Shown here one piece after another: positions 1 through 64,000 of a DNA stretch of 64,000 bases. Each line of letters begins with the position of its first letter. Positions within the stretch are counted from its first letter, which is position 1. The notes beneath the pieces are model-generated. The model was not told the origin of the DNA. It saw only the letters and a list, made by a program, of their open reading frames with translations, and made no database searches. Source of the stretch: an uncultured Bacteroidota bacterium (lineage in GTDB: Bacteria > Bacteroidota > Bacteroidia > Flavobacteriales > Flavobacteriaceae); NCBI GenBank assembly GCA_902626585.1, contig CACOGA010000002.1:62001-126000 (forward strand), in the 5' to 3' direction. The translations under genes were made by a program, and so were the position numbers.

Positions 1-120
1 AGAACCATCTAAATCAAACAAAAAATGGTCTAGTACTGGGATTGTATTTGAGGTATTTATCACACCCCCAAGCATTTGAAGTTTCTTTAAAAGTGTGTTA
101 CTAGAAACAATAAATTTCAT
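1..120 (-). CDS. dnaN: DNA polymerase III subunit beta (sliding clamp), N-terminal fragment truncated by window edge
   Basis: Reverse complement of 120..1 translates without stops as MKFIVSSNTLLKKLQMLGGVINTSNTIPVLDHFLFDLDGS, a typical Bacteroidota DnaN N-terminus; absent from the ORF track because it is truncated. Confidence 0.88.
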   Translation of the reverse strand, partial: MKFIVSSNTLLKKLQMLGGVINTSNTIPVLDHFLFDLDGS

Positions 121-143
121 AGTTAATGATTAGGAATTATTAA

Positions 144-151
144 CAAATATA
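144..151 (-). promoter_or_regulatory. Bacteroidota -7 promoter element (TATATTTG) upstream of dnaN
   Basis: CAAATATA on + strand = TATATTTG on -, matching the TAnnTTTG consensus, about 24 nt upstream of the dnaN start. Confidence 0.5.
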
Positions 152-197
152 TCATATTGATAAATTATTCTTAAATAAACTTATTAACAACAATGAA

Positions 198-1028
198 TTA
201 ATTAAATGAAATGGTAACAGAGTCATATATTTTTAGCCCCATTAGAGATGAAGCCGTGCCAACATTCTGTGGATTGCTTCTGTATATCGATATTTGGAGA
301 AGATCGTTTGAGTTAAAGACAACTAATCCCTTACCTTCATCATTTCTTTCATTTATCGCCGTTTCAAAGTTTACTATGTCACTATACTTTTTATATATAT
401 TTTTAAACTTATAGTTTCTAACCGAAATCTCAAAAGTTCTGCCTTTTTGAATTTTTTCAAATACATCCTTTTTGAGATTTGTTACAACATTCCCAAAATT
501 ATCAATATAGATAACACTCGAAACAATTTGAGATAAGTCTTCGTTAATAAAAGGTTTAAGGTTTTTTACAAGCTTGATTTTATTTATTTCTTTTCCGACA
601 AGTTCTGGCTTGCCACCTTTAGCTAAATGACACGCCACCTGAGAAAATATTAGAGTGCTTGAATCTATTTGATTTAATTCTTCATGAATATTGATTTCAT
701 AAATTTTTTCAGGATTAATGCTTTGTGACAAGATGCTTAAAATACCGTTATCTGCTGCAATAAAATAATGATTGTCTAAATAGACTATAATGTGTTTTTT
801 TTCTACTGTCTTTTCAGAATCAACATCAATAATGTGTACAGTTTTTTCAGGAAAACTTTTGTATGAATTTTCTAAGATATATGCAGCTTCCATAATGTTA
901 AAAGGAGACACATTATTAGAAATATCAACTATCTTAGCCTCATTATAATTTCTGTATATATCACCTTTGATTTTTGCGACAAAATGATCTTTGTTTCCGA
1001 AATCAGTAATAAGAGTAATAATAGACAT
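198..1028 (-). CDS. SAM hydrolase / SAM-dependent hydroxide adenosyltransferase (DUF62 family)
   Basis: MSIITLITDFGNKDHFVAKIKG... N-terminal motif and full length typical of the DUF62 family. Confidence 0.88.
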   Translation of the reverse strand: MSIITLITDFGNKDHFVAKIKGDIYRNYNEAKIVDISNNVSPFNIMEAAYILENSYKSFPEKTVHIIDVDSEKTVEKKHIIVYLDNHYFIAADNGILSILSQSINPEKIYEINIHEELNQIDSSTLIFSQVACHLAKGGKPELVGKEINKIKLVKNLKPFINEDLSQIVSSVIYIDNFGNVVTNLKKDVFEKIQKGRTFEISVRNYKFKNIYKKYSDIVNFETAINERNDEGKGLVVFNSNDLLQISIYRSNPQNVGTASSLMGLKIYDSVTISFN

Positions 1029-1126
1029 TAAATTGTTAATATTTAATAATGTAAGTAGTTATGAAATTACGTATTTTAGATTAAGTAATCTAGAAAAACA
1101 TATTCTGATTAATAACAATTTATAGT

Positions 1127-2077
1127 TTGGAAGAAAAAGTCATTAAAATTGAAAATATTGACCCAAAAGATTTTTTTGGTCCACAAAACAAAAATATTAA
1201 GGTTTTAAAAAATAATTTCCCAAATTTAAAGATTGTTGCAAGGGGGAGTCAAATTAAGGCATACGGTAAATCTGAAGATCTTTCCGAATTAGAAATTAGA
1301 ATTAATAAAATTATTAATTATTTTTTAAAATATAATATTATCTCAGATAATGAAATTGAAACTCTCCTAACTAAATCAGATACTGAATTAGAAACATCTG
1401 CTGAAAGTCATAAGCCAATTCTACACGGTGTGAATGGTAGAATTATTAAAGCAAGAACCTTAAATCAAAGAAAAATAATTGACAGTGTAACCAACAACGA
1501 TATGGTGTTTGCTATAGGTCCTGCAGGTACCGGAAAAACATACACAGGAATAGCATTAGCAGTTAAAGCTTTAAAAAATAAAAATGTTAAAAGAATAATA
1601 TTGACAAGGCCAGCGATAGAAGCGGGCGAAAATTTAGGTTTTCTGCCTGGAGATCTCAAAGAAAAACTAGATCCATACATGCAACCTTTATATGATTCCT
1701 TGAAAGACATGATTCCATCTGAAAAACTAAAGAAATATATGGAGGATGAAGTCATTCAGATAGCTCCTTTAGCTTTTATGAGAGGGAGAACTCTTGATAA
1801 TGCATTTGTTATACTAGATGAAGGTCAAAATACGACACATTCACAAATGAAAATGTTTCTAACAAGAATGGGTAAGAATGCAAAATTTATCATAACTGGA
1901 GATCCTGGTCAAGTTGATTTACCAAGAAATACAATGTCTGGAATCAAAGAGGCTATATTAATCTTGAAAAATACTTCAGGTGTTGGTATTGTTCATTTAG
2001 ATGAATCTGATGTTATTAGAAATAAGCTGGTAAAGAAAATAGTTGATGCTTATAAAAATATAGAAAATAATAACTAA
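1127..2077 (+). CDS. phoH: PhoH family protein (ATPase)
   Basis: Walker [44 protein letters not shown] and [11 protein letters not shown] motifs; TTG start. Confidence 0.93.
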
Positions 2078-2079
2078 AA

Positions 2080-3042
2080 ATGTCGGAAACATTAACTAGC
2101 TCGGATTTTAATTTTACATTTCAGGAAAGATTTTATAAAGGCAAGGTTAGAGATGTTTACTACTTAAGAAATGATATTGTTGTTATGGTAGCATCAGATA
2201 GGATTTCAGCGTTCGACGTAGTAATGCCAAAAGGTATACCATTTAAGGGTCAAATCCTGAATCAGATTGCTATTAAAATGATGAATGAAACGAGAGAGTT
2301 AGTTCCAAATTGGTTGATTAATAGTCCTGACCCCAACGTCTCAGTAGGTCATCTATGTGATCCTTTTAAAGTCGAGATGGTAATTAGAGGTTATTTGTCA
2401 GGCCATGCTTCCAGACAGTACAAAAAAGGTAAAAGGACACTTTGTGGGGTTAAAATGCCAGATGGAATGAAAGAAAATGATAAATTTCCACAACCTATAA
2501 TTACACCAGCTACGAAAGCTGACTTTGGCAATCATGATGAAGATATCAGTAAAGATGAGATTATTAGCAGAGGTATTGTTAATTTAGACGATTATGAAAT
2601 TCTCGAAAAATATACAAGATCATTGTTTAAAAAAGGTTCGGAATTAGCAAATGAAAGGGGTCTAATTTTGGTTGACACCAAATATGAATTTGGAAAAACT
2701 AAAGAAGGTAAAATTGTACTAATCGATGAAATACACACCCCAGACTCATCAAGATACTTTTACTCTGATGGATACTCTGAAAGACAAACGAAAAATGAGC
2801 CACAAAAACAATTATCTAAAGAATTTGTCAGACAATGGTTAATTTCTAATAATTTTCAGGGTCTTGAAGGTCAAAAAGTCCCTAATATGTCAGACGAATA
2901 TGTAAAATCAGTTTCTGACAGATATATTGAGTTATATGAAAATATAACGTCTGAAATATTTGTCAAATCTGATTTGAATGATATCAAAAACAGAATATTT
3001 ACAAACACTGAAAACTACTTAAAAGAATATTTTGGAGTTTGA
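2080..3042 (+). CDS. purC: phosphoribosylaminoimidazole-succinocarboxamide synthase
   Basis: [12 protein letters not shown]...[14 protein letters not shown]...LVDTKYEFG...[12 protein letters not shown] are SAICAR synthase motifs. Confidence 0.95.
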
Positions 3043-4390
3043 TAAAATTATTTCAGAAATATCTTCTTTTGTTTGGGGTTACCCACTTCTTTTTATTTTG
3101 ATTGGAGGGGGTTTATATCTGTTATTTGTTTCCAGATTTCTTCCTTTTAAATACTTTTTTCACGCAATTGATATTGTTAGAGGCAAGTTTAATGATAAAA
3201 AATCTGATGGAGAGATTAGTCACTTTCAAGCTCTAACAACCGCACTTTCAGCAACTGTTGGAATGGGTAATATTGCTGGTGTAGCAGTAGCAATTTCAAT
3301 TGGTGGCCCGGGTGCAATATTTTGGATGTGGGTGAGTGGAATAATTGGAATGTCAACAAAATTTTTCACATCTGCATTAGCTGTGATGTATAGAGGGGTT
3401 GATTCTGCTGGAAAAAAACAGGGTGGTCCTATGTATTTTATCGTAAACGGGTTAGGGAAAAAATGGTTTCCCATGGCAATGTTTTTCAGTTTTTGTGGAA
3501 TGGTTGGAGCATTACCAGTTTTTAATGTTAATCAGCTAACTCAGGCAATAAATGACATTGTTTTGAAGCCAAATGGTTATGAAATAAGTCTATTTTCAAA
3601 TGCAATAATTGGATTAATATTAATAATATTAACATCAATTGTTATACTAGGAGGTCTAAAAAGAATTAGTCGTGTATCTGCTAGACTTGTACCTTTTATG
3701 GTTGGTGTTTATATAATATCAATCCTTGTTATTCTAATAGTCAATTACAATAATGTTCCTGAATATTTATATTTGATTTTTTACGATGCATTTAATGCAG
3801 ATTATTACTCAGGTAATTCAGCTTTGGGAGGTGTTTTAGGTGCTTTGATAATACTTGGAATTAGAAGAGGTGCCTTTTCAAATGAAGCTGGTATAGGGAT
3901 GGCTCCAATGGCACATGGCGCCGCAAAAACAAATAACCCTATTAAAGAGGGGTTTGTTGCTATGCTAGGCCCATTTATTGACACACTGATGGTTTGTACG
4001 ATGACAGCATTAGCTATTCTGGTAACAGGAGCTTGGAAAACACAAGCTGATGGAGTTTCATTAACAGCTGCAGCTTTTGAATCATCTTTTGCTGGTATTG
4101 GAAACTACATTTTGCTTGCATGTGTTTTTGTATTTAGTATTTCTTCTCTCTTTTCTTATTCTTATTATGGTACTAAATGTCTATCTTTTATTGCTGGTGA
4201 TAACAACAAAAAAAAATATAACTACATTTATATTATAAGTATTATGCTTGGAGCTACTACGTCGTTGTCAATGATGATTAATTTAATTGATACCTTTTTT
4301 GCATTAATGGCTATCCCAACAATGATTGCTACATTGATTTTAGCACCTAAAGTTTTAAATGAATTAAAAAAATATGAAATCAAAAGATAG
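3032..4390 (+). CDS. sodium:alanine/glycine symporter (AGCS family)
   Basis: [35 protein letters not shown] and [21 protein letters not shown] motifs; TTG start overlapping purC by 11 bp. Confidence 0.9.
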
Positions 4391-4631
4391 ATATAATAGT
4401 TATTGGAGAACAAACATCAAATATGTCTCAACCCTACTTTCAATCTGGTTTACCTTTTCATTTTTATTTGGTATTATTTTAAAAGATTTTTTAAATCAGT
4501 TTTCGATTGCTGGTTTTAAATTAGGATTTTGGTTTGCTCAGCAAGGGTCTATATATGTTTTTGTTATTTTGATCTTTACATATGTTAGATTAATGAATAA
4601 TCTTGATAAGAAATTTGGATTTAAAAAATAA
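4374..4631 (+). CDS. DUF4212 domain-containing small subunit of a sodium:solute symporter
   Basis: Two-TM 85 aa protein YWRTNIKYVSTLLSIWF... directly before an SSS transporter, the usual DUF4212 context. Confidence 0.82.
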   Translation: MKSKDRYNSYWRTNIKYVSTLLSIWFTFSFLFGIILKDFLNQFSIAGFKLGFWFAQQGSIYVFVILIFTYVRLMNNLDKKFGFKK

Positions 4632-4634
4632 AAA

Positions 4635-6300
4635 ATGAGTATTCAATCGTGGACATATGTTTTAGTAGGAATTACTTTTTCTATTTATATCGCTATTGCA
4701 ATTTGGTCAAGAGTTCAATCTACTAAGGAGTTCTATGTTGCTGGTGGTGGAGTAGGTGCTTGGGCAAATGGTATGGCTACTGCTGCTGATTGGATGAGTG
4801 CTGCTTCATTTATTTCAATGGCTGGTATTATTTCCTTTGCTGGCTATGACGGTGCAGTTTATCTAATGGGTTGGACAGGCGGGTATGTTCTTTTAGCCTT
4901 ATTATTGGCCCCGTATTTAAGAAAGTTTGGAAAATTTACAGTTCCAGAATTTATAGGTGATAGGTACTATTCAAATAATGCTAGGTTAGTTGCCGTATTC
5001 TGTGCTTTATTAGTTTCATTTACTTACGTAGCTGGCCAAATGAGGGGGGTTGGAATTGTTTTTTCAAGATTTTTAGAGGTCGACATAAATACAGGTGTAA
5101 TTATCGGTATGTTAATCGTTCTTTTTTATGCTGTTTTAGGAGGGATGAAGGGAATAACATATACTCAGGTTGCTCAGTATTGTGTTTTAATATTTGCTTT
5201 TATGGTACCAGCAATTTTTATTTCCTTACAAATGACAGGTAATCCGATACCTCAACTAGGTTTCGGAAGTGTAATTTCAGATGGATCGTCAACTTATCTT
5301 CTTGACAAACTGGATAATCTAAATGTTGAATTAGGTTTCAACGAATATACTGACAACACAAAACCTTTGATAGATATTTTTGCAATCACATTAGCTTTAA
5401 TGGTTGGTACAGCCGGTTTACCACATGTTATTGTAAGGTTTTTCACCGTAAAAAAAGTTGCAGATGCTAGAAAATCTGCAGGTATAGCATTGCTATTGAT
5501 AGCAATACTATATACTACAGCGCCAGCAGTAGCTGCTTTTGCAAGAACAAATTTACTTGAAACAATTTCTACAAAATCCTATTCAGACATACCTCAATGG
5601 TTTAAAAAATGGGAAAACACAGGATTAATAAAATTTGATGATTTAGATAATGATGGTATGATTGATTACACTAATGATGATTCAAATGAATTATATGTTG
5701 ACAGAGATATCATGGTTTTAGCCAATCCAGAAATAGCTAATTTACCCAATTGGGTTGTTGCCCTTGTTGCTGCTGGTGGATTAGCTGCCGCTTTGTCTAC
5801 TGCTGCTGGTCTTTTGCTCGTTATTTCTGCATCTGTTTCTCACGATCTAATTAAAAGAGTATATTATCCAGAAATAAGTGAAAAAGGTGAGTTGATGGCA
5901 GCAAGAATTTCTGCTTTTTTTGCAGTTTGTGTAGCAGGATACTTTGGAATTAACCCTCCTGGTTTTGTTGCCGCTGTTGTTGCTTTAGCTTTTGGTTTAG
6001 CTGCTGCATCTTTTTTTCCTGCTATTGTAATGGGAATTTTTTATAAAAAAATGAATAAGGAGGGAGCAATTTGCGGAATGCTCGCAGGTATAGGTTTGAT
6101 GCTGTTTTACATGCTAAAGTTTAAATTTGACTTCTTTGGAGGTGGTTCATCTCAAGATTATTGGTTTGGAATTTCACCCGAGGGGTTTGGAAGTGTTGCT
6201 ATGATATTGAATTTTGTAGTATCTTTTGTTGTGATGAAGTTTACCTCACCAACCCCCAAAAAAATAAAAGATATAGTTAACGACATAAGAATTCCTGAAT

Positions 6301-6308
<8 letters not shown>
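4635..6308 (+). CDS. sodium:solute symporter family protein (ActP/VC_2705-like)
   Basis: Multi-TM protein with EFYVAGGGVGAWANGMATAADWMSAASFISMAG and LAAALSTAAGLLLVISASVSHDL motifs. Confidence 0.9.
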
Positions 6309-8182
<1,874 letters not shown>

Positions 8183-8202
<20 letters not shown>

Positions 8203-8743
8203 TTATTTTTAAAATTTTTTCAAAAACGTCTTTGTAGTAATTCTTATTTTTTCCTATGAAAATATCTCTATTATTTTGCTTTAACAACAAATCCATTTCC
8301 CTTAATGAAATCAACTTTAAACCATCAACTTCATCATTTTTATAGTTTAGATTTATTTTGACTTCATCAATTTTAAGAATATATGTGTGGTGAAACTCTC
8401 TGTCAATCATCTTACCATAATTACTTTCACTTGTATAGATACCGAGTTTTAATAAATCCTTTTCTTTGATACGTATGCCTGTTTCTTCAAATGTTTCTCT
8501 AATGGCCGCCGCTTTAATATCTTCTTTGTATTCAATATGTCCTGCTACTGAAACATCCCAGACCCCTGGGTTTAATTTCTTTTTGGTTGACCTTTTCTGG
8601 ATTAGCACATTTCCTTTTTCACTGAAAATCCATACATGAACTGTTGCATGAAATAAGCCTTTTTTATGAATATATGACTTTGTAGCTTTTTGGCCAGTTT
8701 TTTTTCCGCTAGAAGAATATATCTCTAATAATTCCTCTCTCAT
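8183..8743 (-). CDS. NUDIX hydrolase
   Basis: Nudix box-like GHIEYKEDIKAAAIRETFEETGI; LIQKRSTKKKLNPGVWDVSVAGH. Confidence 0.88.
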
Positions 8744-8759
8744 TATGAAATTTAAATAT

Positions 8760-9848
8760 TTATTTAAAGTAGCTAAAGTCTTCTCCAGACTTAATGTTTA
8801 GTACTGTATTATAAATCAATTTGATTACATTCTCAACATCATTTTTATGAACCATTTCAACGGTTGTATGCATATATCTTAGAGGTAGAGATATCAATGC
8901 TGATGGAACTCCACCATTGCTGTACGCAAAAGCATCAGTGTCAGTTCCAGTATAACGACTAGAGGCAGCTCTTTGAAAAGGAATTTTATTCTTTTTTGCA
9001 GTATTAATTATTAAATCCCTAAGTTTTTGTTGAACTGCGGGAGCATATGTTACCACTGGGCCCTTGTTGAGTTCACAATATCCTTGTTTCTTTTGGTTTA
9101 TCATTGGAGTTGTAGTATCATGCGTAACATCTGTAACAATTGCGACATTTGGCTTTATAGTCTGAGTTATCATTTCAGCACCCCTAAGACCAACTTCTTC
9201 CTGAACAGAGTTAGTAACATATAAGCCAAATGGTAATTTTCTCTTATTTTCTTTAATTAGTCTGGCTACCTCAGCAATCATAAAACCTCCAATTCTATTA
9301 TCGAGTGCACGACATACAAAATTATCCTTATTTAGGATATGAAATGGATCAGGGTATGTTATTACACATCCAACATGAACACCAAGTTTTTCAACATCCT
9401 TTTTATTTTTGCATCCAACATCAATAAATATATTGTCTAGCTTGGGTGGTTCCTCTTTTGTGGCTAATCTGGTATGTATCGCTGGCCATCCAAAAACTCC
9501 TTTAACTATTCCTTTTTCAGTGTGTATATTAACAATTTTGCTAGGTGCAATTTGGTGATCGCTTCCTCCATTTCTTATGACCGATATTAGACCTTTATCA
9601 GAAATATAATTAACATACCAAGAAATCTCATCTGAATGTCCTTCTATAACAACTTTATATTCGTAATCTGGGTTTATAACTGCTACAGCTGAACCGTAAG
9701 TGTCAGTTATAAATTCATCTGCATATGGCTTTAAATAGTCCATCCAAATTTTCTGTCCTTCCCATTCATATCCTGTCGGAGAAGCATTGTTTAAATATTT
9801 TTCAAGAAATTGCATCGACTTTTTGTTTAATATGCTCTTACTACTCAT
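8760..9848 (-). CDS. M42 family metallopeptidase (glutamyl/deblocking aminopeptidase)
   Basis: EGHSDEISWYVNYI, RALDNRIGGFM, SVQEEVGLRGA, TDTDAFAYSNGGVPSALISLPLRYMHTTVE; start placed at MSSKSILNKK rather than the ORF-track upstream Met. Confidence 0.9.
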   Translation of the reverse strand: MSSKSILNKKSMQFLEKYLNNASPTGYEWEGQKIWMDYLKPYADEFITDTYGSAVAVINPDYEYKVVIEGHSDEISWYVNYISDKGLISVIRNGGSDHQIAPSKIVNIHTEKGIVKGVFGWPAIHTRLATKEEPPKLDNIFIDVGCKNKKDVEKLGVHVGCVITYPDPFHILNKDNFVCRALDNRIGGFMIAEVARLIKENKRKLPFGLYVTNSVQEEVGLRGAEMITQTIKPNVAIVTDVTHDTTTPMINQKKQGYCELNKGPVVTYAPAVQQKLRDLIINTAKKNKIPFQRAASSRYTGTDTDAFAYSNGGVPSALISLPLRYMHTTVEMVHKNDVENVIKLIYNTVLNIKSGEDFSYFK

Positions 9849-9944
9849 TTTGATTTGATTTTTAAATGTTATATATGTAAAAATAATAATGATTTCCTTA
9901 TTTATTATATATAATTTTATCAATTATTAAATAATTATTTTTAA

Positions 9945-10613
9945 TTGAAACAATTCATTTTTTTATTATTCTTTTTTACAATTGTAAATACCTACACTCA
10001 ACAGATTGAAAATGATTCAATTTCTGAATATATAAGAATTTCAGGTGATACAATTGTTAAAGGAACAATAGGTTTAAACGAGGTTGTATTATTACCAAAA
10101 AGACCATTTTATAATTCTGATCAAATCAGAAAATATTTAATCCTAAAAAGAAAAACCCTAAAGGTTTATCCATATTCTGTAATGGCCTCTGATAGGTTAA
10201 ATAGCCTTAATGAAAGACTGAATCTTATAAAAACCAAGAGAGGAAAAAAACGATATACAAAGATGGTTCAGAAATTTTTAGAAGACGAATTAACCCCTGA
10301 GTTAAGTAGGTTAACTCAGTCAGAGGGTAGAATTTTAATAAAATTAATTCATCGTCAAACTGGTATATCTACCTATGATTTGGTAAAGCAATTAAGAAAT
10401 GGATTAAGAGCATTTTTTTATAACACTACCGCTAAGTTTTTCAATATGAATTTAAAAAGTGAGTTTATGCCAGAAACCAATATTGATGATTACTACATTG
10501 AAGATATAGTACAAAGATCAATAAGAGATAAACAGATAGAATATAGGAATCCAGCTAAAACTTATGATTTATTTAAATTGAAAAGTTTTTGGGATGAGCA
10601 AAAAAACGAATAA
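9945..10613 (+). CDS. DUF4294 domain-containing protein
   Basis: Signal peptide followed by VLLPKRPFYNSDQIRKYLILKRKTLKVYPYSVMASDRL, typical of DUF4294; TTG start. Confidence 0.75.
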   Translation: MKQFIFLLFFFTIVNTYTQQIENDSISEYIRISGDTIVKGTIGLNEVVLLPKRPFYNSDQIRKYLILKRKTLKVYPYSVMASDRLNSLNERLNLIKTKRGKKRYTKMVQKFLEDELTPELSRLTQSEGRILIKLIHRQTGISTYDLVKQLRNGLRAFFYNTTAKFFNMNLKSEFMPETNIDDYYIEDIVQRSIRDKQIEYRNPAKTYDLFKLKSFWDEQKNE

Positions 10614-11772
10614 GAATATGGGTCAAAATTTTAAAATGATTGCTAAGACTTTTTATGGTTTCGAGGAAATTCTTTCCGATGAATTACTTGCTTTAGGTGC
10701 ACAAAAAATAATTAAAGGAAATAGAAATGTTAGTTTTTATGGTGACAAAGGGTTTTTATATAAATCTAATCTTAGTTTAAGAACTGCATTAAAAATACTA
10801 AAGCCTCTATGCGAATTTAGATTTAAAGACATAAATGAATATTATGATAAAATTTATAGTTTTAAATGGGAGGATTATTTAGATCCAACTGGTTCTTTTT
10901 TAATAAATTCTGTTGTTTTTCATTCAAATGTTTTTAATAATTCAAAATTCACCTCACTAAAAGCAAAAGATGCGATCGTTGATCGATTAAGAGATAAATT
11001 TAATAAAAGACCTAGTGTAAACTCATTTAACCCAGAAATCAGAATAGAAATACATGTTAGCAGAAATACTTGTACTATTTCTTTGGATAGTTCCGGAGAA
11101 TCGCTTCATAAAAGAGGTTATAAAAAATATAATTCCGCTGCTCCGTTGAATGAAGTTCTTGCAGCCGGCATAATTCTAATGTCAAAATGGGATAAAAAGT
11201 CTGACTTGTTAGATCCGATGTGCGGAACGGGAACCTTTCTTATAGAGGCCGCAATGATTGCAAAAAATGTTGCACCTAATTTAAATAGACTTTCATTTGC
11301 ATTTGAAAAGTGGAAAGACTGGGATAATGAATTGTATGAAATAATCGAAGAGTCTGTAAGAAGTAAAGAGATTGATTTTGATTATAAATTATACGGTTTT
11401 GATATTTCAAATGCAATAGTGAAAAAAGCAGAAAAAAATATAGAAGTTGCTGATATAGACATCGATATTGAAATTGTAAAAAAAGACTTTTTGAATTCTA
11501 AAAAAACAGATGAAGATAAGTTGCATATATTAATTAACCCCCCATATGATAAGAGGATATCAACAGATGTTAACGTATTGTATAAAAAAATCGGGGATAC
11601 TCTAAAAAATAATTACTTGTATTCAGATGTTTGGATAATAACAGCAAATTTAGAAGCTATTAAATCAATAGGTTTAAGGTCTAATAAGAAAATTAAGTTG
11701 TATAACTCTAATCTTGAATCCAGGCTACTGAATTATGCTATTTACCCTGGAACAAAAAAAAATAAAAACTGA
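10594..11772 (+). CDS. THUMP domain-containing class I SAM-dependent RNA methyltransferase (RlmL N-terminal-like)
   Basis: SLDSSGESLHKRGYKKYNSAAPLNEVLAAGII, LLDPMCGTGTFLIEAAMIA, INPPYDKRI. Confidence 0.9.
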   Translation: MSKKTNKNMGQNFKMIAKTFYGFEEILSDELLALGAQKIIKGNRNVSFYGDKGFLYKSNLSLRTALKILKPLCEFRFKDINEYYDKIYSFKWEDYLDPTGSFLINSVVFHSNVFNNSKFTSLKAKDAIVDRLRDKFNKRPSVNSFNPEIRIEIHVSRNTCTISLDSSGESLHKRGYKKYNSAAPLNEVLAAGIILMSKWDKKSDLLDPMCGTGTFLIEAAMIAKNVAPNLNRLSFAFEKWKDWDNELYEIIEESVRSKEIDFDYKLYGFDISNAIVKKAEKNIEVADIDIDIEIVKKDFLNSKKTDEDKLHILINPPYDKRISTDVNVLYKKIGDTLKNNYLYSDVWIITANLEAIKSIGLRSNKKIKLYNSNLESRLLNYAIYPGTKKNKN

Positions 11773-12459
11773 TTATTTTTTTACTACAGGTATAAGATAA
11801 GAAATACTATAGCTAAACCCAGCGCCTAGGTTAGAACTGTCATATGTTCTATTAAAACCAGGGATATACAAATTTGTAATACCTTGTTTATTATTTTGTT
11901 TTAAGATATTCTTAAGTTGTAATTCAAAACCAAGAAAAAGATTATTTAATATCTCAGTTTTAAGTCCAAATACTAGTTCAAGCCAAAAAGCTTTTAAATC
12001 GGTTAGATTTACAGGTTCTGTTATAATTGATTCCCCCCAGTAGATGCTATTAGTATTGTAAATTGTATAACTATTTATGCTTTGATCAAATTGACTAAAT
12101 CCTAAATTAAAACCAGAGTAAACAAGATTTTGAGTTCTAATATCATTATTTAATTTAAAATTAACACCACATTTTAAATAGCTACCCTTTACTGTTGAAT
12201 TTAAATAATAACTACTAATTGTTTTTTCCTCATTCCCTAATTCTGAAAATATATATATTGATTCCTTTAATCTGATATCGCCACTTATTGATAATCCAGT
12301 ATAATCATTATCCGTGGCAGATTTAATTACTTTCTGAATATCAATTGCAGCTCGAACACCAAACTTTTCAATTGTATCATTTGTACTAGCTGAAAGACTG
12401 CTAAATATAAATGTTAAAATAAAGCTAGTGAAGAATCTTGACATGTGATTGATTTTCAT
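11773..12459 (-). CDS. DUF6048 family protein, predicted outer-membrane beta-barrel
   Basis: Signal peptide, alternating amphipathic strands, YTGLSISGDIRLKESIYIFSELGNEEKT and C-terminal SYSISYLIPVVKK; adjacent to a lipoprotein gene downstream of rlmD. Confidence 0.65.
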   Translation of the reverse strand: MKINHMSRFFTSFILTFIFSSLSASTNDTIEKFGVRAAIDIQKVIKSATDNDYTGLSISGDIRLKESIYIFSELGNEEKTISSYYLNSTVKGSYLKCGVNFKLNNDIRTQNLVYSGFNLGFSQFDQSINSYTIYNTNSIYWGESIITEPVNLTDLKAFWLELVFGLKTEILNNLFLGFELQLKNILKQNNKQGITNLYIPGFNRTYDSSNLGAGFSYSISYLIPVVKK

Positions 12460-12946
12460 TAGTTACAGAATTATTTAAAATAATGACATCAGAAATCCAA
12501 TTTTGGTTTCCAGTAGCATCCAAAGGATTATAGGGTAGAGCAAGTGATAAATTGTAGTAATTTATAAAACCACATGCTCTTGAAATGAAGGTTTCATTAA
12601 TTTCATAGTCAAAATAAACGTGATCTGGTAAGCCGGCAGGAATTACGGTTATATCATCTGAAAATTCTTTACAAAACTTAAAATTTGATATGGATTCATC
12701 ATCTCTAAGTGGAATTGCAATAGAATCGGTATTTATACCATTAATTTCGTTAATTAACACTAACTCATTATTTTTAACAATATACACCCCAAGACTTTCA
12801 ATATTTTTTCTTTCTTCAGCATTGTCTTTATCATAAAAAGTAACTATGAGTCGTGGAGTTGTTAATGTTGATTCAGGACAAATATCATCACTTTCACAAT
12901 TATATATTGTGATAATAATTAAAAATAAAACCAAATATTTATTCAT
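12425..12946 (-). CDS. DUF6452 family lipoprotein
   Basis: Lipobox MNKYLVLFLIIITIYNC, then CPESTLTTPRLIVTFYD; position between rlmD and the DUF6048 gene. Confidence 0.65.
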   Translation of the reverse strand: MNKYLVLFLIIITIYNCESDDICPESTLTTPRLIVTFYDKDNAEERKNIESLGVYIVKNNELVLINEINGINTDSIAIPLRDDESISNFKFCKEFSDDITVIPAGLPDHVYFDYEINETFISRACGFINYYNLSLALPYNPLDATGNQNWISDVIILNNSVTNENQSHVKILH

Positions 12947-14350
12947 CTATATTTTTTCTAAAAGTACAACATTTTCTACATGGTATGTTTGGGGGAACAT
13001 GTCAATTGCTTGTGTGATTTTCAATTTGTAAAAATCTCTAAGTTCATAAATATCTCTTGCCTGGGTTGAGCTATTACAACTAACATAAATGATTTTATAC
13101 GGGGAAAGGTCTATTATTGATTTTATAACCGATTTTTCTAATCCATTTCTGGGAGGGTCAACTATAATTATATCGGGTTTTTTGATTCCTTTAATAGGTT
13201 TTGCTATAATATTTTTTACATCTCCATGAACAAATTTACAATTTGATATATTATTTAACTTTGAATTAGATTTTGCAGCTTGAACAGCATCTTTAATAGT
13301 CTCAATGCCAATTATTTTTTTTGCCTCTTTAGAAAGAAATAATGAAATAGTACCAATTCCGGAATATAAGTCATAAATAACCTCATTTCCACGAAGGTTT
13401 GCAAACTTCTTAACTATATTATAAAGTTTAATGGTTTGATAGGAATTTGTTTGAAAAAATGATTTGGCAGAAATTTTAAATAAAAGTTCACCTATTTTTT
13501 CTGTTATATAATTTTTACCGCTAAAGCAAAGTATATCAAGATCATAAATTGTATCGTTGGGCTTATTATTAATAACATACATTATAGATGTTATTTCATC
13601 AAATTCATTTTTAATTAGTTCTAAAAGATTCTTGGCCTTTTTAGAGTATTTGTAGAATTGAATTAACACCATTATTTCATTTGTAGTTGTTGTTCTGATC
13701 ATCAAGTTTCTTATATCTCCAACTTGATTTTTAAGATCAAAAAACTCTAAATTAAGTTCTAATGCTTTTTGTTTTGTGTAGTTTCTAATTTTATTTGAAA
13801 TGTTAGTTTGAAGATAACATTTATCAATATCAACAACCTTACTCCACATTCCTGATTTATGAAAGCCAAGTGCATTTTTATCAAAAATATCACCTTCTTC
13901 TCTAATCTCCTCTTCGGTTATCCATCTTGAATTACTAAAAGAAAATTCCATCTTATTTCTGTAGTAATACTTTTTATCTGATTTAATTATTGGAAGTTTT
14001 TTGTAAGATTTAATCTTACCGATTCTGATTAAATTTTCATTTACTTCTTTATCCTTGTATTTCAATTGTTCTTTATAATACATATTTTGCCAACTGCATC
14101 CTCCACAAAGCTCAAAATGTGAGCATTTTGGATCTATTCTTTTGGGAGAGTATTTATGATATTTGATTATATCGCCTTCTAAATACGATTTTCTTTTCTT
14201 TCTTACCCTGATGTCAACAATATCTCCAGGAACACCATTTTTTGTAAAAATTAATTTCTCTCCTTCTTTTTTGGATATAGATTTTCCGAGTGAACCTGCA
14301 TCTGTTAGTTCAATATTTTCTAAAACAATATTTCTTTTATTTCTACCCAC
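12947..14350 (-). CDS. rlmD: 23S rRNA (uracil(1939)-C(5))-methyltransferase RlmD
   Basis: TRAM domain N-terminus, HFELCGGCSWQNM Cys cluster, DLYSGIGTISLFL, IIVDPPRNGL, IYVSCNSSTQARD. Confidence 0.93.
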   Translation of the reverse strand: MGRNKRNIVLENIELTDAGSLGKSISKKEGEKLIFTKNGVPGDIVDIRVRKKRKSYLEGDIIKYHKYSPKRIDPKCSHFELCGGCSWQNMYYKEQLKYKDKEVNENLIRIGKIKSYKKLPIIKSDKKYYYRNKMEFSFSNSRWITEEEIREEGDIFDKNALGFHKSGMWSKVVDIDKCYLQTNISNKIRNYTKQKALELNLEFFDLKNQVGDIRNLMIRTTTTNEIMVLIQFYKYSKKAKNLLELIKNEFDEITSIMYVINNKPNDTIYDLDILCFSGKNYITEKIGELLFKISAKSFFQTNSYQTIKLYNIVKKFANLRGNEVIYDLYSGIGTISLFLSKEAKKIIGIETIKDAVQAAKSNSKLNNISNCKFVHGDVKNIIAKPIKGIKKPDIIIVDPPRNGLEKSVIKSIIDLSPYKIIYVSCNSSTQARDIYELRDFYKLKITQAIDMFPQTYHVENVVLLEKI

Positions 14351-14381
14351 TCTAAACTAATTGTCACTAAATATAATTCAT

Positions 14382-14389
14382 TAAATTTG
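14382..14389 (+). promoter_or_regulatory. Bacteroidota -7 promoter element (TAAATTTG) upstream of rocD
   Basis: Matches TAnnTTTG, 32 nt before the rocD start. Confidence 0.45.
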
Positions 14390-14421
14390 GACTAAAATAG
14401 AACTAGCAAAAAATTAATACA

Positions 14422-15645
14422 ATGTTAACTTCAAAAAACATAATTGATCTAGAGTATAAGTATGGTGCACACAATTATCATCCGCTTCCTGTGGTTTTGG
14501 AAAAAGGTGAAGGAGTTTTTTTATGGGACGTAGAAGGAAAGAGGTATTATGATTTTTTATCTGCCTATTCAGCAGTTAATCAAGGACATTGTCATCCTAA
14601 GATAATTTCTGCATTATTTAATCAGTCAAATAAATTAACATTAACATCAAGAGCATTTCATAATAATGTTTTAGGTCAATATGAAAAATTTATCACTGAA
14701 TTTTTTGGGTATGATAAAGTATTGCCAATGAATACCGGAGTAGAGGGTGGTGAAACTGCGGTTAAACTAGCAAGAAAATGGGGTTATGAAGTTAAAAAGG
14801 TTCCCAATGATTCTGCAAAAATTATTTTTGTTGAAGGAAATTTTTGGGGTAGAACCTTAGGTGCAATTTCCTCTTCAACTGATCCAAGTAGCACTAATGG
14901 TTTTGGTCCTTTTATGCCGGGTTATGAAATTATTCCTTATAATGATATTCAATCACTTAAGGATTCTTTAAAAGATCAAAATGTCGTTGCGTTTATGGTT
15001 GAACCAATTCAGGGAGAAGCTGGAGTTGTAGTTCCTGATGAAGATTATTTAAAGAAAGCATATGATTTATGTAAAGAATCTAATGTTTTATTTATTGCAG
15101 ATGAAGTGCAAACGGGTATCGGTAGAACAGGTAAAATGCTTTGCTGCGAACATCATGGATTCAAGCCTGATATATTAATTTTAGGAAAAGCTCTTTCAGG
15201 TGGTGTATTTCCTGTTTCAGCAATATTAGCGTCTGATGAGGTTATGCTTACAATTAAACCTGGTGAACATGGCTCTACATTTGGTGGTAATCCGGTTGCT
15301 TGTGAAGTGGCTATGGCTGCATTGAACGTCATTAGAGATGAGAAATTAGCTGAAAATGCAGATAAAATGGGAGTTATTTTTAGACAAAAGCTTCAATCTT
15401 ACATTGAAGGAAGCAAAATTGTTAAAAAAATTAGGGGAAAAGGATTGTTAAATGCTATTGTAATAAATGATGAAGAGAATAGTGATATCGCTTGGAATAT
15501 ATGTTTAAAAATGGCTCAAAATGGACTACTTGCTAAACCCACACATGGTAATATAATTAGATTTGCACCACCTTTAATCATCAATAAGGTGCAGCTAAAC
15601 GATTGCATTGATATAATTATAACCTCTCTTAAAGATTTTGAATAA
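14422..15645 (+). CDS. rocD: ornithine--oxo-acid transaminase
   Basis: [51 protein letters not shown] lysine motif [16 protein letters not shown]. Confidence 0.94.
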
Positions 15646-15679
15646 TAATTTAATAAATTAGTATTGCTAACTATTTGAT

Positions 15680-16825
15680 ATGTCTACAATTTATCTTGAC
15701 AATGCCGCTACTACAAGGGTGAGAGAAGAGGTGGTTGATAAAATTTCATCTATCATTAAAAATGAATACGGAAACCCTTCATCTACACATAGTTATGGTA
15801 GATCATCTAAATCTTTAATTGAATCATCAAGAAAAGAAATTGCAGATATTTTAAATGTAAAACCTTCCGAAATAATATTTACTTCTGGCGGCACTGAAGG
15901 AGATAATATGATTATTAGAAATTGTGTTAATAATCTAGGTGTTTCTCGTATAATTACAACAAAAATCGAACATCATGCTGTAACTCACACTATTGACGAT
16001 CTTTTCAGGTCAAATAATATTAAGGTTTCATATGTAAAGGTATTAAAATCAGGACATGTTGATTTAAATGACTTAGAGGAAATATTAAAAAAATCTGATG
16101 AAAAATCACTGGTTAGCTTAATGCATATAAATAATGAAATTGGAAATATTACCGATATTCAATTGGTTTCTGAAATTTGTCAAAAATATAATGCCTTGTT
16201 TCACAGTGATACAGTTCAATCTATTGGACATTATGATTTAGATTTTCAAAATATAAAAGTTGATTTTTTTGTTGCAAGTGCCCATAAATTTCATGGCCCT
16301 AAGGGTGTTGGATTTGCATTCGTAAGAAAAAATACAAACCTAGGATCATATATTACAGGGGGAATGCAGGAAAAGGGGCTTAGAGCAGGTACCGAGTCAG
16401 TTCATAATATAGTTGGGATGTCAGAGGCATTAAAAATTTCAACTAAAAATCTCAAATCTGAAAAAGAATATATAACTGAATTAAAAACCTATTTTATTTC
16501 CGCACTAAAAAAGAAGGTGAAAAATGTTAAATTTAATGGCTTATGTGAAGATTTGAATAACTCGACTTATACATTGGTTAACATATTACTTCCGATAAAG
16601 CGTGACATTGGTGGATTGTTTATGTTCAAATTAGATATGAAAGGAATTGCCTGCTCTAAAGGTAGTGCTTGTCAGAGTGGGAGTGATACTGGTTCACATG
16701 TGTTAAAAGAAATACAAAACGAAGAAGATAACAAAAAGGTATCCCTAAGATTTTCATTTAGTATTTATAATACAAAGAAAGAGCTTGACTTTGTCATCGA
16801 ACAAATTAATGATTTGATAAATTAG
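15680..16825 (+). CDS. cysteine desulfurase (NifS/IscS family)
   Basis: IYLDNAATTRVREEV, SGGTEGDN, SAHKFHGPKGVGF, SKGSACQSGS. Confidence 0.92.
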   Translation: MSTIYLDNAATTRVREEVVDKISSIIKNEYGNPSSTHSYGRSSKSLIESSRKEIADILNVKPSEIIFTSGGTEGDNMIIRNCVNNLGVSRIITTKIEHHAVTHTIDDLFRSNNIKVSYVKVLKSGHVDLNDLEEILKKSDEKSLVSLMHINNEIGNITDIQLVSEICQKYNALFHSDTVQSIGHYDLDFQNIKVDFFVASAHKFHGPKGVGFAFVRKNTNLGSYITGGMQEKGLRAGTESVHNIVGMSEALKISTKNLKSEKEYITELKTYFISALKKKVKNVKFNGLCEDLNNSTYTLVNILLPIKRDIGGLFMFKLDMKGIACSKGSACQSGSDTGSHVLKEIQNEEDNKKVSLRFSFSIYNTKKELDFVIEQINDLIN

Positions 16826-19266
16826 AATTTAACATCCATATTGAGATTAAATATTCTTGGGCTAAGATAGTTTGGAATACTGTATTGTCTTTTTGAGTAA
16901 ACATCTCTTACCCATGTATTTGTAATTGTATTTTGAATGTTAAACATATTGAATATCTCTATGCCAATTGAGACTTCTTCAACGTTAAAAAGTTTTTTAG
17001 CATCCTCAATTAAATACATAATACCTATATCAGCTCTTTTATAATCTGGCAATCTGTTTAAATATTCATAAGGATCTGCATAGCTGGGAGAACCTCCTGG
17101 TAATCCTGTATTATATATCAAATTAATAAACATCTTTAAATTAGGCATATTGGGAACATAATCTTGAAATAATACCCCAAATTTTAATCTTTGGTCAGTT
17201 GGTCTAGAAATATAACCCCGATTATCAATATTTTCTTCAGTTTTCAAGTATCCAAAGCTAAACCATGATTCGGTTCCTTTAACAAACTCTCCGTTTAACC
17301 TCAAATCTAATCCGTAGGCGTATCCAAATGCGTTATTATTAGCCACATATCTAATTCTTACATTATCAATAGTGTAGGTATTTAAATCATCTAAATCCTT
17401 ATAATACATTTCCGAGTTTAATCTAAAAGGCCTATTCCATAAATCAAACTTATATTCATTTGATAATACATAATGTATTGACTTTTGTGCTTTTAATGAG
17501 GGATTGATTTCACCAGAAAAATTTCTCAGTCCCTTGTAGAATGGAGGTTGATAATATACACCATATTTTAAATTGAAAATCATTTTTGGATTCCAGCTTG
17601 GCACATATCCAATTTGAAATCTTGGGCTTATCACTGTTTTGCTCTTTACATCATTTGACCAATCTTCGCTTGAATTTAATGACCAATTGTGTGCCCTTAG
17701 ACCAATGTTATAATAAATCTTATCGTTATTTATATAGCTTTCACTTTCCCATTGGGAATAAAATTGGATTCTTTCTATTGAAGTATCAATTGTGGATCGA
17801 ATATTCTGAAATGGAACTATTGGCCCCTCATTAGCCTCATAGGGTTGTTCAGAAATATTAGTAATGAAAGGTGGGTCAATAAAATAACCAGCAGAATCAA
17901 TAACTTCCCATTCAACAATTCTGTCACTTATATTTTCTTTTGTGAATTTGAGCGAGAAATTGAATTCGTTTTTCTTTCTTATTAATTTGAGTTTAGATTC
18001 AATATTAAAAATTTGAGCATTTAAATCATTTCTTGCGTGATTCAGTTGACTTCCAACTCCCTGGCTAAATTCTACCTCCCCTAGATCCTGACTGCCAATA
18101 TTAGTATTCACTTCTGCGAGATTGTATTGTGCTAGAATATCAAAATACTCTTTTTCAGTCGTATTGTAAAAAGATGAGTTTATTGTGTAAGTATCGCGTT
18201 GATTTGGTGTATAATTAACGGAAATAGAGTTAAAAAAAGTGGTATATCTATCTTTTTCTTCTCCGTCATAAAATATTATTAATGCTAGTGGATCATCAAG
18301 TGTTCCAAAGTTGGTTTGTCTATTTAGAGGCTTAAAATTGTATCTATTTAATGAAAAATTAGTGAGAGTCGATATACTAAGTCTAGGGTTAATGGCTAGT
18401 CTTAAATGGTTTTGTAAATCAAAAAATGAAGGCTTAAAGTTTGAGTTTGTTTCTTTTGAATTTACTAATAAGCTATTGTCTCTATATCTTAACCCAAGTA
18501 TATTTGAAATATTTTTATCTTTTGAAACATTTTCTGAAGTAAAGCTGCCTCCTAAAAAACTCGTATTAATTTTATATTGATTTGATTCTGGAGATTTATA
18601 TTTAATATCCAAAACCGATGACATCTTATCTCCATATATAGCTTCAAATCCTCCAGATGAAAATTTGATATCATCTGTCATTTCTGAATTAACAAAACTT
18701 AAACCTTCTTGTTGACCAGACCTTATTAAAAAGGGTCTGTAAATTTCAATCCCATTTACGTATACAAGATTTTCATCAAAATTTCCACCTCTGACAGAGT
18801 ATTGTGTGCTCATTTCATTGTTAATACTTACCCCAGGAAGAGTTTTTAAAATATTTTCAATTCCAGGCTGAACACCTTTAATATCTCTTAATTTTTCAGG
18901 TGATATATTTTGAATAGACTTTAAATCCTCTCTTCTTGTTGTATTTAAGATAACTTCAGAAATCTGTTCAATATTGTTACTTAAAACTGGATTAAATTCA
19001 AGGATTTCTTTTTTTGATAAGTTAACTGTAATTTGAAGTCTTTTGTGATTTATATGAGTAAATACAACATTAATATTTTTACCTGACGGAATTTCAATTT
19101 TATAATATCCATTCATATCACTGATTGTGCCTTTATTATCGAATTGAATATTAGCATCTTTTATTGGAAAATTTTCTTCATCTAATATCAAACCAGTAAT
19201 GACAGCATCTTGTGAAAAAAAATATGAAGACACAAGACAAAATAAAATGAGTACAAAATTTTTCAT
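16822..19266 (-). CDS. TonB-dependent receptor with carboxypeptidase-like regulatory domain
   Basis: Signal peptide, CarboxypepD-like ITGLILDEENFPIKDANIQF, plug QYSVRGGNFDENLVYVNGIEIYRPFL, C-terminal beta-barrel ending NLNMDVKF. Confidence 0.9.
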   Translation of the reverse strand: MKNFVLILFCLVSSYFFSQDAVITGLILDEENFPIKDANIQFDNKGTISDMNGYYKIEIPSGKNINVVFTHINHKRLQITVNLSKKEILEFNPVLSNNIEQISEVILNTTRREDLKSIQNISPEKLRDIKGVQPGIENILKTLPGVSINNEMSTQYSVRGGNFDENLVYVNGIEIYRPFLIRSGQQEGLSFVNSEMTDDIKFSSGGFEAIYGDKMSSVLDIKYKSPESNQYKINTSFLGGSFTSENVSKDKNISNILGLRYRDNSLLVNSKETNSNFKPSFFDLQNHLRLAINPRLSISTLTNFSLNRYNFKPLNRQTNFGTLDDPLALIIFYDGEEKDRYTTFFNSISVNYTPNQRDTYTINSSFYNTTEKEYFDILAQYNLAEVNTNIGSQDLGEVEFSQGVGSQLNHARNDLNAQIFNIESKLKLIRKKNEFNFSLKFTKENISDRIVEWEVIDSAGYFIDPPFITNISEQPYEANEGPIVPFQNIRSTIDTSIERIQFYSQWESESYINNDKIYYNIGLRAHNWSLNSSEDWSNDVKSKTVISPRFQIGYVPSWNPKMIFNLKYGVYYQPPFYKGLRNFSGEINPSLKAQKSIHYVLSNEYKFDLWNRPFRLNSEMYYKDLDDLNTYTIDNVRIRYVANNNAFGYAYGLDLRLNGEFVKGTESWFSFGYLKTEENIDNRGYISRPTDQRLKFGVLFQDYVPNMPNLKMFINLIYNTGLPGGSPSYADPYEYLNRLPDYKRADIGIMYLIEDAKKLFNVEEVSIGIEIFNMFNIQNTITNTWVRDVYSKRQYSIPNYLSPRIFNLNMDVKF

Positions 19267-20957
19267 TTTTTTGTTATTCTAAAAAAAACTTTTTCAAGAC
19301 GACTGGTATTCCCAACATTATCTTTAATACTGACTTTTAATATATTTTTGGATTCAGAATTATTGATGTTATCGTCAAAATCGTAAGTTAAAATTCCTTT
19401 CATGGGGTTGTATTCTAAAAGAATCCATTTGTCATTTAATGTACCCCTGTAAGAGCTTATTCCTGAATTTTCGTCATTTATCCTTATTTGCAATTTATCT
19501 TTGTTTGAAATCCACTGATTATCTTCAACATCAATTAAATTTATACTAGGTGGAATTGAATCGACTTTTATCATATAATCACCCAAAAGTTTGATATCAG
19601 CAATCAGTTCACTATTTTTTAATTCATTTGAAACAAAAGATGATTTATTGCCTTTCTCAAGCTTAGCGATATAAGTTTTATTTACTGTTGATTCATTATA
19701 ACGTTTTGTATTAAATTTAATTGTCATCTCTTTAAGCACAGGAATTGAATCTTTGTCGATTGATAAAATATTATCTCTTTCAATAATTTCAATTTCTTTA
19801 TCTGTGTAAAAAGTATTTTTATTTAATTTAATTGACGAACTAGCAAATGATAAATTATATACACTATCCTTATTAATTGAATAAATATTTTTTGATTTTG
19901 GCTCCTTGGTTCTGTAATTTATTTTTTCTTTCCAACGTATAGGAACCAAGATTTCAGTATAATTTTTATTGTAGTCAAATAGACGAATTTTATATAAGTA
20001 AACCTTATTTTGATCTTTAATATTTATAACCCCATTTCCAAGAGATCTGTTATACATATCAAGAGGATTATAGTCTTCTATATAAAGTTTCTGTATTCTT
20101 ATTTTTTTATTCTTATAAGATGCATAATCAATAAACGTATTAATATGCCTCCATTCATCATATGAGAATGAATTTAAATTCATTTCAAAAACTTTTTCGC
20201 CATCCATGTTTACTTTAATTTCAGATAAACCCATTTTATTCCAAGTGTTATTCATTCTATCATATGAGTTTACGCCAAATCCTATTAAACCATTTGTATT
20301 AAGGGTGTCGGATATAAAAAGTTTATTGGAAATCTTTGTAAGCTCAAGATTTTTAAAGCTCGAGTTTGAACCACTAATCGAATTTTTTGGAATTTCTTTA
20401 TAGTGTAAGCCAAGTACTACTGGTGAAATAGTATCGGTGACAGAATAGTTTTTGTATTTCATCGGGTTTATTGGTCTGTCCATATTATCTCTTAACTCAT
20501 AATGTAAATGTGGTCCATAGCTTCTTCCCGTATTACCGCTATATCCAATTAGCTCCTTTTCATTTATTCTAATTTCATTTTCTTTTGGGTAAACTCTGAA
20601 TGTGTAAGATTCTCTTTTGTACTGAATTTCTTTAACAATCTTTTCAATTTTTGGCGAATACTTTTTTAAATGTGCATAAACAGATGTCTGGCCATTATCA
20701 TGTTTTATATATAACGCTTTTCCATAACCTCCGTGAGTAATTTGAATCCTGGTCACATATCCGCTTCCTATAGAATAAACATTAAAACCTTCTCTGCCTT
20801 TTGTTTTTATATCGATTCCCGCATGAAAATGATTTGGCCTTAACTCGCCAAATGTTCCAGAAAGTATTATTGGGATTTCCATCGGATAGTCACCTGAGTT
20901 TTGGGAATTTACAATCCAATTAAAAAATATAAATATTATTAAAATGTAACATCTCAT
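19263..20957 (-). CDS. M23 family metallopeptidase (LytM-like) with C-terminal extension
   Basis: HFHAGIDIKTKGREG...GNTGRSYGPHLHYELRD M23 zinc motifs. Confidence 0.92.
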   Translation of the reverse strand: MRCYILIIFIFFNWIVNSQNSGDYPMEIPIILSGTFGELRPNHFHAGIDIKTKGREGFNVYSIGSGYVTRIQITHGGYGKALYIKHDNGQTSVYAHLKKYSPKIEKIVKEIQYKRESYTFRVYPKENEIRINEKELIGYSGNTGRSYGPHLHYELRDNMDRPINPMKYKNYSVTDTISPVVLGLHYKEIPKNSISGSNSSFKNLELTKISNKLFISDTLNTNGLIGFGVNSYDRMNNTWNKMGLSEIKVNMDGEKVFEMNLNSFSYDEWRHINTFIDYASYKNKKIRIQKLYIEDYNPLDMYNRSLGNGVINIKDQNKVYLYKIRLFDYNKNYTEILVPIRWKEKINYRTKEPKSKNIYSINKDSVYNLSFASSSIKLNKNTFYTDKEIEIIERDNILSIDKDSIPVLKEMTIKFNTKRYNESTVNKTYIAKLEKGNKSSFVSNELKNSELIADIKLLGDYMIKVDSIPPSINLIDVEDNQWISNKDKLQIRINDENSGISSYRGTLNDKWILLEYNPMKGILTYDFDDNINNSESKNILKVSIKDNVGNTSRLEKVFFRITKK

Positions 20958-21024
20958 TACATCCTAAAATAATATATAATTGTAATTAATAAATGAAAAA
21001 CTCAGAAAATTTAAAATTGAATGT

Positions 21025-21032
21025 TAAATTTG
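21025..21032 (+). promoter_or_regulatory. Bacteroidota -7 promoter element (TAAATTTG) upstream of the zapA-region operon
   Basis: TAnnTTTG match 20 nt before the GTG start at 21052. Confidence 0.45.
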
Positions 21033-21051
21033 TTAGTGTAGTAATTATGTT

Positions 21052-21345
21052 GTGAAAAAAATTAGAGACTTATTGCTTGATCTAGAAAAAAAAGTTGAAG
21101 TTAATCTAGAAGAACTTAAACAAGTAAGACAAGAAAACAATAAATTACTAAAAATGAATCAAGACCTGATTAATGAAAAGAACAATTCAGAGTTAGACTT
21201 AAAATCTCTTGAAGAAAAGTTTAAAGCTTTGAAAATAGCAAATTCTATTTCAGGAAATGAAAATAATAATATAAATGAAACAAGAAGTGAGATTGACTCA
21301 CTAATAAGAGAGATAGATTTATGTATTTCTCATTTATCAGAGTAA
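21052..21345 (+). CDS. small coiled-coil protein encoded directly upstream of zapA
   Basis: 97 aa, heptad-rich (VEVNLEELKQVRQENNKLLKMNQDLINEKNNSELDLKSLEEKFKALK), GTG start, 2 nt gap to the zapA start. Confidence 0.75.
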   Translation: MKKIRDLLLDLEKKVEVNLEELKQVRQENNKLLKMNQDLINEKNNSELDLKSLEEKFKALKIANSISGNENNNINETRSEIDSLIREIDLCISHLSE

Positions 21346-21347
21346 AA

Positions 21348-21635
21348 ATGAGCGAGAAGTTAAAAATTAAGCTATCAGTTGCAAATAGGGTTTACCCCCT
21401 TACGATTGACCCTGCAAAAGAGCAAGGTTTAAGGTTAGCATCACAGCAAATTAATACATTGATAAAAAAATTTGAACAGAATTATTCTGTTCGGGACAAG
21501 CAAGATGCGCTAGCCATGTGTGCGCTTCAAATTGCTTCCAGTAAAAATCAAAGTTCCTTGAATGAAGAAACATTTATCAACGAGATTGAAGAAAGCTTGA
21601 GCAAGATGATAGATATTCTTGAGAACAAAGAATAA
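21348..21635 (+). CDS. zapA: cell division protein ZapA
   Basis: MSEKLKIKLSVANRVYPLTIDPAKEQGLRLASQQINTLI...DALAMCALQIA; start moved to ATG 21348. Confidence 0.85.
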   Translation: MSEKLKIKLSVANRVYPLTIDPAKEQGLRLASQQINTLIKKFEQNYSVRDKQDALAMCALQIASSKNQSSLNEETFINEIEESLSKMIDILENKE

Positions 21636-21654
21636 GTTCTTTAAATAATTTTTA

Positions 21655-21820
21655 AAAACTACCTACACTAGTTTTTTTTGTAAACTCAACGCTAATTAAT
21701 TATAAAGGGTGAGTTTAGATTGTTAAATCGTGCTGAAATTTTGTTCAGATTTTTGATCAGTCTTGTAGCCCTAATCCTGTTTAAATGGAGTTTTAATAAA
21801 AAAGCTTTTGTAGGTTTTTT
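21655..21820 (+). ncRNA. ssrS: candidate 6S-like RNA (6S-Flavo type) downstream of zapA
   Basis: Long closing stem: ACCTACA 21661-21667 with TGTAGGT 21809-21815, continued after a 2x2 internal loop by AGTTTTTTT 21670-21678 with AAAAAAGCT 21798-21806 (one G-U); inner hairpins AAACTCA/TGAGTTT and CTGAA/TTCAG; followed by a T-run; sits 3' of zapA. Confidence 0.55.
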
Positions 21821-21847
21821 TTTAAATAGCCAGCCTAAGAATTGAGA

Positions 21848-22747
21848 TTAAGTTCTGGATCTGGGGTGAAATTTTTTCATCACATTAACCAATGCTTTAT
21901 TATCCAAATGCATATAAATTTCAGTCGTTGTTATACTTTCATGACCTAGTAATTGTTGTATGGTTTTTAAATCAGCACCATTTTCTAGTAGATGAGTTGC
22001 AAAAGAATGCCTAAATGAATGTGGGGATATTGTTTTTTTTATACCTGCCTTTTTGGAAAGACTCTTGACAATTGTAAAAATCATTGCCCTTGTTAGTTTA
22101 TATCCGTTTCTGTTTAAAAAAATAATATCTGATGACCTAGAATCAATATTTAATTTTGTTCTTGAGTTAATCAAATAAGTATTTATACATTGTTTGTTAA
22201 CTTCGCTCACTGGAACTAGTCTTTGTTTATTTCCTTTTCCAGTGACTTTTACAAAGTCTTCTTCAAAATATAAATCAGAAATTTTTAAATTAATTAGTTC
22301 ACTAACCCTTAAACCACAGCCATACAAAGTCTCAATAATAGCTATATTTCTTTCTGACTCTTTTTTTGTTTTATCTATATTATTTATCATAGAATTAATT
22401 TCTTCGATGGAAAGAGTGCTTGGAAGCTTTCTCCGAAGTTTAGGTGATTCAATATTAGACACAGGGTTAATTTTAATGAGTTTTTCGAATAATAAATAAT
22501 CATAAAAACTCTTTAAACCAGAAATTATTCTTGACTGTGAGTTTGCTTTAACTTCTTTTGAAATATTGTACACAAATTCTTTAATATGATCTGCACTTAC
22601 ATTTAAAGGACTTATTTTTCCTTTATCATTAAGAAATGATTTTAACTTATTTATATCATTTTCGTAACTGTTTATTGAGTTTTCGCTTAGGCCCCTTTCA
22701 ATTTTTAGGTAATCTTTAAAATCATTAATTGCGTGATTCCATTTCAT
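21848..22747 (-). CDS. xerD: site-specific tyrosine recombinase XerD
   Basis: LYGCGLRVSELINLKISD, HSFRHSFATHLLENGADLKTIQQLLGHESITTTEIYMH; 299 aa housekeeping Xer size. Confidence 0.92.
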   Translation of the reverse strand: MKWNHAINDFKDYLKIERGLSENSINSYENDINKLKSFLNDKGKISPLNVSADHIKEFVYNISKEVKANSQSRIISGLKSFYDYLLFEKLIKINPVSNIESPKLRRKLPSTLSIEEINSMINNIDKTKKESERNIAIIETLYGCGLRVSELINLKISDLYFEEDFVKVTGKGNKQRLVPVSEVNKQCINTYLINSRTKLNIDSRSSDIIFLNRNGYKLTRAMIFTIVKSLSKKAGIKKTISPHSFRHSFATHLLENGADLKTIQQLLGHESITTTEIYMHLDNKALVNVMKKFHPRSRT

Positions 22748-22772
22748 AGTACAGTATCTCTAATAAATTTAA

Positions 22773-22780
22773 TAAATTTG
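22773..22780 (+). promoter_or_regulatory. Bacteroidota -7 promoter element (TAAATTTG) immediately before the aroQ start
   Basis: TAnnTTTG match ends 4 nt before the GTG start codon, predicting a nearly leaderless mRNA. Confidence 0.5.
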
Positions 22781-22784
22781 TGAC

Positions 22785-23201
22785 GTGAAAAAAATTATCA
22801 TAATAAATGGACCTAATTTAAACCTCTTGGGAGTGAGAGAGACCAGTATTTATGGTAATGAGTCTTTTGAGAATTATCTAGGAAAATTACAAACTAATTA
22901 CTCGTCTGCTAAGATCGATTATTTTCAGTCAAATATTGAAGGTGAATTAATTGATAAAATACAAGAAGCTGGGTTTACATATGATGGTATTATTCTTAAT
23001 GCAGCTGCTTACACGCATACCTCAGTTGGTATAGCAGATGCAATTGCTGCAATCAAATCACCAGTTATTGAAGTGCATATTTCCAATATTTATAAAAGGG
23101 AAAAAATTAGGCATAATTCGTTGATATCAAAAAATGTTGAAGGAATTATTTGCGGGTTTGGCTTAAAATCCTATGAACTGGCTTTGAAGACTTTAATTTA
23201 G
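22785..23201 (+). CDS. aroQ: type II 3-dehydroquinate dehydratase
   Basis: IIINGPNLNLLGVRE, QSNIEGELID, ILNAAAYTHTSVGIADAI, EVHISNIYKREKIRHNS. Confidence 0.95.
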   Translation: MKKIIIINGPNLNLLGVRETSIYGNESFENYLGKLQTNYSSAKIDYFQSNIEGELIDKIQEAGFTYDGIILNAAAYTHTSVGIADAIAAIKSPVIEVHISNIYKREKIRHNSLISKNVEGIICGFGLKSYELALKTLI

Positions 23202-24574
23202 AGGTGAATAACCTCATCATATGCAGCTGCAACTGCTTCCATTACAGCTTCTGACATTGTAGGATGTGGGTGAATAGCCTTCAATACTTCTGTTCCAGTA
23301 GTTTCAAGTTTTCTTCCCAAAACTGCTTCAGCAATCATGTCGGTTACCCCTGCACCAATCATATGGCATCCGAGCCATTCCCCATATTTCTCATCAAAGA
23401 TAACTTTAACAAAACCTTCCTTGGTTCCAGAGGCACTAGCTTTCCCTGATGCTGAGAATGGAAATTTCCCAACTTTAATTTTATAGCCTTTTTCAATTGC
23501 CTGTTGTTCGGTTAAACCAACGCTGGAAATTTCAGGGCTACAATAAGTGCAACCAGGAATATTTCCGTAATCGATAGGTGTTACATCATGACCAGCAATT
23601 TTTTCTACACACAAGATACCTTCTGCTGATGCGACATGGGCTAGAGCAGGACCAGCTACAATATCGCCAATTGCATAATAACCGGGAATATTGGTGTTAT
23701 AAAATTTATCAACTAATATTTTATCTTTATCTGTAGCTACACCAACATCCTCTAAACCGATATTTTCGATATTAGATTTTATTCCAACAGCAGAAAGTAA
23801 AATTTCTGATTCAATAATTTCTTCTTTATTATTTGTTTTCACCTTCGCTAAAACCTTATTTTTTTTCTTATCAACAGAAATTACCTCCGATGATGTCATG
23901 ATTTTAATCCCTTTTTTCTTAAAAGATTTTTCTAATTCTTTTGAGACGTCGATGTCCTCAAGCGGAACAATATTAGGTAAATACTCTATTACTGTTACAT
24001 CTGTACCCATGTTGTTAAAAAAATAGGCAAATTCAATTCCAATTGCCCCTGAACCAACAATTGTAATGCTCTTTGGTTGTTTTTCAAGAGTCATGGCTTC
24101 TCTGTATCCGATAATTTGATTACCATCCTGAGGTATAGATGCTAATACCCTAGACTTTGCTCCAGTAGCTATGATTATGTGCTTAGCCTTATAATCAGTG
24201 CCATCAACAGAAACTATTTTATCTTTTTTAATTTTTCCGTAGCCCTTTAAAACATCAATTTTATTTTTTTTCATTAAGAATGTGACACCTTTACTCATTC
24301 CGGCAGCGACATTTCTACTTCTGTTAATTACTTTTGAAAAATCATGGCTTACGTTTTCGACTTTTAAGCCATATTCCTCAGCATGATTTAAATAATCAAA
24401 CACTTGGGCTGATTTCAAGAGCGCTTTGGTGGGAATGCAACCCCAATTTAAACAAACGCCACCCAAACTCTCTTTTTCTACAACTGCGGTCTTAAATCCG
24501 AGCTGAGATGCCCTAATTGCTGTCACATAACCTCCTGGTCCACTACCAACTACAATGATGTCATAATTATCCAT
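23198..24574 (-). CDS. lpdA: dihydrolipoyl dehydrogenase
   Basis: VGSGPGGYVTAIRASQLG, GGVCLNWGCIPTKALL, HPHPTMSEAVMEA. Confidence 0.96.
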   Translation of the reverse strand: MDNYDIIVVGSGPGGYVTAIRASQLGFKTAVVEKESLGGVCLNWGCIPTKALLKSAQVFDYLNHAEEYGLKVENVSHDFSKVINRSRNVAAGMSKGVTFLMKKNKIDVLKGYGKIKKDKIVSVDGTDYKAKHIIIATGAKSRVLASIPQDGNQIIGYREAMTLEKQPKSITIVGSGAIGIEFAYFFNNMGTDVTVIEYLPNIVPLEDIDVSKELEKSFKKKGIKIMTSSEVISVDKKKNKVLAKVKTNNKEEIIESEILLSAVGIKSNIENIGLEDVGVATDKDKILVDKFYNTNIPGYYAIGDIVAGPALAHVASAEGILCVEKIAGHDVTPIDYGNIPGCTYCSPEISSVGLTEQQAIEKGYKIKVGKFPFSASGKASASGTKEGFVKVIFDEKYGEWLGCHMIGAGVTDMIAEAVLGRKLETTGTEVLKAIHPHPTMSEAVMEAVAAAYDEVIHL

Positions 24575-24577
24575 ATA

Positions 24578-25075
24578 CTATTTTTTATCAGAATCTTCTT
24601 TAAAATCTATACTTACTGAATTAACACAATATCTTAATCCAGTCTCTGTAGGTCCATCATTAAAAACATGACCCAAATGTCCACCACAACTTACACATAC
24701 TATTTCGGTTCTGATCATGTTGTGTGAATAGTCTTCAACATATTTTATTTTACCATCAATAGCCTTATCAAAGCTTGGCCATCCACAATCAGTCTCAAAT
24801 TTCTGATTACTATCAAAAAGAGGTGTTTTACAACCATTACAATTATAAACACCATTTTCAAAATGCAGATTATATTTTCCAGTGTGAGGGTATTCAGTAC
24901 CTTTTTGTCTAAGTACTCGGTATTCCTCATTACTTAGGATATTTCTCCATTCTTCGTCTGATTTATTCACTTTTTGTTTACCCATTTCGGTGTCTTTTAA
25001 ATAGATTTTGTTCTGTGAAATTACAACGTTATATGATGTAATTAGTAGAATTAAAGTTAATATGATTTTTTTCAT
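24578..25075 (-). CDS. msrB: peptide-methionine (R)-S-oxide reductase, exported
   Basis: CNGCKTPLFDSNQKFETDCGWPSFDKAI, GGHLGHVFNDGPTETGLRYCVNSVSI; signal peptide from MKKIILTL. Confidence 0.94.
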   Translation of the reverse strand: MKKIILTLILLITSYNVVISQNKIYLKDTEMGKQKVNKSDEEWRNILSNEEYRVLRQKGTEYPHTGKYNLHFENGVYNCNGCKTPLFDSNQKFETDCGWPSFDKAIDGKIKYVEDYSHNMIRTEIVCVSCGGHLGHVFNDGPTETGLRYCVNSVSIDFKEDSDKK

Positions 25076-25155
25076 CGTCAAATAATTAAACAAATGAATA
25101 AAATATTGTATTATTAGTATTGATTTGTTTCAGTATGCAAATTTATTTCAATTAA

Positions 25156-26460
25156 ATGAAATTTTATAAAAAAGGAGATAAAAAATTATTAAACGCTTGG
25201 GCATTTTATGATTGGGCAAATTCAGTATATCCTTTAGTAATATCTACCGCAATATTTCCGATTTATTTCAAAAGTATCACTAATGGTGATAGCGTAGATT
25301 TTTTATGGTTTAAATCGATTGAAAATGATGCTTTTATTGGATATATATCGTCTTTTACTTTTCTAATATTGGCCGTTATCTCTCCTTTGTTGTCGGGCAT
25401 TGCTGATCATACCGGATATAAAAAACTTTTCATGCAGATATTTTGTTATTTGGGTTCTTTTTCCTGCATTTTACTATACAGCTTTGATTTAGATAATTTT
25501 GATCTTGGAATTATCTATTATTTTTTTGCTGTAGTTGGTTTTTGGGGTAGTCTAGTATTTTACAACTCCTATTTGCCAGACATTGCACAAAAAGAACAAC
25601 AGGATATGACAAGCGCAAAGGGATATTCACTAGGCTACTTAGGAAGTATTATTTTGTTAATTTTTTGTTTATTCTTAACACAGTTTCCTGATTTTTTTAA
25701 TTTGACTGATAATTCTCAAGCTGTTAAAATTTCATTTGTTTTAGTAGGGGTGTGGTGGTTTGGTTTTAGTCAGTATTCATTCTATTACCTGCCAGGACGT
25801 AAGCATTATAATGTTGAAAAAAGTAATTTATATTCATTAAAAACCTTGTTTAGTGGATTCGATCAGCTTCTAACAGTTCTGAAACAATTAAAAGAAAATA
25901 ATAAACTACGGATATTTTTATTCTCCTTTTTTATATTTACAATTCCGACACAAACAATTATTCTTCTAGCAAGTTATTTTGGTGCAGATCTGAACGAAAT
26001 TAGATGGAAGGATGAAGAAACCATGCAAACTGGATTAATTATAGCGATTATAGTTATTCAAATTTTAGCTGCAGTGGGTGCGTATCTGAGTGCAAAATTG
26101 TCTATAATATTTGGAAATATCAATACATTGATCTGCATCAATATTTTATGGGCAATTATTTGTTTTTTTGGGTTCTTTGTAACTTCACCATTTGAATTTT
26201 ATCTAGCTGCAGGATTTATCGGTTTAGGTATGGGGGGTATTCAATCCCTATCTAGATCTACATACTCCAAATTAATTGATGAAAATTACTCAACATCCTA
26301 TTTTAGTTTTTATGATGTTTCTCAAAAACTTAGCATAGTTCTTGGAACTGCAATTTATGCAACTATGGATGTTTATACCGGAAGTATTAGGCTTGCAATT
26401 TTACTCTTTGCATTATTTTTTATACCATCAATCTTTATCCTAACAAAAATTTCAAAATAG
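25156..26460 (+). CDS. MFS transporter (UMF1/Atg22-like family)
   Basis: LNAWAFYDWANSVYPLVISTAIFPIYF, GIADHTGYKK, GGIQSLSRSTYSKLI. Confidence 0.9.
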   Translation: MKFYKKGDKKLLNAWAFYDWANSVYPLVISTAIFPIYFKSITNGDSVDFLWFKSIENDAFIGYISSFTFLILAVISPLLSGIADHTGYKKLFMQIFCYLGSFSCILLYSFDLDNFDLGIIYYFFAVVGFWGSLVFYNSYLPDIAQKEQQDMTSAKGYSLGYLGSIILLIFCLFLTQFPDFFNLTDNSQAVKISFVLVGVWWFGFSQYSFYYLPGRKHYNVEKSNLYSLKTLFSGFDQLLTVLKQLKENNKLRIFLFSFFIFTIPTQTIILLASYFGADLNEIRWKDEETMQTGLIIAIIVIQILAAVGAYLSAKLSIIFGNINTLICINILWAIICFFGFFVTSPFEFYLAAGFIGLGMGGIQSLSRSTYSKLIDENYSTSYFSFYDVSQKLSIVLGTAIYATMDVYTGSIRLAILLFALFFIPSIFILTKISK

Positions 26461-26472
26461 TATTAATTTTAA

Positions 26473-26488
26473 TGGCATAGTCCTTGAA
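26473..26488 (+). promoter_or_regulatory. possible sigma-54-like promoter upstream of lon (TGGCATAGTCCTTGAA)
   Basis: TGGCAT-N5-TTGA matches the -24 GG element and spacing of TGGCAC-N5-TTGC, but the -12 GC is GA. Confidence 0.3.
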
Positions 26489-26564
26489 TTATATATGTAG
26501 TTAATAGTGATTATTTCTTTATTTTTCAGAGATAGAATCATTTATTAATATTTAAAAAACAAAC

Positions 26565-29015
26565 ATGTCGAGGAAAAATTTATTTAATATTGACAATTTG
26601 TCAGCTCAGGATATTGATGAAAATGCAGAATTAATTCCTTTGATGACTCCAGAAGATGAATTGGAGATTAGCAAGGAGGAACTTCCGCTAACATTACCTA
26701 TCTTATCCCTGAGGAATACGGTTTTATTTCCAGGTGTTGTTATACCTATTACAGCATCAAGAGATAAATCGATTAAATTAATTAAGGACGCTAATAACTT
26801 CAACAAACTTATAGGGGTAGTTGCACAAATAGATGAAAACATTGAAGACCCTAAAGTTAAAGATATTTACAAGATAGGAACTGTTGCCAAAATTTTGAAA
26901 GTTTTACAAATGCCTGATGGCAATACAACTGTCATAATTCAAGGAAAAAAAAGGTTTGAGATTGAAAGGGTTATCTCTGAAAAACCTTACATAACATCAA
27001 ATATAAAAGATTACCCCGAAGTTAATCCTGGAAATGAAAATTCTGAATTTACTGCCATTATTGACTCCATTAAAGACCTATCGTTAGAAATAATTAAAAG
27101 GAACCCAAATATTCCTTCTGAAGCATCTTTTGCAATCAAAAATATTGAAAGTAGATCATTTTTAATAAATTTTGTTTCATCAAATTTAAACCTTCCTGTT
27201 GATGAAAAACAATCGCTTTTAGAAATTAATAACCTTCAGAAAAGAGCACTTGAGACACTAAAACATATGAATGTTGAGTTCAAAAAACTTGAAATTAAAA
27301 ATGATATTCAATCAAAAGTTCAAAGTGATCTAAGTCAACAACAGCGAGAATTTTTTCTGCATCAACAAATGAAAACAATACAAGAGGAGCTTGGCGGTGT
27401 GAGTCATGATTCAGAATTGGATGATATGCGAAGTAGAGCTAAGAAAAAAAAGTGGAATATCGAGGTTAAAAAACATTTCGAGAAGGAATTATCAAAGCTT
27501 CAACGTATGAACCCACAGGTCTCAGAGTATTCTGTTCAAAGAAATTATTTAGATTTAATATTGGACCTGCCATGGAATGAATTCTCAAAGGATAAATTTG
27601 ACTTAATTAAAGCAAAAAAAATATTAGATAGAGACCATTTTGGTTTAGATGATGTTAAAAAAAGGATTATCGAGTATCTGGCTGTATTAAAGCTTAGAAA
27701 TGACATGAAATCACCAATTTTATGCTTACAAGGACCCCCTGGAGTAGGTAAAACTTCATTAGGGAAATCAATTGCCGAGGCAATTGGTAGAAAATATGTG
27801 AGAATTTCGCTTGGTGGATTACGTGATGAAGCTGAAATTAGAGGTCATAGAAAAACATATATCGGTGCTATGCCAGGAAGAATAATTCAAAATATTAAAA
27901 AAGCAAAAACATCAAATCCGGTATTTGTTCTAGATGAAATTGATAAGCTTACATCCTCAAATATTGGTGATCCGTCATCCGCAATGCTTGAGGTTCTTGA
28001 TCCAGAACAAAACAATGAGTTTTATGACAATTATCTGGAAAAAGGGTTTGATCTATCAAAAGTGATGTTTGTAGCAACATCTAACAATGTTTCAGGTATT
28101 CAACCAGCATTATTAGATAGAATGGAGGTAATTAATGTTAGCGGATATACAACCGAAGATAAAATCCAAATTGGTAAAAAGTTTCTATTACCTAAGCAAA
28201 TAAAAGAGCACGGGCTTAAAAGTAAAGACTTAAAACTAGGTGTTCGTGTAATGGAAAATATAATCGAAGGATACACGAGAGAATCAGGTGTAAGAGGATT
28301 AGAAAAAAATATAGCTAAAATAGTAAGATATTGTGCTAAAAATATAGCCACTAATATTGAGTACAATCCAAATATTTCAACTCAAACTTTAGTTGAAATT
28401 TTAGGGCCTGCTAAATTGGTTAGAGATAAATATGAATCAAATGAGATTGCAGGTGTTGTTACAGGATTGGCTTGGACAAGAGTTGGAGGAGACATTCTTT
28501 TCATAGAATCTACTCTTTCCAAAGGAAAGGGTAAGCTAACCATTACTGGTAATTTAGGAAAGGTAATGTCTGAATCAGCTACAATTGCCTTAGAATATAT
28601 AAAGTCTAATTGCAATTTATTTGATATTGATCCTGAAGTTTTTGACAGGTATAATATACACATTCATGTTCCAGAGGGTGCAACCCCTAAAGATGGACCA
28701 AGTGCAGGAATAGCTATGCTAACTTCTTTAACTTCGTTATTTACACAAAAAAGAATAAAGCCTAGAATAGCTATGACAGGCGAAATTACATTAAGAGGTA
28801 AGGTTCTTCCAGTTGGTGGTATTAAAGAAAAAATATTAGCCGCTAAAAGAGCAAAACTAAATGAGGTAATTCTTTCTGTCCGAAATGAACCTGATGTAAA
28901 CGAAATAAATGAAAAGTACATTAAAGGCTTGAAATTTCACTATGTAAATGAAATGAGTGAGGTAATTGATATTGCATTGACCAATATGAGGGTTAAAAAT
29001 CCTAAAAAATTATAA
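26565..29015 (+). CDS. lon: endopeptidase La (ATP-dependent protease Lon)
   Basis: LCLQGPPGVGKTSLGKSIAEA, VFVLDEIDKL, PEGATPKDGPSAGIAM (catalytic Ser), GGIKEKILAAKRA. Confidence 0.97.
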   Translation: MSRKNLFNIDNLSAQDIDENAELIPLMTPEDELEISKEELPLTLPILSLRNTVLFPGVVIPITASRDKSIKLIKDANNFNKLIGVVAQIDENIEDPKVKDIYKIGTVAKILKVLQMPDGNTTVIIQGKKRFEIERVISEKPYITSNIKDYPEVNPGNENSEFTAIIDSIKDLSLEIIKRNPNIPSEASFAIKNIESRSFLINFVSSNLNLPVDEKQSLLEINNLQKRALETLKHMNVEFKKLEIKNDIQSKVQSDLSQQQREFFLHQQMKTIQEELGGVSHDSELDDMRSRAKKKKWNIEVKKHFEKELSKLQRMNPQVSEYSVQRNYLDLILDLPWNEFSKDKFDLIKAKKILDRDHFGLDDVKKRIIEYLAVLKLRNDMKSPILCLQGPPGVGKTSLGKSIAEAIGRKYVRISLGGLRDEAEIRGHRKTYIGAMPGRIIQNIKKAKTSNPVFVLDEIDKLTSSNIGDPSSAMLEVLDPEQNNEFYDNYLEKGFDLSKVMFVATSNNVSGIQPALLDRMEVINVSGYTTEDKIQIGKKFLLPKQIKEHGLKSKDLKLGVRVMENIIEGYTRESGVRGLEKNIAKIVRYCAKNIATNIEYNPNISTQTLVEILGPAKLVRDKYESNEIAGVVTGLAWTRVGGDILFIESTLSKGKGKLTITGNLGKVMSESATIALEYIKSNCNLFDIDPEVFDRYNIHIHVPEGATPKDGPSAGIAMLTSLTSLFTQKRIKPRIAMTGEITLRGKVLPVGGIKEKILAAKRAKLNEVILSVRNEPDVNEINEKYIKGLKFHYVNEMSEVIDIALTNMRVKNPKKL

Positions 29016-29044
29016 TATAATTACCTTAATTGAGTTTTAGACAC

Positions 29045-30079
29045 ATGAGATTCAAGAAAACGTATGTTTTACTTTCATTTTCGTTAACATTGAGTTCTGC
29101 TTTTTCCTATGGCCAAATTGCTGGTGAATCAACTTATCAATTTTTAAATATTCCCAGTTCTCCCAGACAGCTTGCTCTAGGAGGAAAAAATATCACAATT
29201 CAAGATGATGACGTTAGCTCAGGAATATTTAATCCATCATCAATAAATCAGGGAATGGATAATATGTTATCGGTTAACTATTTTACTTATTTTTCAGATA
29301 TTTCATATGGTTCATTAGCATATGCATATAGACTTGATAACAGGGGAAATACTATTCATTTTGGGTTTTCATACATTAATTATGGTGATTTTTTAGGATA
29401 TGACGAGTTCGGTAATTATACATCAGAGTTCACCGGAAATGAATCTGTTTTTTCTACTGGATATTCTAATAAAATTAATAATACTCCAATTATTTTTGGA
29501 GCCAATGTGAAATTTATCACTTCCTCTTTTGAACAATATAATTCATATGGAATTGCTACAGACATTGGATTTTTTTACAACGACAATATTAACGATATAA
29601 AAGCTTCTCTGGTTTTTAGAAATATAGGTTTTCAAATAAAACCCTACAATGAGGTTAATGAAAAACTTCCATTTGAAATTAATATGGGTATTTCTCAAAA
29701 ACTTGAAAACGCTCCAATAATATATCATGTTACCTTTGAAAACCTTCAAAAGTGGCCAATTGGAATATCAAATCCATCTAGAATTATTACTGATCTTGAC
29801 GGTAACATTACTGAAGAAAATATTTCATTTTTTAATGAAATATTGAGGCACACTATTTTAGGCGTTGAATTATTTCCTGAATCTTTTTTTAATATACAAT
29901 TGGGTTATAGTTTCCGACGTTCCGAGGAATTGAGAATTTTAGAACAACGAAACTTTTCAGGTATATCATTTGGATTTGGAATGAAATTTAATAAACTTCG
30001 TTTTAATTATTGTCATTCTAGATATTCAAGTGCTTCAAATGTTAATTTTATCGGATTACAATTAGACCTTAATCAATGA
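29045..30079 (+). CDS. porQ: type IX secretion system protein PorQ
   Basis: FLNIPSSPRQLALGGKNITIQDDDVSSGIFNPSSIN pattern; beta-barrel; immediately upstream of cmk. Start placed at internal ATG (MRFKKTYVLLSFSL). Confidence 0.8.
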   Translation: MRFKKTYVLLSFSLTLSSAFSYGQIAGESTYQFLNIPSSPRQLALGGKNITIQDDDVSSGIFNPSSINQGMDNMLSVNYFTYFSDISYGSLAYAYRLDNRGNTIHFGFSYINYGDFLGYDEFGNYTSEFTGNESVFSTGYSNKINNTPIIFGANVKFITSSFEQYNSYGIATDIGFFYNDNINDIKASLVFRNIGFQIKPYNEVNEKLPFEINMGISQKLENAPIIYHVTFENLQKWPIGISNPSRIITDLDGNITEENISFFNEILRHTILGVELFPESFFNIQLGYSFRRSEELRILEQRNFSGISFGFGMKFNKLRFNYCHSRYSSASNVNFIGLQLDLNQ

Positions 30080-30765
30080 GAAAACTTACTATAGCTATTG
30101 ATGGTCATGCATCCACCGGAAAGAGTTCAATTGCGAGAGGTCTAGCCCTCAAATATGGCTATATATATATTAATTCTGGTTCAATGTACAGGGCAGTAAC
30201 CCTCTTTGCCTTAGAAAATAATCTTTTGGAATTATTAGATCAAAATATTGATTTGTTTATTGAAAAATTAAAAAACATTTCAATCAATTTTAAATTTAAT
30301 AAAAACAATCTTATTTCTGAAATATTTATAAATGATAGAAATATTGAAAAAGAGATAGGTAGTCTCAAGGTTTCTAATCTTGTTAGTAGGGTAGCTGCAA
30401 TACCCAAAATAAGAAGAGAGATGGTAAAGCTTCAAAGAAATATTGATAGAAATAAAGGAGTAGTGATGGATGGAAGAGATATTGGTTCTGTTGTTTTTCC
30501 AGATGCTGACATAAAGCTCTTTCTGACAGCGTCAGATGCGGTTAGAGCTAACAGAAGACATAAGGAAATGATAAAAAACGGTATAACCGTTAGTTTGGAC
30601 GACGTATTAAATAATATCCAAAATAGGGATGAACTGGATTCATCTAGGTCAGATTCTCCTTTAATCATTGATAAAGACGCTAAAGTTATAGACAATAGCA
30701 ATATGTCAATTGAGGAACAAATTGATGAAATATCAAGACTTATTGAAGAAAAAGCGACTAATTAA
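30076..30765 (+). CDS. cmk: (d)CMP kinase
   Basis: IAIDGHASTGKSSIARGLA, YINSGSMYRAVTLFA, VVMDGRDIGSVVFPDADIKLFLTAS. Confidence 0.95.
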   Translation: MRKLTIAIDGHASTGKSSIARGLALKYGYIYINSGSMYRAVTLFALENNLLELLDQNIDLFIEKLKNISINFKFNKNNLISEIFINDRNIEKEIGSLKVSNLVSRVAAIPKIRREMVKLQRNIDRNKGVVMDGRDIGSVVFPDADIKLFLTASDAVRANRRHKEMIKNGITVSLDDVLNNIQNRDELDSSRSDSPLIIDKDAKVIDNSNMSIEEQIDEISRLIEEKATN

Positions 30766-30918
30766 TTTTCATTCTGTACATTTTATTTAAATATATTTTT
30801 TATTTTCGCATGCCTTTTGTCACCTAATAACTGATGCAATTGGTTTTAAATAAATTTTAATTCTTCTAAAATTTATGTGTTAAATCAGTTAAAATTTTAG
30901 AATACAAATTTTTTTGTA

Positions 30919-32793
30919 ATGCCTAAAAAAGCAGAAAAAAAAGAAACTACTCAAGTCAAATCTGACGAATTGGTAGTTAAAGAAGTAGCTGAAAAAAAAT
31001 CTTCAAAAAAAGCTACAAAACCTAAAAAAGAAACTAAACTTAAAGATAATCCCTCTGATAATTTGACGAATTTTGATTGGCATAATTTTGAGGAAGGTAT
31101 TGAACAGGTTGATGAAAAACAAATCAAGGAATTTGAAAAATTAGTTGAAGAAAACTTTGTTGAAACCCTAACTAACAATGTTGTTGAAGGTACAGTTGTT
31201 CATATGACTGACAGAGAAGCAATTATAGACATCAATGCTAAATCAGAAGGTGTAATTTCTTTAAATGAATTTAGATATAACCCAACCTTAAAGGTTGGTG
31301 ACAAAGTTGAGGTACTAATTGATATTAGAGAAGATGCTACAGGTCAATTAATTCTTTCTCATAGAAAGGCTAGGGTAATCAAAGCTTGGGATAGAGTAAA
31401 TGATGCTCATGATTCAGGTGAAATAGTCAATGGTTTTGTCAAATGCAGAACCAAAGGAGGGATGATTGTCGATGTTTTTGGTATTGAAGCATTTCTTCCT
31501 GGTTCTCAGATTGATGTTAAACCCATTAGAGATTACGATCAGTATGTAAATAAAACAATGGAGTTTAAAGTTGTAAAGATAAATCATGAGTTTAAGAATG
31601 TAGTTGTATCTCATAAAGCATTAATCGAAGCCGATATAGAACTTCAAAAAAAGGAAATAATTAAACAGCTTGAAAAAGGTCAAATCCTTGAGGGTGTTGT
31701 AAAAAATATTACATCTTATGGCGTATTTATGGATTTAGGTGGTGTTGATGGTCTAATTCATATAACTGACCTTTCCTGGTCAAGAATTAATCACCCAAAT
31801 GAATTGGTTGAACTGGATCAGCAGCTTAAAGTTGTTATATTGGATTTTGATGAAGATAAATCAAGAATTCAATTAGGCTTAAAACAATTAAGTAAACATC
31901 CATGGGAGGCTCTCGCTGATGATGTAAAAGTTGGAGATAATGTTAAAGGAAAAGTAGTTGTAATTGCTGATTATGGTGCTTTTGTTGAAATATCCGAAGG
32001 TGTTGAGGGGCTTGTACACGTTTCTGAGATGTCTTGGTCAACTCATTTAAGATCAGCTCAGGATTTCTTCAATGTTGGAGATGAAATCGAAGCCAAGATT
32101 TTAACATTTGACAGAGAAGAGAGAAAAATGTCACTTGGAGTTAAGCAATTAACCCCAGATCCTTGGACGGATATTACTACAAAATATCCCCTTCAATCTC
32201 AACACACAGGAATTGTTAGAAATTTTACAAATTTTGGTGTTTTTGTTGAACTAGAGGAAGGGGTTGATGGACTTATATATATATCTGACTTATCTTGGAC
32301 TAAAAAAATTAAACATCCTAGGGAATTTTGTAAAACGGGAGAAAAGATTGATGTTTTAGTTTTAGAGCTTGATGTTGATAATAGAAAACTAAGTCTAGGT
32401 CATAAACAACTGACTGATAATCCATGGGATAAATATGAAAATGAATTCAAAGAAGATTCAATTCATAATTCTGAAATATTTGAAATTGTTCCTAAAGGTG
32501 CTACCGTCAAGTTTAACGAAGATGTGATAGCATTTATTCCTTCTAGACATATGATTAAAGAGGATGGGACTAAACTACAGAAGGGTGAAGCCGTTGATTT
32601 AAAAGTTATCGAGTTTAATAAAGATACAAAGAGAGTAGTTTTATCTCACACTCAGACTTTTAAAGATATTGAAGAAATCAATAAAAAGGTTATGACCAAA
32701 AAAATGAAAGAGGATAAACAATCATCTAAAAATACATTAGGCGATGCAAATGAACAATTGCAGGAACTTAAAGATAAAATGGATGGAAAATAG
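30919..32793 (+). CDS. rpsA: 30S ribosomal protein S1
   Basis: Tandem S1 RNA-binding motifs (GVVKNITSYGVFMDLGGVDGLIHITDLSW, GKVVVIADYGAFVEISEGVEGLVHVSEMSW, GIVRNFTNFGVFVELEEGVDGLIYISDLSW); Lys-rich N-terminal extension. Confidence 0.96.
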   Translation: MPKKAEKKETTQVKSDELVVKEVAEKKSSKKATKPKKETKLKDNPSDNLTNFDWHNFEEGIEQVDEKQIKEFEKLVEENFVETLTNNVVEGTVVHMTDREAIIDINAKSEGVISLNEFRYNPTLKVGDKVEVLIDIREDATGQLILSHRKARVIKAWDRVNDAHDSGEIVNGFVKCRTKGGMIVDVFGIEAFLPGSQIDVKPIRDYDQYVNKTMEFKVVKINHEFKNVVVSHKALIEADIELQKKEIIKQLEKGQILEGVVKNITSYGVFMDLGGVDGLIHITDLSWSRINHPNELVELDQQLKVVILDFDEDKSRIQLGLKQLSKHPWEALADDVKVGDNVKGKVVVIADYGAFVEISEGVEGLVHVSEMSWSTHLRSAQDFFNVGDEIEAKILTFDREERKMSLGVKQLTPDPWTDITTKYPLQSQHTGIVRNFTNFGVFVELEEGVDGLIYISDLSWTKKIKHPREFCKTGEKIDVLVLELDVDNRKLSLGHKQLTDNPWDKYENEFKEDSIHNSEIFEIVPKGATVKFNEDVIAFIPSRHMIKEDGTKLQKGEAVDLKVIEFNKDTKRVVLSHTQTFKDIEEINKKVMTKKMKEDKQSSKNTLGDANEQLQELKDKMDGK

Positions 32794-32795
32794 TT

Positions 32796-32828
32796 AAAAA
32801 AGCCTTTCAATTGAAAGGCTTTTTTTTT
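32796..32828 (+). terminator. intrinsic terminator of rpsA
   Basis: AAAAAAGCCTTTCAATTGAAAGGCTTTTTTTTT: perfect 10 bp inverted repeat 32801-32820 followed by T8. Confidence 0.92.
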
Positions 32829-32852
32829 AAATTAAAACGTTATTTTCTTTGG

Positions 32853-33401
32853 ATGAATAAAAAAGTAATTTTAGACAACAATCATTTAAATATCACTCTT
32901 GACAGATTAGCATGTCAACTTACTGAAAATCATGCTGACTTTAAAGAAACAATTTTGGTTGGTTTACAACCTCGTGGAAAATCATTGTGTGAGAAATTAT
33001 TGAATATTCTAAAAAATAAGTACAAAATAAGTTCTGTTAAACATGGTTTTTTGGATATTACTTTTTTTAGGGATGACTTTAGAAGGAATAAAGATGTTTT
33101 AATTCCTAACGAGACAGATTTTAAATTATTGGTAGAAAACAAAAAAGTTGTCTTTATTGACGATGTTTTGTACACGGGTAGAACAATAAGGGCAGCATTG
33201 ACTGCAATTGAAAGTTTTGGCAGACCAAAAGCAATTGAATTACTTATTCTTGTTGACAGAAGATTTAGTAGAGAATTACCAATTCAACCCGATTATAAAG
33301 GTGTTCAAGTTGATGTTTATGAAAATCAAAAAGTTAATGTAAAGTGGGACGATGTAAAGGAAGGAAATTATGTATACATAGAAAATTTAATGAATGGATA
33401 A
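32853..33401 (+). CDS. pyrR: bifunctional pyr regulator / uracil phosphoribosyltransferase PyrR-like phosphoribosyltransferase
   Basis: VVFIDDVLYTGRTIRAALTAI PRPP loop, LILVDRRFSRELPIQPDYKG; start at MNKKVILD (the track start would lie inside the terminator). Confidence 0.9.
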   Translation: MNKKVILDNNHLNITLDRLACQLTENHADFKETILVGLQPRGKSLCEKLLNILKNKYKISSVKHGFLDITFFRDDFRRNKDVLIPNETDFKLLVENKKVVFIDDVLYTGRTIRAALTAIESFGRPKAIELLILVDRRFSRELPIQPDYKGVQVDVYENQKVNVKWDDVKEGNYVYIENLMNG

Positions 33402-34326
33402 TCTCAGTGTAGATCACTTATTAGGGATAAAGTTTTTAAATCTAGACGATTTAGAGTTGATTTTTCAAACTGCAGATAATTTTAAGGAGGTCATAAACCG
33501 ACCAATAAAAAAAGTTCCTTCATTAAGAGATATTACAATTGCAAATCTTTTCTTTGAAAATTCAACCAGAACAAAATTATCATTCGAATTGGCGGAGAAA
33601 AGATTATCCGCTGACGTATTAAATTTTTCCTCTTCACAATCGTCTGTTAAAAAAGGTGAGTCATTAATCGACACTGTAAATAATATTTTATCAATGAAAG
33701 TTGATATGGTAGTGATCAGACATTCCAGCCCTGGTGCACCACAATTATTGTCTAAAAAAGTAAATGCCACAATCATAAATGCTGGTGATGGCGCTCACGA
33801 ACACCCAACACAAGCTTTACTCGATTCTTATTCAATGCGTCAGCAAATAGGAAATCTTAGGAATAAAAATATTTTAATTGTAGGTGATATAGTCCATAGT
33901 CGAGTTGCATTATCTAATATTTTCGCACTTCAGCTTCAAGGCGCAAATGTAAAAGTCTGCGGTCCTAATACACTCATTCCAAAATATTTAAAGGATTTTG
34001 GAGTAAAAGTTGAAACTGATTTAGATAAAGCTCTTAAATGGTGTGATGTCGCTAATATGCTAAGACTGCAAAATGAAAGAATGTCAGAGAGTTTTTTTCC
34101 ATCAGTAAGAGAATATAAAAAATATTATGGTTTAAACATGGAGAGGATACAAAAGCTGGGTAAAGATATAGTTATAATGCATCCAGGTCCGATTAACAGA
34201 GGGGTAGAAATTACCAGTGAAGTAGCAGATTCAAATAACTCTATAATACTAGATCAGGTTGAAAATGGAGTTGCAATTAGGATGGCTGTTATTTATTTAT
34301 TGGCAAAGAAAAATTTTGACCGTTGA
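33394..34326 (+). CDS. pyrB: aspartate carbamoyltransferase catalytic subunit
   Basis: FFENSTRTKLSFELAEKRL, HPTQALLDSYSM, VDMVVIRHSSPGAPQLL, MHPGPINRGVEI. Confidence 0.95.
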   Translation: MDNLSVDHLLGIKFLNLDDLELIFQTADNFKEVINRPIKKVPSLRDITIANLFFENSTRTKLSFELAEKRLSADVLNFSSSQSSVKKGESLIDTVNNILSMKVDMVVIRHSSPGAPQLLSKKVNATIINAGDGAHEHPTQALLDSYSMRQQIGNLRNKNILIVGDIVHSRVALSNIFALQLQGANVKVCGPNTLIPKYLKDFGVKVETDLDKALKWCDVANMLRLQNERMSESFFPSVREYKKYYGLNMERIQKLGKDIVIMHPGPINRGVEITSEVADSNNSIILDQVENGVAIRMAVIYLLAKKNFDR

Positions 34327-35228
34327 AAATAACTGTTTTAGGTTCTCAGGGTGCTATTCCTAAAGTAGGTAAGTTTTCCTCCTCATTGCTTTTAAAAGTA
34401 TCAAATTCTAATATCCTTATTGATTGCTGTGAAGGTGTTCAACATCAACTAAGAAAAAATAAAATAAAGCTTTCTAAGATTGATATTATTTTAATTAGTC
34501 ATGCTCACGGAGATCATTATTTTGGTTTAATAGGTCTAATCTCAACTTTTTCACTGCTCAAAAGAGATAAAAAACTTATTATTTTTTGCCCCTTATCCGT
34601 ATTTAAAATAATACAGGCACACATAAAGTTTTCAAAAATGACTTTAAGCTATGAACTAGATTTGAGGGTTTTAAATAATGAAACTAAAATAAATATTTTT
34701 CAGAATGACTTTTTTTATATAGACGCCTTTCCGTTAAAACATTCCATTTATACAAATGGATTCATTGTCAGTGAAAAAAAGAAAAAAAGAAAGTTAATAC
34801 TTCAAAAAGCATTAGAAAATAATATTGAGAAAATATATTTTAATAATCTGACTAACAGAAAAAATGTTGTAAACAAAGACGGGGTTGAAATTAATTATAA
34901 AGATGTCACTAAAGAAGGGGATAAGCCAAAGAAATTTGCATACTGCAGTGATACAGCATACTTTGAAGACTTAGTTAAGAATATCAATGGAGTTGATCTT
35001 TTGTATTGCGAAACTACATTTCTTAAAAGAGATCAGGATAAAGCAAAGATAACATTACACTCTACAACTGCAGACGCTGCAATACTTGCAAAAAAGGGTA
35101 AAGTTAAACGACTTTTGATCGGTCATTTTTCCTCAAGATATGATGACTTTAATGAATTTGCTGAGGAGGTGAGAACAATTTTTGAAAATGTAATAATTTC
35201 TGATGAAGGAAAAAAAATAGATGTGTAG
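34323..35228 (+). CDS. rnz: ribonuclease Z
   Basis: LIDCCEGVQHQLRK, ILISHAHGDHYFGLIGLI, FAYCSDTAYFEDLV, LLIGHFSSRY; TTG start. Confidence 0.92.
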   Translation: MKITVLGSQGAIPKVGKFSSSLLLKVSNSNILIDCCEGVQHQLRKNKIKLSKIDIILISHAHGDHYFGLIGLISTFSLLKRDKKLIIFCPLSVFKIIQAHIKFSKMTLSYELDLRVLNNETKINIFQNDFFYIDAFPLKHSIYTNGFIVSEKKKKRKLILQKALENNIEKIYFNNLTNRKNVVNKDGVEINYKDVTKEGDKPKKFAYCSDTAYFEDLVKNINGVDLLYCETTFLKRDQDKAKITLHSTTADAAILAKKGKVKRLLIGHFSSRYDDFNEFAEEVRTIFENVIISDEGKKIDV

Positions 35229-35261
35229 AATTATGAGTCTTTTATTATTTAAATTTGTATT

Positions 35262-35909
35262 ATGATTAGAGATATTAGTAAATTAAGAAAATCGTACTCT
35301 AAAAATTCACTGTTAGAGAAAGATCTGCCGAATGATCCATTTTTTTTATTTGATAATTGGTTTAAAGAAATTAACCTAAAATCGGACAAAACAGAAGTTA
35401 ATGCTATGACTTTAACAACTATTGATTCCTTAGGATATCCCAATGGACGTATAGTTTTACTCAAATATTATTCATCGGATGGTTTTATTTTTTTTACAAA
35501 TTACAACAGCAATAAATCTCTTTCAATACAACAAAATAATAAAGTTTCTATTTCATTTTTCTGGGAAGAATACGAAAGACAAGTGATTATTAAAGGTCAC
35601 GCACATAAAACATCAGAAGAAGTTAGCACAAATTATTTTAATTCAAGACCTAAGGGTAGTAAACTTGGAGCAATTGTTTCAGAAAATCAAAGTTCAGTAA
35701 TTAAATCAAAGGATTTTATCATAAAAAAATTTAACAAACTGAAAGATGAATTTAGTAAAAAGGAAATAACAAGACCTAAAAACTGGGGTGGTTTTAAAAT
35801 CGTGCCAATTCAATATGAATTTTGGCAAGGTGGTGAAAACAGATTGCATGATAGAATCAGATACTGTAAGATGGATAATATGTGGAAAATAGATCGCTTA
35901 AGTCCTTAA
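35262..35909 (+). CDS. pdxH: pyridoxamine 5'-phosphate oxidase
   Basis: FFTNYNSNKSLSIQQNNKVSISFFWEEYERQVIIKG, PKNWGGFKIVPIQYEFWQGGENRLHDRIRY, C-terminal RLSP. Confidence 0.95.
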   Translation: MIRDISKLRKSYSKNSLLEKDLPNDPFFLFDNWFKEINLKSDKTEVNAMTLTTIDSLGYPNGRIVLLKYYSSDGFIFFTNYNSNKSLSIQQNNKVSISFFWEEYERQVIIKGHAHKTSEEVSTNYFNSRPKGSKLGAIVSENQSSVIKSKDFIIKKFNKLKDEFSKKEITRPKNWGGFKIVPIQYEFWQGGENRLHDRIRYCKMDNMWKIDRLSP

Positions 35910-35911
35910 CT

Positions 35912-36817
35912 ATGAATAATATTAATAAGCTAGGAGCTATTGATATTGGCTCTAATGCAGTAAGATTATTAATAGCGAGTGTAACAAAAAATAAAAAAGA
36001 GACTCGATTCAAAAAAATCAGTTTAGTAAGAGTTCCACTGAGGTTAGGCAAAGATGTTTTTTCAAAGGGGAGAATTTCTTTGGAAAATATAAAAAAACTT
36101 CAAAAAACAATTAGATCATTTAAAATTTTGATGGAAATGCATCAGGTAAAAGTGTTTGAGGCTGTTGCAACGTCAGCAATGAGAGAAGCCAGTAATTCTA
36201 AAAATATTATTGGAGAAATTAATAAAAAATTTAAAATAAAAATTAACTTAATTTCAGGAAAAAATGAAGCTATGATCGTAGCTAATGTTTTTCTAAATTC
36301 AAATATTAATTCCACAAGTAATTATTTATTTGTTGATGTGGGTGGGGGAAGTACTGAATTAAATTTAATCTCTGGAAAAAAATTATTAAAATCAAAATCA
36401 TTTAAAATAGGTACTGTAAGAATGTTGAATGATAATACAAGTGTAGAAAACTGGAAAAAATTTAAGAATTGGATCAATGAGTCTACGAACAAATTCAATA
36501 GAGTTATAATTGTAGGTTCAGGTGGTAACGCTAGTAAAATTCTAAAAATAGCAGAGAAAAATACATTTGAAGTAATTACGATTAGAGAGTTAGAAGAAAT
36601 AAATGAACTAGTTAATAGTATGTCCTTTCACGAAAGAGTTGATAAACTTCAATTAAATGTGGATAGAGCAGATGTTATTGTTCCCGCAATAAATATATAT
36701 TTAAAAGCTATGGAATATTCAAATTCTGAAGCATTTTTAGTACCCAGAATTGGATTAGTTGATGGATTGATAAGGCAAATTTATTTAAATGAAAAACAGG
36801 GCCAGAAATTAAATTGA
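35912..36817 (+). CDS. ppx: exopolyphosphatase / Ppx-GppA family phosphatase
   Basis: GAIDIGSNAVRLLI, VATSAMREASNS, LFVDVGGGSTELNLI. Confidence 0.9.
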   Translation: MNNINKLGAIDIGSNAVRLLIASVTKNKKETRFKKISLVRVPLRLGKDVFSKGRISLENIKKLQKTIRSFKILMEMHQVKVFEAVATSAMREASNSKNIIGEINKKFKIKINLISGKNEAMIVANVFLNSNINSTSNYLFVDVGGGSTELNLISGKKLLKSKSFKIGTVRMLNDNTSVENWKKFKNWINESTNKFNRVIIVGSGGNASKILKIAEKNTFEVITIRELEEINELVNSMSFHERVDKLQLNVDRADVIVPAINIYLKAMEYSNSEAFLVPRIGLVDGLIRQIYLNEKQGQKLN

Positions 36818-38434
36818 TAATCTAAATTCTTTTTTTAAATTTTCAATAAGCGGATTTTTTTTCTTAAGTAGTTCGTACTTCTCTTTATTTGTATAAGCAA
36901 TTTTTTTATCAGCTTTCATGTCAATTTCAGTTAATATATTGACTTTTGTTTTGAGTTTTTTAGTCAAAAAAAGAATTATTTGTGGTTTTTCTCTCTCCAC
37001 CTCCAGTGAAGTTGTATTATTTGGGACGGTATAAATTATGTTATTATTTTCATATTTAGGAATTGAAATCCTAAGTATTGAGGCTATGTTATACCTACCT
37101 TTTTCTTCCTGAATATTTGAATACTCTCCCCATAACTCCAAAACGTCTTCAATAGTGATAATTTTTTCCTCATTAAATTCATTTTCTAATTCTATCGTTT
37201 CATCTGCTAAATCTTTATCTTTTTCGATACTTTTTAGTGATAAAGTGGATGTTTCATAATCAGAAATATTAATATCTGCTATTGGTTTTGATTCATTCTT
37301 AATTTTTACTTTTGACTGATTCGAATTAAATATCTGGGAATGAAAAGAAGAAACAGGAATTAATTTGTAGTTAAATTTTTTTTTTTTATTGTCAAAATCT
37401 AACGAGGAAACTTTTAAAACAGAAAGCTCAACTAAAAGTCTCTGGTTAATACTTTTCTGAAAATTGATTTCTGCATCATTTAAAATTTTGATGTATTCTA
37501 TTAAAAAATCATAACTTTTTTCTGAACTTAAATCATATAATACCTTGATTTTTGCTTCATCATAATTTAAAAGTTTTTGAGATAAATTATTTTTACACAC
37601 AAGAATATCTCGGTAAAAGGAAGAAAGACCAGACAAAAATAAATCCCCGGAAATTCCTTGGTCTAATATAGAATTAGTAGCATTTATTAGATTAGGAATA
37701 TCCTTTTTATTAATAAGATTAACTATTTCTAAAAATTTATCAAAATCTACAGAGTTTAGGTTTTCAACAACCATTTCAGAGGTAATTTTTTTATTAATCC
37801 CAACAACCTTATCAAATAGCTGTAGAGCGTCCCTCATTGCACCATCACATTTACTTGCGATTTGTTTTAGAGCATCATCGTTATATTGAATTTCTTCAAT
37901 CTTACAGATATTCTTAAGATGATTGACTATACTATCTATTGTTATTCTTTTAAAATTATAAATTTGACATCTAGAGAGTATAGTGGGGATTATTTTGTGC
38001 TTCTCTGTTGTTGCAAGAATAAATATGCAGTGCGGTGGTGGTTCTTCTAATGTTTTCAAAAAAGCATTAAACGCACCTGAAGATAGCATATGCACTTCGT
38101 CAATAATGTAAACTTTATATTTACCTGTTTGAGGTGGTATTCTTGTTTGATCAATTAGATTTCTAATTCCCTCAACACCATTATTCGAGGCTGCATCTAA
38201 TTCAAAAATATTATAAGAATTATCATCATTTATTTCAAAGTTGTTAATTTCTCTTGCCACTATTCTTGCACAGCTTGTTTTTCCAACACCTCTTGGGCCA
38301 GTAAATAATAAAGCCTGTGCCAATTTATTATTTGAAATTGCATTTTTAAGTGTGGTAGTTATTGTTTCTTGACCAACAACATCTTCAAAATTCACTGGTC
38401 TATATTTTCTGGCAGAAACTAAGAAATTACTCAT
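36809..38434 (-). CDS. dnaX: DNA polymerase III subunit gamma/tau
   Basis: ARKYRPVNFEDVVGQETITTTLKNAI, LLFTGPRGVGKTSCARIVA, VYIIDEVHMLSSGAFNAFLKTLEEPP. Confidence 0.95.
   Translation of the reverse strand: MSNFLVSARKYRPVNFEDVVGQETITTTLKNAISNNKLAQALLFTGPRGVGKTSCARIVAREINNFEINDDNSYNIFELDAASNNGVEGIRNLIDQTRIPPQTGKYKVYIIDEVHMLSSGAFNAFLKTLEEPPPHCIFILATTEKHKIIPTILSRCQIYNFKRITIDSIVNHLKNICKIEEIQYNDDALKQIASKCDGAMRDALQLFDKVVGINKKITSEMVVENLNSVDFDKFLEIVNLINKKDIPNLINATNSILDQGISGDLFLSGLSSFYRDILVCKNNLSQKLLNYDEAKIKVLYDLSSEKSYDFLIEYIKILNDAEINFQKSINQRLLVELSVLKVSSLDFDNKKKKFNYKLIPVSSFHSQIFNSNQSKVKIKNESKPIADINISDYETSTLSLKSIEKDKDLADETIELENEFNEEKIITIEDVLELWGEYSNIQEEKGRYNIASILRISIPKYENNNIIYTVPNNTTSLEVEREKPQIILFLTKKLKTKVNILTEIDMKADKKIAYTNKEKYELLKKKNPLIENLKKEFRLSI
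37376..37387 (-). promoter_or_regulatory. A12 homopolymer in dnaX, candidate transcriptional/translational slippage site
   Basis: Coding strand AAT-AAA-AAA-AAA-AAA-TTT-AAC (codons 350-353); +1 nt insertion or -1 shift gives ATT-TAA stop; 1 nt deletion gives stop after ...AAT-TTA-ACT-ACA-AAT-TAA. Confidence 0.5.
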
Positions 38435-38529
38435 ATTTGCGTTGTGACAATAATTTATTTAAATATATAAAAATGAGCACATTAATTGAATATTTAAATG
38501 TTTTAATTAATGATATATATTAACATTCT

Positions 38530-38537
38530 TATATTTG
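38530..38537 (+). promoter_or_regulatory. Bacteroidota -7 promoter element (TATATTTG) of rnpB
   Basis: Perfect TAnnTTTG ending 4 nt before the inferred RNase P RNA 5' end. Confidence 0.65.
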
Positions 38538-38540
38538 TTA

Positions 38541-38830
38541 TGTGAATCGTCTTGTCGCTATTTATAGAGGAAAGTCCGAACACCACAGTACAGCACAATG
38601 GCTAACGGCCATCGGTCGAAAGATTAGGAAAAGTGCAACAGAAAGAATGTACAGGTTATGCTGTAGTGAAATCATGTAAACTCTGTGCGGTGAAATGCCA
38701 TGTAAACCAGCTTATGAGAGTTGTACGCTCGATGCTGGAGGGTAGGCAGCTAGAGCATATAGGTAACTATATGTCAAGATAAATGACAAGAGCTTTTTAT
38801 AAAGTACAGAATTCGGCTTATAGATTCACT
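38541..38830 (+). ncRNA. rnpB: RNase P RNA component (bacterial class A)
   Basis: GAGGAAAGTCCGAACACCACAG, GAAAGATTAGGAAAAGTGCAACAGAAAGA, AGATAAATGACAAG...TACAGAATTCGGCTTATAGATTCAC; 5' GTGAATC pairs with 3' GATTCAC. Confidence 0.96.
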
Positions 38831-38832
38831 GA

Positions 38833-38856
38833 AAAGCGGGTATTACCCGCTTTTTT
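38833..38856 (+). terminator. intrinsic terminator of rnpB overlapping the 3' end of rsmD
   Basis: AAAGCGGGTATTACCCGCTTTTTT: GCGGGT/ACCCGC stem followed by T6. Confidence 0.88.
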
Positions 38857-39385
38857 GTTTGAAAAAAGTAAAAGAACAGTCCCCGTATTTTCTATTATCA
38901 AGAAAAGTATGTCTCTGGCTAAAATCTTTTTTTTTGTGATGTTCCAGTATAAACAAGCCAGATTTTTTATTTAAAAAATTTTGTTCTACCAAATCAATGA
39001 GTTTTTGATAGCTTTCAACTGAAAAATGATAGGGTGGATCAGCAAATATTATATCATAATTATCCTTATAATTAGACAAAAACTTAAAAACATCCTGTTT
39101 AACTATTTTAGAATTAATTTCTAATAAATCTAAGGTTGAAGATATGTGTTTTATGCATTTAATATTGTGATCTACAAAGACAGCATCAGCTCCCCTAGAA
39201 ATAAATTCTAAGCCGATCATCCCTGAACCTGAAAATAGATCTAGTATTTTTTGACCACTTAATTCGACATTATTTGAAATAATATTAAAAATACTTTCTT
39301 TGGCTAAATCTGTTGTTGGGCGTATTGGTAAATTTCTTGGTATTCTTATTCTTCTCCCGCCAAATTTCCCTGAGATAATTCTCAT
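38843..39385 (-). CDS. rsmD: 16S rRNA (guanine(966)-N(2))-methyltransferase RsmD
   Basis: MRIISGKFGGRRIRIP...IRPTTDLAKESIFNII, ILDLFSGSGMIGLEFISRGA, FADPPYHF. Confidence 0.94.
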   Translation of the reverse strand: MRIISGKFGGRRIRIPRNLPIRPTTDLAKESIFNIISNNVELSGQKILDLFSGSGMIGLEFISRGADAVFVDHNIKCIKHISSTLDLLEINSKIVKQDVFKFLSNYKDNYDIIFADPPYHFSVESYQKLIDLVEQNFLNKKSGLFILEHHKKKDFSQRHTFLDNRKYGDCSFTFFKQKSG

Positions 39386-40209
39386 CTAAATTTAGTTAGT
39401 AAAATGTTAGATTTTAAAATGGCAGAGTCAATTCCCTGTATTTCATCACCCTCAATTAATTCAACATTTCTTACATATTTATAAATTAGCTCATATAATT
39501 TAGATTCTAAGCTTATAAATCCGTAACAAATAGTGTGAACTTTATCAGGGCTCAGTTTCAACTCTGATATGCAAAATAGCAGGAAATACAAAATATCCTC
39601 ATTTGACACGTAATCAAAAGAGTTGTAAAAAATCAACTTTTTATTCTGAAAAAATAAAATATCAATAAATCCATCATTAATATTAAGAATAATCTTATCA
39701 TTAAACCCGTCTGCTAAATCTTTTGAAAACTTTTCGATAATTAAAGAACTATAGTGATAAAAATCAAATGCTTTGAATTTTTCAAAAATAAAATTATTTA
39801 TATCCGTATTTGGAATGTAAATATTATTTATTTCATTATTTAATATATCATCGTTGGCGGCAATATCATTAACCTTGATTGTTGTGTTAAATTTTAAATA
39901 ATTTAACAGGTTTTTATCATCAAAAAGGGCAGAAGGTACCAATGTTGAGGTTTTATTGTAATAGATTAGTTTAACCTCTTTGGGTAGATCATTATTAGAA
40001 ATTGACTTTAAGTATTTTTTTATCGTCTTGAGAACAAAATTTTCTTTTTTCTTATATAAAAAGTTAATTTTATTTAATTCCGATAATTCTTCGTTAACAA
40101 ATAAACAAAAGGTTATCCAGTTTTCATTTATGTGGATTACCAATAACTTGTTATTTGAATGTGAATCTATTTTAGTTGTCTTTTGAATAGTTTTTAGGCC
40201 AATTTCCAT
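39382..40209 (-). CDS. DUF3822 family protein
   Basis: Location directly upstream of rsmD and IILNINDGFIDILFFQNKKLIFYNSFDYVSNEDILYFLLF, typical of DUF3822 (ASKHA-like fold); start moved to MEIGLKTIQK. Confidence 0.75.
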   Translation of the reverse strand: MEIGLKTIQKTTKIDSHSNNKLLVIHINENWITFCLFVNEELSELNKINFLYKKKENFVLKTIKKYLKSISNNDLPKEVKLIYYNKTSTLVPSALFDDKNLLNYLKFNTTIKVNDIAANDDILNNEINNIYIPNTDINNFIFEKFKAFDFYHYSSLIIEKFSKDLADGFNDKIILNINDGFIDILFFQNKKLIFYNSFDYVSNEDILYFLLFCISELKLSPDKVHTICYGFISLESKLYELIYKYVRNVELIEGDEIQGIDSAILKSNILLTKFR

Positions 40210-40906
40210 TTGTATTGACCTCGTCCATAGAACCAATTTTCAGCGATGAACCATTTACACCGTCGACGGATTGAACTTGATTTTCTTTTAAAACAAGGTT
40301 AAGAGATTGATCATAGAGAATAATTCTTTTCTTAACAAGAGCTTCAAAAACAGGAATATCAATACCGTTTTGATTTAAAAATCCAGCTTTTAATTCAAAT
40401 TTTGTATCATCTTCTTTAGAATAAGGCACATACATCATTGACTGGTACCTGTTATCAAAACCGAACAAGGAGTCTTTGACGGAAATAAATCCTAGTGTAT
40501 CAACGATAACTATATCCTTATAAGTCTTTACACCACCATATCTTTTTGTCATTTCTCTGTCAAGTACACTAGAATCTCTTCTCTGAGTTATTGTAAATGA
40601 ATCAACTTCAACAAATTTTACTAAGCTATCCCAATTATTTTGAAAAAAACCTTTAACTGTTCTATGAGCAAGTTGAGTATCTCTGATATCTTTAAGGTTT
40701 TTAATTACTACTTGGTATCTGGAGTTTTTAACTTCATCGAACTTAATTTCATCGTAAATAGATTTAAAAAGAAGTGAGGCAAATACTAATATTATCAGCC
40801 ATAAACTTGCCAATACATAGGGCTTGTGTTTTTCTTGCATACTTGTTTTTATATAGTATACAATTCCAATAGCAATAAATGGGGATAAGAAAAGTAAAAA
40901 CTTCAT
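40172..40906 (-). CDS. conserved hypothetical membrane-anchored protein
   Basis: Two N-terminal TM helices and a soluble domain; overlaps the DUF3822 gene; no family recognised. Confidence 0.7.
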   Translation of the reverse strand: MKFLLFLSPFIAIGIVYYIKTSMQEKHKPYVLASLWLIILVFASLLFKSIYDEIKFDEVKNSRYQVVIKNLKDIRDTQLAHRTVKGFFQNNWDSLVKFVEVDSFTITQRRDSSVLDREMTKRYGGVKTYKDIVIVDTLGFISVKDSLFGFDNRYQSMMYVPYSKEDDTKFELKAGFLNQNGIDIPVFEALVKKRIILYDQSLNLVLKENQVQSVDGVNGSSLKIGSMDEVNTNGNWPKNYSKDN

Positions 40907-40935
40907 AATGATTAATTGTTAATTTCTGAGATAAA

Positions 40936-40943
40936 CAAAACTA
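40936..40943 (-). promoter_or_regulatory. Bacteroidota -7 promoter element (TAGTTTTG) upstream of the hypothetical-DUF3822-rsmD operon
   Basis: CAAAACTA on + = TAGTTTTG on -, TAnnTTTG match 30 nt before the start at 40906. Confidence 0.4.
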
Positions 40944-40989
40944 CAATTTTTTTTTATTTGTAAAAATCTATGGCAACAAAAAACATTTA

Positions 40990-40997
40990 TATATTTG
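40990..40997 (+). promoter_or_regulatory. Bacteroidota -7 promoter element (TATATTTG) upstream of the RecD-like helicase
   Basis: Perfect TAnnTTTG, 22 nt before the ATG. Confidence 0.45.
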
Positions 40998-41019
40998 ACA
41001 ATCAAATTTAATTCAAAAT

Positions 41020-42426
41020 ATGAAGGAAAATCTTTCAATCATTATAAAAAAAAACCTTCAGAATCAATTAAATAAAAATCAACTACTTGCATTGGATAAA
41101 ATTATTTCTTTCATTGAAAATAAAACAAATGACGAAATTTTTACTTTAAAGGGATATGCCGGTACAGGAAAGACTTACATCATCTCAAATATTGTCAAAA
41201 ATTTGTGGAAAGCAAAAAAGAGCGTTTTACTATTAGCCCCAACCGGAAGATCTGCTAAAGTTTTATCCTCTTATTGTAAAAAGGAAGCATACACAATACA
41301 TAAAGAAATATTTTACACAAAAAACAACTTTTCAGGGAGACTTGAATTCACACTTAAAGTTAATAAACACAAGAATACGCTTTTTATCGTTGATGAAGCT
41401 TCAATGATTGGCACAGAAAGAGGGGATGGAATTGGTTTATTTTCACAATCACTGTTAGATAACATAATTAAGTATGTTTACTCTGGATTTAAATGTAAAT
41501 TGTTATTGATCGGCGATGTAGCTCAATTACCACCGGTAAAATCAAATATCTCATATGCTTTAGAAAGCGATTATTTAGAAAAAGAATACGAAAAGTCTAT
41601 ATGCTCCTCAGAACTTACTGACGTAATTAGGCAAGAAAAAGAGTCAGGAATCTTATCATTTGCAACATCTATTAGAAATAAAATTGAAAATAAATTTTTT
41701 GAGGATATAAATTTTAATTCGGACAGGTTTAATGATATTATTAAGGTTGAAGATGGAGAGCATCTTATGAATTTAATCCAGGATTCGTATGATTTCTATG
41801 GAATAGAGGAAACTGCGATTATAGTAAGATCTAACAAAAGAGCAAATTTATTCAATAAATCAATTCGAGAAAAAATATTAAATAATGAAAATTCTATAAC
41901 AGTTGGAGATTTATTAATGGTTATAAAGAATAATTATTTTTGGCTAAATAATAAAAGAGACATTGGATTTATTGCTAATGGGGATATAATCAAAATCGAA
42001 GAAATTTATGGTATCAAAGAAATTTATGGATTTAGATTTGCCGAAGTAAAAATATCAATGGTAGATTACCCAAAAATTCTTCCCTTTGAAACAGTTTTAA
42101 TACTTGATTCGTTATTTATTAATACACCTTCCTTAGACTTTAATCATATGAATCAATTATATCAAGAAATATTAAAGGATTATATGAGTATCAAAACAAA
42201 ATACAAAAGGTACCTTGCGGTAAAAAATAATAAGTTTTTCAATGCTCTTCAAGTTAAATTTGCTTATTCATTTACATGTCACAAGTCGCAAGGCGGTCAG
42301 TGGAGCTCTATTTTTCTAGAATATCCCTTTTTGCCAAATGGAATGGACGAAGATTTTTTCAGATGGTTATATACTGCTATAACAAGAGCAAAGAATAAAT
42401 TGCATCTAATTGGTTTTAATCAATAA
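41020..42426 (+). CDS. ATP-dependent RecD-like DNA helicase (AAA/UvrD_C_2)
   Basis: LKGYAGTGKTYIISNIV, LLAPTGRSAKVLS, FIVDEASMIG, FAYSFTCHKSQGGQWSSIFLEYP, FFRWLYTAITRAKNKLHLIG. Confidence 0.9.
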   Translation: MKENLSIIIKKNLQNQLNKNQLLALDKIISFIENKTNDEIFTLKGYAGTGKTYIISNIVKNLWKAKKSVLLLAPTGRSAKVLSSYCKKEAYTIHKEIFYTKNNFSGRLEFTLKVNKHKNTLFIVDEASMIGTERGDGIGLFSQSLLDNIIKYVYSGFKCKLLLIGDVAQLPPVKSNISYALESDYLEKEYEKSICSSELTDVIRQEKESGILSFATSIRNKIENKFFEDINFNSDRFNDIIKVEDGEHLMNLIQDSYDFYGIEETAIIVRSNKRANLFNKSIREKILNNENSITVGDLLMVIKNNYFWLNNKRDIGFIANGDIIKIEEIYGIKEIYGFRFAEVKISMVDYPKILPFETVLILDSLFINTPSLDFNHMNQLYQEILKDYMSIKTKYKRYLAVKNNKFFNALQVKFAYSFTCHKSQGGQWSSIFLEYPFLPNGMDEDFFRWLYTAITRAKNKLHLIGFNQ

Positions 42427-42443
42427 TATTAATCTATTAATGT

Positions 42444-42451
42444 TAATTTTG
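42444..42451 (+). promoter_or_regulatory. Bacteroidota -7 promoter element (TAATTTTG) directly before kdsB
   Basis: TAnnTTTG match ends 4 nt before the kdsB ATG. Confidence 0.45.
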
Positions 42452-42455
42452 TGAA

Positions 42456-43196
42456 ATGAAGATTATTGCCGTAATACCTGCAAGGTTAAATTCAACCCGA
42501 TTACCAAAAAAACTATTAAGGGATTTACATGGAAAAACATTAATCCGAAGAACTTATGAGGCTTCTTTGGACTCAAAACTTTTTGATGATGTTTTAGTTG
42601 TAACTAATAGCAATGAAATTGTAAATGAATTAAAGAGTCATCAAATCAATTATTTGTTCGACAGTAATGAATATGAATCAGGAACCGATAGGGTAGCAGC
42701 AATAGCATCAGAAATTAATGCTGATGTAATCATCAACATTCAAGGTGATGAGCCTTTTATTAATGCTAACACTATACAATCTATTATAAATTTATTCAGT
42801 TCAGACAAAGAAAGTGAAATTGGGGTAGTTTCTGTAATGACCCCAATTATTAATGATGAAGAGTTAGAAAACCCTAATAATGTAAAGGTTTTTACAGATT
42901 CAACTAATAATGCCATTTATTTCTCAAGATACCCGATTCCATTCAAAGGGAATATAAACACTTCCAAAGCTTATAAACATGTTGGTATTTATGCTTTTAG
43001 AAAACAATTTCTGATGAAATTTGCAGAATTGGAAGTAGGAGATATGGAATCATCTGAAAAAATTGAAGCACTTAGATTAATCGAAAATAATATCAAAATT
43101 AAGATGATTAAATCTGATGAAATATTCATCGGAATAGATACTGAGGAAGATATTCAAAAAGCAATAAAATTTTTTAGTGAAAAGAGCAATTTATAA
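42456..43196 (+). CDS. kdsB: 3-deoxy-manno-octulosonate cytidylyltransferase
   Basis: VIPARLNSTRLPKKLLRDLHGKTLIRRTYEAS, DVIINIQGDEPFI, YKHVGIYAFRKQFL. Confidence 0.95.
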   Translation: MKIIAVIPARLNSTRLPKKLLRDLHGKTLIRRTYEASLDSKLFDDVLVVTNSNEIVNELKSHQINYLFDSNEYESGTDRVAAIASEINADVIINIQGDEPFINANTIQSIINLFSSDKESEIGVVSVMTPIINDEELENPNNVKVFTDSTNNAIYFSRYPIPFKGNINTSKAYKHVGIYAFRKQFLMKFAELEVGDMESSEKIEALRLIENNIKIKMIKSDEIFIGIDTEEDIQKAIKFFSEKSNL

Positions 43197-43743
43197 ATTT
43201 ATTTTAAGGCATCTTTTGGGTTGGAGCATAGAAGGGGATGATTTGCTGTCAATAATTTCCATCAAGAAGTCAGTGATTATTTCTGCTCCACACACACACT
43301 GGTTAGATTTTTATTTAGGAATTTTAATAAGGGGAGCGCTCGGATTCAAATCAAACTATCTGGCAAAAAAAGAGCTCTTTGTGTTTCCTTTTAATATTTT
43401 TTTAAAATGGACTGGTGGTATTCCGGTTAACAGATCATCTAATAATGATTTGGTTAAACAAATTGCTGAAATTTTTAAAAAGAAAAAAGAATTTAGAATA
43501 TCATTGGCGCCCGAGGGAACAAGAAAAAGAGTTGAAAAATTTAAATCTGGCTTTTATTACATTGCCAAGGAGGCAGAAGTCCCTGTAATTATGTTTACCA
43601 TGGATTACTCAAACAAAAAAACATTAATATCAAAACCTTTTTATCCTACTGATAATAAAAAATCAGATTTTGAATACATAGAAAGCTATTTCGATGGTGT
43701 CTTAGGTAAAGTAGCTGAATATAGTTTTTTTAAAAAAAACTAA
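43177..43743 (+). CDS. 1-acyl-sn-glycerol-3-phosphate acyltransferase family protein
   Basis: ISAPHTHWLDFYLG (HxxxxD), GGIPVNRSS, LAPEGTRKRVEKFKSGFYYIA; GTG start. Confidence 0.9.
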   Translation: MKRAIYKFILRHLLGWSIEGDDLLSIISIKKSVIISAPHTHWLDFYLGILIRGALGFKSNYLAKKELFVFPFNIFLKWTGGIPVNRSSNNDLVKQIAEIFKKKKEFRISLAPEGTRKRVEKFKSGFYYIAKEAEVPVIMFTMDYSNKKTLISKPFYPTDNKKSDFEYIESYFDGVLGKVAEYSFFKKN

Positions 43744-44450
43744 TTTTTCATATTATGAAAAACATTCTGGACATCATCATCATTTTCTATTTTTTCTAAT
43801 AACTTTTCATTTTCTAACCTATCCGATTCACTGATATCTTTATGATTATTTGGAATTCTGTCAAAACCTGATGAGATTATTTCAATTTTCATAGATTCCA
43901 GCTTTTTTTGAATTTCACCAAAACTGTCAAATGGCCCATAAATCAATATACTTTCATCTTCTTCAAAAACTTCCTCCACCCCATAGTCAATTAAGTCAAA
44001 TTCAAGATTTTCAATATCAATATTTGTTTTATTTATTTTAAAATTACAAGTGTGATCAAACAAAAATATAACAGATCCTGATGTACCCAAACTTCCATTG
44101 TACTTGTTAAAATAACTTCTAATATTAGCGACTGTTCTGGTATTATTATCTGTTGCTGTTTCTACCAATATAGCAACCCCAGAAGGTCCATAACCTTCGA
44201 ATAAAATCTCTTTGAAATCTCCTACCGATTTATCAGATGCTCTTTTGATAGCCCTTTCTATATTATCCTTAGGCATATTTACAGACTTAGCGTTTTGAAT
44301 AACGGCCCTAAGTTTTGAGTTAGAATCAGGATCTGGTCCACCTTCTTTAACAGCAATTACTATATCTTTACCAATTCTGGTAAAAGCTTTGCTCATTGCT
44401 GACCATCTTTTCATTTTTCTAGCTTTTCTAAACTCAAATGCTCTTCCCAT
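43740..44450 (-). CDS. YebC/PmpR family DNA-binding/translation factor
   Basis: [67 protein letters not shown]-like. Confidence 0.95.
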   Translation of the reverse strand: [236 protein letters not shown]

Positions 44451-44454
44451 CAGC

Positions 44455-45516
44455 TTATTTAAAAGGGGGTTTTACTATAACAGCTTTTTTAATATTTTTT
44501 CTTATCTGAATAAAAATTTCAGAATCAATGGCCGAATTATCAACATTAACATAACCCAGTCCAATACCAATATTCAATGAGGGAGACATTGTTCCAGACG
44601 TAACCCTGCCAATCATATCATTTTTTTTATTTAAAATATGGTAATCTTTTCTCGGAATACCTTTTTCTAACATCTTAAATCCGATTAACTTTTTATCTAC
44701 ACCATCCTCTTTTTGTTTTTTAAATAACTCAGATGATGTAAACTTTTTATTAGTCTTTGTTATCCAAGACAGACCAGCTTCAATCGGAGATGTACTATCA
44801 TCAATATCATTTCCGTATAAACAAAAGCCCATTTCTAGTCTTAATGTATCTCTAGCGGCTAATCCAATGGGTTTAATATTATATTTTTTTCCATTGTTAA
44901 ATATTTTTAACCATAAATCTTTGGCAATTTCGTTCTTACAATAAATTTCAAATCCACCACAACCAGTGTAACCAGTATTAGAAATTATTATTCCGTCTAC
45001 ATATTCAAAATGATAATATTTAATTTCCTTTAAATCAATTTCAAATAAAGGGTTTAAAACCTCAATAGATTTCGGCCCTTGAATTGCAATTAGTGAAAAA
45101 CTATCGGAAACATTAATCATTTGAGCTTTAAATTCATTTTTTTTATTTAAAAAAGTCCAGTCTTTTTCAATATTAGATGCGTTTACAACTAGCATATATC
45201 TATTGTCTTCAAATTTGTATAATATTAAATCGTCGATTATACCACCACTTTCATTAGGAATACAATTGTATTGGGCTTGGCCTTTTTTAAGGGTGGATAT
45301 ATCATTACTTAAAACGCTTTGAAGAAATAATTCAGCTTCGTCCCCATGAACATAGAATTCACCCATGTGTGAAACATCAAAAACACCAACATTACTTTTT
45401 ACAGTGTTGTGTTCTATATTTACCCCTTCATACTGAACAGGCATTAAATATCCTGCAAAATCAATCATTTTTGCATTTAGTTCTTTATGATACTCATGAA
45501 GTGCTGTTTTCTTCAT
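44455..45516 (-). CDS. gcvT: glycine cleavage system aminomethyltransferase
   Basis: TALHEYHKELNAKMIDFAGYLMPVQYEG, FDVSHMGEF, YTGCGGFEIY, ARDTLRLEMGFCLYGND. Confidence 0.95.
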   Translation of the reverse strand: MKKTALHEYHKELNAKMIDFAGYLMPVQYEGVNIEHNTVKSNVGVFDVSHMGEFYVHGDEAELFLQSVLSNDISTLKKGQAQYNCIPNESGGIIDDLILYKFEDNRYMLVVNASNIEKDWTFLNKKNEFKAQMINVSDSFSLIAIQGPKSIEVLNPLFEIDLKEIKYYHFEYVDGIIISNTGYTGCGGFEIYCKNEIAKDLWLKIFNNGKKYNIKPIGLAARDTLRLEMGFCLYGNDIDDSTSPIEAGLSWITKTNKKFTSSELFKKQKEDGVDKKLIGFKMLEKGIPRKDYHILNKKNDMIGRVTSGTMSPSLNIGIGLGYVNVDNSAIDSEIFIQIRKNIKKAVIVKPPFK

Positions 45517-45571
45517 ATTAAAATTTTTTGTGAAATCAAATTTAATTAATTTTAGGTCAAAATTATTTCAA

Positions 45572-47068
45572 ATGGGTTCTTTCATTATAAAAGATAATAA
45601 CATTTCTTTTGAGGATGTATTTACAATCATCAATAAAAATCTAAAAATTTCATTGAACGATGATATTGTTGAAAAAGTAACTATATCCAGAAACACCTTT
45701 GATGAAAAAATTAAAAATTCTGATCAAAAATTTTATGGAATAAATACTGGTTTTGGAGATCTTCATAACGTGAAAATAAAAGATGATCAATTAGGTTTAT
45801 TGCAAGAAAATTTAATAAAATCACATGCCTGCGGTGTTGGAAATAGTGTAGATTCAAAAATTGTAAAATTAATGTTGCTACTAAAGATTATTTCTTTGAC
45901 AAAAGGATATAGTGGCATTAAAATTCAAACAGTTAACAGGCTTTTGTTTTTTTACAATAATGATATTTTACCTGTTGTATACAAATATGGTTCTCTTGGG
46001 GCTTCAGGTGATCTCGCGCCACTTTCTCATTTGTCATTACCATTAATTGGTCTTGGAGAAGTAGAATTTCAAGGGACCACACATGATGCAAAAACTATTC
46101 TTGAAAAATTCAGTATTGCTCCATTATCTCTTGGCTCGAAAGAGGGGCTTGCTCTTATTAACGGAACTCAATATATGCTGGCCTCACTTATTGATTCTGT
46201 CATAAACTCTCTAAACATATGCAAGCATTCAAATTTGATTGCCAGTATTTCATTAGATGCATATAAATGTAATTTATCACCTTTTGATCCTTTAATTTCA
46301 AAAATAAGACCTTATGATGGTCAAAAAAATGTCTCTCTAAAAATTTTAAAAAATTTGGAAGGTGGAGTGCTTCATGAACTAAAAAAAGAAAATGTGCAAG
46401 ATCCATACTCATTCAGATGTATTCCACAGGTTCATGGGGCGACTCAAGACACAATAAAATACTGCATAAATATTATATCCACTGAAATTAATTCAGTAAC
46501 TGATAATCCGTTAATATTCACTAAAGAAGATAAAATAATTTCAGGTGGTAATTTTCATGGACAACCATTGGCTTATGCAATTGATTTTCTTAAAATAGCA
46601 ATTTCTGAAATTGGTAATATCTCTGAAAGAAGGGTTTTTAATTTATTTTCAGGCAAAAGGGATTTACCACCTTTTTTATCATCAAATCCAGGACTAAATT
46701 CAGGATTAATGATACTTCAATACACTTCCGCAAGTTTAGTTAGCGCCAACAAACAGCTTGCATCACCATCTAGCATTGATTCAATAACGTCATCCAACGG
46801 CCAAGAGGATCACGTTAGTATGGGGGCAAATGGTGCAAATCAATTGAGAGAAATAATAGATAATTTATATGATATTTTAGCTATTGAAACAATTTCTGCT
46901 ACCCAAGCAAAGGAATTTAATGACCATAAATCATCCAAAATCATAAATAACTTTATTTCAACTGTAAGAAATATCACTCCAGTAATCACTAAAGACCGTG
47001 TCCTGCATAAAGACATTGAAAAAATTTCGATTTATTTAAGGAAAATTAGAGAAGATTTATTTCTTTGA
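45572..47068 (+). CDS. hutH: histidine ammonia-lyase (MIO-dependent aromatic amino acid lyase)
   Basis: YGINTGFGDLHNV, MIO triad GSLGASGDLAPLSH, TDNPLIF; start moved to ATG 45572 (the track uses GTG 45530). Confidence 0.9.
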   Translation: MGSFIIKDNNISFEDVFTIINKNLKISLNDDIVEKVTISRNTFDEKIKNSDQKFYGINTGFGDLHNVKIKDDQLGLLQENLIKSHACGVGNSVDSKIVKLMLLLKIISLTKGYSGIKIQTVNRLLFFYNNDILPVVYKYGSLGASGDLAPLSHLSLPLIGLGEVEFQGTTHDAKTILEKFSIAPLSLGSKEGLALINGTQYMLASLIDSVINSLNICKHSNLIASISLDAYKCNLSPFDPLISKIRPYDGQKNVSLKILKNLEGGVLHELKKENVQDPYSFRCIPQVHGATQDTIKYCINIISTEINSVTDNPLIFTKEDKIISGGNFHGQPLAYAIDFLKIAISEIGNISERRVFNLFSGKRDLPPFLSSNPGLNSGLMILQYTSASLVSANKQLASPSSIDSITSSNGQEDHVSMGANGANQLREIIDNLYDILAIETISATQAKEFNDHKSSKIINNFISTVRNITPVITKDRVLHKDIEKISIYLRKIREDLFL

Positions 47069-49591
47069 TGTTTTAGATTCCTTTTTATTCTGAATTTTAA
47101 TATTTAGTTCTTCCTTTCCTGAGGAATAATCGATGTTAATAATATCACCCTCATTAATCATAGAATTTAAAATTTCTGAAGCTATCAGGTCTTCAACATG
47201 TTTTTGTATGGTTCTTTTTAATGGACGAGCACCATATTTTTTATCATACCCTTTATCAGCGAGGAACTCTTTTGCTTTTTTTGATAGTTTTATTTTATAG
47301 CCTAACTCTTCAATCCTAGAATAAAGTTTGGATAGCTCTATTTCAATTATTTGATGAATATTTTCTTTGGATAGTGAATTAAAGATTATTACCTCATCAA
47401 TTCTATTTAAAAATTCAGGAGCAAATTTCTTCTGAAGGGAACTCATTATTGTTTTTCTGGTAAACGAATCTTCCTGAGATTTTTTTGCGGTAGTACCAAA
47501 TCCCACACCTGAACCAAAATCTTGAATTTTTTTAACCCCTATGTTTGAAGTCATTATAATTACACAATTAGTAAAGTCAATTTTTCTTCCTAAACTATCA
47601 GTTAAAAACCCATCATCTAAAACCTGTAAAAGCATGTTAAATATATCAGGATGAGCTTTCTCAATTTCATCAAGTAAGACCACAGCGTAAGGCTTTCTTC
47701 TTATCTTTTCGGTTAATTGTCCTCCATCTTCATATCCTACATATCCTGGTGGTGCACCTATCAATCTAGACACAGCAAATTTTTCCATATATTCACTCAT
47801 ATCAACTCTTATAAGGGCTTCTTCACTGTCAAATAGCTCTTTAGCAAGAGTTTTAGCTAATTGGGTCTTACCAACACCAGTTTGTCCAAGGAAAATGAAA
47901 GAACCAATTGGTTTTTTTGGATCTTTTAATCCTGCTCTGTTTCTCTGAATGGACTTTACCACTTTTTCTATTGCTTTATCTTGACCAATGATGCTTTCTT
48001 TAACCAATGATGTAAGTTTTGAAAGTTTATTGCTCTCAGATTGTTTAAGTTTATTTAAGGGTATTCCTGTCATCATTGAAACAACATCTGCAATACTTTC
48101 CTCATTAACAATTTCTTTATTCTTTTTACACTCTTCTTCCCATTGATTTTGAGCAATATTAAGCTTATTTTCAACAATCTTTTCTTTGTCTCTGAAGCTT
48201 GCTGCCTGCTCATATTTCTGATTCTTAACAGCGTTATTTTTATTTAGTTTTACATCTTCTAATTCTTTTTCAAGATCTTCAATGTGATGGGGTACATCAA
48301 GGTTAGTTAGGTGAACTCTTGATCCTGCTTCGTCAAGTGCATCGATGGCTTTGTCCGGAAGATGTCTGTCAGTCATGTATCTAGAGGTTAATTTTACACA
48401 AGCTAAAAGAGCTTCATCTGTGTAGATAACATTATGATGATCTTCATATTTATCTTTAATATTCTTTAAAATTTCTAACGTCTCTTCTTCATTGGTTTGC
48501 TCGACAATAATTTTTTGGAATCTTCTTTCTAATGCACCATCTTTTTCAATGGAATTTCTATATTCATCAAGTGTTGTTGCCCCGATACATTGAATAGTTC
48601 CTCTAGCGAGTGCTGGTTTAAACATATTGGAAGCATCAAGACTGCCAGTCGCACCACCAGCACCAACAATAGTATGTATCTCATCAATGAATAGAATAAT
48701 TTCAGAATTTTTCTCTAGCTCATTCATTACAGCCTTCATTCTTTCTTCAAATTGCCCTCGATATTTAGTGCCTGCAACTAAACTAGCTAGGTCTAATGAG
48801 ATTATTCTTTTATTGTATAGAACACGTGAAACCTTTTTCTTAATTATTCTTATTGCTAAGCCTTCAGCAATTGCTGATTTACCAACACCTGGTTCACCGA
48901 TCAATAATGGATTATTTTTTTTTCTTCTGCTCAAAATTTGAGAGACCCTTTGGATTTCGATGTCTCTTCCGATAATTGGATCAAGTTCATCATTTTCAGC
49001 CATATTAGTCAGATCTTTACCAAAATTGTCTAATACAGGCGTTTTTGATTTACTCGAACTTTTCGATTTTGATGATTTAGTAGGTTTTATTTCTTCAAAT
49101 TCTGAAGATTCAGGATTTTCGGTTGATTCACTAGAAAAATCATCTTTTCCTATAATAGATTTGTACTCATCTTTTACCACATTATAATTGATATCCATAT
49201 TATTGAAAATTTTTGTGGTGGGATCATTTTCATTTCTTAGGATACATAATAGCAAATGTGCTGTGTTAATTATAGAACTTTGGAAAAGCTTAGCCTCTAA
49301 AAAGGTTGTTTTAAGAGCACGTTCAGCTTGTCTGGTAAGATGAAGATTTTTTTTTGATGACTCTTTAATTTCACTATCAAAGTTAGTAGGATTTAATGAT
49401 TCAATTTTACGTCTTAATTCATTCAAATCAATCCCAAGAAAGTTTAATATATCAATTGCTTTACCCTCTCCATTTCTTATTAAACCGAGAACTAAGTGTT
49501 CAGTTCCTATAAAGTCGTGGCCTAACCGCAAAGCTTCTTCTTTGCTGTATGTTATAACATCCTTTACCCGGGGTGAAAAATTATCATCCAT
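47057..49591 (-). CDS. clpC: ATP-dependent Clp protease ATP-binding subunit ClpC
   Basis: Clp_N repeats, GEPGVGKSAIAEGLA, FLGQTGVGKTQLAKTLA, UVR motif region, LLQVLDDGFLTDSLGRKIDF. Confidence 0.95.
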   Translation of the reverse strand: MDDNFSPRVKDVITYSKEEALRLGHDFIGTEHLVLGLIRNGEGKAIDILNFLGIDLNELRRKIESLNPTNFDSEIKESSKKNLHLTRQAERALKTTFLEAKLFQSSIINTAHLLLCILRNENDPTTKIFNNMDINYNVVKDEYKSIIGKDDFSSESTENPESSEFEEIKPTKSSKSKSSSKSKTPVLDNFGKDLTNMAENDELDPIIGRDIEIQRVSQILSRRKKNNPLLIGEPGVGKSAIAEGLAIRIIKKKVSRVLYNKRIISLDLASLVAGTKYRGQFEERMKAVMNELEKNSEIILFIDEIHTIVGAGGATGSLDASNMFKPALARGTIQCIGATTLDEYRNSIEKDGALERRFQKIIVEQTNEEETLEILKNIKDKYEDHHNVIYTDEALLACVKLTSRYMTDRHLPDKAIDALDEAGSRVHLTNLDVPHHIEDLEKELEDVKLNKNNAVKNQKYEQAASFRDKEKIVENKLNIAQNQWEEECKKNKEIVNEESIADVVSMMTGIPLNKLKQSESNKLSKLTSLVKESIIGQDKAIEKVVKSIQRNRAGLKDPKKPIGSFIFLGQTGVGKTQLAKTLAKELFDSEEALIRVDMSEYMEKFAVSRLIGAPPGYVGYEDGGQLTEKIRRKPYAVVLLDEIEKAHPDIFNMLLQVLDDGFLTDSLGRKIDFTNCVIIMTSNIGVKKIQDFGSGVGFGTTAKKSQEDSFTRKTIMSSLQKKFAPEFLNRIDEVIIFNSLSKENIHQIIEIELSKLYSRIEELGYKIKLSKKAKEFLADKGYDKKYGARPLKRTIQKHVEDLIASEILNSMINEGDIINIDYSSGKEELNIKIQNKKESKTSKK

Positions 49592-49727
49592 AAATATAAT
49601 TTATGTAAAAATAATCATAAAGATTTTTTAAAACAATAGTATTCCTCTAAAATTAATGAGCTAAAAATTGTTAATAAGTAGTAGAGTTAAGCACCAATTT
49701 TTATCTAAAAAAATCTAGGTAAATTCA

Positions 49728-49735
49728 TATATTTG
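49728..49735 (+). promoter_or_regulatory. Bacteroidota -7 promoter element (TATATTTG) upstream of gyrA
   Basis: Perfect TAnnTTTG, 41 nt before the ATG. Confidence 0.5.
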
Positions 49736-49776
49736 TTTCTTACTATTTATATGATATAATTAAACTAATTTTTATT

Positions 49777-52281
49777 ATGAATGACGGAGAAAAATTAATA
49801 CCAATTAACATAGAAGATGAAATGAAATCTGCATACATTGATTACTCAATGTCTGTAATTGTTTCCCGTGCCCTTCCTGACGTCAGAGATGGTTTAAAAC
49901 CTGTACACAGAAGGGTGCTTTATGGTATGCATGATTTAGGAGTTAAAGCAACCTCTGCTCACAAAAAATCAGCAAGAATTGTTGGGGAAGTAATGGGAAA
50001 ATATCACCCTCACGGTGATTCCGCCATCTATGATACTATGGTTAGAATGGCTCAAGATTGGAGTTTAAGATATATGCTTGTTGACGGTCAGGGAAATTTT
50101 GGTTCTGTTGATGGTGATAGTCCTGCTGCCATGAGATATACTGAGGCCAGAATGCAAAGAATTTCTGAGGAAATGCTCTCAGATATCGAAAAAGATACGG
50201 TTGATTACAAATTAAATTTTGATGATACATTAAAAGAACCTACTGTTTTACCAACAAAAATTCCCGCATTGCTAGTGAATGGCGCATCTGGAATAGCAGT
50301 TGGTATGGCAACAAACATCCCTCCTCATAATTTAACAGAAGTTATAGATGGAACTTTAGAATATATAAAAGATAATTCCATTGATATTGATGGTTTAATG
50401 CAACATGTTAAAGCTCCTGACTTTCCTACTGGAGGAATTATACACGGTTACGATGGTGTAAAGGAGGCTTTTCACACTGGAAGGGGTAAGGTTGTGATGC
50501 GTGGTAAAGCCGAAATAGAAGAGGTTGATGGAAAGGAATCAATTATTGTAACCGAAATTCCGTATCAGGTAAATAAAGCTGATATGATAAAAAAAATTGC
50601 AGATTTAGTTAACGATAAAAAATTAGAAGGGATTTCCACTATAAGAGATGAATCTGACCGAAATGGAATGAGAATCGTATTTGTATTAAAAAGAGATGCC
50701 ATTCCCAATATTGTATTAAATAAGCTGTTTAAATATAGCCCGCTTCAGTCATCTTTCAGTGTCAATAATATAGCACTTGTGAAAGGAAGACCACAAATGC
50801 TAAATCTTAAAGATATGATTAAACATTTTGTTGATCATAGACATGACGTAGTTGTAAGAAGAACAAAGTTTGAATTAAAGAAGGCAGAGGATAGATGTCA
50901 TATACTGGAGGGTTTAATAATTGCATCTGATAATATTGATGAAGTAATAGCATTAATTAAAGCATCAAAAAATGCTGAAGATGCTAGAGATAACTTAATC
51001 AAAAAGTTTAAGCTTTCTGAAATACAAGCAAAGGCAATTGTAGAGATGCGACTAAGGCAACTGACCGGTTTAGAGCAAGATAAGCTCAGAAATGAGTATG
51101 AAGAAATTAAAAAGTTAATTGAAGATTTAAAGGACATTCTATCTGATGAAAGCAGAAGAATGAGTATTATTTCTGATGAACTTTTAGAAATAAAAGAAAA
51201 ATACGGAGATGATCGAAGATCAAAAATCGAATACTCGGGTGGTGATCTTTCGATTGAAGATATGATCCCAGACGAAAAAGTAGTGATTACTATTTCTCAT
51301 GCTGGATACATTAAAAGAACCTCTCTTGATGAATATAAAGTACAAAATAGAGGTGGGGTTGGCCAAAAAGCATCAACTACAAGGAATGAAGATTTTCTTG
51401 AAGATTTGTTCGTTGGAACTAATCATCAATATATGTTGTTTTTTACCCAAAAAGGCAAGTGCTTTTGGATGAGGGTTTATGAAATTCCTGAAGGCAGTAA
51501 GACATCAAAAGGAAGAGCAATACAGAACTTGATAAATATTGAACAAGATGACAAGGTAAAAGCATTCATCTGTACTAAAGATCTAAAAGATGATGAGTAC
51601 ATCAATAATCACTATGTGATAATGGCAACAAAAAGAGGTCAGGTGAAAAAGACATCTTTAGAGCAATATTCAAGACCGCGTGTAAATGGAATAAATGCAA
51701 TAACTATCAAGGAGGATGATGAATTGCTTGAAGCTAAATTAACAGATGGAAATAGTCAAGTTATGCTTGCTTTAAAATCTGGGAAAGCTATTAGATTTGA
51801 AGAAGCAAAAACAAGACCTATGGGAAGAAATGCCTCTGGAGTTAGAGGTATTAGGCTTCAACATGATAAAGATGAAGTAATAGGAATGGTTGCTGTAAAC
51901 GATATGGAAAGCAATATATTAGTAGTTAGCTCAAATGGATACGGAAAAAGATCACGTCTCGAAGATTACAGAGTAACTAACCGAGGTGGTAAAGGGGTTA
52001 AAACTATCTCTATCACAGAAAAAACAGGTGATTTAGTGGCTATCAAAAATGTAGATGACTCTAATGGGTTAATGATAATAAACAAATCAGGAATAGCTAT
52101 TAGAATGGCAGTTGAAGATTTAAGGGTTATGGGGCGTGCTACTCAAGGAGTAAAACTAATAAATATTAAAGATGGTGACTCTATAGCTGCAGTAGCTAAA
52201 GTGATTCATGAAAAAGATGAGGATCAGCATGATGAAGAACTTGAATCTAACGAGGAAAACAATACAAATTCAGAACAATGA
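49777..52281 (+). CDS. gyrA: DNA gyrase subunit A
   Basis: [26 protein letters not shown]-like ([29 protein letters not shown]), [51 protein letters not shown]. Confidence 0.97.
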
Positions 52282-53552
52282 AAAAAATTATATTATCTCT
52301 AATAGTCTTTTGTTTATTTCAACTGAGTTATTCTCAAAAAAAAGAACTTAAAACAATTGAAAAGCAGATCAAATCAGAAGAATATGAAAATGCTTTAAAT
52401 ACAATCAATTCAATTAAAAGTCTTGTGGACTCGTCTGACGATAAGATAAAGGCTAGGTATTATTATTTGAAGGGAATGGCTAGATATCAAAACGGAAATG
52501 GTTCATTTGAGAATAAATTATTGAGTATTGATGATTTTAATGAAGTAAAAGAAATTGAGTTGTCAGGTTCTAAAATATATACAATTAAAGTTGACGATAT
52601 TTTTACTGAACTGTTTAATTCATTTGTTAACGACTCAAGATCTGCACTTGACAATAAAAATTATGAAAAATCTTATAAAAATTTAGAAGCTGCATATAAT
52701 GTTTCGAAAAAAGATACTTTATACCTATATAACGCCGCTTTAGTTGCCACAGAAGCCAAAGATTATAAAGTAGCATTGGACTTTTATGAAGAATTGATTA
52801 ACCTAAAATACTCAGGTGTTTCTATGAATTATTACGCAGTAGAAAAGGAATCTGGAAAAGAGCAAGTCTTTCAAGATGAAAAGTCAAGAAATTTCTCTGT
52901 TGATGTTATCGGAACCCACGAGGCTCCAAGGGATGAGATGGCTGAATCTGTTGAAATTGACATTCTTAGGTCTATGGCTGCCATATATAAAACTCAAGAA
53001 GAGTATGATAAGTCAATTATTTATCTGGACTTAGCAAAAAAAATAGATGAAAATGATATAAATCTAATTCTCCTTGAATCTAATGTAAGATGGGAAATGG
53101 GGGAGGTTGATGAATACCAGAAACTAATTTCAAAGGCTCTTGAAATTGAACCAGATAATGTAGACCTTGTTTTCAATTTAGGTGTTGTAAATGCAGACAA
53201 AGGTAATTTTGATGATGCCATCGGATATTATAACAAGGCCATTGAAATTGATCCAAATTACACAAAAGCATATCTAAATGCTGCAGCTTTAATTCTTGAA
53301 AAAGAAGGTCCGATGATAGAAGAAATGAATTCACTTGGAATGTCTACAGCTGATTACAACAGATATGATGAGTTAAAAATTGAAAGAGAAAATCTCTATA
53401 AAAGTGCTATACCATACCTCGAGGAAGTTTACAACCTAGAAAATGACAACCTGAATGCAGCTAGAACTTTAAAGAACATCTTTTCAGCTCTGGGAGATAC
53501 AGATTCAGAAAATAAGTATAAGGTAATAGTAGCTGAGTTAGAAAATAACTGA
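52278..53552 (+). CDS. tetratricopeptide repeat protein
   Basis: Signal peptide plus TPR units ([42 protein letters not shown]); 4 bp overlap with gyrA. Confidence 0.87.
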
Positions 53553-54296
53553 TTATATTATCTTTTTAATATATCTAAGTGAATGGGTATGCCTATTTTC
53601 TTCGTTATTGTATATTCCCGTTTGGTCAATTCTGTCAATCCTAACTTTTCCGCTGGCATGTATAATATGATTGTCTTTTAGAATTATTCCAACATGAATA
53701 ATCTCATCGTTATCGTTGTGAAAAAAAGCAAGATCACCAGCCTCAGATTCTTCAATAAAGCTTAATGTAACTCCTTGATTAGCTTGTTCTTTTGCATCTC
53801 TAAGCAACTTATATCCATTAATTTTATAAACCATTTGTGTAAATCCAGAGCAATCAATCCCAAAAGGAGTTTTTCCACCCCATAAATATGGGGTGTGTAA
53901 GTAGAGTAGGGCTGTATTTACAATTGAATCTCTATTCTGGATTCCCGTAATTGAATTTCCATCGTATTTATGATTAAGAAGATTAACATTGGAAATATTT
54001 GAACCAATTGAAATAGTTATTAATTCTTTATTTTCATTTTCTATAAACTCAACCAAGTCACAGGAATATGTTGGGTTATCGGTTATGACATTATCGCTTT
54101 TATCGAGTTTTTTATATTGTTTTGAATCTATCCATCCCTCATAATTATCGAATTTAGATTTTATTTTTATCCATTTACCTTTTTCTTCAATAATTGTAAA
54201 TAAATCACCGTAAACTAATTGAGAAATCATTTCCGATTTATCTGAGTCAGATAATCTTACAGGTACAATACTTAAGTTGCATATACCTAAATCCAT
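53553..54296 (-). CDS. C40 family peptidase (NlpC/P60) with SH3 domain
   Basis: YLWGGKTPFGIDCSGFTQMVYKINGYKLLRDAKEQANQG; DLAFFHNDNDEIIHVGIIL; N-terminal SH3-like region. Confidence 0.92.
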   Translation of the reverse strand: MDLGICNLSIVPVRLSDSDKSEMISQLVYGDLFTIIEEKGKWIKIKSKFDNYEGWIDSKQYKKLDKSDNVITDNPTYSCDLVEFIENENKELITISIGSNISNVNLLNHKYDGNSITGIQNRDSIVNTALLYLHTPYLWGGKTPFGIDCSGFTQMVYKINGYKLLRDAKEQANQGVTLSFIEESEAGDLAFFHNDNDEIIHVGIILKDNHIIHASGKVRIDRIDQTGIYNNEENRHTHSLRYIKKII

Positions 54297-54297
54297 A

Positions 54298-55473
54298 TTA
54301 AACCCTTATTTGAATAGACGATGCTCCACCACCTCCATTACAAATAGCTGCAACTCCATTTTTCTTTCCATTTTGATGTAAAGAGTGAATTAATGTAGTA
54401 AGTATTCTTGCGCCAGAACACCCAAGTGGATGGCCAAGAGAAACAGCTCCACCAGTTGTATTTACCTTATTAGGATCAATAGACAATATTTCAATATTAA
54501 CTAGAGGTACCATCGAAAAAGCTTCATTAATTTCAAACAAGTCAATATTGTTTAAGTCATCATTTGTTTTTCTTAGTAAATTCTCAATAGATTTGGCTGG
54601 GGCAATTGTAAACAAGTCTGGCGATGTAGCTGAATCATTATAACCAACTATTTCTGCAATTGGATTGATATTTAATTCGTTAGCTTTCTTTTTACTCATT
54701 AAAATTAGCATGGAAGCGCCATCACTAATTGGAGAAGAATTTGCTGCAGTTACAGAACCGTCTTTTACAAATGCCGGTTTAAGATTCGGAATCTTTTCAA
54801 AATTTACTTTGCTAATCTGCTCGTCCTGATCAATACATATTTCATTTCCCCTTTTATCCTTGTAATTTATAGGGATTATTTCATTTTTAAATAAACCATT
54901 TTTTGAAGAATTTATAGATCTATTATAAGAGGATATAGCGTAATTATCCTGTGACTCCCTTGAAATGCCATAGCCTGATGAACAATTATCGGCTAATACA
55001 CCCATTGATTCTTGACTGTAAACATCTGTAAGACCATCTGACATTAACCCATCAATAGTTGCGGAATTACCATACTTATTAGCTTTTCTCAAATTTAAAT
55101 AGTGAGGTGCATTACTCATGCTTTCAACTCCACCAGCAACAACTACTTCATTAATGCCTAGCTGAATCGACTGAGCAGCTAAATTAACGGCTTTTAAGCC
55201 TGATGAACATACTTTATTTACAGAGGAGCAGGGGATTTCAGGTTTTAATTTGGCCCCCAAAGCTATTTGTTTAGCTGGAGCTTGACCACAACCAGACTGT
55301 AACACATGCCCAACAATTAGCTCATCAATATCGTTTCTGTTTAAGTCGATTTTTGATAATGCTCCGTTTAAAGCATATACCCCTAACTCTACGGCTGAAA
55401 AATTTGATAAGGAGCCCATAAAACACCCAAGAGGAGTTCTTACTGCACTTACTATGACTACTTTGTTTTGCAT
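54298..55473 (-). CDS. acetyl-CoA C-acyltransferase (thiolase)
   Basis: VIVSAVRTPLGCFMGSL, VCSSGLKAVNLAAQSI, NTTGGAVSLGHPLGCSGARI, AAICNGGGGASSIQI. Confidence 0.95.
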   Translation of the reverse strand: MQNKVVIVSAVRTPLGCFMGSLSNFSAVELGVYALNGALSKIDLNRNDIDELIVGHVLQSGCGQAPAKQIALGAKLKPEIPCSSVNKVCSSGLKAVNLAAQSIQLGINEVVVAGGVESMSNAPHYLNLRKANKYGNSATIDGLMSDGLTDVYSQESMGVLADNCSSGYGISRESQDNYAISSYNRSINSSKNGLFKNEIIPINYKDKRGNEICIDQDEQISKVNFEKIPNLKPAFVKDGSVTAANSSPISDGASMLILMSKKKANELNINPIAEIVGYNDSATSPDLFTIAPAKSIENLLRKTNDDLNNIDLFEINEAFSMVPLVNIEILSIDPNKVNTTGGAVSLGHPLGCSGARILTTLIHSLHQNGKKNGVAAICNGGGGASSIQIRV

Positions 55474-55553
55474 ATGTTTATTTTTTTAAAGTTAATAAAA
55501 ATATAAATTGTATTATGCTCTTAAATATTTAGTAAATTTATTCAATATAGATT

Positions 55554-57623
55554 ATGGGTAAACTATTTAACAGTATAAATAAAGGTTTTTCTAGAATATT
55601 TAGAGTTCTTTTATTTGTATTATCAGCATTTTTAATCATCTATTTTTTTCCTAAAAGTGGAAAATTTAAGTATAATTTTGAGAATGGCAGGCCTTGGCAA
55701 TCTGAAAATCTATATGCACCTTTTGATTTTGCAATTAAAAAGTCCAAAGAGGAAATTGATGATGAAGTTACTCAAGCAAAAATAAACACCCCATTATTCT
55801 TTGAGATTGACACATTATTACCAACTAATTCAAATAATCAACTCATTTCTCGAATTGAAGAATTAAAGAATGATTCACTATTTAATCTTTTTAATGAAGA
55901 TGAGGTGAAAAATATTAAAATTCAATCTTCTGAAATTATCAATGAAGTATATTCAAAAGGCTTACTGGAAGAAAATTTTGATTTTAAAGACAGTCAGTTA
56001 ATATCAATTTTGCTCGACAACAAACTAGTCATTTCAACATATTACAACAAATTAATTAAGCCTGAAGACTTAATAACCTTTGTCAATAATAAAATTATTG
56101 AAACTAACAATGAAACTTATAAATCTCAAATAATTTCATTAGTATTTGATGTTGTTACTCCTAATTTATTTTATGACAAATTACTTTCTGATGAATCAAT
56201 TAATGAGGCCACAATTAACATATCTCCCAACAGGGGTTTTATAGAAAAAGAAACATTAATAATTTCAAAAGGTGAGGTTGTTGAAGGGGAAAAGCTTTTA
56301 ATATTAGAATCTTTACGAAAAGAATATGAGGTCAATAGCTCATCTTTTTCTGATATCTACTTAATTATTTCAGCCTACTCTTTACTGGTTATTCTTTCAT
56401 TACTTATGATTGTACTTTTTATTAGGAAGTTTGAAAGAGATATATATGAAAACAATAATAAAATTGCTTTTGTTTATTTCAACATTACAATTATAATTTT
56501 AATAACTACTTGGGTTGTAGATGTAAGTTCAAATTACATTTATATAATACCATTATGTATTATTCCGCTACTTTTTAAGGCATTTTTTGATTCTAGAATT
56601 GCCTTTTTTATACATTCTGTTACTATTATGCTGTTAGGATTTGTTGTGCCTAACAGCTATGAGTTCATATTTTTAAATATAATTGCTGGAGTTGTAACAA
56701 TACTAACATCTGATAATATTTACAAGAGAGCTAATTTGTTTATTGCCGTTGCACAGATAACCTTGGTCTACATGCTAGCTTATTTTTCTTTTTACGTAAT
56801 TCAGGAAGGAAATATTGAAAATCTACCTCTTAATAATTTCTCTTTATTCATTTTATGTGGATTATTAACTTTATTTATATATCCACTTATATATATTTAT
56901 GAAAAGATGTTTGGATTAGTTTCAGACGTTTCTTTACTGGAGCTATCCGACACAAATTCAAATTTATTAAAAGAATTATCAAACAAAGCTCCAGGAACAT
57001 TTCATCATTCGATAAATGTTGCAAATCTTGCTGAGGCTTGTGCAAATAGAATTAATGCTAACGCATTATTGTCAAGGGTAGGAGCTTTACATCACGATAT
57101 TGGAAAAATTACTAATCCATCTTTTTTTACCGAAAATCAATTATCTGAACAAAATCCCCATGATAATATCCATTCAAAAGAAAGTGTTGATATCATTAAA
57201 CAACATGTTACTGATGGTGTTAAACTGGCAAAAAATGCAGGTGTTCCTGAAAGGATAATTGAATTTATAAAAACTCATCATGGAACTAATTTAATAGGAT
57301 ACTTTTATAACAAAGAGGTTAAGTTAGATCCTGAAATCAACAAAGCAGATTTTCGATATGATGGTCCGAAACCTTTTAGTGTTGAAATGGCGCTAGTCAT
57401 GATGTGTGATTCAGTTGAAGCGGCAGTCAAGAGTATCGATAAACCCGATAATGATAAGATAGATTCTTTCGTTGAAACAATTATCGATAAGCAAGTTGAA
57501 GATCAACAATTTGAAAATTGTGAGCTAACTTTTAAAAATATTTCAATTATCAAATCTGTTCTTAAAGAAAAATTGAAAAACATTTATCACATCAGGGTAA
57601 GTTACTCTGAGGCGAGTAATTAA
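55554..57623 (+). CDS. 7TM-HD (HDIG) phosphohydrolase, PgpH-like
   Basis: Extracytoplasmic N-terminal region, seven TM helices, LSNKAPGTFHHSINVANLAEACANRI...GALHHDIGKITNPSFFTENQ HD motif. Confidence 0.9.
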   Translation: MGKLFNSINKGFSRIFRVLLFVLSAFLIIYFFPKSGKFKYNFENGRPWQSENLYAPFDFAIKKSKEEIDDEVTQAKINTPLFFEIDTLLPTNSNNQLISRIEELKNDSLFNLFNEDEVKNIKIQSSEIINEVYSKGLLEENFDFKDSQLISILLDNKLVISTYYNKLIKPEDLITFVNNKIIETNNETYKSQIISLVFDVVTPNLFYDKLLSDESINEATINISPNRGFIEKETLIISKGEVVEGEKLLILESLRKEYEVNSSSFSDIYLIISAYSLLVILSLLMIVLFIRKFERDIYENNNKIAFVYFNITIIILITTWVVDVSSNYIYIIPLCIIPLLFKAFFDSRIAFFIHSVTIMLLGFVVPNSYEFIFLNIIAGVVTILTSDNIYKRANLFIAVAQITLVYMLAYFSFYVIQEGNIENLPLNNFSLFILCGLLTLFIYPLIYIYEKMFGLVSDVSLLELSDTNSNLLKELSNKAPGTFHHSINVANLAEACANRINANALLSRVGALHHDIGKITNPSFFTENQLSEQNPHDNIHSKESVDIIKQHVTDGVKLAKNAGVPERIIEFIKTHHGTNLIGYFYNKEVKLDPEINKADFRYDGPKPFSVEMALVMMCDSVEAAVKSIDKPDNDKIDSFVETIIDKQVEDQQFENCELTFKNISIIKSVLKEKLKNIYHIRVSYSEASN

Positions 57624-57704
57624 AAAAAAATCAGATATAGTTGCGTTGTTATTAATGAAAAACTATTTTTGCAACCGCATTTTATTAAATACTTTTAGAG
57701 TATT

Positions 57705-57791
57705 GGAGAGGTGCCAGAGTGGTAATGGAGCAGATTGCTAATCTGTCGACGTGCAAACGTCGCCAGGGTTCGAATCCCTGTCTCTCCGCCA
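57705..57791 (+). tRNA. tRNA-Ser(GCT)
   Basis: GGAGAGG/TCTCTCC acceptor, CAGATTGCTAATCTG anticodon arm, long variable arm CGACGTGCAAACGTCG, GGTTCGAATCC T-arm, encoded CCA. Confidence 0.96.
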
Positions 57792-57794
57792 TCT

Positions 57795-57869
57795 CGGGGT
57801 GTAGCGTAGCCCGGTTATCGCGCCGCGTTTGGGACGCGGAGGTCGCAGGTTCGAATCCTGCCACCCCGA
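57795..57869 (+). tRNA. tRNA-Pro(TGG)
   Basis: CGGGGTG/CACCCCG acceptor, CCGCGTTTGGGACGCGG anticodon arm, GGTTCGAATCC T-arm. Confidence 0.96.
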
Positions 57870-57883
57870 CATAAATTTAGCTA

Positions 57884-57957
57884 GGTCGCGTAGCTCAGCT
57901 GGATAGAGCATCTGCCTTCTAAGCAGACGGTCAAAGGTTCGAATCCTTTCGCGATCA
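57884..57957 (+). tRNA. tRNA-Arg(TCT)
   Basis: GGTCGCG/CGCGATC acceptor, TCTGCCTTCTAAGCAGA anticodon arm, GGTTCGAATCC T-arm. Confidence 0.96.
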
Positions 57958-57964
57958 CTTTTAT

Positions 57965-57996
57965 AAACCTCAACAATTTGTTGAGGTTTATTCTTT
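57965..57996 (+). terminator. intrinsic terminator after the tRNA cluster
   Basis: AAACCTCAACAA-T-TTGTTGAGGTTT inverted repeat followed by a T-rich stretch. Confidence 0.85.
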
Positions 57997-58032
57997 TGTT
58001 TATTTTGCTTACTCTTTCGAACAAACATTTAA

Positions 58033-58040
58033 TAATTTTG
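58033..58040 (+). promoter_or_regulatory. Bacteroidota -7 promoter element (TAATTTTG) upstream of susC-like gene
   Basis: TAnnTTTG match 26 nt before the ATG at 58067. Confidence 0.45.
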
Positions 58041-58066
58041 TAAATTTATAATAACAAACTAATCTG

Positions 58067-61000
58067 ATGATGCGTAGGGGTTTAAAGCTAATCTTTTTTC
58101 TTTTTTTTACATTTAGCATAAACACAATAGCACAAAACTTATACTCGGGTAAAGTTATTGATGAAAGTAATCAACCAGTTTTTGGTGCATCAATAATCAT
58201 AAAAAAGAACTCCAATTTAGTTCAAACAGATATTGAGGGAAAATTCCTAATTGAGGCAGAAATTAACGATATATTATTGATTAGCTATTCAGGATTCAAA
58301 AATCTTGAGCTTCAACTTTCAGATAACTATGAGTTAGATAATATTATTTTAAAAGAAGATATTAAATTCTTAGACGAGATTATTGTTATTGGTTACGGAA
58401 ATCAAAGAAAAGAAATATTAACAAGTTCTGTTAGTTTGGTTAAAGGAGATGATCTGACTGATGAGCCTGTCTTAAATGTAACTCAAGCGCTTCAGGGAAA
58501 GGCCGCAGGTGTTCAAATAATATCATCCGATGCTCCAGGTGTTTCCTCAAGTGTAATTATTCGTGGTTTAGGCACAATACAAGCTGGACGTGAGCCACTT
58601 TACGTTGTTGATGGGATTTTAACCAATAACATTAATAACATAAATATAGCAGATGTAGAAACCATTAGTATTTTAAAAGATGCTGCATCCTTAGCTATTT
58701 ACGGAAATAGAGGAGCCAACGGAGTTATAATTGTTAACACAAAACAGGGTAGAGAAGAAGAGATCAAGGTTTCATATGACAATTTTATTGGAATTAGAGA
58801 TATGAGCTACAGGCCAGTTATGGCTAACTCAAGTTCGTATGTTACATATAGTAATGAGGCGATTTTATTAAATCTTCTGAATGACTCAAATCCTAATAAT
58901 GATAATGATTTAAGCGCCTTTTTTCCATCAGACCAGTTATATAACACTAATTGGCTAAATGAAATTAGTCAGCTAGCATTTCAAAGTAATCACAACATAT
59001 CAGCCTCAGGCGGAAATGAAAATTTAAAAACTTTCTTTAGTGTTGGATTAAATCAAGAAGAAGGGGTTTTAAAGGGCAGTGAATTGGAGAGAGCTACACT
59101 TAGAAGTAATTTAAATTATAAAATTTCAAAAAAAATTAAATATTCACATAATATAAGCTTTCAACTTGCAAATTCTCAACCAAAAAGTTTTGGTGTTTTT
59201 ACAACAGCCTACAAGCAAGCTCCAATTGTTCCTGTAACGGATGAAAACGGTAGATATGGCTCATCAATCGCCTTTAATAATGTAGGTAATCCAGTTGCAC
59301 AGCTTGATTTACAAAATGAAAAGCAGCGGTTTTTAAAACTTCAAGGTGCATTTAAAATAGATTATGAAATCATAGATAATTTAAATTTTACATCTCGTTT
59401 TTCTGTAGAAACAAACCATAATCGTTTTTATAATTTTGATAATAGACTTGAAACTTATTTGTCATTAGAACCTGGAAATACAATTGATAATTTTCAACCA
59501 ACAGATCCAGAGGCAGAACAAATTCCAGAAACTGTTTTATATGTAGCTCATAGTAACGATTATCGTTGGTTTTTTGATAATTATGTTACTTACAAGAAAA
59601 CGATTAATGATTCCCATAATTTTGATGTCACTTTAGGTTTAGTAGCTGAAGAAAATAAATATGAAACACTTTATGGTTCAAGAATAAATGTACCCGCAGA
59701 TGAAAATTTAAACTTTAATCTTGATTTAGGAAACAACAACGATGGCACAGAAGCTTCAGGAGGAGGTTTTTCAGAAACCAGAAAACTTTATTCATATATA
59801 TCTCGTTTAAATTATGATTTTGATAAAAAATATCTTTTAAATATATCATTCAGACAAGATGCTTCAAATTTCTTTCAAGAAAAATACCGATATGGTAATT
59901 TCTATGCTTTAAGTGCTGGTTGGTACCTAAGCAAAGAGAGTTTTATGGATGAAAGTATTTTTGATATACTCAAAGCTAGAATCAGTTATGGTAAATTAGG
60001 TAATGCACAAATTCCAAGTTTAAATATTGTCCGCTATAATCAAGGTTTTTCTTATCCATTTGGAACTAATCAGGATGTTCAGCAGGGTGGCACGGTAACC
60101 GCCACAGTACAAGAAGATTTGTCATGGGAATCAACATACGAATTTAATTTTGGAGTTGAATTTGCACTTTTAGATTATAAGCTTAACGGTGAAATAGATA
60201 TATATGAAAGAATTAATAGTAATGCTATTTTACCCTTACAACTTCCTAACACATTTGGATTTGACCCATTTCTATCACACGTAGGTGAAATTAAAAATGT
60301 TGGAGTAGAGTTAAGCTTGGATTGGAGTGAAAGCATAAATGATGATCTATCTTACTCAATTAATACAAATCTTTCTCACAATAAAAACGAACTAAGTAAG
60401 ATTTCTAATCAATATTTTACAAATCAAACTGGTGGAAATATTAATAATGGCCAGTATACCAAAAGAGTTTCAATTGGACAACCTTTAGGGAGTTTCTATT
60501 TATATGAAATAGCAGGAATTGATGATCGAGGTGAATTTGTTTACAAAGATCTAAATAATGACGGTGAGATAAATGAAAATGACAGAAGATTCTTTGGGTC
60601 ATACATTCCTTCTTTGGTGTCTTCTTTTAACTTAAAAGTTATTTATAAAAACTTTGATGTTAATATTGCGGCCTACGGGAGTTTTGGAAATATGGTTTAT
60701 AACGGTAAAAAAGCACAGAGATTTGGTAATGAGAACATTGAGCAATTTGTTTTTAATAATCGTTGGACAAGTGGTAGGCCTAGCACAAATACACCTGCAG
60801 CATCTAATAATGTACCTCTTTCTTCAAACTATTTTTTAGAGTCTGGAGATTATTTTAGAATTAATAATTTCACCATAGGATATACATTTGAAATGGAAAA
60901 GTCAAAATTGTTCAATAACACTAGACTGTATTTTACGGCGAAAAACCCTTTAATGCTAAAGAAATTTTCAGGATATACACCCGAGCTTCCTGGTGACCCC

Positions 61001-61078
61001 ATGGGTTTAGCTGGAGTCGAGCTGGATGCATATCCTACACTTAGCTCATATTATCTAGGAATAAATATGTCATTTTAA
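58067..61078 (+). CDS. SusC/RagA family TonB-linked outer membrane protein
   Basis: CarboxypepD-like domain, IIVIGYGNQRKEILTSSVS TonB box region, RGLGTIQAGREPLYVVDGIL, SILKDAASLAIYGNRGANGVIIV. Confidence 0.96.
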   Translation: MMRRGLKLIFFLFFTFSINTIAQNLYSGKVIDESNQPVFGASIIIKKNSNLVQTDIEGKFLIEAEINDILLISYSGFKNLELQLSDNYELDNIILKEDIKFLDEIIVIGYGNQRKEILTSSVSLVKGDDLTDEPVLNVTQALQGKAAGVQIISSDAPGVSSSVIIRGLGTIQAGREPLYVVDGILTNNINNINIADVETISILKDAASLAIYGNRGANGVIIVNTKQGREEEIKVSYDNFIGIRDMSYRPVMANSSSYVTYSNEAILLNLLNDSNPNNDNDLSAFFPSDQLYNTNWLNEISQLAFQSNHNISASGGNENLKTFFSVGLNQEEGVLKGSELERATLRSNLNYKISKKIKYSHNISFQLANSQPKSFGVFTTAYKQAPIVPVTDENGRYGSSIAFNNVGNPVAQLDLQNEKQRFLKLQGAFKIDYEIIDNLNFTSRFSVETNHNRFYNFDNRLETYLSLEPGNTIDNFQPTDPEAEQIPETVLYVAHSNDYRWFFDNYVTYKKTINDSHNFDVTLGLVAEENKYETLYGSRINVPADENLNFNLDLGNNNDGTEASGGGFSETRKLYSYISRLNYDFDKKYLLNISFRQDASNFFQEKYRYGNFYALSAGWYLSKESFMDESIFDILKARISYGKLGNAQIPSLNIVRYNQGFSYPFGTNQDVQQGGTVTATVQEDLSWESTYEFNFGVEFALLDYKLNGEIDIYERINSNAILPLQLPNTFGFDPFLSHVGEIKNVGVELSLDWSESINDDLSYSINTNLSHNKNELSKISNQYFTNQTGGNINNGQYTKRVSIGQPLGSFYLYEIAGIDDRGEFVYKDLNNDGEINENDRRFFGSYIPSLVSSFNLKVIYKNFDVNIAAYGSFGNMVYNGKKAQRFGNENIEQFVFNNRWTSGRPSTNTPAASNNVPLSSNYFLESGDYFRINNFTIGYTFEMEKSKLFNNTRLYFTAKNPLMLKKFSGYTPELPGDPMGLAGVELDAYPTLSSYYLGINMSF

Positions 61079-61088
61079 TCAATTATTC

Positions 61089-62531
61089 ATGAAGGAAAAT
61101 AACAGAAATTTAAAAATATTTATAACGTTGATTATTACGGTAAATTTATTTATTCAGTCGTGTTCTGAGGAATTTCTAGAAATAGATGCTAATCAAATTA
61201 CCGCTAGCTCAATTACTGAGGAACAAGCAGTTGAGCTGGTCAACGGTATTTATAATATTTTTTTAAGCTGGCAGGTAAGCTCATTTTCGTGGAATGGTAT
61301 AACAAGTATTGCTAGTGATGATGCTGATAAAGGAAGTGATTTAGGAGATACAGGTTCAGATAAACATCTTTTAGATGCCTTAAATCATGATGCAACATCT
61401 ATTTCTGTTGCTGAAGTATGGGAGGGTCATTTTAACGGAATACAAAGAGCTAATCAAGCTATTAATAGAATTCAACCATTCGACGATTTGGATATTGAAT
61501 TAAAAACAAGACTGTTAGGTGAAGCAAAATTTTTAAGAGCTTTATTATATTTTAGGTTATTACAAACATTTGGCGAACTCCCACTTATTACAGAAACTCC
61601 AGACGTTAATTCTCCTATTGAGGATTTATTAAGCAGGGCTACTATTGATGAAACATTTTTATTTATCGAAGATGATTTGATACAAGCGATAGAATCCCTA
61701 CCAAATAAGAGTCAATACCCAAATATTGAATTAGGAAGAGCCACCAAGGGAGCCGCAAAGACACTTTTGGCAAAGGTTAGTATGTATCAGGAAAAATGGG
61801 AAAATGTTCTTGCCTTAACAAATGAAGTAATTGAATCAGGTGAATATAGTCTTACGGCAAATTATGAGGATATTTGGAAAGAGATTGGTGAAAATAATCA
61901 AGAATCAATTTTTGAAATTCAAGCTAAAGGAGCTATTCCATCAGTAGGGGTAGATAAATATAGTTTAACTCAAGGAGCCAGAGGTGAAGGTGGTTGGGGC
62001 TGGGGTTTTAATGTTCCTAGTACTGAACTACTAAATTCTTACGCGGAAAATGATCTTAGAAGAGATGCAACTATAATTTTCAGGGGAGAAACATTGTATG
62101 ATGGAAGGTATGTTCCTGAAACAGTTGTTAATGAGATGTATAATCAAAAAGCTTATTCAAGTGCTTTTACAGAATTCGAACAAACCGGTAAAAATATTAG
62201 GATATTTAGATATGCAGAAGTTTTATTAATGAATGCTGAAGCGGCAATTCATTTAGGAGGAGATGTTTCAGGTCCTATTAACCTGATTAGATACAGAGCG
62301 GGCCTAAATCCCATAAATAACCCAACACAATTAGATGTGTGGAATGAGAGAAGATGGGAGTTAGCTTTTGAACATGACCGATATTTTGATCTAGTGAGAC
62401 AAGGCAGAGCAGCTAATGTGCTACAATCATTAGGGAAACCATTTATTGTAGGAAAACACGAGCTATTTCCCATTCCTCAACAACAGATAGACTTAAGTAA
62501 CGGTATTTTAACCCAAAATCCTGGATGGTAA
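61089..62531 (+). CDS. SusD/RagB family nutrient-binding outer membrane lipoprotein
   Basis: Lipobox LFIQSCSEEFLEI, RANQAINRIQPF, GEAKFLRALLYFRLLQTFGELPLITE, C-terminal FPIPQQQIDLSNGILTQNPGW. Confidence 0.95.
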   Translation: MKENNRNLKIFITLIITVNLFIQSCSEEFLEIDANQITASSITEEQAVELVNGIYNIFLSWQVSSFSWNGITSIASDDADKGSDLGDTGSDKHLLDALNHDATSISVAEVWEGHFNGIQRANQAINRIQPFDDLDIELKTRLLGEAKFLRALLYFRLLQTFGELPLITETPDVNSPIEDLLSRATIDETFLFIEDDLIQAIESLPNKSQYPNIELGRATKGAAKTLLAKVSMYQEKWENVLALTNEVIESGEYSLTANYEDIWKEIGENNQESIFEIQAKGAIPSVGVDKYSLTQGARGEGGWGWGFNVPSTELLNSYAENDLRRDATIIFRGETLYDGRYVPETVVNEMYNQKAYSSAFTEFEQTGKNIRIFRYAEVLLMNAEAAIHLGGDVSGPINLIRYRAGLNPINNPTQLDVWNERRWELAFEHDRYFDLVRQGRAANVLQSLGKPFIVGKHELFPIPQQQIDLSNGILTQNPGW

Positions 62532-62541
62532 ATAAAGAAAT

Positions 62542-63873
62542 ATGAAATTAAAAGTCGTTTATAAAATTGGTTTACTCACATTATTTTTTGGAATTATTTG
62601 CTGTACAAATCCAAATGATATTGACCCACCACCCCCAGATGTTGGCTTTATTCCGGTAGACAATGTTGACTTAATCCCTTTTGAAGACTTGCTAACGTTA
62701 ACACAACACCAAACTTTCAAATATTTTTGGGATTTTGCAGAACCTGTAAGTGGGTTGGCCAGAGAAGATAGTGATAGGCCTAATATCATTACAACTGGTG
62801 GTTCAGGATTTGGAATTGCATCATTTGTTGTAGGTATAGAAAGGGGATGGGTAAGTCGTGAAGATGTAATAAGTCGTATGGAAACTGTTTTAACTTTTTT
62901 AGAAGGTGCTGAAAAATATCATGGAGCCTTTTCCCACTGGTATGATAGCTCTGGAAATACAATCGAATTTGGTGATTTGGATGACGGTGGAGATATAGTT
63001 GAAACGGCATTGCTAATTCAGGGACTGCTGATTATTAGACAATATTTTTCTGACGATAATGAACAAGAAGCAGAGTTGCGAAACAGAATTACAAATATCT
63101 GGGAAGATGTAGAGTGGACATGGTATACGCAAGGTCAAAATAAAATCACCTGGCATTGGTCCCCAACACATGATTTTGCCATAAATTTAGATGTTAAGGG
63201 TTGGAATGAAGCCCTTATCGTATATGTACTAGCAGCATCTTCACCAACATACCCAATTAATATTGACATTTATAATGAGGGTTGGACAAGAAATGGTGCT
63301 TTTGTCAATTCTGGAACTTTTTATGATATATATTTGCCCTTAGGAGAAAATTATGGAGGCCCACTATTTTATTCTCATTACTCATTTATAGGAATCGATC
63401 CAAGAAATTTGGAAGATCAATACACAAATTATTTTGATCAAAATAGAGCTCATTCTTTGATTAATTACGATCACTGTGTAACAAATCCAAATAACTTTGA
63501 CGGATATAGTGATATAAGTTGGGGGATTACTGCAAGCACTAACTATAATGGATACTCAGCGCATAGTCCAAATAATGATCTAGGTGTAATTTCGCCAACA
63601 GCTGCTTTATCATCTTTTCCTTACACACCATTAGAATCAAAGAAAGCACTTGAAAATTTTTATTATAATTTAAATGATGAATTATGGGGCGATTATGGAT
63701 TTTTTGATGCTTTTTCAATACATTATAACTGGTATTCTGATAGATATTTAGCTATTGATCAGGGACCAATAATACTCATGATCGAAAATTATAGGACTCA
63801 ACTTTTATGGAATCTATTTATGCAAGACCAAGAAATTATTGAAGGTTTAAATGATTTGGGTTTTATTTTTTAA
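62542..63873 (+). CDS. glucoamylase-domain (PF10091-type, GH144-like) family lipoprotein
   Basis: Lipobox FFGIICC; LTLTQHQTFKYFWDFAEPVSGLAREDS, GGSGFGIASFVVGIERGWVSRED, HGAFSHWYDSSGNTIEFGDLDDGGDIVETALLIQGLL, YSHYSFIGIDPR. Confidence 0.85.
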   Translation: MKLKVVYKIGLLTLFFGIICCTNPNDIDPPPPDVGFIPVDNVDLIPFEDLLTLTQHQTFKYFWDFAEPVSGLAREDSDRPNIITTGGSGFGIASFVVGIERGWVSREDVISRMETVLTFLEGAEKYHGAFSHWYDSSGNTIEFGDLDDGGDIVETALLIQGLLIIRQYFSDDNEQEAELRNRITNIWEDVEWTWYTQGQNKITWHWSPTHDFAINLDVKGWNEALIVYVLAASSPTYPINIDIYNEGWTRNGAFVNSGTFYDIYLPLGENYGGPLFYSHYSFIGIDPRNLEDQYTNYFDQNRAHSLINYDHCVTNPNNFDGYSDISWGITASTNYNGYSAHSPNNDLGVISPTAALSSFPYTPLESKKALENFYYNLNDELWGDYGFFDAFSIHYNWYSDRYLAIDQGPIILMIENYRTQLLWNLFMQDQEIIEGLNDLGFIF

Positions 63874-63933
63874 TGTCGATCAACAAAAATGTATAGTAGA
63901 ACTATGGTATATTTAAACTTATTAAAATTAATT

Positions 63934-64000
63934 ATGGATATCCTTAATTTTTTTCTCAGACATTCTCTGTTATTTTTGATTTTGATGATTTTTTTATCTT
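63934..64000 (+). CDS. possible start of next PUL gene (signal peptide), truncated by window edge
   Basis: Open frame MDILNFFLRHSLLFLILMIFLS to the window end; in-frame upstream ATGs at 63889 and 63904. Confidence 0.3.
   Translation, partial: MDILNFFLRHSLLFLILMIFLS

Follow-up and report, generated by a model that had tools for sequence, protein, structure and literature searches.

The gap between zapA and xerD in the stretch of DNA that we analysed (64,000 nucleotides, hereafter the window) is, in our view with little room for doubt, a single 6S RNA gene, a member of the 6S-Flavo family whose product would act as a promoter mimic and tie up the primary-sigma holoenzyme. The gene lies on the + strand, as do all features given below unless a strand is stated, and the approximate extent of the mature RNA, as set by an Rfam match and a covarying closing stem, runs from the start of that stem at position 21661 to the end of the terminator T-run at 21823. 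RNAs of the 6S class form a rod that mimics an open promoter and sequesters the holoenzyme containing the primary sigma factor, which is released when a pRNA is synthesized from the 5′ strand of the central bubble. The locus was read correctly in an earlier note made from the sequence, and it is real yet ordinary in kind, a further 6S RNA from a family already described. What the analysis establishes is its identity, its structure, its conservation and its gene neighborhood.

A 6S-Flavo RNA Gene Between zapA and xerD

To identify structured RNAs, the whole window was searched against Rfam 15 using cmscan. Five matches exceeded their gathering scores, among them one to 6S-Flavo (RF01685) at positions 21684-21793, which spans the full model (positions 1-108 of 108) and scores 100.7 bits compared with a gathering score of 85 (E 1.6e-16). 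No other Rfam 6S model matched at the locus, and the Aar, STnc370 and snoRNA matches around the region fell far below their respective thresholds. Elsewhere, the window contains an RNase P RNA class A gene (38539-38836, 195.1 bits) and a cluster of three tRNA genes (57705-57957). The identity proposed in the earlier note, a 6S-like RNA between zapA and xerD, is thus borne out by the 6S-Flavo model, but the candidate had also been described as divergent, and it is instead a normal-scoring member of an RNA that is nearly universal in the family.

The source genome carries one copy of 6S-Flavo. Exactly one match was likewise detected in 119 of the 121 sampled genomes of Flavobacteriaceae, including all 100 of those of high quality, and none in the 14 control genomes. 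Across the phylum, the signal of the RF01685 model fades outside the family, as expected when a model is specific to a lineage. Judged by the neighboring xerD, the nearest named relatives are marine uncultured Bacteroidetes/Flavobacteriaceae genomes (MAGs), and the locus belongs to the Bacteroidetes, the group in which 6S-Flavo is found. The family was published as a motif that enlarges the set of known 6S RNAs and shares their function (PMC2864571); 6S RNA has been detected in F. psychrophilum (PMC9723704), and dRNA-seq in B. thetaiotaomicron revealed a 6S RNA together with two classes of pRNA (PMC7366714).

The gene for the cell division protein ZapA (21348-21635, with the first ATG of the open reading frame at 21321; Pfam PF05164, E 5.2e-15) is the immediate upstream neighbor of the RNA in 110 of 111 loci. 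It is preceded equally often by a homologue of orf97 (21052-21345), a small conserved gene that sits between zapA and the operon promoter described below, and whose product of 97 amino acids matched no family in Pfam or NCBIfam. The one exception to this neighborhood is locus L047, where the stretch is shorter because the contig ends there. Proximity to zapA is known for many 6S genes, and this association, which is common in the class and not obligatory, is present here. Downstream lies the convergent gene xerD (21848-22747, - strand; NCBIfam TIGR02225, above cut-off), which was rejected as a conserved partner of the RNA, since it is limited to the source clade and relatives carry rny (RNase Y) at this position, with a Pfam RNase_Y_N match in two of them.

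A Covarying Rod with a Long Closing Stem

To compare structures, 111 loci were oriented and inspected, and 87 of them were aligned. The strand from 21655 to 21830 (176 nt) folds with -40.6 kcal/mol, compared with -27.7 ± 3.5 kcal/mol for dinucleotide shuffles (z = -3.7), and 1 of 200 shuffles was as stable. Folding predicts a single rod, in which an outer stem, a 2x2 loop, a second stem part and a helix formed by AAACTC and GAGTTT are followed by a bubble and an upper stem. Among the 87 relatives, a structure of 31 pairs was paired in 98.9% of cells, with double changes in 25 of the 31 pairs; double-change cells numbered 305, against 75 ± 11 in shuffled controls, which were uncorrected for relatedness. 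When the 3′ partners were slid by 1-3 columns, a control in which relatedness is corrected for, pairing of the whole structure fell to 33-48%.

The long closing stem falls outside the Rfam 6S-Flavo model. Its 5′ arm (21661-21678) comprises ACCTACA (21661-21667), a 2x2 internal loop and AGTTTTTTT (21670-21678), and its 3′ arm (21798-21815) comprises AAAAAAGCT (21798-21806) and TGTAGGT (21809-21815). The earlier note had picked out these arms, along with the pairs AAACTCA/TGAGTTT and CTGAA/TTCAG and the T9 run, and each of them is in place in the DNA. The closing stem that it proposed is upheld by abundant compensatory changes, with both sides changed in 11 of 12 family-wide pairs and 98.4% of cells paired in the 87 relatives. 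For example, a relative of the same genus (locus L032, which is G056) has GCCTGTA/TACAGGC in place of ACCTACA/TGTAGGT, a difference of three compensated pairs around the same internal loop. The 2x2 loop, also part of the original proposal, is real but peculiar to the source clade, whereas most relatives have an unbroken stem of 12 bp.

Helices above the bubble covary as well. AGGG (21706-21709) pairs with CCCT (21769-21772) at its upstream edge, with both-side changes in 4 of 4 pairs, and the upper stem (21718-21762) includes GATTG (21718-21722) paired with CAGTC (21758-21762), where 4 of 5 pairs have changed on both sides, and a hairpin of CTGA (21733-21736) and TCAG (21745-21748), where 3 of 4 have done so. 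The hairpin was first drawn with the arms CTGAA (21733-21737) and TTCAG (21744-21748), and is present in that form. In several genera (L072, L074, L077, L082 and similar loci), the apical loop of 6S-Flavo is enlarged by an insertion of ∼17-25 nt that seems to form a hairpin. Following the closing stem, the T9 run (21815-21823) resembles the 3′ end of an intrinsic terminator, and a T-run is conserved in relatives.

Accordingly, both the fold and the covariation among 87 relatives give the RNA the long closing stem round an open central bubble that is required of the 6S class, and, with its upper stem, it resembles the canonical 6S RNAs (E. coli ssrS, B. subtilis 6S-1). It differs from these in its presumed partner, the Bacteroidetes primary sigma factor with its -7 box TAnnTTTG. 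Compared with RF01685, the helices, the full-length match above threshold and the Bacteroidetes origin are the same, but the Rfam model ends at the bubble edge, and the covarying closing stem, a boxA-like element and an operon context are added here. The source clade departs further from 6S-Flavo in having the 2x2 loop in its closing stem, and xerD, not rny, downstream.

Evidence Suggesting Co-transcription with orf97 and zapA

The sigma-A -7 box TAnnTTTG spans positions -12 to -5 in F. psychrophilum. Upstream of the RNA, this motif is concentrated in two bins that span -700 to -661, counted from the RNA core, just ahead of orf97, where it occurs 109 times, and it is found around the orf97 start in 107 of 110 loci; in the window it reads TAAATTTG (21025-21032) and would mark the promoter of a proposed orf97-zapA-6S operon. 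This box, ∼690 bp away, is the sole conserved sigma-A box upstream. Between the operon promoter and the RNA the motif is almost absent, save for 15 matches in the bin that adjoins the core, which would start inside the 5′ arm and give a transcript that lacks the covarying 5′ arm. An independent sigma-A promoter for the 6S RNA was therefore rejected, since no conserved TAnnTTTG is present in the ∼650 bp upstream, barring these 15 core-adjacent matches.

Directly after the zapA stop codon begins a boxA-like element, GTTCTTTAAATAA (21636-21648), recognized by its conservation and by the core that it shares with rRNA boxA. Elements of the GTTCTTTAAA type lie between zapA and the RNA, and at 81 of 111 loci the strict pattern GTTC[TA]TT[AT]A was found within 55 nt of upstream sequence, when about 0.001 would be expected per 55 nt. 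Relatives also have the GTTC[AT]TT core ahead of 16S and 23S rRNA (GTTCATTRACATATTG), and in the source genome, the rRNA spacer has GTTCTTTGACAT and the region before the 6S RNA has GTTCTTTAAAT, in agreement with the boxA core. The ATATTG tail that extends boxA at the rRNA of relatives is not matched on the 6S side, where the tail is AT-rich and different. Thus, the element resembles rRNA boxA in its core, in an AT-rich tail and in preceding a structured untranslated RNA, but it follows a protein gene and that RNA is 6S; judged by its sequence, it is a putative Nus-factor site. The element is absent in some close relatives (L032, L165-L167) and in a different family of the same order (L125, L126). 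A different assignment, in which AACGTTC would be an ECF-type CGT box, was rejected, since its C is present in merely about 60%. Among the papers listed by a literature search, which was not exhaustive, none linked 6S RNA to boxA, and a survey of boxA targets in gamma-proteobacteria left non-coding RNAs unconsidered, by its own statement (PMC5725501).

Because the sigma-A box is placed at the operon promoter and a boxA-like element precedes the RNA, we favor an orf97-zapA-6S unit, in which the 6S RNA would be the 3′ part of a longer transcript, made by NusB/S10 antitermination at the boxA after the zapA stop codon and then processed; we regard the chances of this arrangement as evenly balanced. 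Both the distribution of TAnnTTTG and the rRNA-like core, at a frequency far above expectation, suggest co-transcription with antitermination of the rRNA type, and this would refine, not oppose, the explanation of the locus as 6S-Flavo. The loci that lack the element, in close relatives as in the other family, argue against it, as does the restriction of the match to the boxA core, without the ATATTG that follows in rRNA. Alternatively, transcription of the RNA could depend on another sigma factor or on a sigma-A promoter whose box is poor, and GTTCTTT could be part of such a promoter.

The Central Bubble and a Predicted pRNA Start

The 5′ strand of the central bubble (21688-21705) contains the AAC of a near-invariant ACTCAAC. 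With the 6S RNA of E. coli as the model, we infer that pRNA synthesis would start opposite the conserved C of this motif (C21690), giving a pRNA that begins 5′-GUUGAGUUUAC (GUUGAGUUU).

On the 3′ strand, conservation across 110 loci marks an element resembling the sigma-A -7 box (21772-21779), which reads TAATCCTG in the source genome and TAAACYTG in most relatives (TAAACTTG or TAAACCTG). When numbered as a promoter, T is found at -12 in 106 of 110 loci, A at -11 and T at -6 in all 110, and G at -5 in 97, and the element is spaced 7-9 nt from the GAG helix; position -8 is C, not T, in 108 of 110 relatives. The T equivalent to -12 forms a covarying pair with A21706 at the upstream edge of the bubble, and the adjacent conserved A is unpaired. 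In its sequence and at the spacing of an open complex, the near-invariant TAAACYTG thus appears similar to the Bacteroidetes -7 box TAnnTTTG, although its conservation could have a reason other than -7 mimicry.

In the mechanism that we propose, the RNA would fold into one rod, with closing stem, open central bubble and upper stem, that imitates a melted promoter and so ties up the primary-sigma holoenzyme, in all likelihood during slowing growth. In the 3′ strand of the bubble, the T of the -7-like element would be held in the helix at the upstream edge, the next A would be free, and ∼7-9 nt beyond the element the strand would become part of the AAACTC/GAGTTT helix again, an arrangement like that of an open complex. 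Once nucleotides become abundant, polymerase would copy the 5′ strand from opposite C21690, and synthesis of the pRNA (GUUGAGUUUAC...) would unzip the closing stem and allow polymerase to escape. Polymerase binding, -7 mimicry, the pRNA start and the growth-phase role are thus predictions of the 6S-Flavo reading. Since the Rfam match, the conservation, the zapA neighborhood and the covarying structure all point in this direction, the RNA likely has the known 6S function, in which sigma-A holoenzyme is sequestered by a promoter mimic and released by pRNA synthesis.

The Inner Closing Helix and a Competing Hairpin

At the base of the bubble, AAACTC (21682-21687), which is predicted to provide the downstream duplex and the template strand for pRNA, pairs with GAGTTT (21788-21793). 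In the 87 relatives, this helix is paired in 99.6% of cells and has double changes in 3 of 6 pairs, and, although it is almost invariant, locus L106 has a compensated change, with ACCT opposite AGGT. The earlier note had placed the same 5′ sequence in a local hairpin, AAACTCA (21682-21688) with TGAGTTT (21710-21716). The sequence is present, but evolutionary support for the hairpin is absent: double changes are lacking, many loci break the outer pairs, and pairing is no better than in shuffles. The predicted fold pairs AAACTC with the distal GAGTTT and leaves the hairpin unused. We therefore rejected it as part of the native fold, where it would compete with the supported long-range helix.

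It might still form as a functional alternative state, mutually exclusive with AAACTC/GAGTTT, for example in a release state after pRNA synthesis, and both ACTCA and TGAGT are nearly invariant and complementary to each other. We consider this improbable, since, beyond the failure to exceed shuffles or to show double changes, loci L107 and L108 break TGAGT while retaining AAACTC/GAGTTT, and the change of ACTC to ACCT in L106 is matched by AGGT on the 3′ strand only. The predicted pRNA would itself cover ACTCAAC and so prevent the hairpin. When the RNA was folded with a pRNA footprint of 17-21 nt masked, the upper and outer closing stems stayed and the inner helix was freed, with no clear release hairpin.

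Far less probable still is the idea, raised in the earlier note as the outcome that would count against it, that the region is nothing but the 3′ UTR of zapA, ending in a long terminator hairpin, and has no separate function. This view can point to the zapA stop codon immediately before the region, to the T9 run at its end and to the absence of a conserved sigma-A box for the RNA alone. Against it stand the full-length 6S-Flavo match, the bubble sequences ACTCAAC and TAAACYTG, which a terminator does not need, the single copy in nearly every genome of the family and the covariation of several helices, which make the region far more than a terminator.

Implications for Flavobacteriaceae

What may prove useful in these results is a comparative anatomy of the 6S-Flavo RNA over 111 loci, giving the full covarying structure, including the closing stem that is missing from the Rfam model. 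They also offer a pRNA start that can be tested, a sequence within an RNA that matches the unusual -7 box of Bacteroidetes, and a boxA-like element ahead of a non-coding RNA. What goes beyond the description of the family is the TAAACYTG on the 3′ bubble strand, the conserved boxA-like GTTCTTTAAA and the distant sigma-A box of the operon. Taken together, these raise the possibility, which we put forward tentatively and hold to be somewhat unlikely as a whole, that the 6S RNA of Flavobacteriaceae is the 3′ end of an orf97-zapA operon under boxA/Nus antitermination shared with rRNA, and recruits polymerase through its own copy of the -7 box. If this were true, production of a polymerase sponge would be coupled to the machinery that makes ribosomes.
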